DNA of 45,149 bases from Clostridiaceae bacterium (lineage in GTDB: Bacteria > Bacillota > Clostridia > Acetivibrionales > DULL01). Below are positions 1-45,149 of the stretch, piece after piece. How positions within the stretch are numbered: position 1 is the first letter of the stretch; every line of letters begins with the position of its first letter. A program made the position numbers and the translations under genes. The stretch covers positions 1 through 45,149 of the forward strand of contig DULL01000047.1 in the NCBI GenBank assembly GCA_012840395.1, in the 5' to 3' direction. The notes under the pieces are model-generated. The model made no database searches, was not told where the DNA came from, and saw only the letters and a list, made by a program, of their open reading frames with translations.

Positions 1-309
1 CTATACCCCCTTTAGATTCGACACCTAAAAGGGTATTATTTTTCAGGGGTGCTCGCAATGGAGTTTTTCCATTTTATGCGGGGTTTTTTAAGTTCCGGAA
101 CGCTCGGTTTTCATTGTACCAAAAACAACAAAATAATAATTAGCAATTAAAAGTAATTACAGTATTGTTCAGAGAAATTTTTTCAGAGGTTGTGTAACAT
201 ATGTTTGACTTCTCTAGAATGTCATGTAAAACCATTGACAAGATAATATTTACTTGGAGTTTGAACCTGTGATAAAATGAATTCAACTTTAATTACAGGA
301 GGGAAACAA
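1..309. other. Left-edge non-coding stretch upstream of the first gene
   Basis: I see no gene here. Two small inverted repeats are visible: an imperfect one near 3-36 (ATACCC...GGGTAT arms) and a perfect 6-bp stem at 57-62/68-73 with a GTTTT loop. From about 120 the DNA becomes AT-rich. A TTGACA occurs at 235-240, but no good -10 box lies 16-18 bases downstream of it. An excellent ribosome binding site (AGGAGG, 297-302) sits just before an ATG at 310. The stretch is probably the 5' leader of the following gene. Confidence 0.4.
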
Positions 310-395
310 ATGTTCTACAAAAGTTTTCGAATTTTTCGGACGCAGCAGGAGAGCGTGCGGCAAAAATTTTAAAACGGCAATTAGTTCGGCGCGGA

Positions 396-1910
396 TTGGT
401 TTGCGCCGATGGAGGTATAGTTTTCACTTTGCGCGTGAGTAGTGATCTTCCGACAGATGCTTACCGCGTGACAGGCGCGGAAGACCGCCTTATATTAGAA
501 GCAGATAGGCCACTGGGATTGATTGCTGCCTGCGGGCAAGTTTTGCGCGGTAGCAAATTCACAAAGGACGGTATGGTGCCGACTGCCCATCGCGGGCTGA
601 CTGTGCCGGACTGTCCTTCTCGCGGTGTATACATGGCTAATCATTTCCACAATTATTATCAGATGGCTTCCATCGAGGAGATAGAACATTATCTGGAGGA
701 ACTGTCGCTTTGGGGTCTTAACACGATGCATTTTTTCATTCCGGAGATCAACCTGCCTTCGCGCGACCATCCGGATACGATTCGTCATATCGAGCGCAGT
801 GTCGAGGTTATGAAGATGGCAAAAGCGCTAGGTTGGTCCGTATCAACGAACGTGTTTGTAAACCAAACCTTTGTGAACTTCCCACAGGATATCGCATCTA
901 CACCTGTACCGGATCCGCTAGTACGTCACGGTAACAGCGGCAACATAGTCTGCCTGTCCAAGCCGGGCGGTCAGGAATGGATGGATGCCGACAACCGTTT
1001 CTACTTATCAAAATTGAAGGAACTGGGTGTGACGCTGGACGCGGTGCGCGCCTGGCCATATGACGAAGGTGGCTGCGGCTGTGAACAGTGCTGGCCTTGG
1101 GGGAGTAATGGTTATATTCGTGGTGCCAAGCGCGCATTTGAGATTGCAAGGGAGTATTTCCCCAACGTGAAGCGTGAACTGAGTACCTGGACATTCGACA
1201 TGCCACCCGTAGGAGAATGGGAAGGACTTGCCGAATCACTCAAAAACGAAAAATGGTGCGATGTAATCCTCGCTGATTCCCACGAAGATTTTCCGCGCTG
1301 GCCTCTGGAACACGGCGTACCTGGCGGTCTGCCAATGATCAGCTTCCCCGAAATCAGCATGTGGAATCTCTATCCTTGGGGCGGTTACGGGGCGACGCTA
1401 TATCCTTTCCGATTGGAACGTTTGTGGAAACAGACACAGGGTATGTTGTACGGCGCATCGATCTATTCGGAAGGTATCACGGAAGACCTGAACAAGGTGG
1501 CCATCGCTGCGTTCTGCGAAGATTGGGATAACGATTGCGCGGACGTACTTAGACAGTATGCCCGTTATGAGATCGGCTGTGAACGCGAAGACGATTTCGT
1601 GCGTCTCATTCGGAATATCGAATCGCAATTGACGGAAAAATCTCCTGCCCTTGCCGATGATACATATGCCCTTGCAAAGGAAATCGACACGGCGCTGCCC
1701 GAATGGGGGAGAACCGGCTGGCGCTGGCGGCTGATCTACCTGCGTGCATTGCTGGATGTTTCCCGTGTGCGCGATGAGGACCTTAACAACAGCGAGATTT
1801 GCCGTAAGGCTATGGAGGAGATTGTTGAAATCTGCCATTGTTTGAAGGAGGATGCGCATCAAGATCCGTATCACGAGCGCGTGTGTCCGCCGCTCAAGAT
1901 TACGGAATAA
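396..1910 (+). CDS. Glycoside-hydrolase-like protein (GH20/GH67-type barrel), 5' end apparently frameshifted
   Basis: This encodes a likely cytoplasmic carbohydrate-active enzyme. The N-terminal part ends in ADRPLGLIAACGQVLRG, like the alpha/beta domain that precedes the barrel in GH20 and GH67 enzymes. It is followed by RGVYMANHFHNYY, a run of alternating strands and helices, and YDEGGCGCEQCWPW, which resembles the acidic strand ends of alpha-glucuronidase- and hexosaminidase-like barrels. The family placement is from memory of motifs and the substrate is unknown. The listed start is a TTG without a ribosome binding site. The same frame stays open and protein-like back to about 312 (FSDAAGERAAKIL), whereas the good ATG with AGGAGG at 310 is in another frame that stops at 372. 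The gene is GC-rich with GCG/CGC/CTG-heavy codons, unlike every neighbour, which suggests horizontal acquisition. Confidence 0.6.
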   Translation: MVCADGGIVFTLRVSSDLPTDAYRVTGAEDRLILEADRPLGLIAACGQVLRGSKFTKDGMVPTAHRGLTVPDCPSRGVYMANHFHNYYQMASIEEIEHYLEELSLWGLNTMHFFIPEINLPSRDHPDTIRHIERSVEVMKMAKALGWSVSTNVFVNQTFVNFPQDIASTPVPDPLVRHGNSGNIVCLSKPGGQEWMDADNRFYLSKLKELGVTLDAVRAWPYDEGGCGCEQCWPWGSNGYIRGAKRAFEIAREYFPNVKRELSTWTFDMPPVGEWEGLAESLKNEKWCDVILADSHEDFPRWPLEHGVPGGLPMISFPEISMWNLYPWGGYGATLYPFRLERLWKQTQGMLYGASIYSEGITEDLNKVAIAAFCEDWDNDCADVLRQYARYEIGCEREDDFVRLIRNIESQLTEKSPALADDTYALAKEIDTALPEWGRTGWRWRLIYLRALLDVSRVRDEDLNNSEICRKAMEEIVEICHCLKEDAHQDPYHERVCPPLKITE

Positions 1911-2359
1911 CACAAGAAGCGTTAAAAGGTGAGTTAACCGGTCGTACTGATTCCGGCGATTCTGATTTATGGTGGTATTGCCATATAATGGTTTTCCCGG
2001 CAGGACCAACAAGAGCAAGAGCACAATTATACTGAACAAAAACAATGCCTTAGAGGGGTTTTACACGCTGCGATGGCCGTAGGATTCCTGCAGATTCCAT
2101 CGCCGTAGTAGCCCCTGTTGTGGGAAGGATGGATAAGTCCCCCGGTGTTATCCAAAGCTTCCCACAACTCTTTCATGTTCAGACAGCAGCAAAATGGCTG
2201 CTGTATATGGTATCCGGTGTCCTGTAGCTCAACGCAGATTATGCAAAGTTAAATGATAAATAAAGAATTGCAAAAACAAGCAGACCTTATACCCGCATAA
2301 TGGCAAGTGAAAGAATAACATTTATATGTTTTCAAACACTCTTTGTTTTCTATTGGTTT
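1911..2359. other. Non-coding stretch with a cluster of hairpins
   Basis: No convincing gene lies between the hydrolase-like gene and the convergent aminotransferase gene. It holds three strong inverted repeats in a row. The first is GCGATGG/CCATCGC (2070-2076/2097-2103). The second is a nested stem, TTGTGGGAAG/CTTCCCACAA (2118-2127/2158-2167), with inner GGATAA/TTATCC. The third is ACAGCAGC/GCTGCTGT (2183-2190/2197-2204). None has a T-tract, so they are not ordinary intrinsic terminators. Confidence 0.5.
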
Positions 2360-3637
2360 TTATATAGAGGCGATTTCTTTTGTCGCCACCAAAAACTTAT
2401 AAATGTCCTCAAGCGAGTTGCAGTGAAGCGGAGAAACTCTTATTGTGCCTTTTATATTTAATGCTTTCAGCATTCGCTCAGAGTAAATACTGCTTATCAG
2501 CCTGTCACATACGATAATGCTGCGCTTTTCATATTCTCTAACCGCTTGTGTATAGTCAATATTGTCAAAGCCTATGGATAATATGAAGTCGCGCTTTGTG
2601 ATATCCTCATTATCAAAGAAAACACGGACATTTTTAAGGTGCCGAAGGCCTTTAACATCATCCAAACCCTCAAGCATATGGTACATGAGCCAACGTTCTT
2701 GTAGTTTTATTCTTGTCATTCCTTCTTCAAACAGTTTTCTCCGGTCTGTGCTATTAATATACTTTCCCCCGAGCCAGCACACATAGTCAACAATAGCAGT
2801 AACAGCTGCATATTGCGCCGGCGCAGGGGTTCCCAAAGTCCATACATTTTCATCTTTCCCAAAAAGTTTATGGTGTGTAAGTCTTGCTGCTCTCTCGGAA
2901 ACATATCCAATACCTGAACCTCTGCAGCCGAAAAACTTATAAGGCGCAAAGTTTATTCCGTCTACATGCAATTCAGAAAGGTCAATTAAACCATGCGGCA
3001 TGTGTTGAACACAATCAATGATTATATATATATCAGGATTTACTGAACGAGCCATTTCCACTATTTTTTTAATATCAAAAATTACACCGGTAATATTTGA
3101 TGCATACATAATACTTAAAAGGACAGTATTTTTATCTATATGGCCTGCGATAGTATCAGGATCTATTCCGCCTGTTGATTTATTGACATTCGCAATTCTT
3201 AGTTCCCTTCCTGTTTTTTTGGCATAATAGGCAGCCGCATCAAAGGCAGAAGGATGTTCAAGCACTGAGGTAACAATATTTGTACCAGGAATATTTTCTG
3301 CAATAGTACCTGTCATCTGAAACATAACCTGTGATGCTGTCAGGGAGTAAATAATGCTTCCGCTTTCGGGAGCGTTTAAAATAATTCGAACATCTTCTTC
3401 ACCTTTTTTTATTATTTCATTAAGATACAGCGCCATCCTGTGTGTGCGCTCAGGACAGTCCGGAATAGAGTCAAGTGAGACGAAACAGTCTTCAACACTC
3501 TTTAAGCGGAAAGAACCACCCGCATTATCAAAATAAATCCTTTCACCTAAAAATTTATCCTTGTTAACATATAAAAATTTATCTTGCACCTCTTTTAGCA
3601 CATTGTCAGAAAAAGCAAGGCCATTTGGATACTCCAT
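2360..3637 (-). CDS. Class V aminotransferase / cysteine-desulfurase-like PLP enzyme
   Basis: This 425-aa protein has the fold-type I layout of class V aminotransferases: an N-terminal YFDNAGGS-like strand, SVLEHPSAFDAAAYYAKK (the His-containing segment that stacks on PLP), a central VDGINFAPYKFFGCRGSG in which Lys is the expected Schiff-base residue, and a small C-terminal domain ending in a typical IRVSPLHCNSLEDI segment. Cysteine desulfurases carry a mobile catalytic Cys loop that I cannot confirm, so aminotransferase, cysteine desulfurase or isopenicillin-N-epimerase-like are all possible. The start is the ATG at 3637 with GGGGGA seven bases upstream. It lies 79 bp downstream of the sialidase-like gene on the same strand and may be co-transcribed with it. 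There is no SufBCDU-like neighbour, so a general Fe-S assembly role is not supported. Confidence 0.8.
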   Translation of the reverse strand: MEYPNGLAFSDNVLKEVQDKFLYVNKDKFLGERIYFDNAGGSFRLKSVEDCFVSLDSIPDCPERTHRMALYLNEIIKKGEEDVRIILNAPESGSIIYSLTASQVMFQMTGTIAENIPGTNIVTSVLEHPSAFDAAAYYAKKTGRELRIANVNKSTGGIDPDTIAGHIDKNTVLLSIMYASNITGVIFDIKKIVEMARSVNPDIYIIIDCVQHMPHGLIDLSELHVDGINFAPYKFFGCRGSGIGYVSERAARLTHHKLFGKDENVWTLGTPAPAQYAAVTAIVDYVCWLGGKYINSTDRRKLFEEGMTRIKLQERWLMYHMLEGLDDVKGLRHLKNVRVFFDNEDITKRDFILSIGFDNIDYTQAVREYEKRSIIVCDRLISSIYSERMLKALNIKGTIRVSPLHCNSLEDIYKFLVATKEIASI

Positions 3638-3716
3638 TATAATTTCCCCCAGTCCCTTTTCGCTGTTTCAACTTGGTTATAACTTATAAAAACATGGTGT
3701 ATAATTGCAATTGTTT

Positions 3717-4802
3717 TTAACCCAGTTCAAGTTCCCCTATTTTGCTGTAATATAATAAATCCTTCGCATGATTGCTTTTATCTAAGTACAGATCCGCATT
3801 GCTCCATATCATATAAAGCACATTTTTATAATTTATAATGTCATAATATACAATGCCATATTTATCTTTTATAAACAGGACTTCTTCATATTCCGATAAA
3901 TTCTGTCCATTTCCCAGGAGGATTTTCATGTTGTTCCTTCCGTTACGCACAAGATTGGGTTCTATGTCAACAAGTGAAATTGCCATGAGAAGCTTTCCTT
4001 TGTATTCAAGAAGTTGTGGCCTTGTTTCATTAAACTCAATACGCCCTGCCGGGGTAAAAGTCTTTCCCAAATCATTCGAAACATAGAAATTATCTCCTTT
4101 CGCCCCTCTTAAAAGCGTATACATCAAATCTTCGACTATGGCCGTCTGTGTTTCATACTTTGCGAGCTTGTCTATGTATCCCACAAATTCGTAATTTATA
4201 CAGTCTTTGGTGCGATAAATTACCGGTTGGCATAAAAATGAAGTTAGGCAGCCGTACCAATAACTGCCATGGCGGTAAATGCGGCTGGTATTTATTATAT
4301 GTTCATATACATCGTCAAATCTGTAACCGGTAAGACCCCGGGACTTCAGATATTCCTCGAATACCGTATCCTTAAGTTCTCTTGTTACGCCGTCATATGT
4401 GCAAAGAACAGGCTTTATCTCCGAAAATGTTTTTTTATGTATGTCAAAGTCAATATAGAAATACTGCGTTCCTCCGCTGATAAAAAAAATTCTTACAAAA
4501 TTCCCCATAAACACAATATTGCTGTCAATCATATCACGATAAACAATCCCGTTTTGTTCATCGCCATGCTTTAATACCACATAGTTTTCTGTCTTATGCG
4601 GCTGGCCTACAGGTATTACAGCAAGTGCAAGAACGTCCCTTGATTCTCCATAGTTCGTGCGTGAAGCGTGATATACTGTGTAAATCTTCCCATGATCGGG
4701 ATCAAAGCAGCTTATGGAGGCGGAGCTTGAAACGTAATTAACAGTATCGCTTATTGCAACTTTATTATTGAGTATATAATTTTCCCATTCTTTATTTGTC
4801 AT
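3717..4802 (-). CDS. Sialidase-fold (BNR repeat) protein, cytoplasmic
   Basis: This 361-aa protein has no signal peptide or membrane segment. It contains an Asp-box (NFYVSNDLGKTF, S-x-D-x-G-x-T-F) and several similar strand-turn motifs (HIINTSRIYRHGSYWYGCL, VIYRTKDCINYEFVG), as expected for a six-bladed sialidase-type beta-propeller. The same fold occurs in GH33, GH93 and many uncharacterised proteins, and I cannot assign a substrate. The start is the ATG at 4802, where AAGGTG lies at a suitable distance. That AGGTGA overlaps the stop codon of the decayed IS3 transposase, so the insertion sequence probably landed just upstream and then decayed. The aminotransferase gene follows on the same strand. 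Confidence 0.7.
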   Translation of the reverse strand: MTNKEWENYILNNKVAISDTVNYVSSSASISCFDPDHGKIYTVYHASRTNYGESRDVLALAVIPVGQPHKTENYVVLKHGDEQNGIVYRDMIDSNIVFMGNFVRIFFISGGTQYFYIDFDIHKKTFSEIKPVLCTYDGVTRELKDTVFEEYLKSRGLTGYRFDDVYEHIINTSRIYRHGSYWYGCLTSFLCQPVIYRTKDCINYEFVGYIDKLAKYETQTAIVEDLMYTLLRGAKGDNFYVSNDLGKTFTPAGRIEFNETRPQLLEYKGKLLMAISLVDIEPNLVRNGRNNMKILLGNGQNLSEYEEVLFIKDKYGIVYYDIINYKNVLYMIWSNADLYLDKSNHAKDLLYYSKIGELELG

Positions 4803-4808
4803 AATTTT

Positions 4809-4930
4809 TCACCTTACCCGATAGTCCATTTGGCTCAAGGCTCCTAACGTTAATCTGTCATATTCTCATTATACCAGATAAGACATCTATCAAGAATATC
4901 AATAAACTCTTTTATGCTGACCCCATTAAA
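4809..4930 (-). mobile_element. 3' remnant of an IS3-family transposase (orfB), frameshifted
   Basis: Read on the minus strand, the segment encodes NGVSIKEFIDILDRCLIWYNE, which matches the C-terminal part of the IS3/IS150 integrase core (...EEFI..LD.Y..WYNEKRIK). After the WYNE the frame breaks. In another frame the sequence continues LTLGALSQMDYRVR followed by TGA at 4811-4809, the usual tail of this transposase (KxSLGxxSPxxYR). The rest of the element is missing. The open frame can be extended to 5044, but that part falls in the glnN terminator hairpin and does not resemble transposase. The stop codon region provides the ribosome binding site of the sialidase-fold gene. Confidence 0.75.
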
Positions 4931-4936
4931 AAGTGC

Positions 4937-4989
4937 AAACACAAAAGGCCATGTATTCTTATTGTAAGAACGCACAGCCTTTTGTGTTT
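4937..4989 (-). terminator. Bidirectional intrinsic terminator downstream of glnN
   Basis: A perfect 13-bp inverted repeat (AAACACAAAAGGC at 4937-4949, GCCTTTTGTGTTT at 4977-4989) has an inner stem made of TTCTTA and TAAGAA. T-rich DNA follows on both strands, strongest on the plus strand. It starts about 50 bp after the glnN stop codon, so it probably ends the glnN transcript, and it separates glnN from the IS remnant. Confidence 0.75.
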
Positions 4990-5036
4990 TTTTCTTAGGA
5001 GGTTTGTAAATATTATATTTTATAAACCTTACAAAT

Positions 5037-7139
5037 TTATTCACTTACACTGTACAGAATTTCTGCATAGGTTGGAATTTTCCAATATTTGCTGCTGACA
5101 AGGGTTTCTAGTTCATCAACAACGAGCCTGAGTTCGCTCATTGCCATAAATACTTTTTCACGGTATGCCCTGGCAAGTTCCAGATTATCTTTGATTTCCT
5201 TGACTGCTATTGTTTGTTCAACAAGATGCTCCAACCTTTTTACTAAACATTCTGAAAGCCTGGATATTTTACTTAACAGTTCTTCTTCAGGTTTTGTAGT
5301 TATATTAGCATTAACTGCTTTTTTACGAATGATTAATTCAGCCAGTTCATTCTCGTAGCCGATGACTGCTGGAATAATCTGCTTATAAACCATGTCGATC
5401 ATTGTAAGAGCTTCAATATTAATGGTTTTAGAGTAATTCTCAAGCCAGATTTCATAACGTGAATGGATTTCATGTTCTGTTAACACATGATGGCGAATGA
5501 ACATTTCCACATTTTTAGGGTGAATAAATGTAGCTAAGGCTTCGGGTGTGGTTTTTAAATTTAATAAACCTCTTTCCTCAGCTTCCTTTACCCAGGAACT
5601 GTCATATCCGTTGCCGTTAAAAATAATGCGTTTATGATTCTTTATGGTTTTCTTGATTAGTTTATTTAAATCTGACCTAAAATCACTGCTTTTTTCAAGC
5701 TCATCAGCAAACTGTCTTAAAACTTCAGCTACAATGGTATTTAATACAATTATTGGACCTGCAGTGGAAAAAGATGAGCCTAGCATACGAAATTCAAACT
5801 TGTTTCCTGTGAATGCAAAGGGCGAAGTACGGTTACGGTCTGTTGTATCTTTCGGGAAATGAGGCAGTACTGTTGCTCCAATTTCCATAAGAGTTTTACT
5901 TTTACCTACGTATAGCGTATCGTTTTCCAGAGCATTTAGAATTTCAGTAAGTTCATCTCCCAAAAATATTGAAACAATGGCAGGTGGTGCTTCGTTTCCG
6001 CCAAGACGGTGGTCATTCCCGGCACTTGCAACCGAGACACGCAGGAGATCCTGATAATCGTCTACTGCTTTAATAACTGCTACAAGGAATAACAGGAACT
6101 GTGCATTTTCAAAAGGTGTATCTCCGGGCTCCAGCAAATTGATTCCTGTATCAGTGGACAAGGACCAGTTTATGTGTTTTCCGCTGCCGTTTATTCCTGC
6201 AAAAGGTTTTTCATGCAAGAGGCATGCTAAATTATGCTTTGCCGCGATGCTTTTCATAAGTTCCATAATTAGCTGATTATGGTCTGTTGCTATATTGGCC
6301 TCGGAATGGAAGGGCGCAAGTTCGTGCTGGGCGGGAGCTACTTCGTTATGCTCTGTTTTTGCAAATACCCCCAGCTTCCATAATTCCTCATCCAGTTCAC
6401 GCATAAATGCATTAACACGATTCTTTATCGCGCCAAAATAATGGTCTTCCATTTCCTGGCCTTTGGGCGGGCGGGCACCGAAAAGGGTCCTGCCGCAGAA
6501 CATAAGATCAGGCCTTTTTTGATAAATGTTCTTGTCAATCAAGAAATACTCTTGCTCGGGACCTACCAGAGAAACTACGCGCTTTGCATCTGTTATGTCA
6601 AATAAACGCAATATACGTAATGCCTGATTATTAAGTGCCTGCATGGAGCGTAAAAGGGGTGTCTTATTGTCAAGGGCTTCCCCGCTGTATGAACAAAAGG
6701 CTGTAGGTATGCACAGGGTATTATCTTTTATAAAGGCGTAAGAAGTCGGATCCCATGCTGTATATCCTCTAGCTTCAAATGTGGTACGGAGTCCTCCTGA
6801 CGGAAAGCTTGAAGCATCCGGTTCACCTTTTATCAGGGATTTACCTGAAAAATCTATGATCGCCTTTCCTTGCCCATCAGGGACAATAAAGCTGTCATGT
6901 TTTTCGGCGGTTATACCTGTCATAGGCTGGAACCAATGGGTAAAATGAGTAGCACCTTTTTCTATTGCCCATTCTTTCATGGCAGTTGCCACAACGTTAG
7001 CAACATCAAGCTCTAAGTGAGTACCGTTGGCAATAGTTTTCTTAAGTGCACTGTAAATATCCTTTGGCAGGCACTCTTTCATCGCTTCATCTCCAAATAC
7101 CATACTTCCGAAAATATCTTTAATATTACTGTTTGCCAA
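5037..7139 (-). CDS. glnN: Glutamine synthetase type III
   Basis: This cytoplasmic ATP-dependent enzyme makes glutamine from glutamate and ammonia. The 700-aa length is typical of the GSIII class and far longer than GSI. It shows the GSIII N-terminal domain, [16 protein letters not shown] (substrate-binding His loop), [30 protein letters not shown] and [29 protein letters not shown], followed by the long helical C-terminal extension. The start is a TTG with AGGAGGG upstream; no in-frame ATG fits. It is transcribed divergently from the glutamate synthase operon. Its leader carries a sigma-A-like promoter, a hexaloop hairpin and an overlapping terminator, so expression is probably set by antitermination. 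A second, type I, glutamine synthetase lies within the divergent operon. Confidence 0.95.
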
Positions 7140-7226
7140 ATTCTATCCCTCCTTGAAAAATAGTTATATCCTAAATTCTCAGCAGTAATCAATCAATTTG
7201 ATTAAAAAACTAAATAAATAAAAAAT

Positions 7227-7262
7227 AAAGGTGCTGAGGATAAATACATCCACAGCACCTTT
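7227..7262 (-). terminator. Intrinsic terminator in the glnN leader (attenuator)
   Basis: On the minus strand, AAAGGTGCTG and CAGCACCTTT form a 10-bp stem extended by GGAT/ATCC. It is followed at once by a T-rich run (ATTTTTTATTTATTT). It lies between the predicted promoter and the glnN start about 90 bases away, so it would stop most transcripts unless its 5' arm were sequestered. Confidence 0.8.
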
Positions 7263-7267
7263 GCTGT
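7252..7267 (-). promoter_or_regulatory. Candidate ANTAR-target hairpin in the glnN leader
   Basis: On the minus strand, ACAGC and GCTGT form a 5-bp stem around the hexaloop AAAGGT. The loop has A at position 1 and G at position 4, the hallmark of ANTAR-antiterminator targets. The 3' arm and loop (AAAGGTGCTG) are also the 5' arm of the terminator, so the two structures exclude each other. It starts only about five bases after the predicted transcription start. I found no second upstream hairpin (P1), which the described ANTAR sites have. Confidence 0.55.
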
Positions 7268-7278
7268 ATCATGTAAAA

Positions 7279-7307
7279 AGTTTAACACGATAAAAATCAT
7301 TTGTCAA
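7279..7307 (-). promoter_or_regulatory. Predicted sigma-A promoter of glnN
   Basis: On the minus strand, TTGACA (7307-7302) is separated by 17 bases from TAAACT (7284-7279). The -35 is a perfect consensus match; the -10 is partial. The predicted start near 7272 puts the attenuator hairpins at the very 5' end of the transcript. Confidence 0.6.
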
Positions 7308-7335
7308 TCATTTTATTAACTTTTTTTTCAAAAAG

Positions 7336-7361
7336 TGCAACTCAAAGAATAAATAGTTGCA
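7336..7361. promoter_or_regulatory. Dyad in the divergent glnN/GOGAT promoter region
   Basis: TGCAACT (7336-7342) and AGTTGCA (7355-7361) are a perfect 7-bp inverted repeat with a 12-bp AT-rich spacer, between the two divergent promoters. It could be a protein-binding operator; no regulator can be named. Confidence 0.3.
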
Positions 7362-7442
7362 AAATTTATAAAATTCAATCCACAAAAAGCCATATTCATT
7401 AGCGATTATGCAAGAACAACAATAAAAAATTTCACAAACCTA

Positions 7443-7471
7443 TTGACTAACTTAACTATTTATTGTATCAT
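7443..7471 (+). promoter_or_regulatory. Predicted sigma-A promoter of the glutamate synthase operon
   Basis: TTGACT (7443-7448), a 17-base spacer and TATCAT (7466-7471) form a good vegetative promoter. The start point would fall near 7479, exactly at the first base of the hexaloop hairpin. Confidence 0.7.
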
Positions 7472-7478
7472 ATCCATT

Positions 7479-7496
7479 ATGAACAAAGGCGTTCAT
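7479..7496 (+). promoter_or_regulatory. Candidate ANTAR-target hairpin in the GOGAT operon leader
   Basis: ATGAAC and GTTCAT form a perfect 6-bp stem around the hexaloop AAAGGC. As in the glnN leader, the loop has A1 and G4. Its 3' arm is part of the 5' arm of the following terminator. The AAAGG(C/T) loop recurs in the two divergent leaders although the stems differ, which argues for loop recognition by a shared factor. No P1 hairpin was found. Confidence 0.6.
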
Positions 7497-7537
7497 CATA
7501 CGTGTATGTGTTTATGCGTGGTGAACGTCTTGTTTTT
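7488..7537 (+). terminator. Intrinsic terminator in the GOGAT operon leader (attenuator)
   Basis: GGCGTTCATCA (7488-7498) pairs with TGGTGAACGTC (7519-7529), 11 bp with two wobble pairs. The stem can be extended by two A-T pairs at its base and is followed by TTGTTTTTAT. The 5' arm overlaps loop and 3' arm of the hexaloop hairpin, so the two folds compete. The GTG start of the first gene lies about 20 bases beyond. Confidence 0.8.
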
Positions 7538-7555
7538 ATATTGGGGGTATGAATT

Positions 7556-8653
7556 GTGAGAGAAGGTATGTTTAGAAATATATCAGGATGCGCAATATCC
7601 GGTATTTTTTCAAAAAGTGGCAAACGATTTTCCGGAAAATGTATTATTGATTCCATAGCTGTAATGCATGAACGTTCCAACGGACTTGGGGGAGGATTTA
7701 CAGCCTACGGCATTTATCCGGAGTATAAAGATTATTACGCTTTTCATATATTTTATGATAATAAATTTGCAAAAAAAGAATGCGAAGAATTTTTGGAGGA
7801 ACATTTTGATATTATAAATCTTTCAAAAATTCCTACAAGAAAAATTCCGGAAATTACAGATGAGCCGCTGATCTGGAGGTACTTTGTAGTTCCGTTGCCC
7901 ACAAAACTGGCAGACAGCCAGCTGGATGAAAAGGAGTTTGTAGTAAGGTGCGTATTCCGTATAAATACTTCTATTGAAGGTGCCTATGTCTTTTCTAGCG
8001 GGAAAAACATGGGTGTGTTTAAAGCTGTAGGATTTCCTGAAGATGTGGGACGATTTTATCGCCTTGAAGAATATGAGGGCTATTGCTTTATCGCCCACGG
8101 ACGGTACCCAACAAATACGCCCGGTTGGTGGGGAGGAGCTCATCCTTTCTCATTGCTTGATTATTCAGTAGTACACAATGGAGAAATATCTTCTTATGAT
8201 GCAAATCGCCGAGCAATTGAAATGTATGGGTACAAGTGCACTCTTCAGACCGATACCGAGGTAATTACCTATATTATAGACTACCTGCACAGAAAGAAGG
8301 GACTTACCCTCCCGGAAGTTTGCCTGGTAATGGCCGCACCGTTTTGGTCAACAATAGAGAGCAAACCACAAGAGGAACGGGAACAACTTGAATTTTTAAG
8401 AAATGCTTTCGAGTCTCAGTTGATTAACGGACCATTTTCTATCATCGTAGGTTTTGATGGTGGAATAATGGCGTTGAATGACAGATTGAAGCTTAGAAGC
8501 ATGGTAGTTGGCGAAAAAGATGACATGGTATATATTGCCAGTGAAGAAGCCGCTATCAGAATAATACAGAATGATCTGGACAGAGTATGGGCGCCAAAAG
8601 GCGGCGAAGGAGTTATTTTTACTCTGGAGAAAAAGGATTTATTACCGCAATAG
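7556..8653 (+). CDS. Glutamate synthase, glutamine amidotransferase domain protein (class II, GltS domain 1)
   Basis: This is the stand-alone glutaminase subunit of a split, archaeal-type glutamate synthase; it would release ammonia from glutamine for the FMN subunit. It shows the class II (Ntn) amidotransferase fold: a likely nucleophile Cys at residue 12 in ISGCAISGIF (so an 11-residue propeptide would need removal), HERSNGLGGGF, the glutamine-binding HGRYPTNTPGWWGGAHPF and VVHNGEISSYDAN, and LQTDTEVITYIID. The length of 365 aa suits the family. The GTG at 7556 is the best start with GGGGGT upstream; ATG at 7568 is an alternative that keeps the Cys. It is first in the operon, behind the attenuator. 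Confidence 0.9.
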   Translation: MREGMFRNISGCAISGIFSKSGKRFSGKCIIDSIAVMHERSNGLGGGFTAYGIYPEYKDYYAFHIFYDNKFAKKECEEFLEEHFDIINLSKIPTRKIPEITDEPLIWRYFVVPLPTKLADSQLDEKEFVVRCVFRINTSIEGAYVFSSGKNMGVFKAVGFPEDVGRFYRLEEYEGYCFIAHGRYPTNTPGWWGGAHPFSLLDYSVVHNGEISSYDANRRAIEMYGYKCTLQTDTEVITYIIDYLHRKKGLTLPEVCLVMAAPFWSTIESKPQEEREQLEFLRNAFESQLINGPFSIIVGFDGGIMALNDRLKLRSMVVGEKDDMVYIASEEAAIRIIQNDLDRVWAPKGGEGVIFTLEKKDLLPQ

Positions 8654-8746
8654 AGGGAAAAAATTACTATCTCATTAGGAGAAAGGAAAATATTATCTAA
8701 CTGGAAGAAGATGAGTTATTTATCACATTAGGGGAAGGGGAAAGTA

Positions 8747-10228
<1,482 letters not shown>

Positions 10229-10252
<24 letters not shown>

Positions 10253-10286
10253 TATATCAGGCATTAAGCGTGCAGAAGAATAATAC
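10229..10286 (+). repeat. Local direct duplication of the GltB-domain-2 3' end
   Basis: About 27 bp at 10229-10255 (GGTATTAAACATGCAGGAGA and the next few bases) recur with a few changes at 10260-10286, a 31-bp period. The first copy encodes the last residues and the stop; the second lies in the spacer. It looks like a diverged tandem duplication. Confidence 0.6.
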
Positions 10287-10315
10287 AAAATAACTTTGTG
10301 GTGGTGAGATTAGAA

Positions 10316-10750
10316 TTGAAACGCGTATACGTAAATGAAAAATGGTGTCTGGGATGTCACTTATGCGAATATTATTGTGCTTTTGCTTCAACCAATGAGA
10401 AAGATATGGCCAGAGCATTAAAAGATGTAATAATAAAGCCCAGAATAAAGGTTGAAGAAATGAATGGAATTAGTTTTGCAGTTTCATGCCGTCATTGTAA
10501 TGATCCCCTTTGTGTTAAAGGTTGTATAACAGGTGCCCTGTCCAAAGATAACGGGGTTGTCACAATAAACAAAGATAAATGTATTGGCTGTTATACCTGT
10601 ATATTGAGTTGCCCTTATGGTGCCGTTTCTCCTTCAGAGGACGGAGCAGTACTTAAGTGTGAACTTTGTATACAAACAAGCAGTGGTTCACCGCAATGTG
10701 TTCAAGGATGTCCAAACGGAGCAATTGTATTTGAAGAAAGGGGTGAGTGA
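10316..10750 (+). CDS. Polyferredoxin-type 4Fe-4S electron-transfer subunit of glutamate synthase
   Basis: This protein of about 144 aa has four cysteine groups: CLGCHLCEYYC, CRHCNDPLCVKGC, CIGCYTCILSCPYG and CELCIQTSSGSPQCVQGC. That is enough for four 4Fe-4S clusters, as in DmsB/HycB-type electron carriers. It sits between the FMN subunit and a flavin oxidoreductase, so it most likely passes electrons between them. I prefer the TTG at 10316 (GGTGG upstream; MKRVYVNEKW is the normal family N-terminus). An in-frame GTG at 10298 would add six residues but lacks a ribosome binding site. The gene ends one base before the next start. Confidence 0.85.
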   Translation: MKRVYVNEKWCLGCHLCEYYCAFASTNEKDMARALKDVIIKPRIKVEEMNGISFAVSCRHCNDPLCVKGCITGALSKDNGVVTINKDKCIGCYTCILSCPYGAVSPSEDGAVLKCELCIQTSSGSPQCVQGCPNGAIVFEERGE

Positions 10751-10751
10751 C

Positions 10752-12020
10752 TTGAAGTATGTGATTATTGGCAACTCAATAGCTGCTGTTGGCGCAGTGG
10801 AAGCCATACGAAAAAATGACAAACATGGTGAAATAGTAATTGCAGGTAATGAAAATCACCATGTGTATTCAAGACCTTTGATTTCTTACTTATTGATGGG
10901 TAAAACAGATGAAGAAAAAATGAAATATAGGAATGATAACTTTTACAAAGATAATAACTGTGAGTTAAAATTAAATAAAACTGCTGTAAAAATTGACATT
11001 CAGCAAAAACAAGTCGTTTTTGATGATGGCGATTGTGAAAGTTATGACAAGCTATTGATCGCTGTCGGATCTTCTCCATTCGTTCCTCCTGTCCGGGGAC
11101 TGGATAAGGTTAAAAATAAATTTACTTTTACGGCACTGGATGATGCAAAAGCACTGGAGAAGGTGCTGAATGAGAATTCAAGTCCTGCCTCAGATCCGAA
11201 GAAGGTATTGATTGTTGGAGCAGGCCTTATAGGTCTAAAGTGCGCCGAAGGAATTAGCAAAAAAAATGTGCAAATCCTATGTGTGGACTTAGCTCCTAAG
11301 GTGCTTTCAAGTATTTTGGATGACGAAGGCGCAGAAATAGTGAAAAAGCACTTAGAAGATCATCATATTAAGTTCTGCCTGAAACAGCAGATAGCAGAAT
11401 TTGAAGAAAATTATGCGGTTCTTGGTGATAATACGAAAGTTCCATTCGATGTACTTGTAATGGCTGCAGGGGTAAGACCGAATATTTCTTTAGTGAAGGA
11501 TATTGGAGGTAAAACAAACAGAGGTATTTTAATTGATGATAGATGCAGGACTTCTATTCCTGATATTTATGCAGCAGGTGATTGTTGTGAAAGTATGGAT
11601 GTTTCAACCGGGGAATCAAAGATAATGGCGCTGCTTCCTAATGCCTACATGCAGGCTGAATGTGCGGGAATGAATATGTCAGGAGTTGATTATTCGTATA
11701 ATAAGTACATTCCAATGAATGCAATTGGTTTGTTTGGGAAACACATCATAACCGCAGGAACTTATTCAGGAGATGTTTATTTTGAAACTGACGGAGATAA
11801 CTATAAAAAACTATTCTATTCAGACAATAAATTAAATGGATATATCTTGATTGGGAATGTTGAAAAGGCAGGTATATACACTTCCCTTATAAGAGAAAAA
11901 ACTCCTCTTGATTCGTTGGATTTTGAGCTTATTTGTAAAAAGCCCGGCCTTATGGCTTTTAGTAGGGAAACACGGGCTAAAAAGCTAGGAGGTGTTAGTA
12001 GTGAACTTGCGAGCTCATGA
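10752..12020 (+). CDS. FAD/NAD(P)-dependent pyridine nucleotide-disulfide oxidoreductase of glutamate synthase
   Basis: This 423-aa flavoprotein belongs to the NirB/NADH-oxidase-like family. It has an N-terminal FAD-binding strand (MKYVIIGNSIAAVGAVEA), LLIAVGSSPFVPP, an NAD(P)-binding GxGxxG (VLIVGAGLIGLKCAE) in the middle and the second FAD motif IYAAGDCCE. It probably supplies electrons from NAD(P)H to the Fe-S subunit and so to GOGAT. The TTG at 10752 has AAGGGG eight bases upstream; the open frame extends further upstream but there overlaps the Fe-S gene. Its 3' end overlaps the next gene by 20 bp, which implies translational coupling. Confidence 0.88.
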   Translation: MKYVIIGNSIAAVGAVEAIRKNDKHGEIVIAGNENHHVYSRPLISYLLMGKTDEEKMKYRNDNFYKDNNCELKLNKTAVKIDIQQKQVVFDDGDCESYDKLLIAVGSSPFVPPVRGLDKVKNKFTFTALDDAKALEKVLNENSSPASDPKKVLIVGAGLIGLKCAEGISKKNVQILCVDLAPKVLSSILDDEGAEIVKKHLEDHHIKFCLKQQIAEFEENYAVLGDNTKVPFDVLVMAAGVRPNISLVKDIGGKTNRGILIDDRCRTSIPDIYAAGDCCESMDVSTGESKIMALLPNAYMQAECAGMNMSGVDYSYNKYIPMNAIGLFGKHIITAGTYSGDVYFETDGDNYKKLFYSDNKLNGYILIGNVEKAGIYTSLIREKTPLDSLDFELICKKPGLMAFSRETRAKKLGGVSSELASS

Positions 12021-12717
12021 ACTAGGATACCGTAAGCTTAATGAAATAGTTCGCGGTACAAATGAGGATATTGTTATCAATGATTGTTATGGTCAACGTT
12101 TTATTGGTTGCGGAGCTTCTTCTAAAACCATTATTATTAACGGTACCCCGGGCAACGCACTTGGCGCGTATCTGGATGGTGCACTAATAATAGTAAACGG
12201 AAATGCGCAGGATGCTGTTGGCGACACTATGAATGACGGAAAAATAATTATTAACGGGAATGCGGGAGATACCTTGGGCTACGGGATGCGTGGAGGGAAA
12301 ATATTTGTAAAAGGCAATGCAGGTTACCGCACAGGTATACACATGAAAGAATATAAGGATAAAAAGCCTGTTATTGTAATAGGCGGAACAACAGGGAGTT
12401 TTTTAGGTGAATATCTTGCAGGAGGCCTTATTATAGTTTTGGGACTGAATTCTGAAGATTGTCCGGTTGGAAATTTTATTGGAGTAGGTATGCACGGAGG
12501 AGAAATAATTATAAGGAGCAGCAAACAGCCGGAAAATTTGCCCAAACAAGTATGCATGAATATTGCAAATGACTCGGACATAGATAAAATAAAAGATATC
12601 TTAATAGAATTTTCGGGTATATTTAATATATCTTTGGAAGAAATACTTGGAAAGACATTCTACAAACTTACACCTAATGCCAAAAGCCCATATAAGCAGC
12701 TATACACAGAGAACTGA
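12001..12717 (+). CDS. Glutamate synthase GXGXG (GltB domain 3) subunit
   Basis: This 238-aa protein is a right-handed parallel beta-helix built from repeated G-x-x-x-G turns (GNALGAYLDGALIIVNGNAQ, GDTLGYGMRGGKIFVKGNAG, GSFLGEYLAGGLIIVLG). It is the structural third domain of glutamate synthase, as in the separate archaeal subunits and the related FwdC proteins. The GTG at 12001 has a perfect AGGAGG eight bases upstream; the earlier GTG at 11992 overlaps that motif. It overlaps the oxidoreductase gene and completes the five-gene GOGAT set. A 158-bp gap with no visible terminator leads to glnA. Confidence 0.92.
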   Translation: MNLRAHELGYRKLNEIVRGTNEDIVINDCYGQRFIGCGASSKTIIINGTPGNALGAYLDGALIIVNGNAQDAVGDTMNDGKIIINGNAGDTLGYGMRGGKIFVKGNAGYRTGIHMKEYKDKKPVIVIGGTTGSFLGEYLAGGLIIVLGLNSEDCPVGNFIGVGMHGGEIIIRSSKQPENLPKQVCMNIANDSDIDKIKDILIEFSGIFNISLEEILGKTFYKLTPNAKSPYKQLYTEN

Positions 12718-12875
12718 CATTTAAAGTTGCATAAAAAGAGAACAAGACTATATAAACAGTAGTTAAAATAATTGACATCATCAGCAGTTGCAAGACACAT
12801 GAGCAGCTATGAGCTATAAAAATTAATTTATTGAGTAAGGTATATCCAGAAAAAAGAGATAGGGAGGGCCTGAAA

Positions 12876-14195
12876 ATGACCGCAAGCGTAAAAGAGGTTT
12901 TGGAGTTTGTCAGAGAGAATGACGTAAAATTCATCCGCCTTGTTTTTTGCGATTTGTTGGGCAGTCAAAAAAATATATCTATTATGCCGGATGAACTGCC
13001 TGAAGCCTTTGAACATGGCATTCCCTTTGATGCTCATGCTATCAGAGGTTTTACAGATATAACAAAATCGGATCTACTTTTATTTCCTGACCCTTCTACC
13101 ATATCAGTTTTACCCTGGCGCCCGCAGCAAGGTAGAGTAATCAGGTTTTATTGCAGTATTAAAAATCCTGATGGAAGCATGTTTTGGGGAGATACAAGAG
13201 GGATACTTAAATCGGTGGTGGAAAATGTAAGGCAGAAGGGATATTCATGCATGGTTGGGGCAGAATGTGAATTTTACCTTTTTAAAACTGATGAAAACGG
13301 AGATCCTACCACTGTTCCTTATGATAACGGAGGTTATTTGGATGTTTATCCTCTGGATAAAGGTGAAAACATTCGCCGGGAAATTTGCCTTTGTCTTGAG
13401 GAAATGGGAATCAAGCCTGAAACATCCCATCATGAGCAGGGACCAGGACAAAACGAAATTGATTTTAAGTTTTCAGATGCATTAAGCTGTGCAGACAACT
13501 TTATTACCTTTAAACAGGTGGTCAAGAGCATTGCTGCAAGAAATGGATTATTTGCTTCCTTTTCTCCAAAACCATTACCTGATAAATGTGGTAATGGGCT
13601 ACACATTAATTTGTCCCTGTCGCAAAACGGTTATAATGTGTTTGAACTGGTGGGGAAAGGCAATACGAATGCAGCGGAGAGTTTTATTGCAGGTGTGCTT
13701 GAAAAAACGCCTGAGATAACCCTGTTTTTAAATCCTTTGCCAAACTCTTACGAACGCTTGGGGGCTCTCGAGGCGCCAAAATATGTATCCTGGTCCAGAG
13801 GCAACCGTTCTCAGCTTGTTAGAATTCCTACAGCCAAGGGTGAAAGGATGCGTATGGAATTGAGATCGCCCGATCCTTCTACAAATCCCTATCTTGCCTT
13901 TGCTCTTGTAATAAGTGCAGGGTTTTACGGAATAGATAATAATTTGAGACTTCCTGAAAGTGTAAATGTGGATCTCTATAACGCTGACGAGAGCATAACC
14001 GGCAGGTTGACGCAACTGCCTCAAAATATGGATGAGGCTTTAAGGCTCGTCCAAAAATCAGACTTTGTAAGAAGTGTGTTAAATGCAGAGATAATTGACA
14101 AGTTCATTAATTTGAAGACTCAGGAAATGAAGAACTATAATTTGGCTTTCGATAAAAATAAATATTTTATTGATAATTATTTTAAAGTTATTTAA
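12876..14195 (+). CDS. glnA: Glutamine synthetase type I
   Basis: This 439-aa enzyme has the size and motifs of the short, Gram-positive GSI-alpha type: beta-grasp N-terminal domain, GAECEFYLF (metal Glu), GPGQNEIDFKF, GNGLHINLSLS (His loop), LNPLPNSYERLG, and RIPTAKGERMRMELRSPDPS near the active site. The adenylylation-site Tyr motif of longer GSI-beta enzymes was not seen. ATG at 12876 with GGGAGGG upstream is the start. It probably forms a GS-GOGAT cycle with the upstream GOGAT subunits and competes with divergent glnN. The gene immediately downstream encodes an ANTAR regulator, an order seen in other clostridia. Confidence 0.95.
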   Translation: MTASVKEVLEFVRENDVKFIRLVFCDLLGSQKNISIMPDELPEAFEHGIPFDAHAIRGFTDITKSDLLLFPDPSTISVLPWRPQQGRVIRFYCSIKNPDGSMFWGDTRGILKSVVENVRQKGYSCMVGAECEFYLFKTDENGDPTTVPYDNGGYLDVYPLDKGENIRREICLCLEEMGIKPETSHHEQGPGQNEIDFKFSDALSCADNFITFKQVVKSIAARNGLFASFSPKPLPDKCGNGLHINLSLSQNGYNVFELVGKGNTNAAESFIAGVLEKTPEITLFLNPLPNSYERLGALEAPKYVSWSRGNRSQLVRIPTAKGERMRMELRSPDPSTNPYLAFALVISAGFYGIDNNLRLPESVNVDLYNADESITGRLTQLPQNMDEALRLVQKSDFVRSVLNAEIIDKFINLKTQEMKNYNLAFDKNKYFIDNYFKVI

Positions 14196-14222
14196 TTTAA
14201 TAAACCAACTGTTATAAACAAA

Positions 14223-14326
14223 TTATTAAACGAACCATTAACCAAACCATTAACCGAACCAATAGATCTTGAAATTAGATCTTGAAGTCAGAAAGGGAAT
14301 TAGTTTGGTTTTGTTTAGTTTAATAA
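14223..14326 (+). repeat. Repeat-rich leader of the ANTAR gene, able to form a long hairpin
   Basis: TTATTAAAC (14223-14231) pairs with GTTTAATAA (14318-14326), and nested inside it AACCAAAC (14240-14247) pairs with GTTTGGTT (14303-14310). The enclosed loop holds two direct repeats, AACCATTAACC twice and TAGATCTTGAA twice. No T-run follows; the ribosome binding site of the ANTAR gene comes next, so a role in translation or RNA stability is conceivable. Confidence 0.45.
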
Positions 14327-14342
14327 GGAAAGCTGGGATTCT

Positions 14343-14912
14343 ATGGACAGTGCGCTTATAATATCTTATTCGGAGAAAAGTGTCACTTATTTGGCTGAAA
14401 TTCTGGCAGAGGCTTCTGTGACAAATATTACCACAGCTTCCAATGCTGGTGAAGCAAGACGGATTTTGATAGAAAAGGACTTTGACTTATGTATTATAAA
14501 TGCTCCTCTTCCTGATGAGTTTGGAGAAAGTCTTGCCTGCAATATAGCTGCAAAAGAATCCAGCCAGGTGATTTTAATTGTAAAGTCTGAATTGTACGAT
14601 GAAATTTCAGATAGAGTAGAGGATTATGGGGTAATTACCATAGCAAAACCCATTAACAAATCCTTATTATGGAATGCAATAAAGATAGCTTCGGCAGCCC
14701 ATAAGAAAATTAAAACCATAGAAGATGAAAAGAAAAAGCTGATTCAAAAAATTGAAGATATAAGAATCATTGACAGAGCCAAATGCATTCTAATTTCCCA
14801 TCTTTCCATAACAGAACCGGAAGCACACAGATATATTGAAAAGCAGGCTATGGATATGAGGATGACAAGAAGAAAAATAGCTGAGGAGATATTAAAAATA
14901 TATGAAAACTGA
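14343..14912 (+). CDS. ANTAR-domain antiterminator with degenerate receiver (NitR-like)
   Basis: This 189-aa two-domain protein has a CheY-like N-terminal half (1-120), a coiled-coil linker (KKIKTIEDEKKKLIQKIED) and a C-terminal ANTAR RNA-binding domain (RAKCILISHLSITEPEAHRYI...MTRRKIAEEIL). ANTAR proteins such as AmiR, NasR, EutV and the clostridial NitR bind leader hairpins with A1/G4 hexaloops and prevent terminator formation. Here the phosphoacceptor Asp is replaced by Asn53 (DLCIINAPLP), and the acidic pair after the first strand is missing (ALIISYSEKS), so it is probably controlled by a partner or ligand. Candidate targets are the two attenuated leaders at 7227-7267 and 7479-7537, which would make it autoregulatory. 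No histidine kinase is adjacent. Confidence 0.9.
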   Translation: MDSALIISYSEKSVTYLAEILAEASVTNITTASNAGEARRILIEKDFDLCIINAPLPDEFGESLACNIAAKESSQVILIVKSELYDEISDRVEDYGVITIAKPINKSLLWNAIKIASAAHKKIKTIEDEKKKLIQKIEDIRIIDRAKCILISHLSITEPEAHRYIEKQAMDMRMTRRKIAEEILKIYEN

Positions 14913-15006
14913 TCCAATATATAAACTTATACCAGCTATAAGAAAAATATGAAAAAGTTGTCAGCATGTTATAAAAGACCTGTCCAAATAGTCTTTGGAG
15001 GTAGAA

Positions 15007-16086
15007 ATGAACAGTAAAGCATTTTTAGTACTTGAAAACGGAAAAATATTTGAAGGATTTTCCTTTGGAACTGTAGGTGAAGTTACAGGCGAAATAGTGT
15101 TTACAACTGGCATGACAGGGTACCTTGAAACCCTGACGGATAAAAGCTATTTTGGCCAAATAATCCTGCATACTTTTCCTCTTATCGGTAATTACGGCGT
15201 TATTCCGGAGGATTTTGAAAGCAATGTAATTTCCGCCCGTGGATACATTGTTAAACAGGTGTGCAGCAAACCTTCCAATTTCAGAAGTAATGGTGATATT
15301 GATAGTTTTTTGAGAGAACGAAATATAGTAGGACTATGGGGAATTGATACCAGGGAATTGACAAAAGTATTAAGGGAACAGGGTACAATGAACGGAATGA
15401 TTACAACAGATCCAGAAAAAGCGGATTTGGATAAAATCAGGTCCTATTCAATAAAAAATGCTGTAGAAAGTGTTTCTGTCAAAGAGAAGAAAGTTTTAAA
15501 TCCCCATGGCAGGTACACCATTGCATTGCTGGATTTTGGCTTCAAGGAGAATATTGCAAGAGAGCTGATAAAAAGAAACTGCAAGGTAATTTTGCTGCCT
15601 CATGATACACCTGCAGATATGGTTATTGACCAAAGAATAGAAGGGATTGTTTTATCTAACGGTCCTGGTGACCCGGCAGACAATCCTTTGATTATAAATA
15701 ATTTAAAACACCTGGTGAATTCAGGAATACCAATTTTCGGGATATGTTTGGGACATCAGCTATTAGCACTATCCCAAGGTTTTTCAACAAGAAAGCTAAA
15801 ATACGGTCACAGGGGGGCAAACCAGCCTGTAAAAGATTTTGACACAGGGCGTTTATATATTACCAGCCAGAACCATGGATATTACGTAACCAGCGAAAGT
15901 ATAGATAAATCCATAGCACAGCCCTGGTTTATAAACATCAATGATAATACCTGTGAAGGACTGCAATATATAAATTACCCTGTTTTCTCGGTGCAGTTTC
16001 ATCCTGAAGGATGCGGAGGGCCGAGAGATACAGACTTTTTGTTTGACATGTTTTTAGAGAAGGTGGAAGAGTATGCCTTTAGATAA
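15007..16086 (+). CDS. carA: Carbamoyl-phosphate synthase small subunit
   Basis: This glutaminase subunit hydrolyses glutamine and channels ammonia to CarB for carbamoyl phosphate (arginine and pyrimidines). The 359 aa show the CPSase small-chain N-terminal domain (LENGKIFEGFSFG, TGMTGYLETLTD) and a class I amidotransferase domain with the nucleophile Cys in GICLGHQLLALSQG and the His/Glu pair in VQFHPEGCGGPRDT. ATG at 15007 has GGAGG six bases upstream; an in-frame TTG at 14995 overlaps that site. It ends inside carB (14-bp overlap), so the two are translationally coupled. The 94-bp spacer before it contains a CTTATA/TATAAG dyad (14926-14942) but no convincing promoter. Confidence 0.95.
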   Translation: MNSKAFLVLENGKIFEGFSFGTVGEVTGEIVFTTGMTGYLETLTDKSYFGQIILHTFPLIGNYGVIPEDFESNVISARGYIVKQVCSKPSNFRSNGDIDSFLRERNIVGLWGIDTRELTKVLREQGTMNGMITTDPEKADLDKIRSYSIKNAVESVSVKEKKVLNPHGRYTIALLDFGFKENIARELIKRNCKVILLPHDTPADMVIDQRIEGIVLSNGPGDPADNPLIINNLKHLVNSGIPIFGICLGHQLLALSQGFSTRKLKYGHRGANQPVKDFDTGRLYITSQNHGYYVTSESIDKSIAQPWFININDNTCEGLQYINYPVFSVQFHPEGCGGPRDTDFLFDMFLEKVEEYAFR

Positions 16087-19000
16087 AAGTATTAAAAAAG
16101 TTCTTCTAATTGGTTCGGGACCAATTGTAATCGGTCAGGCTGCTGAATTCGATTATGCAGGAACCCAGGCCTGCCGGATGCTTAAAGAAGATGGAATTGA
16201 AGTAATTCTTGTTAATTCCAATCCTGCTACCATAATGACCGATAGTTCCATGGCAGACAGGATTTATGTGGAACCTCTCACCCTTACAACTGTAAAAAGG
16301 ATTATAGAAAAAGAACGTCCCGATAGCATTCTGTCCGGATTTGGCGGGCAAACGGGACTTACCCTCAGCATGCAGCTTGCCAAAGAAGGCTTTCTGGATA
16401 AAATGAATGTCCGTCTCCTTGGTTCTTCACTGGAAGCTATAGAAAAGACAGAGGACAGGCAAATTTTTAAAGAGACAATGGAACAAACAGGGCAGCCGGT
16501 TATTCCTTCTGTTATTGCAAGGGATGTGGATACAGCCCTGAAATTTGCAGAAGAAAACGGATATCCTGTAATTATCCGCCCGTCGTTTACTCTTGGAGGA
16601 AGCGGCGGAGGTATAGCAAATAATAAAGATGAGCTTCTGGAAATAGCGCGAAATGGGCTTAGTCTTTCTCCCATCCATCAGATACTGGTGGAGCAGTCTG
16701 TGGCTGGCTGGAAAGAAATTGAATTTGAGGTAATGAGGGATAGAAACGGAAATACCATAGCAGTCTGTTCTATGGAAAACTTTGATCCTGTAGGTATACA
16801 TACAGGAGACAGTATCGTAATTGCACCTGCCGTAACGCTTGCTGACAAGGAATACCAGATGTTAAGGAAGGCTGCACTGGATATTATAGAAGCGCTGGGA
16901 GTTGAAGGAGGCTGCAACTGCCAGTTCGCTTTAGACCCATATTCCATGGAATACAGGGTTATAGAGGTAAATCCCCGGGTGTCCCGTTCATCCGCTCTTG
17001 CTTCAAAAGCAACAGGATATCCTATTGCAAAGGTAGCAACAAAGATTGCTTTAGGCTATACGCTGGACGAAATTCCTAATGCTGTGACAGGAAAAACTTT
17101 TGCCGCTTTTGAGCCTACCCTTGATTATGTGGCAGTAAAACTTCCAAGATGGCCTTTTGATAAATTTGTTTATGCGAAAAAAGTATTAGGGACCCAGATG
17201 CAGTCTACAGGCGAAGTTATGGCTATATCTGATACTTTTGAGGATGCTATCTTAAAAGCCGTGAGAGGTGCGGAAATAGGCTTAAAGGACCTTAATCTGC
17301 CAAAGATAAAAACACTGTCTGACAAAAAAATCCGTGACCTTCTGCACGATGCTACCGACGAGAGGCTGTTTGTGGTATACGAGGCTATAAAGAGGGGTTT
17401 TTCTATAGATGAAATTCATTCGATAACAAAAATAGACAGATGGTTTTTATATAAGCTTGCAAATATTGATGAGAATAACAAGAACAAACTGCTAACCTAC
17501 AAAATGGTTGACACCTGCGGAGGAGAATTTGAAGCAAAAACACCTTATTTTTATTCCATAAGAGGAAATGGAGAAAATGAAGCATTGCCATTTATACAAA
17601 AGAACGCGAAAAAACGGATTGTTGTACTGGGCAGCGGACCTATTCGTATAGGACAGGGTATTGAATTTGATTATGCCTGTGTTCACTGTGTAAAAGCCTT
17701 AAAAAAGATGGGATATGAGGTTATAGTCATTAACAACAATCCCGAAACTGTTTCTACTGATTTTGATACAGCTGACAGGTTGTACTTTGAGCCACTTTAT
17801 GTTGATGACGTAATGAGCATAATTGAAATGGAAAAGCCGGTTGGAGTTATTGTTGCATTTGGCGGAGGGACGGCAATTAAACTTACTAAAAAATTATATC
17901 AAAAAGGTGTAAATATTATTGGAACTTCTGCAGACAGCATTGATATCTGTGAAGACAGGGAGCGCTTTGATGCTTTATTGGAAAGGCTTGGCATAGACCG
18001 CCCTAAAGGATATTGTGTAATGACAAAGGAAGAAGCGTTTATTGCTGCGGAAAATCTGGGATATCCCGTGTTGATGAGGCCTTCCTACGTGCTGGGTGGG
18101 CAAAACATGATCATTGCATTTTCTTCTTCAGATATAGAGGAATATATGGATATTATTCTACGATATGAGCAAGAGAATCCTGTTTTGATTGACAAATATC
18201 TGAGCGGAAGAGAAATTGAAGTAGATGCTGTTTGCGACGGGCAGGATGTATTGATACCGGGAATTATGGAACATATTGAACGTACAGGGATTCATTCGGG
18301 TGACAGTATAGCCGTTTATCCTGCCATTCATATTGAAGATCAAATGGCTCAGAAGATCTTGGAATGTACTGAAAAAATATGCTTTGCCCTGAATTCAAAA
18401 GGGCTTGTGAATATACAGTATATTGTAACAGGAGATAAGTTATATGTAATCGAAGTCAATCCGCGGGCTTCCCGAACAGTGCCATATTTAAGTAAAGTTA
18501 CAGGTATTCCTATCTGTGAGCTAGCCACAAAAGTCAGTATGGATGAGCGGCTTTCAAGTTTAGGATATGGAAGAGGAATATACAAGACTCCCCCTTATGT
18601 AGCAGTAAAAGTTCCGGTGTTTTCTTTTGAAAAGCTTACAGACGTGGATACACATTTAGGTCCGGAAATGAAATCCACGGGTGAAGTACTTGGCATAGGA
18701 AAAACCTTGAATGAAGCGCTGTATAAAGGACTGGTTGCTGCAGGATATAAAATGAGGAAAAAAGGTGGCGTACTGATAACAGTCCGTGACAGTGACAAGG
18801 GTGAAATTGCAGATGTGGCAAGAAAATTCTGCAATCTCGGATTCAGTCTCTATGCGACAAAAGGCACGGGAAAGGTTTTATCTGCAGCAGGACTTTCCTG
18901 CAAAACTATCAATAAAATACATGAAAGTGTTTTAAATAACTCAATGACAATTTTAGAGAGTGGCATGATTTCCTATGTTATTTCAACCTCAGAGAGAGGA

Positions 19001-20008
19001 AGAGACCCTGCCGACGATGATGTAAAATTACGCAGAAAGGCCTGCAGACTAGGAATTCCGTGCCTTACCTCTCTGGATACTGCAAATGCGCTTGCAGAAA
19101 GCCTTATGAGCAGCTACAGCGAAATTAATACTGAACTTGTTAATATTAATGAAATGAGGGTTGAGCGTATGAAACTTGAATTTACAAAAATGCAGGGCTG
19201 TGGCAACGATTATATCTACATCAATTGTTTTGAACGTGAGATAAACTGCCCGGAAAGTCTTTCAGTTGCTTTGTCAGACAGACATTTTGGGATAGGCAGC
19301 GATGGTATTGTTTTAATATGTAAAAGTGATGTGGCTGATGCAAAAATGAGGATGTTCAACCTTGACGGCAGCGAAGGGAAAATGTGCGGCAATGCTATCC
19401 GTTGCGTGGCAAAATATCTTTATGATAACGGTATTGTAAAAAAGAGTGAAATGACCATTGAAACATTAAGCGGGATAAAAACTCTTAAAAATAATACCAA
19501 AAATGGTCTTGTATCATCTGTCAGGGTAGATATGGGAAGAGCTGAGCTTGAACCTTCAAAAATTCCAGTGTTATTGCAAGGAGAAAGTGTTATTAATGAA
19601 CCTGTAGAGGTTAGTGGTAAATTGTATCACATTACCTGCGTTTCAATGGGCAACCCCCATGCTGTGGTATTTAGTCATGAGATAGACCACTTAAACCTCA
19701 AGGAAATTGGCCCCTTGTTTGAGAATCATCAACTTTTCCCTGAACGTGTCAATACCGAGTTTGTAAAAGTCATTGATAATAATACATTAAAAATGCGTGT
19801 ATGGGAGCGGGGAAGCGGAGAAACCCTTGCTTGCGGAACAGGTGCCTGTGCAGCGGCTGTTGCAGCTGTATTAAACGGATATTGCAATAAGGGAGAAGAC
19901 ATCCGTGTGCTTTTATTAGGAGGAGAACTTATAATTAATTATACTGATGAGAGAGTATATATGACTGGAGACTGCCATAAAGTCTTTGAAGGGGTGGTTG
20001 AAATATGA
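16073..20008 (+). CDS. carB-dapF: Carbamoyl-phosphate synthase large subunit fused to diaminopimelate epimerase (CarB-DapF)
   Basis: This is one uninterrupted 1311-aa frame. Residues 1 to about 1032 are CarB: two ATP-grasp halves ([21 protein letters not shown] and [20 protein letters not shown] mark the starts) and an MGS-like domain near 920-1020. Its length is close to a normal 1050-1075-aa CarB. Residues 1033-1311 are a complete DapF (279 aa): [15 protein letters not shown], the first catalytic Cys in [10 protein letters not shown] and the second in [11 protein letters not shown]. DapF converts LL- to meso-diaminopimelate for lysine and peptidoglycan. The internal ATG at 19169 has GAGGG eight bases upstream, so free DapF may also be made. 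The gene overlaps carA at its 5' end and nadE (ATGA) at its 3' end. I know of no functional link between the two enzymes beyond shared nitrogen metabolism. Confidence 0.93.
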   Translation: [1311 protein letters not shown]

Positions 20009-20733
20009 GAGATTATAATATTGAATTAAAAAACAGAATACAATTTATACGTGATTGTTTAAATCAAGCTTCTGCCAGTGGGATTGTTTATGGGAACAGC
20101 GGAGGAAAGGACAGCGCCCTGACAGGCATTTTATGTAAAATGGCTTGTGATAACACAGTAGGGCTTGTTATGCCCTGCAGGTCCAAACGCAATTATTCTC
20201 AGGATAAAGATGATGCTTTAGCTGTTGCCAGGCAATTTGGCATAGAGGTAAGAGTTATTGATTTAGGCAGCATAATGGATGAGTTTGAAAACTCTATAAG
20301 AAAAATCACTTCTCCTTCCAGTATGGCTCTTGCAAATACTGCGCCACGAATCCGTATGACGATGCTTTATGCTGTTGCCGCCAGTGAAAACAGGTTGGTG
20401 GCAGGGACGGGCAATAAAAGTGAAGGATATATGGGCTATTTTACAAAATGGGGTGACGGGGCTTATGATTTCAATCCGATTGCAGATTTGACTGTTACAG
20501 AAATTTATGAATTCTTAAGATTTTTGAAAGTTACAAATTCTATACTTGAAAAAGCCCCTTCTGCAGGCCTGTTTGACGGGCAGACAGATGAAAAGGAAAT
20601 GGGGATTACTTATAAAGTTATCGACACATATCTGCAAGGAGACACAGTTAGTGAAGCTGACCGGCTGATTATAGAGAAATTTCACAGGGCAAGCGAACAT
20701 AAACGGAGAATGCCACTGGTTTATGGAGGTTAA
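20005..20733 (+). CDS. nadE: NAD(+) synthase, ammonia-type
   Basis: This 242-aa enzyme adenylates deamido-NAD and amidates it with ammonia. The PP-loop SGGKDSALTG binds ATP, and GTGNKSEGYMGYFTKWGDG together with NPIADLTVTEIYEF are the family's NAD-binding and catalytic segments. There is no glutaminase domain (those NadE proteins exceed 500 aa), so free ammonia is the expected donor, consistent with its place in an ammonia-assimilation operon. The ATG overlaps the carB-dapF stop codon (ATGA). The next gene starts two bases after its stop codon. Confidence 0.93.
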   Translation: MRDYNIELKNRIQFIRDCLNQASASGIVYGNSGGKDSALTGILCKMACDNTVGLVMPCRSKRNYSQDKDDALAVARQFGIEVRVIDLGSIMDEFENSIRKITSPSSMALANTAPRIRMTMLYAVAASENRLVAGTGNKSEGYMGYFTKWGDGAYDFNPIADLTVTEIYEFLRFLKVTNSILEKAPSAGLFDGQTDEKEMGITYKVIDTYLQGDTVSEADRLIIEKFHRASEHKRRMPLVYGG

Positions 20734-20735
20734 AT

Positions 20736-21917
20736 ATGATTATTAACAAGAATTATTTGAATTTAAAAGATAGCTACCTTTTTTCATTAATTGCAAAGAA
20801 AGTAAATGAATACAAAGCCCAAAACCCTGATAAAGAGATTATTAGCCTTGGTATAGGGGATGTTACTTTGCCTCTTGTTCCTGCTGTTATTGATGCAATG
20901 CAAAAGGCTGTTTCGGAAATGGGAAAGGCTGATACTTTTAAAGGCTATGGAGAGTATCAGGGGTATACTTTTTTAAGGCAGGCAGTATGCGACTATTATT
21001 TAAAGAAAGGTGTTACACTTGATAATAACGAGGTCTTCATCAGTGACGGAGCAAAAAGTGACCTGGGAAACATTCTTGATATATTTGATGTAAATAATAC
21101 CGTAATTATTCCAGACCCTGTTTATCCTGTGTATGTAGATACCAACATTATGGCAGGCAGAAAAATAATTTATGTAAATGGCAGTGACCAGAACAACTTT
21201 TTACCTTTGCCTGACGAAACAACTGAAGGACATATTATATATATTTGCTCGCCAAACAATCCTACAGGTGCTGTTTATACAAAGGAACAGTTAAAGCTTT
21301 GGGTGGACTGGGCACTGGAACGTGAATCAATTATTCTGTTTGACAGCGCCTATGAAATATTTATCCAGGATAGCACCTTACCTACAAGTATTTATCAAAT
21401 TGAAGGAGCAAAAAAATGTGCCATTGAATTTTGTTCCTTTTCCAAAACAGCTGGATTCACAGGGGTACGCTGCGGTTATACAATAGTACCACAGGAACTG
21501 GTAAGGGACAACGCTTCTTTAAATAAGTTATGGCTCAGGCGGCAGTCAACAAAGTTTAACGGGGTGGCTTATATAGTACAAAGGGGAGCGGAAGCGGTAT
21601 TTAGTGAAACAGGATTTAGACAGATAAAGGAAAATATAAATTATTACCTTGAAAATGCCCGAATTATTGCGGATACCTTAACGGAACTTGGTATTTGGTT
21701 TACAGGAGGTAAAAATTCACCTTATATATGGCTTAAGTGTCCAAAGAATATGTCATCCTGGGAATTTTTTGATATTCTTTTAAAAGAATGCAATATAGTC
21801 GGTACTCCGGGAGCAGGTTTCGGAAATAATGGAGAGGGTTTTTTCCGTTTAACTGCTTTTGGGAACAGGGATAATGTAATAGAAGCTATGAATAGGATCA
21901 GGAAAATGAAGTTTTAA
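20736..21917 (+). CDS. dapL: LL-diaminopimelate aminotransferase
   Basis: This 393-aa PLP fold-type I enzyme makes LL-diaminopimelate directly from tetrahydrodipicolinate with glutamate as amino donor. Evidence: IISLGIGDVTLPLVPAVIDAM, a DapL-like FKGYGEYQGYTFLRQAV, PDPVYPVYVDTNI, ICSPNNPTGAVY, FDSAYEIFI and the PLP-lysine segment SFSKTAGFTGVRCGYT. It sits two bases behind nadE and shares the operon with DapF, the next enzyme of the same pathway, which supports the assignment over a generic aminotransferase. AGGAGG-like GGAGG precedes the ATG. It is followed by a strong hairpin that may mark the end of the operon. Confidence 0.93.
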   Translation: MIINKNYLNLKDSYLFSLIAKKVNEYKAQNPDKEIISLGIGDVTLPLVPAVIDAMQKAVSEMGKADTFKGYGEYQGYTFLRQAVCDYYLKKGVTLDNNEVFISDGAKSDLGNILDIFDVNNTVIIPDPVYPVYVDTNIMAGRKIIYVNGSDQNNFLPLPDETTEGHIIYICSPNNPTGAVYTKEQLKLWVDWALERESIILFDSAYEIFIQDSTLPTSIYQIEGAKKCAIEFCSFSKTAGFTGVRCGYTIVPQELVRDNASLNKLWLRRQSTKFNGVAYIVQRGAEAVFSETGFRQIKENINYYLENARIIADTLTELGIWFTGGKNSPYIWLKCPKNMSSWEFFDILLKECNIVGTPGAGFGNNGEGFFRLTAFGNRDNVIEAMNRIRKMKF

Positions 21918-21923
21918 CCAAGC

Positions 21924-21965
21924 ATCAATTCAGCTCTCGCTTTTATGAACGGGAGCTGAATTGAT
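21924..21965 (+). terminator. Strong hairpin after dapL (operon end, no T-tract)
   Basis: ATCAATTCAGCTC (21924-21936) and GAGCTGAATTGAT (21953-21965) are a perfect 13-bp inverted repeat, extendable by three more pairs inside. It starts seven bases after the dapL stop codon. No T-run follows, so it may stabilise the 3' end or act as a weak terminator. The remaining 275 bp to the permease start are AT-rich with nothing else I can name. Confidence 0.55.
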
Positions 21966-22240
21966 ATAAACTATCATAACAACCTTTTCAGTGGTTTTAC
22001 AATAAAGAAATATTTCCCCATCACCTCAATGAAAGAATGAATGTAGGTCAGCTATTATTTCTTCAATACTCTATTATTACTTAAATTCATACAGGAAACA
22101 ATTGCTTTTATCCCACCGAACACATACATTCTTGCACATTTCCTATGATTTTTTTATCTGCATGCAAATTACGCATTTTATTTTTCACCAAATTATATTA
22201 AAATATGGTTATTAAACATAACACGAAGGTGGGATACAAA

Positions 22241-23608
22241 ATGGATAATGAATTAAAGAAAAAGTACGGTTTGCCTACAGCTATAGCTATGGTTGTAGGA
22301 ATTGTCATCGGAAGTGGGGTCTTTTTCAAGGCAGAGGCTGTACTTAAAGCTACAGGCGGAAACATGCCGCTGGGTATTGCAGCCTGGGGCATTGTTGGAC
22401 TTATTATGATTATTTGTTCTTATACCTTTGCTATTATGGCTACTAAATATGAGAAGGTCAATGGTATAGTGGACTATGCAGAAGCAGCCCTTGGCAATAA
22501 ATATGGCTACTATGTAGGCTGGTTTATGGCCGTCATATACAATCCAACACTCACCTCTGTGCTTGCCTGGGTTTCTGCCCGCTATACTTGTGTATTGCTT
22601 AACTGGGATATTACAGGTGGTTCATGTATGACTATCGCCTGTTTCTACCTGGTAGCAAGCTATGCAATGAATGCCCTTTCTCCCATTCTTGCAGGAAAGT
22701 TTCAAGTTTCTACCACAGTTATAAAGCTCATTCCGATAACACTAATGGCAGTTATAGGAACTATCATTGGCTTGGCAAATGGCATGACGGTCAGAAATTT
22801 TTCTAATGTAGTTGATCCAAGTGTTAGTGTCGGAAATGGATTATTCGCATCTGTTGTTGCAGTAGCATTTGCCTATGAAGGCTGGATCATTGCCACTTCA
22901 ATCAACGCAGAGCTCAAGGATTCAAAAAGAAATCTGCCAAAGGCACTTATTTTAGGTTCCCTTATCGTAGTTTGTGCTTACATATTCTATTACATAGGAC
23001 TTGCTGGCGCTGTTACTTCTGAAGCACTCATGGAAAGCGGCCAGGCAGGGGCAAAGATGGCCTTCCAGAATATTTTCGGATCAGTTGCCGGGTCATTGAT
23101 ATTTGTGTTTGTAATAATTTCATGCCTCGGTACTTTAAATGGACTTATGGTAGGTTGTACCCGTGGAATGTATTCACTGGCAACGCGTAACAGAGGTCCT
23201 CTTCCGGAAACATTTAAGCAAGTAGATAAGATAACAAATATGCCAACAAACTCATCTATTTTTGGAGTGCTGCTTTGCGCATTCTGGTTGCTATATTTCT
23301 ATGGCGCAAATCTGACAGCACCATGGTTTGGCCCCTTCTGTTTTGATACATCTGAACTTCCAATAATTACTCTTTATGGAGCTTATATTCCTATCTTCAT
23401 TATGTTAATGATGAAAGAAAAAGATTTAAGCCCATTTAAACGCTTTGTTATGCCGGCACTTTCAATATTAGGATGTGTTTTTATGGTAATTGCTGCATGT
23501 TTCGCTCACCGCATGGCTGTTGTATATTACCTGATTATATTTATTATTATTATGGCTATAGGCGTTTTCTTTAAGGGCGAGAGTTTTGATAAGCAAAAGG
23601 TCAACTAG
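22241..23608 (+). CDS. Amino-acid permease, APC superfamily
   Basis: This 455-aa integral membrane protein has about 12 predicted hydrophobic helices. The first contains the APC signature GIVIGSGVFFKAEAVL (G-S-G-V/I-F), followed by GIAAWGIVGLIMI. Helix 6 contains AVAFAYEGWIIATSINAELKD, the typical substrate-binding region of PotE/SteT-like transporters. The substrate is unknown; the position next to nitrogen genes fits amino-acid or peptide-derived amine uptake. The ATG at 22241 has AAGGTGGG upstream; an in-frame ATG at 22205 lacks one. It is probably its own transcription unit, ended by the terminator at 23650. Confidence 0.88.
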   Translation: MDNELKKKYGLPTAIAMVVGIVIGSGVFFKAEAVLKATGGNMPLGIAAWGIVGLIMIICSYTFAIMATKYEKVNGIVDYAEAALGNKYGYYVGWFMAVIYNPTLTSVLAWVSARYTCVLLNWDITGGSCMTIACFYLVASYAMNALSPILAGKFQVSTTVIKLIPITLMAVIGTIIGLANGMTVRNFSNVVDPSVSVGNGLFASVVAVAFAYEGWIIATSINAELKDSKRNLPKALILGSLIVVCAYIFYYIGLAGAVTSEALMESGQAGAKMAFQNIFGSVAGSLIFVFVIISCLGTLNGLMVGCTRGMYSLATRNRGPLPETFKQVDKITNMPTNSSIFGVLLCAFWLLYFYGANLTAPWFGPFCFDTSELPIITLYGAYIPIFIMLMMKEKDLSPFKRFVMPALSILGCVFMVIAACFAHRMAVVYYLIIFIIIMAIGVFFKGESFDKQKVN

Positions 23609-23649
23609 ATACAAAAGAATTAGCATTTATTAATATATTATATTGCTTG

Positions 23650-23693
23650 GGTCTGATTCCTATATATTATTGGATTCAGGCCTTTTATTTTAT
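23650..23693 (+). terminator. Intrinsic terminator after the permease gene
   Basis: GGTCTGATTCC (23650-23660) pairs with GGATTCAGGCC (23672-23682) with one mismatch and one wobble, followed by TTTTATTTTAT. Confidence 0.8.
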
Positions 23694-23703
23694 ATAGTTG
23701 CAT

Positions 23704-23746
23704 AAAAACCACTGGAAAAGATTCTTGAACTTTGCCAGTGGTTTTT
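23704..23746. terminator. Second, perfect bidirectional terminator hairpin
   Basis: AAAAACCACTGG (23704-23715) and CCAGTGGTTTTT (23735-23746) form a perfect 12-bp stem with T-runs on both strands. It follows the first terminator by about 20 bp. The further 370 bp to the next gene are very AT-rich; an open frame at 23769 of 25 codons is not recognisable. Confidence 0.8.
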
Positions 23747-24125
23747 ATTGACGAATAATGTCGAAAAATGTATCATAATTTAGGCAAATTTTTATCACCT
23801 AACAAGAAGGTGCAGATTGAATTCGTTGATATGTTGATATTATAAATATTTATATTTATTGGATAAAACATAAAGAAAATTTGTAAATTTTTTAAAAGAA
23901 ATTAGTAATTTATAAAAAATTTTAGAAGAATGATTTGTTTTTATTAAAAATGGGTACATATTTAGAACTACAAAAATCAAATTAATAGCCCATTTCATGT
24001 ATTTTTGAGATTTTTTGCATAAGTGTCTGTTTGTCAGGCAAGATAGTTGTGATGTTGTAAGTGCGAATACTTTCAATTTTCAAATGTATTAAAAAGGAAG
24101 TATTTGAGGTGAATTGCGGGAAAAT

Positions 24126-26963
24126 ATGAAAAAAGTAGTGGTTATTTTTATCCTGGTCAGCATGATTCTGTATAATAATTTGATGACTGTAAATGCTCAT
24201 CCTGTAGAAATAGATTTTTATCAGATATTCGAGGAGCATGGAACAATAATGTTATTGATAGATGCAAATACAGGTGAAATTGAGCATGCTAATAAAGCGG
24301 CAAGCATTTTTTATGGATATTCACTTGAACAATTGGAATCTATGAAAATTCATGAAATAAATGTCCTATCATCAGAAGAAGTTAATCGAAAAATGCAGGA
24401 AGCAGCAAAAAATCATAAAAGCAACTATATACTTGAACAGCGGCTTGCTAATGGAGATATACGGACAGTTGAGGTCTATTCATGCCCACATACCTATAAT
24501 GGCAAAACTATACTCTTTGCGACAGTATATGATATAACCGATAAAGTTGAACTTGAGAAAAAAGAAAGGTTTGTAAACAACATATTATTATTTACGCTTG
24601 CAGGTGCCGCCATTATTATAGGGGTGTTCAGTTTTATATTGTTCATGAGTTTCAAGAAATTAAAAATCCGGAATCATGAAATTGAGAGTTTAAATGAATT
24701 ACGTAAAACTTATATAAACTCTTATGATAATCTCATATACCTAAAAGATGAAAACCTAAGATATGTATTTGTCAATAAAGCTGTTATGAACTTTCATAAA
24801 AAAGAAGAATCTGAAATTATTGGCCATGAAGATTTCGAAATATCAGATAAAGAATTAGCCGAAAAGCAACGGGAAACTGATCTTGCTGTGTTGGAAAGCA
24901 AAACTGTTTTCCAGACTGAATTAGCCTGGAAGGACAGAATTTTTAAAATCATAAAATTTCCAGTAAAACTAATTAACGGACATTATGGAGTCGGAGCATT
25001 TATTGAGGATATAACTGAGGCATACATCAATAGAAAAAAGGAAGGAAAAGCACTGTTGCGTAATCAAATTCTCGTAGATGTTCTCAGTCGGAAATTCGAA
25101 TCTGTACAGGAGCAGCTTGATTATGCATTAAATGAATCCCTAAAGTTAACTGAAAGTAAATATGGGTATATATACTTGTATAATGAAGAAAAAAAGGAGT
25201 TTATTCTAAACTCCTGGTCAAAAGATGTAATGCCTGATTGTACAATAGTTGAAAAACAAATAAGGAACCAACTCGAGATGACAGGACTGTGGGGAGAGGT
25301 TGTATATCAGAAAAAACCGATTATTGTCAATGACTATAAGATGCCAGATATTATGAAGGAAGGATATCCAGAGAGTCATATACATATTTCCAGGTTCATG
25401 TTCATTCCTGTAGTTATAGATAATAATATTGTGGCAGTAGTTGGGTTGGCAAATAAGGATTATGACTACGACTATAATGACATTTATCAGATGATCACAT
25501 TGATGAATGGAGTATGGAATGCTAAGGAAAGAAGAGAAACTCTTGTAAAATTGGCAGTTGAAAGAAACAAATTTCTGCAGACTCTGTTATCAATTGGTGA
25601 TGGCGTTATGGTAGTTAACTTAGAGGGAGAAGTCACAATGCTAAATAGAGCGGCTGAAAAGTTAACCGGATGGACAATTAAGGAAGCGGAGGGAAGACAC
25701 TATAAGGAGGTTTTTGTTTTGTCTCATGAGGATGAAAGAGTTAATATAGAGGATCCCATTGAGAAGGTCTTAAAAACAGATACTATTCAAGAATTAGGTA
25801 ATAATGTTGTGTTAACTTCCAGAAACGGAACCCAATATTATATAGAAGATAGCGCTGCACCTATTAAAGATGATAGAAATATAACAATTGGTGTTGCTCT
25901 AGTTTTCAGAGATGTAACAGAAAAGAGAGAACAAAGAAAAAAGATAGAATACTTAAGTACCCATGATTCTCTGACAGGTCTTTATAACCGTGTGTTCTTT
26001 GAGGAAGAAATTAAAAGATTAGACACTAAAAATAATCTTCCCATCTCAATAATCATGGGGGATATGAATGGGTTAAAACTTGCGAATGATATTTTTGGCC
26101 GTGAGACAGGTGACCTGCTTTTGCAAAAGGCAGCAGATACATTTAGAAAAGTTTGCAGAGCAGGTGATATCATTGCACGTATGGGAGGAGATGAATTCAT
26201 CATATTATTACCTAAAACAAAAGCAGAAGAAGCAGAAGATATCATGTTAAATATAAAAGAACAATTTTCTAAAGAAAAGGTTAAAGCAATTAGAGGTAGT
26301 ATTTCTTTAGGATACGATACTAAGGTTAACGAGGATGATGATATTCTACTTACACTAAAGAACGCTGAAAGTAAAATGTATTTTGCAAAAACTCTAGACA
26401 GCAGTAAGCTTAAAAGGACTGGTGTAAAAACGATTGTTAGTACATTATATGAACATAGCCCAAAAGAAGCAGAACATTCTAAAAATGTCAGCAAAATCTG
26501 TGAGAATATAGGCAGGGCAATGGGATTGCCTGAATTAGAGATAAGAAAGCTAAAAGAAGCAGGATTCTTACATGATATAGGAAAAGTGATTTTGGATGAA
26601 AGTTTACTTAATAAAGACAAACCGTTAACACACCAGGAGAAGAAAAAAATAAAGCAACATCCGGTTGTAGGCTATAGAATATTAAACATCTTTGATTATA
26701 CCTTGGATTTAGCAGAACCTGTTTTATCACATCACGAAAGATGGGATGGTACTGGTTATCCTAGGGGACTCAAGGGTGAAGAGATTCCAATTCTTTCAAG
26801 AATTATTGCAGTAGCAGAGAGTTATGATGTAATGACAAACAAATCATATAAAAATGCAATAAGTCATGAAGAAGCTATTTTGGAGCTTAAAAAAAATGCT
26901 GGTATTAAGTTTGATCCAATTGTTGTTAATAAATTTATAGATATGGTAAAAGTTGACAAATAA
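24126..26963 (+). CDS. Membrane PAS-PAS-GAF-PAS-GGDEF-HD-GYP cyclic-di-GMP protein
   Basis: This 945-aa sensory protein may both make and degrade cyclic di-GMP. Order (approximate residues): hydrophobic N-terminus/signal anchor 1-26, PAS 30-140, transmembrane helix 150-180, PAS 200-305, GAF 315-470, PAS 480-610, GGDEF 620-775, HD-GYP 780-945. The GGDEF motif is intact (687-691) and is preceded by RAGD, the inhibitory I-site at the right spacing. The phosphodiesterase motifs are intact too: HD at 816-817 in HDIGK, and HHERWDGTGYP with GYP at 877-879. The first PAS domain lies outside the first TM pair, so it may sense an extracellular signal. I prefer ATG 24126; TTG at 24114 would add four residues but sits too close to GAGGTG. 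There is no obvious partner gene. Confidence 0.9.
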   Translation: MKKVVVIFILVSMILYNNLMTVNAHPVEIDFYQIFEEHGTIMLLIDANTGEIEHANKAASIFYGYSLEQLESMKIHEINVLSSEEVNRKMQEAAKNHKSNYILEQRLANGDIRTVEVYSCPHTYNGKTILFATVYDITDKVELEKKERFVNNILLFTLAGAAIIIGVFSFILFMSFKKLKIRNHEIESLNELRKTYINSYDNLIYLKDENLRYVFVNKAVMNFHKKEESEIIGHEDFEISDKELAEKQRETDLAVLESKTVFQTELAWKDRIFKIIKFPVKLINGHYGVGAFIEDITEAYINRKKEGKALLRNQILVDVLSRKFESVQEQLDYALNESLKLTESKYGYIYLYNEEKKEFILNSWSKDVMPDCTIVEKQIRNQLEMTGLWGEVVYQKKPIIVNDYKMPDIMKEGYPESHIHISRFMFIPVVIDNNIVAVVGLANKDYDYDYNDIYQMITLMNGVWNAKERRETLVKLAVERNKFLQTLLSIGDGVMVVNLEGEVTMLNRAAEKLTGWTIKEAEGRHYKEVFVLSHEDERVNIEDPIEKVLKTDTIQELGNNVVLTSRNGTQYYIEDSAAPIKDDRNITIGVALVFRDVTEKREQRKKIEYLSTHDSLTGLYNRVFFEEEIKRLDTKNNLPISIIMGDMNGLKLANDIFGRETGDLLLQKAADTFRKVCRAGDIIARMGGDEFIILLPKTKAEEAEDIMLNIKEQFSKEKVKAIRGSISLGYDTKVNEDDDILLTLKNAESKMYFAKTLDSSKLKRTGVKTIVSTLYEHSPKEAEHSKNVSKICENIGRAMGLPELEIRKLKEAGFLHDIGKVILDESLLNKDKPLTHQEKKKIKQHPVVGYRILNIFDYTLDLAEPVLSHHERWDGTGYPRGLKGEEIPILSRIIAVAESYDVMTNKSYKNAISHEEAILELKKNAGIKFDPIVVNKFIDMVKVDK

Positions 26964-27025
26964 AAAAGCAATCTTTATTTGCCTATCAATAATTGATCAA
27001 ACAATAGTTAACAGTTAATAATAAA

Positions 27026-27823
27026 TTAATAATTAATCCAGGGTCTGACGGGGATACCATGTTCCTGTAAAACCTGTTTTATTTCTTTAACTGAATAATT
27101 TTTTTTCATTCGCGGGGAATAAAGCATTGAACTGATAATTGCTGCTGAAGCCCCGGTTTTTGTAAAGGCTTCTACAATATGTTCAGGTGTTCCGGCTCCA
27201 CCGGATGCTATTATAGGTATATTTACTGCCTCAGAAATACGTGATGTTATTTCGATGTCATAACCCATGTGCGTACCATCCTGGTCAATACTGTTAACAC
27301 AGATTTCTCCTGCTCCTAAATCTTCTCCTCTTTTTGCCCATTCTATGGCGTCCATACCTGTAAACACTCTTGCTCCATCTATAGCTATTTCATATCCGCT
27401 CGGAATTCTTATGCTTTTTTCTACTCTTTTAACCTGCATACTAAGAACTATGCATTGGCGGCCGAAAGCCTGAGCACCTTCACGTATTATTGAAGGATTT
27501 CTGACAGCCATTGAGTCTACACTGATTTTTTCAGCACCAGCTTTCAGTACTTCATACATGTCATCGAGATTTTTTATTCCTCCGCCAACGGTGAAGGGAA
27601 CAAAAACATGTTTGGCCACATTCCTTACAGTTTCTATATCAATTTTTCTTTTTTCTGCACTGGCAGTTATATCATAGAAAATTATCTCGTCAATCTGATC
27701 ATCATAAATTTTGCGGGCTATATCCACAGCTGAACCTACCTCAATATTGTTCTGGAATTTATGGGCTTTTGTCACCATACCATTTTTTATATCAAAGCAA
27801 GCGATAAGTCTTTTTGTCAGCAT
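27026..27823 (-). CDS. HisF-like cyclase paralogue lacking Asp130
   Basis: This 265-aa (beta/alpha)8-barrel is clearly of the HisF family: Asp11 in CFDIKNG, phosphate-binding TVGGGI and IIASGGAGTPEH, and NSIDQDGT. In HisF the catalytic acid/base residues are Asp11 and Asp130. Here the residue at position 130 is Gln (IVLSMQVKR instead of the usual VVAIDAKR). There is also an insertion/tail after the barrel (SPRMKKNYSVKEIKQVL). So it may not make imidazole-glycerol phosphate; relatives of HisF/HisH outside his operons supply ammonia to sugar amidation, and subgroups with this change may have another role. It overlaps the hisH-like gene by 7 bp and has no his neighbours. Start ATG 27823 with GGAGG upstream. 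Confidence 0.85.
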   Translation of the reverse strand: MLTKRLIACFDIKNGMVTKAHKFQNNIEVGSAVDIARKIYDDQIDEIIFYDITASAEKRKIDIETVRNVAKHVFVPFTVGGGIKNLDDMYEVLKAGAEKISVDSMAVRNPSIIREGAQAFGRQCIVLSMQVKRVEKSIRIPSGYEIAIDGARVFTGMDAIEWAKRGEDLGAGEICVNSIDQDGTHMGYDIEITSRISEAVNIPIIASGGAGTPEHIVEAFTKTGASAAIISSMLYSPRMKKNYSVKEIKQVLQEHGIPVRPWINY

Positions 27824-28437
27824 AATGAACCTCCTGTATTTAGAGCAAAATTCTTAAGGAGTCTAAGTCCAATCTCTCCACTCTTTTCAATATGGAATTG
27901 AGCAGCAAATATGTTTTTATATGCTATCATAGAGCAGAATTCGAGTCCATAGTAGGTTTTGGCTAAAACAATATCTTTATTTTCAGGAACGACATAGTAT
28001 GAATTTACAAAATAGAAAAATTCACTATTGTTAAGTCCATCCACGATAGGATGTTCTTTTACAAAAGTTACTTCATTCCATCCCATTTGAGGTACTCTTA
28101 CATTTTGTTCCGGAAACTTCTTTACTTCTCCAGAAAGCCAACCCAGGCATTTAGCGTTTCCTTCTTCACTGCGCTCAAACAGTATTTGAAGTCCAATACA
28201 TATTCCTAAAAAGGGTGTTCCTTTATTCAGCACCATATCTTCAAGCACGCCTATAAGGTTAATATCTTTGAGAGAATCAATAGTTGCCTTTGCGGAACCT
28301 ACACCGGGCAGAATAATACCCGTACACTTTTCTACTTGTTCGGGAGTAGAAATTAACTCTGAGTTAATATTTAATTTCTGGAGAGCATTAAGTACACTTG
28401 GGGCATTACCTGCTTTATAATCTATTACACCTATCAC
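27817..28437 (-). CDS. HisH-like glutamine amidotransferase paralogue
   Basis: This 206-aa class I glutaminase partners the HisF-like protein encoded immediately downstream. The catalytic Cys is in GICIGLQILFERSEEG, and the His/Glu pair in AAQFHIEKSGEIGLRLL (normal FHPEKSG). The oxyanion region LPGVGSAKATIDSL also fits. It therefore looks catalytically intact, in contrast to the altered HisF partner. The start is a GTG with AAAGGA upstream. The pair is divergent from the helicase gene and stands alone, not in a histidine operon; its true acceptor reaction is unknown. Confidence 0.87.
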   Translation of the reverse strand: MIGVIDYKAGNAPSVLNALQKLNINSELISTPEQVEKCTGIILPGVGSAKATIDSLKDINLIGVLEDMVLNKGTPFLGICIGLQILFERSEEGNAKCLGWLSGEVKKFPEQNVRVPQMGWNEVTFVKEHPIVDGLNNSEFFYFVNSYYVVPENKDIVLAKTYYGLEFCSMIAYKNIFAAQFHIEKSGEIGLRLLKNFALNTGGSLC

Positions 28438-28746
28438 AAATCATTTATCCTTTCATTAGAACTATTATTTATAATTATTATTCTAGTCATAAATATAAAC
28501 GCAATAAACATAATTTTTTAGAAGATAAATTAAACATAAATAATTAAACATATGCCGCATATAAAGTTTCACATATAATTTATTTTTACATAATACCATA
28601 AAAGTTAATTTAACACAATAATATGATAAAGTATTAATTCATCAAATTAAGTTTAATATATGGTTTTTCGCAGAAAAACGTTGTATAATGTAAATATATA
28701 ACAAATTTTATAATATAAGGATGTTATTGTCTTAACAGAGTTTCTT
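28438..28746 (+). promoter_or_regulatory. Divergent intergenic region with a palindrome at the helicase promoter
   Basis: These 309 bp separate the hisH-like and helicase genes and are strongly AT-rich. A consensus -10 box TATAAT lies at 28684-28689. Just upstream, GTTTTTC (28663-28669) and GAAAAAC (28673-28679) form a perfect palindrome with a GCA centre, where the -35/spacer should be and where no good -35 exists. It could be an operator. No other feature was recognised. Confidence 0.4.
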
Positions 28747-30714
28747 ATGGACTTTATTAGGTATTTGTCTGAAAAACATGGAATTTACTTAAATGAGCAA
28801 CAGCAAAAAGCCGTAGTTAATATTCAGGGACCAACTCTTCTTCTTGCCGTGCCTGGAGCCGGAAAAACCACGGTAATTGTATCCCGGTGTGCAAATATGG
28901 TATTAAACCATAAAATTGATCCTGGTAAAATTCTTACTCTTACATTCAGCAAAGCATCTGTAATAGATATGAAAAACAGGTTTCATAAAATCTTTGGTGA
29001 TGAGGCAGGAAAGGGACTTAATTTTTCCACAATACACAGCTTCTGTTTCAATATTCTGAAAACCTGGTCACGAGATCTGGGAGGTAATTTTCCAATCATT
29101 ATTGAAAGTGATAGATCTCCAATAACTAAGAACCAGCTCTTAAGGCAGATATTTTATAAACATAATAATATATACATAAACGATGATAAACTGGAGGAAT
29201 TATCAAATAAGATATGCTACATAAAAAACATGATGCTTTCTAATGATGAAATTGAAAATCAAATTACGAATATAAAAAATTTTTTTAAGATATATAAGAG
29301 CTATGAGGAATATAAGCTTCGGAATAACTATATTGATTTCGACGATATGCTGGCAAGGACTTTGAATTTACTCCTTGAAAACAAAGAAATCGCTGAAATG
29401 TACAGAAACAAATATGAGTATATTAACGTGGATGAATCTCAGGACACATCCTATTTGCAGCACCAGATAATAAGACAGCTGGCAATTCCAAAGAATAATA
29501 TTTTTATGGTAGGTGATGAAGACCAAAGTATTTATGCTTTTAGGGGGGCATTCCCAAAAGCACTGATGGACTTTAAAAAAACATATCCCGGAGCCAGTGT
29601 GCTTCTTATGGAAAAAAATTATCGCTCCACACTTAACATTATTGCTGCTGCAAACAAGTTAATTAAGCAGAATGATGAGAGGTATAATAAAACCATGTTT
29701 TCGGAAAGAGGGCCGGGTGCACCGGTAAAATATAAATGCCTTCAGGAGAGAATTCAACAATATCCATACATTGTTTCTTTGCTAAAACAGCAGGAAAATC
29801 TTTCAGGAACAGCAGTGCTATACAGGAATAATGTTTCGGCCATTTCCCTGGCTTATGAACTGCATGCCAGAGGTATACCCTTTTACCTTCACGAATACAA
29901 GGCTAATTTCTTCAGACACTGGATTATCATTGATATAATTCGTTTTATGGAGTTTTCTCTCGATCAGGCAAATGTAAAAGCTTTTCGTGAGATTTATTAT
30001 AAGATGAATATTTTTATTTCAAAGGCTATGGCTGATTATGCTATAGAGAATTCAAATACAGGCCGTAACTTTTTTGATATATTATTAGGGTATCCTGGAA
30101 ATACTGAAATGAAAAATATTAGATTGTTAGAAACAAAACATAATATTATAAAGCTGTCAAGAATGAAACCAGAGGAAGCCATTGATTTTATCATGAATGA
30201 GCTGGGATATGGCAATTATATTATAAGGCAAAATCACAACAGTTCTGATGAATTAAACAGCCTAATGCTGTATATAAGCGAATTAAAATATATTGCTTTA
30301 AAAACAAGAAGTATAAAGGAGTTTAAAGATAATCTGGCCATCCTTAAAGAAGTAATGGATAATTCAAAACACAACAGAGAAAAAAACGCGGTTACTCTTT
30401 CCACTATTCATTCAAGTAAAGGTCTTGAGTTTGACAAAGTATACATAATTGATCTCTTTGACGGGATTTTACCTTCATCAGAAAGTATTAATAATTTCAT
30501 CCTTGGGGACAAAACCCTTATACAAGAAGAAGTGCGCCTTTTCTATGTAGGAATTACCAGGGCCAAGCATTATCTGGAACTGATTGCCGCAAACAAGCTT
30601 GAAGGTAAACCTGTTAAACCTTCCCGGTTTATTGAGCAGCTTTTCTTTGAAGATAATTCACTTTCCTCCATGAGTTCAGTGGGGAATTTATATTTCCCCA
30701 CTGAACAAGGTTGA
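28747..30714 (+). CDS. UvrD/PcrA-family superfamily I DNA helicase
   Basis: This 655-aa ATP-dependent 3'-5' helicase has the SF1 motifs in order: Q-motif region LNEQQQKAVV, Walker A AVPGAGKTT (motif I), TFSKASVIDMKNR (Ia), YINVDESQDTSYLQ (II), VGDEDQSIYAFRGA (III), NYRS (IV), TIHSSKGLEFDKVYII (V) and RLFYVGITRAKHYLEL (VI). It is shorter than the usual 720-750-aa PcrA/UvrD, mostly through a compact 2B region and no C-terminal tail, so it is more likely a secondary helicase of this family. Its ribosome binding site is weak. The last codons coincide with a 13-bp perfect inverted repeat. Confidence 0.9.
   Translation: MDFIRYLSEKHGIYLNEQQQKAVVNIQGPTLLLAVPGAGKTTVIVSRCANMVLNHKIDPGKILTLTFSKASVIDMKNRFHKIFGDEAGKGLNFSTIHSFCFNILKTWSRDLGGNFPIIIESDRSPITKNQLLRQIFYKHNNIYINDDKLEELSNKICYIKNMMLSNDEIENQITNIKNFFKIYKSYEEYKLRNNYIDFDDMLARTLNLLLENKEIAEMYRNKYEYINVDESQDTSYLQHQIIRQLAIPKNNIFMVGDEDQSIYAFRGAFPKALMDFKKTYPGASVLLMEKNYRSTLNIIAAANKLIKQNDERYNKTMFSERGPGAPVKYKCLQERIQQYPYIVSLLKQQENLSGTAVLYRNNVSAISLAYELHARGIPFYLHEYKANFFRHWIIIDIIRFMEFSLDQANVKAFREIYYKMNIFISKAMADYAIENSNTGRNFFDILLGYPGNTEMKNIRLLETKHNIIKLSRMKPEEAIDFIMNELGYGNYIIRQNHNSSDELNSLMLYISELKYIALKTRSIKEFKDNLAILKEVMDNSKHNREKNAVTLSTIHSSKGLEFDKVYIIDLFDGILPSSESINNFILGDKTLIQEEVRLFYVGITRAKHYLELIAANKLEGKPVKPSRFIEQLFFEDNSLSSMSSVGNLYFPTEQG
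30674..30706 (+). terminator. Perfect hairpin inside the 3' end of the helicase gene
   Basis: GTTCAGTGGGGAA (30674-30686) and TTCCCCACTGAAC (30694-30706) form a 13-bp stem with a 7-base loop. It overlaps the last codons of the helicase. Only AT-rich DNA without a clear T-run follows, so it may protect the RNA 3' end or terminate poorly between the two convergent genes. Confidence 0.5.
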
Positions 30715-30777
30715 ATTATTAATTAATAACACATATGCCTTAAAAGTCAGGGCAAGGAATTATTTGACTGATTAAAT

Positions 30778-31974
30778 TTATGCTTTACCTCTGGATAATA
30801 CATCAAAAGCTACTGCCATGATGAAGATAATGCCTTTTATAACATATTGATAGGAAATACCAACTCCCATAAGATTCATGCCATTTGTAAGGGACATTAT
30901 TACCAATGCGCCCACAATTGTATTTGCCACTTTACCGATACCGCCTTTAGTGGAGACACCACCAATATAGCAGGAAGCTATTGCATCCAGTTCGAATCCG
31001 CTTCCGGCAGTTGTAGTGGCCGACTGGAGCCTTGAAGTAAACAGAATGCCGCCTAACGCAGACAGCATACCCATGGATGCGAAAACAAAATAGAGTGTCT
31101 TCTTAACGTTAATTCCGGATAATGCTGCTGCTTCAGGGTTACTGCCAACACCGTATATATACCTTCCCAAACGTGTTCTGTTCATGAAAAAATTGTAAAT
31201 TAGAACCACAATGCTGACAATTACTATTGTCCAGGAAAGACCGCGGTAGTTTGCCAGTGCAAATGAAAGCAGACCTATCATAACGGAAAAGAACAAAATC
31301 TTTAATATAAATACTGGTGTAGAAACCGTTTCAAAATTATACCTTTTTAATTTGTTTCTTGCATTTACCTGAGAAATAATTACCAGGATAATAGCCACGG
31401 CACCTGCAACAAGGGTAAGCATATGGAGACCACCGGACTTTTGAAAATCAGGAACAAAACCATTTGACAGGGCATTGAAAGTCTCATTTGTAACCAGAAT
31501 TGTGCCTGTTGCTTCGGTAATCAGTATAAGCAGACCTCTGAACCCAAATTGAAAAGCCAGGGTTGTTACAAAAGAAGGAACTCTAACTTTTCCAATGATG
31601 ATTCCCTCTGTAAGACCTATAACAGCACCAAAAAGCAGGATAATAATTATAATGAGCCATACAGACATATTTGTCCTCATCATATAAGTGGCAGCTACCG
31701 CCCCTAAAAATCCGGCGACATAACCTACAGAAAGGTCAATTTCTCTAATGATAAGCACAAGTGTCATACCCACTGCTATAACGGCTATATATCCAGTCTG
31801 ATTTACAAGATTTGTTATATTTCTCGGAGTTAAGAATCCACCGCCCGTTGCTATGTTAAAATAAATAAATATTACAGCTAATGCAATATACATTGCATAA
31901 TCCCGTACATGTGTTTTCAACAAAAATATTACTTCATTAATGAAGCTCATTTTTTCTCCATTATTTCCAGTCAT
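30778..31974 (-). CDS. Sugar ABC transporter permease (XylH/MglC type)
   Basis: This 398-aa membrane protein has about ten hydrophobic helices. It carries features of the BPD_transp_2 sugar permeases: TNLVNQTGYIAVIAVGMTLVLI near the start, REIDLSVGYVAGFLGAV, the conserved RLGRYIYGVGSNPEAAALSGI loop and a C-terminal GGVSTKGGIGKV. It would form the channel for the pentose/hexose taken up by the adjacent binding protein. Length and layout favour XylH over the shorter RbsC. Start ATG 31974 with AGGAGGA upstream, 13 bp after the ATPase gene, so the two are co-transcribed. Confidence 0.93.
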   Translation of the reverse strand: MTGNNGEKMSFINEVIFLLKTHVRDYAMYIALAVIFIYFNIATGGGFLTPRNITNLVNQTGYIAVIAVGMTLVLIIREIDLSVGYVAGFLGAVAATYMMRTNMSVWLIIIIILLFGAVIGLTEGIIIGKVRVPSFVTTLAFQFGFRGLLILITEATGTILVTNETFNALSNGFVPDFQKSGGLHMLTLVAGAVAIILVIISQVNARNKLKRYNFETVSTPVFILKILFFSVMIGLLSFALANYRGLSWTIVIVSIVVLIYNFFMNRTRLGRYIYGVGSNPEAAALSGINVKKTLYFVFASMGMLSALGGILFTSRLQSATTTAGSGFELDAIASCYIGGVSTKGGIGKVANTIVGALVIMSLTNGMNLMGVGISYQYVIKGIIFIMAVAFDVLSRGKA

Positions 31975-31987
31975 CCTATAACTCCTC

Positions 31988-33517
31988 CTAGTATTGTTTT
32001 GTGGCCATAGCCATTATATTTTGTTCCGTAGCATCTTTAGCAGGGATTTCTCCTGTTATGCGACCGTTGGACATGACGTAGATACGATCGCTCATGCCGA
32101 GAATTTCCAGCAGTTCGGAAGAAATCATAATTATGCTTAAGCCCTGTTCCACCAAACGATTCATTATTGTATAAATTTCATATTTAGCACCAACATCAAT
32201 ACCCTTTGTTGGTTCATCCAGGATTAAAACTTTAGGATTGGCAAAAAGCCACTTGGAAAGGGATACCTTCTGTTGATTTCCTCCGCTTAGGTTTTCTACT
32301 ATTTGACTTATAGAATAAGCTTTTATATTGATGGAATTTTTGTAACGGTTTGCAACCACTACTTCCTCGTTCTCATTAATGGAGATACCCCGTATTAATG
32401 ATTCCAGGTTTGAAATGGTGATATTGAATTTGATATTATGCGATAAAAACAGACCGTTTCCTTTTTTATCTTCTGTTACATAGGCCACTCCTGCCTTCAT
32501 TGCATCCCTGGGATGGGGAAAATTTTTCTTTTCGCCGTCTACATATATTTCACCGCTTAAAATCTTGTATTTTGGAGTATTACCAAAAATGCTGAGCGCA
32601 AGTTCTGTTCTACCGGCTCCCATCAAGCCTGCCAGTCCAACAATTTCACCTTTCCTTACGTAAATATTGATATCGTGCAGGATTTCCCTTTCTTTATCAG
32701 GGTCGTACACAGTCCAGTTTTTTATTTCAAATGCTACATCACCAATTGAATCTTTTATGCGTTTTGGGTAAATATTTTCAATTTCCCTTCCAACCATGTA
32801 CTTGATTATTTCTTTTTCAGTAAGAGGTTTATCATGGGCATCCATGGAACAGATAGTCATTCCATCACGAAGTACGGTTACTGTATCAGCTATGGATATG
32901 ACTTCCTTTAGCCTGTGGGAAATCATAATGCATGTAATACCTTCATTTTTTAGTTCACGCAGGAGATTTAAAAGATTTCTGCTGTCATCTTCATTAAGTG
33001 CAGATGTGGGTTCGTCAAGTATCAATAATTTTACATTTTTGCTTAAGGCTTTGGCGATTTCTACCAGTTGCTGGCTTCCGACACGGAGATCACGTACCTT
33101 AACGGAAGGATTTACATTTAGACGCACTTTTTTTAACATTTCGGAAGCTTTGATAATTGTTTGATGCCAGTCTATAAATCTTCCATCCATTATTTCATGG
33201 CCAAAATATATGTTTTCATATACAGTCAGGTCAGGTATAAGAGCGAGTTCCTGGTTAATAATTGCAATTCCGGCTTTTTCACTATCTGATACTGAAAAGA
33301 ACTTCTGGACTTTCCCTTCATAAATAATGTCTCCGGTATATGTTCCATATTTATATATACCTGATAGAATTTTCATCAGTGTGGATTTGCCTGCACCGTT
33401 TTCTCCAACCAGGCAATGAATTTCTCCTCTTTTTACCTTAAAGTTGACTCTGTCAAGGGCTTTAACACCTGGAAATGTCTTGGTAATATTTCTCATTTCC
33501 AATATGTAACCGCTCAT
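31988..33517 (-). CDS. Sugar ABC transporter ATP-binding protein, two nucleotide domains (XylG/MglA type)
   Basis: This 510-aa cytoplasmic protein has tandem ABC domains. The first has Walker A GENGAGKSTLMKILSG (about residue 40), signature LRVGSQQLVEIAKAL and Walker B LLILDEPTSAL. The second has the usual degenerate Walker A GLMGAGRTELALS, signature LSGGNQQKVSLSKWL and LILDEPTKGID. I chose the ATG at 33517, with AAGGAGG nine bases upstream, over a longer reading to 33580 that would begin without a ribosome binding site. It lies between the permease and, beyond a terminator and a repeat array, the binding protein. Confidence 0.93.
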   Translation of the reverse strand: MSGYILEMRNITKTFPGVKALDRVNFKVKRGEIHCLVGENGAGKSTLMKILSGIYKYGTYTGDIIYEGKVQKFFSVSDSEKAGIAIINQELALIPDLTVYENIYFGHEIMDGRFIDWHQTIIKASEMLKKVRLNVNPSVKVRDLRVGSQQLVEIAKALSKNVKLLILDEPTSALNEDDSRNLLNLLRELKNEGITCIMISHRLKEVISIADTVTVLRDGMTICSMDAHDKPLTEKEIIKYMVGREIENIYPKRIKDSIGDVAFEIKNWTVYDPDKEREILHDINIYVRKGEIVGLAGLMGAGRTELALSIFGNTPKYKILSGEIYVDGEKKNFPHPRDAMKAGVAYVTEDKKGNGLFLSHNIKFNITISNLESLIRGISINENEEVVVANRYKNSINIKAYSISQIVENLSGGNQQKVSLSKWLFANPKVLILDEPTKGIDVGAKYEIYTIMNRLVEQGLSIIMISSELLEILGMSDRIYVMSNGRITGEIPAKDATEQNIMAMATKQY

Positions 33518-33568
33518 ACATTTACCTCCTTGAAATTCGGAAATGAGGGGATGCTGAGAGTATGCACC

Positions 33569-33779
33569 GGGATATATCAACTAGATATATCATTTAGACA
33601 TATAAGTGGGATGCACCATTTAGATATACCATATATATCCAACATATATATCTACTATTTTGATATATCAATTATTAAGTTATATCCTTGGAATATATCA
33701 TTGTGATATATTTTTAGGATATAACTTTAGAATATATCTTTAGGGTATATCAGCAGAAAATATCATTAGGATATATCGT
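33569..33779. repeat. Degenerate GATATATC short tandem repeat array
   Basis: About 210 bp between the binding-protein and ATPase genes contain roughly fifteen variants of GATATATC followed by 4-6 bases, often ATTTA or TTTAG, at an irregular spacing of about 12-18 bases. The core is palindromic. It lies on the transcript between two genes of one transport system, downstream of the binding-protein terminator. It is not a CRISPR array, because there are no longer constant repeats or unique spacers. Confidence 0.7.
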
Positions 33780-33806
33780 AAAAAGGGGGGCAAACAGGCC
33801 ACCCCT
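33780..33806 (-). terminator. Intrinsic terminator between the binding-protein and ATPase genes
   Basis: On the minus strand AGGGG(T)GGC and GCCCCCCT form a GC-rich stem with one unpaired base and a 6-base loop, followed by TTTTT. It sits 20 bp after the binding-protein stop codon. Partial readthrough would give the usual excess of binding protein over transporter. Confidence 0.8.
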
Positions 33807-33825
33807 CTTATTCACAAGAAATAAA

Positions 33826-34941
33826 CTATTTCAAGTTTTCCCATCCGGTGTAGTTGTTTTTATCGTAATAACCTGTGTCAAAAAAGACTTTCTTGAGATT
33901 GTCCCTTGTAACTACAACTACATCAGATTGTATGGAGGGAACATCTATGACATTATTATTGTATTGTGCATTTACCTCGGGTTTTTTACCGCTTAAAATG
34001 GTGTCAACCAGGTTCATTGTATCTTTAACCAGCATAGTGGGATCTTTAAATACTGTCATGCTTTGTTTCCCATCAATTAAGTACTGGATAGAGGCAGCAA
34101 CACCATCTGCACCGGTGATGATCAATTCTTTTACATCTGCATCTGCTCTAAAGGTATCAGAAAGTGCACGGCAGGTATCATCATCGGGGCCCAGTACATA
34201 ACATACATTCTTATTTTCCGGAGGATTAGCTGTTAAATGAGCTTCTGCAAGGGTTTTAGAGGTTTCCATGCTCCATTCGGTATCTACCTGGCTCATAATT
34301 TCAGACATTTGTTCGCGTGTGAGATCTTTGATGTTTGCATAACTTTGAGCTTTGTCTGAATTTCGTACGATAAAGGTACCGTCTGCGATTTTAGGCTGCA
34401 AAGCCTCCCATTGTCCCTGGAAGAACAAGAATGAGTTATTGTCAGTAAGGGCTCCTGAATAAAGATAGAGATTGTTTCCTTTACCTTTTGCCTGATCTAC
34501 CAGATATTGACCCATTGCTCTTCCAACTGCTACGCTGTCGAAAGTTACATAGTAATCAACAGCGCTGGTATCCATAATCAACCTGTCATATGAAATAATG
34601 GTTATTCCTTCTGCTTTGGCTTTTTCTACGGCAGAAGCTGCAGCGGTTGCGTCAAAAGCGCATAGAACCAGTACTTTGATTCCTTTTTCAATCAGGGATT
34701 CAATGTTTGTTTTTTCTACAGCTGAGTTTGCCTGGCTATACATGATTTCGGCCTTATATCCTTTTTCTTTGATTATTTCTCTGAATTTGGCCTCGTCAGC
34801 AAGCCATCTGGACTCATCTTTAGTGGGAAGAACGATTCCTACATCTATTTTTCCTCCTGTAGTGGAACCAGGTGTCGCACAACCAGTAAATATGCTTGTT
34901 ATCAAAGAAAAGCACAAAAATAGTACAATTACTTTTTTCAT
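33826..34941 (-). CDS. Sugar ABC transporter substrate-binding lipoprotein (ChvE/XylF type)
   Basis: This 371-aa exported lipoprotein starts with MKKVIVLFLCF... and ends its signal peptide at the lipobox IFTGC, so it is anchored outside the membrane. The mature part is a type I periplasmic-binding fold (PF13407-like): VGIVLPTKDESRWLADEAKF, QANSAVEKTNIESLIEKGIKVLVL, ISYDRLIMDTSAVDYYV (the DR sugar-binding pair) and ITGADGVAASIQYL. XylF/ChvE homologues bind xylose, glucose or galactose; galE on the other side of the intergenic region hints at hexoses, but that is inference. ATG 34941 with GGAGG upstream. First gene of the operon with its own terminator. Confidence 0.92.
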   Translation of the reverse strand: MKKVIVLFLCFSLITSIFTGCATPGSTTGGKIDVGIVLPTKDESRWLADEAKFREIIKEKGYKAEIMYSQANSAVEKTNIESLIEKGIKVLVLCAFDATAAASAVEKAKAEGITIISYDRLIMDTSAVDYYVTFDSVAVGRAMGQYLVDQAKGKGNNLYLYSGALTDNNSFLFFQGQWEALQPKIADGTFIVRNSDKAQSYANIKDLTREQMSEIMSQVDTEWSMETSKTLAEAHLTANPPENKNVCYVLGPDDDTCRALSDTFRADADVKELIITGADGVAASIQYLIDGKQSMTVFKDPTMLVKDTMNLVDTILSGKKPEVNAQYNNNVIDVPSIQSDVVVVTRDNLKKVFFDTGYYDKNNYTGWENLK

Positions 34942-35478
34942 AGAAACCTCCTTGATTTATTTTTACTTTTGCCTTTGCAGGCAAAATGTTAATAAACTTG
35001 AATGGTTAGTATATACTTAAGGACCATAAATCATGGCCATGAACTGATATAGGGACTATAATTTATTTTATGTTCCTGTTTATTATCATATTTATTTTTG
35101 TTTATTAATGGTTTAATGTGATGTTTCTTTAGTTGAGGAAACTATGGCCAAATAAAAAATACAGCAATACTCAAATTTGCCGTACCTAAAGCTGAAATAC
35201 TATGGCGAGCAAATGAATTACAGCGGATCCTGTAAGGTAGAACTACAGCGGAGGGATCAATTGCTGTTGAACTATTGTAGCATTTAATGTAGAATTTTTC
35301 CTTTACAATTATTATAATATACTACAAAATATTCCTATGTCAAATATTTCATGTTTTAATTTATACTTACATGATAATACATGTTAAAATATAAATATAA
35401 TATGATGCTTAATACTTCAAATATGATGTCTTAATACAAATAGGATGTTTTAATAATTCAGACAGGAGGAATTTTCTT
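34942..35478. promoter_or_regulatory. Divergent intergenic region between the binding protein and galE
   Basis: These 537 bp hold no gene I can recognise. Near the binding protein, TTTTGCCT and AGGCAAAA (34967-34974/34979-34986) form an 8-bp stem with a 4-base loop just upstream of its ribosome binding site. Close to galE, the block GATG(C/T)..TTAATA occurs three times (about 35402-35456) at 20-23-base spacing. TACAGCGGA occurs twice (35211 and 35252 region). These may be operator sites; no regulator gene is adjacent. Confidence 0.4.
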
Positions 35479-36492
35479 ATGTCTATTCTTGTTACAGGTG
35501 GGGCAGGTTATATCGGAAGTCATACCTGTGTGGAACTGCTTGAATCCGGAGAGCATGTGGTAGTTGCCGATAATCTTTCCAACAGCAAAGAGGAATCTCT
35601 GAGAAGAGTTATGGAAATTACCGGGAAATCTCTTATATTTAAAAAAATAGATTTACTCGACCAGGACAGCCTTGAAGAAGTATTCAAAGAAAATAAAATT
35701 GAAGCAGTTATTCACTTTGCGGGTTTAAAGGCGGTGGGTGAATCGGTATCTGTTCCATTGAAGTATTATAAGAACAATATTACAGGCACAGTGGTGCTTT
35801 GTGAAGTTATGCAGAAGTATGGAGTAAAAAACCTGGTATTCAGTTCATCGGCAACTGTATACGGTGATCCGCATAAATTGCCTATTACTGAGGATTTCCC
35901 ATTATCTGCCACCAACCCCTATGGACGGTCCAAGCTTATGATTGAAGAAATATTACGGGATTTATATGTTTCAGATAATGAGTGGAATATTGCAATTCTC
36001 AGGTATTTTAATCCTGTTGGAGCTCATTCCAGTGGCAGAATAGGAGAAGATCCCAATGATATTCCAAACAACCTGATGCCATACATATCCCAGGTTGCAG
36101 TTGGGAAACTGAAAGAATTAAGAATATTTGGAAATAATTATCCAACTAAAGACGGAACTGGCGTTAGAGACTATATACATGTGGTAGATCTGGCTAAAGG
36201 TCATCTGAAGGCCCTTGAAAAACTAAAAACAAAACCTGGGGTTGTTACTTATAATTTAGGAACAGGAACAGGATATAGTGTTCTTGAAATGGTTAAAGCT
36301 TTTTCAGAAGCCTGCGGCAAACAAATACCATATAGATTTGTGGACAGAAGACCGGGAGATATTGCAGCCTGCTATGCAGACCCATCCAAAGCAGAAAAGG
36401 AACTGGATTGGAAGGCTCAAAGAGATATTTATCAGATGTGTGAAGATGCATGGAGATGGCAGTCAAACAATCCTAATGGCTATGATGGATAG
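35479..36492 (+). CDS. galE: UDP-glucose 4-epimerase
   Basis: This 337-aa extended short-chain dehydrogenase interconverts UDP-glucose and UDP-galactose in the cytoplasm. It shows the N-terminal NAD site [30 protein letters not shown], catalytic SSSATVYG and [10 protein letters not shown] (Tyr-x3-Lys), and [15 protein letters not shown], all typical of GalE. Length is normal (about 330-340). AGGAGG lies nine bases before the ATG. A nucleotidyltransferase gene follows 67 bp downstream in the same direction, which suggests a role in UDP-sugar supply for cell-wall or exopolysaccharide synthesis or in galactose use. Confidence 0.95.
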
Positions 36493-36559
36493 AGCCTAGT
36501 TTTGACTACAGACTTGACCAATGATTTGACTTTTGACCTGACGAATGAGGAGAAAAACA

Positions 36560-37495
36560 ATGAATAAACCAGTACTAGTTATTATGGCTGCAGGTATGGG
36601 GAGCCGGTATGGAGGGCTTAAGCAAATTGACCCTGTGGGTCCCAGTGAAGAGCTTATAATAGATTATTCCATTTACGATGCATATAAGGCTGGTTTTGAA
36701 AAGGTAGCCTTTGTTATTAATAAAAATATTGAAAAAGCATTCCGGGAGACTATAGGTAAAAGAATAGAAGGAAAGCTGGAGACAGAATACATTTATCAGG
36801 ATATAAATGATGTTCCCTCTGATTTCCTTGTTCCTGAGGGAAGAGTCAAACCATGGGGAACAGGCCATGCAGTATTAAGCTGCCGTAAAAAGATAAATTC
36901 GAATTTTGCTGTAATTAATGCAGATGACTATTACGGACCTTCTACTTTTAAGATGATGTACGATTATCTTAAAGAATTAAAAGACATAAAAAAGGATACT
37001 GGCTTTCAATACCAGTATGCTATGGTAGGTTTTATTATAGAGAATACCCTTTCTGAATACGGACATGTGGCAAGGGGTATCTGTTCTATAGATCAAAATG
37101 GTTATCTTAGCAGTATAGTAGAGCGTACGAAAATTAAGAAGTTTGATGATGTAGTCAAATATTATCAGGAAGGAGAAGGCTGGTTGCCTATACCTCCTGG
37201 AAGTACTGTATCTATGAATATTTGGGGCTTTACACCCAGTATTTTTAGAGAATTAGAAAATGGTTTTTCTTTATTTTTGCGAAATAATAAGGAAAAGGAA
37301 GAAAATATTCTTAAAGCAGAATATTATTTGCCTGAAGCGGTAGGAAATCTTATCGCAGAAGGCAAAGCCAGGGTGAAAGTTCTAAAGTCCCAGGAACGCT
37401 GGCATGGTATTACATATGCCGAAGATAAATTAGCTTTAAAAACTGCCATACAAGATATGATAAACAGGGGGATATACCCTGAAAGCCTTTGGTAA
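36560..37495 (+). CDS. Sugar-phosphate nucleotidyltransferase family protein
   Basis: This 311-aa protein of the NTP_transferase family has the nucleotide-binding loop MAAGMGSRYGGLKQID near the N-terminus, INADDYYG (metal-binding Asp region) in the middle and WGFTPSIFREL later. The sugar is not clear; linkage to galE would suit a glucose-1-phosphate uridylyl- or related transferase, though it does not look like standard GalU (no KAxPKEM motif: here GGLKQIDPVG). The ATG at 36560 has GAGGAG at 36547-36552; the ATG at 36545 overlaps that site. It ends directly at a GGGACAGTCC sequence shared with the repeat at 42545. Confidence 0.82.
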   Translation: MNKPVLVIMAAGMGSRYGGLKQIDPVGPSEELIIDYSIYDAYKAGFEKVAFVINKNIEKAFRETIGKRIEGKLETEYIYQDINDVPSDFLVPEGRVKPWGTGHAVLSCRKKINSNFAVINADDYYGPSTFKMMYDYLKELKDIKKDTGFQYQYAMVGFIIENTLSEYGHVARGICSIDQNGYLSSIVERTKIKKFDDVVKYYQEGEGWLPIPPGSTVSMNIWGFTPSIFRELENGFSLFLRNNKEKEENILKAEYYLPEAVGNLIAEGKARVKVLKSQERWHGITYAEDKLALKTAIQDMINRGIYPESLW

Positions 37496-38012
37496 GAGGG
37501 ACAGTCCTTTACTTTTAATATACTTTCTGGTATATTATGCTATGATGTGTTACACTAATGTTGTTTCTCAGGAATATTGGACAACAAACTCTAAACAGGT
37601 TTACAGATTGGTTTTTTATTAATAATATTGATTTAATCTATTCTATTCGGTAGAATAGAAATGAATTTTATGAAAGGGTAAGGTATTTACTAATGAGAAT
37701 TGGCTAATTCGGCAAAAATTTAACCTTGTTTTTAAGTGTTAAACATTTAAAATTCAGAAAACTCATATTTTTGTGCTGGATTAGCCTATAGAATGGCTTT
37801 GTGGGGTAAGCTTTATATAAAATTTTATTTATTATTGGAATTAAATTCAATTTATTATATAGCAGTATAGCGATATAACATTATCGCAACTAATATGGCA
37901 ACCTAATTAAATAAAGTAACCAATTTAATTGCCACTTAAATTACCAATTGTTTTGCAAGTACGGATAATATCTTTCCAGCACATTATCTGATGTGAGAGG
38001 AGAGATTTTTTT
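37496..38012. other. Long AT-rich leader of the ABC-F gene
   Basis: These 517 bp contain no sizeable gene. CTATTCTA/TAGAATAG (37638-37645/37651-37658) form an 8-bp stem three bases before a 6-codon frame (ATG at 37661, MNFMKG). TTTAAGTGT/ACATTTAAA (from about 37733 to 37753) and an AGCC/GGCT hairpin near 37790 follow. Antibiotic-resistance ABC-F genes are often controlled by leader-peptide or terminator attenuation, and the length fits, but I see no convincing terminator. A GGGACAGTCC block at 37498 resembles one arm of the repeat at 42545. Confidence 0.4.
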
Positions 38013-39653
38013 ATGCTTATTTTAGAAGCTGGAAATGTAAAAAAATACTATGGTGACAGACTGATCATAGAATTTGATGAGCTAAAAGTATATATTGGAG
38101 ATAAAATAGGTATTATAGGACAAAACGGTGCAGGGAAAACCACTCTTATGAATATATTGTCCGGAGAAGTAGAGCCGGATGAAGGTTTTGTGAGGCAGTA
38201 CTGCAATATAACATATATTCGCCAGTTTTCTGATGAAATGATAAATGCTGATCAAAAGATTTTAAGTGAATTTAACTTATCACAAAAATTAAATCAGAAA
38301 GTTTATAGCGGTGGGGAAAAAACCAGGATTAAAATTGCCAATGCCTTCAGTAATGAAAATTTACTGCTGTTTGCAGATGAGCCTACTGCTAACCTGGACT
38401 ATAAAGGTATAGAGCTCTTAAAGCAAAAGCTTTATAACATCGACTCCTTTTTGCTTATCAGCCATAACAGAGACCTTCTGGACTCACTGTGCAATAAAAT
38501 TATTGAAGTAAGAGAGGGAAAGATTAAGATATATAACGGTAATTATTCTGCATATAAAGAGCAGCATGAATTGGAACTTAGAGGTGCTGAACAAGAGTAT
38601 GAAAAGTATATTTCTGAAAAAACTAAACTGGAAAACGCTATAAAGGACAGGCAAAATAAGTCCAAATCCATGAAGAAAGCACCCCGGAGAATGGGAAACT
38701 CTGAAGCAAGGCTTCATAAAAGGGAAGCAAATGAAAAGCAGGAAAAAGTGGATAACGCGGTAAATAGCTTAAAAACCAGACTTCAAAAGCTTGAGGTAAA
38801 AGAAAAGCCCAGGGAATTACCCCAAATTAAGCTTGATTTCTCTCTGACAAATCCTCCAGAAAATAAAATTGTTATTTCTGCTGAGAAGTTAAATTTCAGT
38901 TATGGAGAGAAGGTAATATTTAATAATGCAAAATTCCAGATTTATAAGGGTTCGAAAACTGCGCTTTGGGGCGAAAATGGAACAGGAAAGACTACATTGT
39001 TGAATCTGATTTACAAGAGATTTTGTGAAGATACACATAAGGACATATATATTGTGCCTAAAGCAAGAATAGGTTATTTTCATCAGAACTTTGAAAATCT
39101 GGTTTATAATAAATCTGTACTGGAAAATGTAATGATGGATAGTGTTCAGAATCAGACTGTGGCAAGGACTATATTAGCCAGGCTGCTTATTTCGGGAGAT
39201 GATGTATACAAGAAGGTTGGAGTATTAAGTGGCGGAGAGAAGATAAAGGTATCCTTTGCTAAACTCTTTGTATCTGCCGCAAATGTTATATTGCTGGATG
39301 AACCAACAAATTATCTTGATATGAAATCCATCGAAGCTCTTGAAAATGTGTTGGGCAGCTATGAAGGGACGGTTCTTTTTGTTTCTCATGATATTTCCTT
39401 TGTAAATGCTGTAGCTGACAGACTGTTTGTTATTGAAAATGGAACAATAGGACAATTTGAGGGAACTCTTGAAGAATATATGGACAGAAGAAACAAGATG
39501 CAGACAACGGATAGAACACCAGTTATTGATGAAACTGAGCGTATAGCTTTGCAAATGAGAATAGCTGAGATTGTGGATAAACTATCAAGAGGTGATGGGG
39601 ATAAAGAAGCTCTGGAGGCAGAATACAAGCGGCTAATAGCACATCTTAAGTGA
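38013..39653 (+). CDS. ABC-F ATPase, probable antibiotic-resistance (ribosome protection) type
   Basis: This 546-aa soluble protein has two ABC domains and no membrane part. The first has Walker A GQNGAGKTTLMNIL, signature VYSGGEKTRIKIA and LFADEPTANLD. The second has GENGTGKTTLLNLIY, VLSGGEKIKVSFAKLF and VILLDEPTNYLD. The interdomain linker (about 185-265) is basic and helical, with KKAPRRMGNSEARLHKREA, characteristic of Vga/Lsa/CplR-like proteins that displace lincosamides, pleuromutilins and streptogramin A from the ribosome. A housekeeping ABC-F role cannot be excluded. The 517-bp leader hints at inducible control. AGAGGAG precedes the ATG. Confidence 0.85.
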   Translation: MLILEAGNVKKYYGDRLIIEFDELKVYIGDKIGIIGQNGAGKTTLMNILSGEVEPDEGFVRQYCNITYIRQFSDEMINADQKILSEFNLSQKLNQKVYSGGEKTRIKIANAFSNENLLLFADEPTANLDYKGIELLKQKLYNIDSFLLISHNRDLLDSLCNKIIEVREGKIKIYNGNYSAYKEQHELELRGAEQEYEKYISEKTKLENAIKDRQNKSKSMKKAPRRMGNSEARLHKREANEKQEKVDNAVNSLKTRLQKLEVKEKPRELPQIKLDFSLTNPPENKIVISAEKLNFSYGEKVIFNNAKFQIYKGSKTALWGENGTGKTTLLNLIYKRFCEDTHKDIYIVPKARIGYFHQNFENLVYNKSVLENVMMDSVQNQTVARTILARLLISGDDVYKKVGVLSGGEKIKVSFAKLFVSAANVILLDEPTNYLDMKSIEALENVLGSYEGTVLFVSHDISFVNAVADRLFVIENGTIGQFEGTLEEYMDRRNKMQTTDRTPVIDETERIALQMRIAEIVDKLSRGDGDKEALEAEYKRLIAHLK

Positions 39654-39873
39654 TTTTTTTGTAACTAAGTTTTAGAAGAAGCATTTTACCTTTTGTACTA
39701 TTAATATATTTAAGCAGGTTATACTATTGAGGTAGACTGTTCCTTAGAATAATTAGCTGTTAACTTTCAGGAAGTGATGAGGATTCTGTATCCTATTTGC
39801 GTTATAATATGAATATCTCATCATACAGTGTGATTTTTAATCACTTTTGATGATATATTTTTTGGTGGTATAT
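39654..39873. other. Spacer with a small hairpin before the radical SAM gene
   Basis: Apart from a TATAAT-like box near 39802-39809 and a GTGATT/AATCAC hairpin with TTTT after it (39830-39848), I see nothing of note. The hairpin lies between the possible promoter and the gene and could act as a weak leader terminator. Confidence 0.3.
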
Positions 39874-40760
39874 ATGAAACTCAATATACGATATCATTAT
39901 AAAGAAGCAAAGACAATTTTATCCCGGTATAATGGAATGAATATATTTCGGGGCTGTACCCACGGATGCATTTATTGTGACAGTAGAAGCAAATGCTATA
40001 ACATGGACCATGACTTTGAAGATATTGAGGTTAAAATAAATGCTCCAGAACTATTAGAAGAAGCCCTCCGGAAAAAAAGAAAAAAGTGCATGATAGGAAC
40101 CGGAGCAATGTGCGACCCTTATATGCATATTGAAACTGTGCTGAATTATACGCGTAAATGTTTGGAGATTATAGAAAGGTACGGTTTTGGTCTTAGCATT
40201 CTGACAAAGTCAAACCGCATTTTGCGTGACTTAGATATCCTTAAAAGTATAAACCTGAAATCAAAATGTGTAGTTCAAATGACTCTTACGACTTATGATG
40301 AAAGTCTCTGTAAAATTATTGAGCCTGCTGTCTGCACCACCAAAGAACGCTATGAAGTGCTAAAAATTATGGGTGATAACAGGATTCCAACAGTTGTATG
40401 GCTGGTCCAATTCTGCCGTTTATAAATGACACGGAAGAGAATTTAAGGGGTATTCTGGATTATTGTATTAAAGCAAATGTATACGGTATTATTTGTTTTG
40501 GTATGGGCTTAACCTTACGGGAAGGTAACAGAGAATATTTTTATTCAAAGCTTGATCAGCATTTTCCAGGACTTAAACAAAAATATCAGAAGAAATATGG
40601 ATACAGTTATCAGGTGATAAGTGATAACAACCAAAGTCTAATGAGAATTTTTTATAGTGAGTGCAAAAAGCATGGCATTATCAGTAATAACGACGAAATA
40701 TTCAAGTACCTGCATACTTTTGAAGATAAGCAGCAAATAGAACAAATAAGTTTGTTTTGA
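39874..40760 (+). pseudogene. SPL-family radical SAM protein, frameshifted near 40400
   Basis: The first frame, 39874-40425, encodes the radical SAM core with RGCTHGCIYCDSRS (CxxxCxxC cluster ligands) and IGTGAMCDPYMHIE, typical of the spore-photoproduct-lyase-like family. It ends IPTVVWL then out of frame. The second frame, 40398-40760, carries on without loss: GPILPFINDTEENLRGILDYC, GIICFGMGLTLREGNREYF and a C-terminal DNDEIFKYLHTF-like end (NNDEIFKYLHTF). One missing base around 40396-40402 (TGGCTGGTCC) explains the break, so the joined protein would be about 295 aa. It is either a recent mutation or a sequencing error; a homopolymer is not involved. ATG 39874 has GGTGG upstream. Confidence 0.85.
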
Positions 40761-40775
40761 AAATATTTTATTTTT

Positions 40776-40802
40776 TTAAACATTTCTACATCTTCAATCG
40801 TA
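40776..40802 (+). promoter_or_regulatory. Candidate ECF-type autoregulatory promoter
   Basis: TTAAAC (40776-40781), 17 bases and CGTA (40799-40802) resemble the TGAAAC-N16-17-CGTA promoters used by SigW/SigX-like ECF factors. The site is directly upstream of an ECF sigma gene, where self-controlled promoters are expected. Confidence 0.45.
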
Positions 40803-40826
40803 TTAAAAGTGAAAGGGGGAAGTTAA

Positions 40827-41318
40827 TTGCAAAGTTCTTTATTACGTACGAATGAAGAGCTGGTTCAGCTATATAATCGCCATGTGGATACTGTCTATCG
40901 TGTTTGTTTTATGTATATGAAAAATAAGGCAGATACCGAGGATATGGTTCAGAACACATTTATTCGGCTTATGAAGGATAAGACAACTTTTGAAAGTGTA
41001 GAGCATGAGAAGGCATGGCTTATCAGAACTGCTACAAATTTATGTAAAGATCACTTCAAACACTGGTGGTCAAAAACAGTGCATATTAATCAGGCAGAAG
41101 AAATAGCGGTTGAGCAGCCTTTTGATATCGACAGTAACCTAAGAAAGGTAATGGAACTTCCCTCTAAATACAAGACTGTCATATATTTATATTACTATGA
41201 AGGTTATTCCACTGAAGAAATAGCAAGTATTTTGAAAAAAAATCCATCCACAATTAGAGGCTATCTGCACAGAGGTAGAAAGCTTTTGAAGATGGAAATG
41301 GAAGGTGATCTTGAGTGA
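40827..41318 (+). CDS. ECF-type RNA polymerase sigma factor
   Basis: This 163-aa sigma-70 family protein has only regions 2 and 4. Region 2 contains LYNRHVDTVYRVCFMYMKNKADTEDMVQNTFIRL, including the core-binding and -10 recognition helices. Region 4 is ELPSKYKTVIYLYYYEGYSTEEIASILKKNPSTIRGYLHRGRKLLK, with the helix-turn-helix. The TTG start at 40827 has AAAGGGGGA upstream. The stop overlaps the next gene's GTG start (4 bp), a coupling typical of sigma/anti-sigma pairs. The likely autoregulatory promoter lies just upstream. Confidence 0.92.
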   Translation: MQSSLLRTNEELVQLYNRHVDTVYRVCFMYMKNKADTEDMVQNTFIRLMKDKTTFESVEHEKAWLIRTATNLCKDHFKHWWSKTVHINQAEEIAVEQPFDIDSNLRKVMELPSKYKTVIYLYYYEGYSTEEIASILKKNPSTIRGYLHRGRKLLKMEMEGDLE

Positions 41319-42538
41319 AAAGAGAGGACTTAAAGAATTCTTTTAATAAAATTAAGCCAAGTGAATCCGCTAAAAAGAGAATGCTGGATAATGTTTTAAC
41401 AAACATTGACAGAAAAGAGGGAATCTTTATGACATTGTTTAATTTTAAAAAAGCCATCCCCGCTTTTGCTATAATAGTTGTTATCGCGGGAAGCATTCTG
41501 GTCTACAACGTGATGGAGGGAAAATATAACAGCGATATATCTCCGGAAAACATTATTACTAATGATGCCAGCTTGGGAAGAGAAGACTTTGCAGCTCCGA
41601 TTGTAAATCAGTTTCAGATAGATGGCAAGCATTATATATTATTATCTGAGGAATTAAGAGCGGATTATGGTTTGCCCGCTGTAATAAGTGAAGGTGATAT
41701 TGGTGAAAAGATTACCGATATCACAACGAGTCCTGACAAAAGCCTTATAGGAAGTGAAGTATTTAACTATATACCAGCAGGAGGAGAAGCAGTTGTAGCT
41801 GTAAAAAAGGATGGTGAATATCAGCTTTACAGGTTTTTTACCTTTGAAAGTTATAACAACAATCAGGATGAAGATTCAATTGAATATTTGAAACTGTATG
41901 GTATTAACAAAGCAGATGATATTCTAAAAGTTCAGTTCATAGGCCATTCGGAACAGAGCAAGCTGGAAGGAAGGATTGATATCATAAATGAAATAACTGA
42001 AAGAGATGAGATCGCAGGGTTTTACGATTTTTACTCCCCATTGAAGAACTCCAGTGATAAATATTTTGAGAGGCTGTTTAATTTCAGAAATACAGTTAAC
42101 GGTAACAGAAATGTTAAAATCGATATAGCACCAGATATTGCACCAGATATAGCACCGGATATTGCGCCTGATAAGGTACAGGATATAGCACCGAGAGTAG
42201 CACCGAAAATAGATCCGTCTTCTGTTGCAGAAGACTTGCCGTTAAGAAGAGAGTCCGGGGATAGTGCCAGCGTAGTTTCAGGTGATACTCCAATAACAAA
42301 CGATAACAGAGTATCGTCCGGTTCACCAAATGGTTTAGTGGATATGGGCAATGCCGGTTCAGGAACGGTAGAATCCAGCAGGGGTTCTATAGGTGAAGCA
42401 TTGACAAATGTTATAACCATAAGAATATATAATCGCTATGGCATATATTACGATTCACCATACTATATAAACTTAGGCTTTATCAGCAGATATGAAGTAA
42501 GTGAAGAATTTGCAGCTTTTTTGAGTAAGTATGAATAA
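41315..42538 (+). CDS. Single-pass membrane protein, putative anti-sigma partner with IAPD repeats
   Basis: This 407-aa protein has a short cytoplasmic N-terminus (1-45: MKREDLKNSFNKIKPSESAK...), one transmembrane helix (about 47-65, FAIIVVIAGSILVY) and a large outside part. That layout and translational coupling to the ECF gene suggest an anti-sigma factor, although no zinc-binding HxxxCxxC motif is visible. The outside part contains a run of D-I-A-P tetrapeptides from about residue 270 (encoded by 12-bp repeats), then a Ser/Gly-rich linker and a C-terminal domain starting about residue 360. The C-terminus may sense a wall polymer or sugar; that is inference. The start is GTG 41315. Confidence 0.75.
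   Translation: MKREDLKNSFNKIKPSESAKKRMLDNVLTNIDRKEGIFMTLFNFKKAIPAFAIIVVIAGSILVYNVMEGKYNSDISPENIITNDASLGREDFAAPIVNQFQIDGKHYILLSEELRADYGLPAVISEGDIGEKITDITTSPDKSLIGSEVFNYIPAGGEAVVAVKKDGEYQLYRFFTFESYNNNQDEDSIEYLKLYGINKADDILKVQFIGHSEQSKLEGRIDIINEITERDEIAGFYDFYSPLKNSSDKYFERLFNFRNTVNGNRNVKIDIAPDIAPDIAPDIAPDKVQDIAPRVAPKIDPSSVAEDLPLRRESGDSASVVSGDTPITNDNRVSSGSPNGLVDMGNAGSGTVESSRGSIGEALTNVITIRIYNRYGIYYDSPYYINLGFISRYEVSEEFAAFLSKYE
42122..42217 (+). repeat. 12-bp coding tandem repeat (D-I-A-P)
   Basis: Eight adjacent 12-bp units follow GATATAGCACCA with decreasing identity. The first four are nearly exact, with alternating ATA/ATT and CCA/CCG/CCT third-position changes; the last four have drifted. Synonymous variation shows selection on the peptide rather than very recent expansion. 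Copy-number change keeps the frame. Confidence 0.9.
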
Positions 42539-42544
42539 AGGAGA

Positions 42545-42635
42545 GGGGACAGTCCTGCACAATGTATCATGCTGACTCTATCAAAGTTTAGCAAGTAATT
42601 CTGTGGGCAAAATTCAATAAAGCAGGAATGTCCCC
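42545..42635. repeat. REP/MITE-like element with inverted GGGGACA ends
   Basis: GGGGACAGTCCTGC (42545-42558) and GCAGGAATGTCCCC (42622-42635) match as inverted repeats at 13 of 14 positions around a 63-bp centre with no coding capacity. It lies between the stop codons of two convergent genes. A partial copy of one arm (GGGACAGTCC) lies immediately after the stop codon at 37495. GGGGAC-ended palindromes of this kind are known as REP-type sequences mobilised by IS200-like (RAYT) transposases; no such gene is in the window. Confidence 0.6.
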
Positions 42636-42644
42636 ATATTAAAT

Positions 42645-44717
42645 TTATTCATATCTTGTAAACATCAGATTATCAATATAAAAATCATCACCTGTACCTT
42701 TTGTAGAGCCGCTTTGGAATCTCACACGGTCTATGGTGGAAAAAGTACGCCACTTTCCTGCTGTACCAATCAGTACATCATTAATATATATTTTGGCACT
42801 GGTTGTATCCTGAGCTTCAATGCGTATTTTACTCCAGGTGTTAAAACCAATTGTACCAGGACCTCCTATTACATTCCATGCACCGTTGTAATATTTAACA
42901 CTCCCATCGCTGAATATACCTATGTGGAATACATTATTTGTATTTTCATTTCCACCGCTGCTTAAACAGATTACATTCCCATTAGGAGCTGCGACAGGAT
43001 ATATATTAAATTCAAGCTCTTTATAACTGCTCGCTTCAGTTGTTCTTACTACATTTGTAAGTACTGAAGCAGAGTTATCATATATCCTGAGAGATTTGGT
43101 ACCTTCATAAGCCTGGGCGTTGCTTACCACACCGCTTGCCCCTACTACAGAATAGCCCATGGGAACCTGACCCACCGTGTCATATTCAAATGTATCTAGT
43201 GAATAAAGTTCAATTTCATTCAGCACAGGCCAGCCCTGTGATTGTGTTACAACTACTTTTACATGTTTTGCAGGAATTGGAGTTGTAAAATTGGTATACT
43301 TTACTTCATCCTGACTTTCATTTACATAGCTCTTGACCGGATCGCCCCAGTTAACGCCATCAGTTGAAAAGTATATATCCGCACTTTCTTTATAGCTTGA
43401 CCCTGCGTAACTGGGTTTGAGACATATTCCAAGGGTTGTGATATCATAAACTCTGTCCAGGTTTATGATATAATGGCTTGGCACCGTGGAATTACCCTTG
43501 AAAGCAGCGTTAAAGTAACTAACGCTTCCATCGAAGGCACCGGATACGCGTACACCGGGATAATCAGGACTGGTCCAGGTCATATCAGTGTTAACCGTTA
43601 TCTGGCCCGCATTATATTTAGACAGGAGATTAATTTTCTGGCCTTTTCTGGCTCGCGGTTCCCAATCAGATAATTTAGTATATGTTCCTGCTATAATCTG
43701 ATTGTGAGTATCATAATATACAGTCAGTACTCTGTTGTCATTGGTAAGCACACTGCCGGGGTAGCCCATGTCATATACACTGGAGCCGCTGGAAGCGTAA
43801 ATCAGTCTTGTAGGAGTATAGTTCCAGCCTTTTTCAGGATAATAGAGTTTACCTTCTACAGCTCTGTCCCCACCGGATGCTCCTGGTCTGCACCATGTTG
43901 TGAAAAGCCTTGTATCATCTATCTTATAGAAATCAGGTGCATGCATTGTAGTACTCGTAACAGTATATAAGGACCAGGTGGCTCCATTATCTGTAGATCT
44001 GTAAATGTTGCCGGATGGTCTTACGATGCAATATACTATATTGTTTCCAACATAGGCCAGACCAGCTTCGTTATTATCATAAGCTACTGTTGTTTCCGAG
44101 CCCCATGTGGCACCACCATCTGAACTTTTTGATATGGTTACTCTTGTTCTGCCATCAGGATCAGGTCCATAAGTAGCAAGCATTAACTCCCCGTTTCCAA
44201 CTTCTATTGCAGGTCCACAAATAGCATTATATCCATCCTTGTTAGTAGTAGGAACCATCACAGGTGTGCTCCATGTTACACCTCCATCGCTACTTTTGCA
44301 AAAGTAGGCACCTTTTACTTTGACTGCATCGACATACCTGTATAAAAAGAAAGTCAATGCGAGATCTCCATTACTTAACATATTAATATGATTACCCCTT
44401 ACATCAAAACCCTGGGCTCTCTGGTCTAATATAGTTACAGGTGTACTCCAGGTAGCTCCATTATCTGTACTTTTAATAAGCCTTACTACACCCTCTATAT
44501 CTCCACCATGAGTAGGGCTCCAATAGTAGGAAACATACAGATCTCCATTTGATGATTTAGTTATGCTGGGGAAGAATGGCTTGTTTGTTCCGTTGCTACT
44601 TACAAGCAGTACATCATAGGTTTCCGGATTTGATAGGCTTGCGTTTACCATCGGCATAGGAATACAGATTGTCAATAATACAAATACAAGCACAAATACC
44701 ATAGTCTTCTTCAACAT
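42645..44717 (-). CDS. Secreted sialidase-fold (BNR) enzyme with F5/8C and LamG-like C-terminal domains
   Basis: This 690-aa extracellular protein begins with a signal peptide (MLKKTMVFVLVFVLL..., cleaved near VNAS). Residues about 30-360 form a beta-propeller with at least four Asp-boxes: STDNGATWSTP, SSDGGVTWSTP, SSDGGATWGSE and STDNGATWSLY. It fits GH33 exo-sialidase or GH93 exo-arabinanase; I do not see enough to choose. Next is a discoidin/F5-8C carbohydrate-binding domain (about 370-500, VSGAFDGSVSYFN...HYIINLDRVYDITTLGI) and a concanavalin-like domain to the end (WSKIRIEAQDTTSAKIYIND). No dockerin or S-layer domain is present, so it is free or loosely bound. I chose the ATG at 44717, with GAGGAG nine bases upstream, over the ATG at 44726 that touches it. 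Confidence 0.88.
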   Translation of the reverse strand: MLKKTMVFVLVFVLLTICIPMPMVNASLSNPETYDVLLVSSNGTNKPFFPSITKSSNGDLYVSYYWSPTHGGDIEGVVRLIKSTDNGATWSTPVTILDQRAQGFDVRGNHINMLSNGDLALTFFLYRYVDAVKVKGAYFCKSSDGGVTWSTPVMVPTTNKDGYNAICGPAIEVGNGELMLATYGPDPDGRTRVTISKSSDGGATWGSETTVAYDNNEAGLAYVGNNIVYCIVRPSGNIYRSTDNGATWSLYTVTSTTMHAPDFYKIDDTRLFTTWCRPGASGGDRAVEGKLYYPEKGWNYTPTRLIYASSGSSVYDMGYPGSVLTNDNRVLTVYYDTHNQIIAGTYTKLSDWEPRARKGQKINLLSKYNAGQITVNTDMTWTSPDYPGVRVSGAFDGSVSYFNAAFKGNSTVPSHYIINLDRVYDITTLGICLKPSYAGSSYKESADIYFSTDGVNWGDPVKSYVNESQDEVKYTNFTTPIPAKHVKVVVTQSQGWPVLNEIELYSLDTFEYDTVGQVPMGYSVVGASGVVSNAQAYEGTKSLRIYDNSASVLTNVVRTTEASSYKELEFNIYPVAAPNGNVICLSSGGNENTNNVFHIGIFSDGSVKYYNGAWNVIGGPGTIGFNTWSKIRIEAQDTTSAKIYINDVLIGTAGKWRTFSTIDRVRFQSGSTKGTGDDFYIDNLMFTRYE

Positions 44718-44726
44718 TCTTATCAT

Positions 44727-45080
44727 CTCCTCTCACTTTTTTAATTTTATTTTTATTCAAGAATTTAATTTTGTTTTTTACTTAAAAATGCGTATATTTA
44801 GAATGTTAATGCGTGTGTTCAGCAAATTACATTAGTGTTGCAGTAGTAACGAAAGTTGCAAAATAGAGATGTAGATAAAGATACAGATAAAGTCAAAAGT
44901 ATGTGTGCATGAAAGTTAAAATAAAAATGTAGACTAAAGGATATATACAAAGGTGCAGATAAAGATGCGGACTAAAACATGTGTTCAAAAAGGAGCAAAT
45001 TAAAATGCAGACTAAAGCTGTATATAATGATACCAGAAATTAAGACAGACAAAACGGCCAAAATAAGTTAGAATGGAACT
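44727..45080. repeat. AT-rich spacer with degenerate GATGCAGAYWAAG repeats before the IS
   Basis: From about 44868 to 45020, some seven copies of (A/G)ATGYAGA(C/T)(A/T)AA-like sequence occur, for example GATGTAGATAAAG, GATACAGATAAAG, AATGTAGACTAAA, GATGCGGACTAAA and AATGCAGACTAAA, with variable spacing. No gene is visible. The left inverted repeat of the insertion sequence should lie in the last 60 bases, but I cannot place its end. Confidence 0.5.
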
Positions 45081-45149
45081 ATGGAAAAGAGAAGAAATTT
45101 TACACCGGAAGAAAAAGCAAAAATAGTGATTGAGGTCTTAAGGGAAGAA
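45081..45149 (+). mobile_element. 5' end of an IS3-family transposase orfA (cut by window edge)
   Basis: The first 23 residues, beginning MEKRRNFTPEEKAKIVIEVL, match the N-terminus of IS3-group OrfA, the helix-turn-helix DNA-binding protein made before the frameshift to OrfB. It is cut by the end of the window. Whether the element is intact cannot be judged. A decayed IS3-type orfB end occurs at 4809-4930 in the opposite orientation. Confidence 0.8.

Follow-up and report, generated by a model that had tools for sequence, protein, structure and literature searches.

The window, that is, the whole stretch of 45,149 nt from a Clostridiaceae bacterium analysed here, contains two divergent sets of nitrogen genes (Table 1). 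On the reverse strand lies glnN, encoding a type III glutamine synthetase, and on the forward strand the five genes of a GOGAT (glutamate synthase) cluster are followed by glnA, encoding a type I glutamine synthetase, and by the gene of a 189-residue ANTAR protein; carA, carB and then nadE lie 3' of the latter. No clear terminator was found within the cluster from the GOGAT start to the ANTAR gene, and the proposal that both glutamine synthetases, GOGAT and the ANTAR gene are under common control is consistent with this. Downstream of glnN, a 361-residue ORF at 3717-4802 (reverse strand) had no Pfam or NCBIfam match.

Table 1. Genes and predicted leader elements of the glnN–GOGAT–glnA–ANTAR locus
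Feature	Position	Strand	Description
glnN	5037..7139	-	Type III glutamine synthetase, controlled gene; PF12437, PF18318
Intergenic region	7140-7555		Between glnN and the GOGAT cluster
glnN leader terminator	7227..7262	-	Intrinsic; AAAGGTGCTG...CAGCACCTTT plus U tract 7226-7217; -21.9 kcal/mol
glnN leader antiterminator hairpin (putative)	7252..7267	-	ACAGC-[AAAGGT]-GCTGT; hairpin scan, covariation
glnN promoter (predicted, sigma-A)	7279..7307	-	TTGACA-17-TAAACT; TTGACA 7307-7302, TAAACT 7284-7279
GOGAT operon promoter (predicted, sigma-A)	7443..7471	+	TTGACT-17-TATCAT; -10 ends at 7471
GOGAT leader antiterminator hairpin (putative)	7479-7496	+	ATGAAC-[AAAGGC]-GTTCAT; hairpin scan, covariation
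GOGAT leader terminator	7486-7531	+	Intrinsic; AAGGCGTTCA...TGAACGTCTT plus GTTTTT; -21.4 kcal/mol
GOGAT genes, all five	7556..12717	+
Class-II amidotransferase	7556-8653	+	GOGAT cluster
Glutamate synthase core	8747-10252	+
4Fe-4S protein	10298-10750	+	GOGAT cluster
Pyridine-nucleotide oxidoreductase	10617-12020	+	GOGAT cluster
GXGXG domain gene	11992-12717	+
glnA	12831..14195	+	Type I glutamine synthetase, final gene ahead of the ANTAR gene; PF00120/PF03951
ANTAR regulator	14343..14912	+	189 aa, presumed RNA-binding partner; PF03861 1.9e-16

Each of the two divergent leaders begins with a predicted promoter followed closely by a perfect hairpin of 5-6 bp with a hexaloop, AAAGGT for glnN and AAAGGC for the GOGAT–glnA–ANTAR operon. 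The hairpin starts 11 nt (glnN) or 7 nt (GOGAT) past the end of the predicted -10 box, and the predicted glnN start is the A of a CAT at about 7270-7272, a CA initiator pattern that is also seen in relatives. On both strands the hairpin loop and 3' arm double as the 5' arm of an intrinsic terminator, whose tail in the GOGAT leader is GTTTTTAT. Computed folds gave about -22 kcal/mol for the terminators and -6.1 and -4.3 kcal/mol for the hairpins, suggesting that the terminator would prevail when unaided; it was the minimum-energy fold in both leaders, and leader folding was well below that of shuffles (z of -5.8 for glnN and -5.4 for GOGAT). When a site was defined as an A1/G4 hexaloop hairpin with at least five Watson–Crick pairs that overlaps a terminator whose energy is -15 kcal/mol or lower, the window contained two sites compared with a mean of 0.017 in 60 dinucleotide-shuffled versions of it, and among 2000 shuffles of the intergenic region one site arose once and two sites never. 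Rfam gave no matches across the window, with sub-threshold noise only at 7100-7600. Thus the arrangement given in the preliminary description was confirmed on both strands, including its point that the stems differ (CAGC...GCTG for glnN and GAAC...GTTC for GOGAT) while the AAAGG of the loop is kept.

To follow these elements in relatives, 80 loci retrieved via alignment of the ANTAR protein were scanned for A1/G4 hexaloop hairpins overlapping terminators. The commonest loops were AAAGGC and AAAGGT, and the matches preceded glnN, the GOGAT amidotransferase gene, glnA, carA and nadE. AAAGGC also ranked first in a scan of 61 glnN and GOGAT leaders that allowed any loop of 4-9 bases. In 50 aligned elements, A1, A2, G4, G5 and the closing C:G pair were invariant and loop position 3 varied, with the outer stem varying between element classes in a paired fashion. 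Compensatory changes, with both sides of pairs altered, backed both of the mutually exclusive folds, hairpin and terminator, in the glnN leaders and in the GOGAT-type leaders alike, the pairing percentages being inflated because the rows of the alignments (A2-A4) were picked for having both structures.

A very stable palindrome was also observed right after the glnN stop at 4936-4990 (reverse strand; z -8.5), with an AAAGGC hexaloop as one folding option, and CAC-AANGGC-GTG hairpins with terminators lie 3' of glnN in three other loci (L050, L059 and L109). The 3' end of glnN may thus also bear an ANTAR-type site. The candidate at 4982 (reverse strand) was not counted as a third attenuator, as its full stem includes the 5' arm of the hairpin, so that the two folds are not mutually exclusive, and its U tract is poor.

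Related genomes were searched with a covariance model (R1) of promoter plus hairpin, leaving the terminator out, and the regulon scan was made with R1 alone. The promoter–hairpin unit was recovered, with matches of at least 43.5 bits in 20 of 100 genomes, and an overlapping terminator was present in 38 of the 47 inspected matches from relatives compared with 7% at random positions. In the genome of the window only the two leader sites reached E <1e-5; the next-best matches had E values of at least 0.07, and none of them had an overlapping terminator. Genes following R1 matches were glnN, GOGAT, glnA, asnA, amtB with PII, NADP-gdhA, nadE, purA, purC and pyrG, to which the scan of ANTAR loci adds carA. 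Weak matches near 41 bits include LexA-like boxes (L166 and L167) as false hits. Judged from the genes that they precede, the predicted targets form a coherent ammonia/glutamine regulon in many Clostridia. We also considered whether a protein dimer has to bridge the two divergent transcripts, but rejected this as a requirement because lone units precede carA, amtB, gdhA and other genes.

Next, we asked how the unit relates to the ANTAR protein. The genome encodes a single ANTAR protein (PF03861; its C-terminal domain scores 60.0 bits against a cut-off of 27.3), and its gene lies within the operon that it would control, in agreement with the earlier proposal that the protein acts on its own gene. 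In the PDB its relatives are 1s8n, 6wsh and 1qo0. The ANTAR gene has glnA immediately 5' in 71 of 75 loci. Units of at least 43.5 bits were present in 17 of 30 genomes with a glnA-linked ANTAR gene compared with three of 70 others (Fisher p 1.3e-8, a value that overstates independence because the genomes are related), leaving 13 of the 30 in which a strong match was absent. Among ANTAR-free genomes with glnN, a unit was found in two of 12 (G095 and G099); the G095 contig stops partway through the GOGAT cluster and the G099 contig short of it, so that the ANTAR gene may be missing through an assembly gap. An exception to the co-occurrence is provided by G005 and G031, which have strong units and, as their sole ANTAR protein, a different REC-ANTAR type encoded directly 5' of prfB (loci L207 and L209 respectively). 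One locus (L043) has two glnA-type ANTAR paralogues, at 10001-10564 and 16878-17444, the second of which adjoins glnA. The ANTAR gene is also present in termite-gut metagenome bins from other phyla, in which either horizontal transfer or bin contamination could account for it; a promoter–hairpin–terminator unit precedes the GXGXG gene in the Treponema bins L067, L073 and L082, and the bins outside both Clostridia and Treponema are L070, L084, L086 and L107.

The hairpins share several properties with the dual-hexaloop antiterminators eut/EutV, nasF/NasR and amiE/AmiR, namely an A1/G4 hexaloop, a small stem and a terminal C:G pair, together with overlap between the loop/3' arm and the terminator, an ANTAR protein in the genome and a link to nitrogen genes (PMC3369931). 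EutV depends on A1/G4 hexaloops (PMC3369931), selection with NasR yields a terminal C:G pair plus A1 and G4 (PMC7496416), and the dual-hairpin targets predicted by Ramesh et al. in 2012 include glutamate and glutamine synthases (PMC3369931). We infer from these loop rules and from the co-occurrence with glnA-linked ANTAR genes that the ANTAR protein binds to the loops described here, and the two leaders are probably ANTAR-controlled transcription attenuators with a single hexaloop each. A related suggestion exists for Clostridium thermocellum, in which the GS–GOGAT cluster Clo1313_2030-2036 has genes for an amidotransferase, a glutamate synthase and a ferredoxin-like protein next to an ANTAR gene (PMC4676874). 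According to the accessible part of that account, these genes shift expression together, an antiterminator role was proposed for the ANTAR protein, and NitR of solventogenic clostridia is cited; that part describes no RNA target or leader hairpin.

Could the leaders be attenuators that work independently of an ANTAR protein, for example bistable structures set by transcription speed, by another RNA-binding protein or by a ligand, with the AAAGGC loop kept only as the A-tract/GC base of the terminator stem? The loop AAAGGC forms that base by pairing with GCCTTT, a constraint that would by itself favour A- and G-rich loops, and the units of G005 and G031 occur without a glnA-type ANTAR protein. 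However, terminator pairing leaves unexplained the perfect 5' arm, the fixed loop length of 6 nt and the invariant closing C:G pair, and also why loop position 3 varies when positions 1, 2, 4 and 5 are fixed. Moreover, the unit was clear in just two of 14 glnN copies from ANTAR-free genomes, and the regulon theme and the co-occurrence with the ANTAR gene also speak against this explanation, which we consider unlikely. The position of the hairpins at the extreme 5' end could instead mean that they chiefly stabilize the mRNA end, or that they serve as DNA operators, since GAAC...GTTC resembles an operator palindrome and LexA-like boxes were among the weak matches. But the half-sites here are 6 nt apart rather than the 4 nt of LexA-type boxes (GAAC N4 GTTC), the glnN class has a different stem around the same loop, and stabilization does not need the covariation-supported overlap with the terminator; a stabilizer or operator is therefore very improbable as the main role of the hairpins.

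The third alternative concerns the number of hairpins. All characterized antiterminators of this kind use two linked hairpins, P1 and P2 (PMC3369931 and PMC8934654), both of which are obligatory for EutV according to Ramesh et al. and Walshe et al. (PMC3369931 and PMC8934654). EutV requires P1 in vivo and binds a lone hairpin weakly in vitro, at 3-6 µM (PMC8934654); NasR binding to a single hairpin is similarly weak, at about 12 µM (PMC7496416). As the start sites of the present leaders are predictions, a classical target with P1 transcribed from a start further upstream has to be considered. No A1/G4 hexaloop hairpin of at least 4 bp was found within 70 nt upstream of either hairpin in the window, and in relatives upstream A1/G4 hexaloops were near the level of shuffles (seven of 72 compared with 3.95 expected, five of 50 compared with 2.9, and one of 32 compared with 1.7). 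A second hexaloop 3' of the first gave no signal either (one of 50 compared with 4.7, and six of 32 compared with 3.5). The sensitivity of P1 detection is uncalibrated, as a scan of the eut regions of relatives, made as a positive control, found no eut attenuator, so the absence of P1 rests mainly on promoter spacing. Of 62 elements, 50 have a -10 box that ends 6-12 nt 5' of the hairpin, and a C-A step occurs at the expected +1 position in the leaders of relatives, placing the predicted start about 0-6 nt from the hairpin. A P1 with a stem of at least 3 bp, a hexaloop and a linker could thus not fit into the transcript, which bears out the earlier remark that the promoter leaves no room for it. 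A P1 inside the promoter region was rejected on the same grounds, being at shuffle level and too near the predicted start. Since most relatives have strong -35 and -10 boxes right next to the hairpin, and spacing and CA initiator are conserved, a classical dual-hairpin target is improbable, slightly more so than an ANTAR-independent attenuator.

The leaders therefore show three features of the dual-hairpin definition of Ramesh et al. (an A1/G4 hexaloop, a terminator overlapping the last hairpin and an ANTAR protein in the genome), but not the two linked hairpins, as P1 was absent from the window and not above shuffles in relatives; they are not classed as members and resemble an ANTAR target reduced to its P2 half. 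Two properties set them apart from the dual-hexaloop antiterminators, a lone hairpin at the 5' extremity right past the -10 box and a regulator that is a pseudo-receiver ANTAR protein encoded beside glnA. From conservation and promoter spacing, we regard it as quite probable that they are a conserved, 5'-terminal variant of ANTAR antiterminators with one hexaloop. The minimal EutV binding motif proposed by Walshe et al. in 2022 from the EutV–RNA structure is one hexaloop, and they asked how widely single ones serve (PMC8934654). The present elements are alike in that the unit predicted to be bound is one hexaloop; however, Walshe et al. expected such sites only where the transcribing polymerase sets no time limit (PMC8934654), whereas here the lone hexaloops overlap terminators in leaders.

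The ANTAR protein itself also differs from EutV. Its receiver is degenerate, with Asn53 at the position of the phospho-acceptor aspartate (Asn in 16 of 19 aligned relatives), and it thus lacks the residue that marks phosphorylation-controlled REC-ANTAR proteins of the EutV type. Reading a pairwise alignment, we found the EutV RNA contacts Arg142, Tyr164, Arg168, Asn173 and Arg177 replaced by Ile, His, Glu, Asp and Thr respectively, with the residues at EutV positions Lys149, Glu160, Met172 and Arg175 retained. His162, Glu166 and Asp171, which are fixed in the subfamily, align with the RNA-contacting Tyr164, Arg168 and Asn173. The missing aspartate makes control by a partner protein likelier than control by a kinase, as with AmiR, a non-phosphorylatable pseudo-receiver ANTAR protein controlled by its partner AmiC (PMC8934654 and PMC3369936). 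In the present system the partner is a guess from gene adjacency, with GlnA as the leading candidate by analogy with AmiC–AmiR.

Taken together, these observations suggest the following mechanism. By default, RNA polymerase would start a few bases before the hairpin, make about 50-60 nt and halt at the terminator. On emerging, the first hairpin would be gripped at its hexaloop by an active ANTAR protein and kept closed, so that the loop and 3' arm are held in the hairpin and unavailable to the terminator, allowing read-through into glnN on one strand and GOGAT–glnA–ANTAR on the other. As the ANTAR gene sits in the second operon, positive autoregulation is proposed. The likely signal would be low ammonia or glutamine status, reaching the non-phosphorylatable receiver via a protein partner rather than a kinase. 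A bolder version, in which the single 5'-end hexaloop suffices throughout a widespread class of ANTAR antiterminators serving an entire ammonia/glutamine regulon and the pseudo-receiver ANTAR protein is set by direct contact with GlnA, making the enzyme the nitrogen sensor, is possible but tentative.

A single-hairpin form would be a simpler version of the known two-hairpin RNA switch. The prevailing view is that ANTAR antitermination requires a pair of hairpins, and structural studies of EutV settled neither the reason for this nor whether single hexaloops function in transcription at all. A natural, repeated single-hairpin design would provide a clean test of the purpose of P1, and would give a large group of anaerobic Clostridia a nitrogen-control regulon together with a model for target searches.
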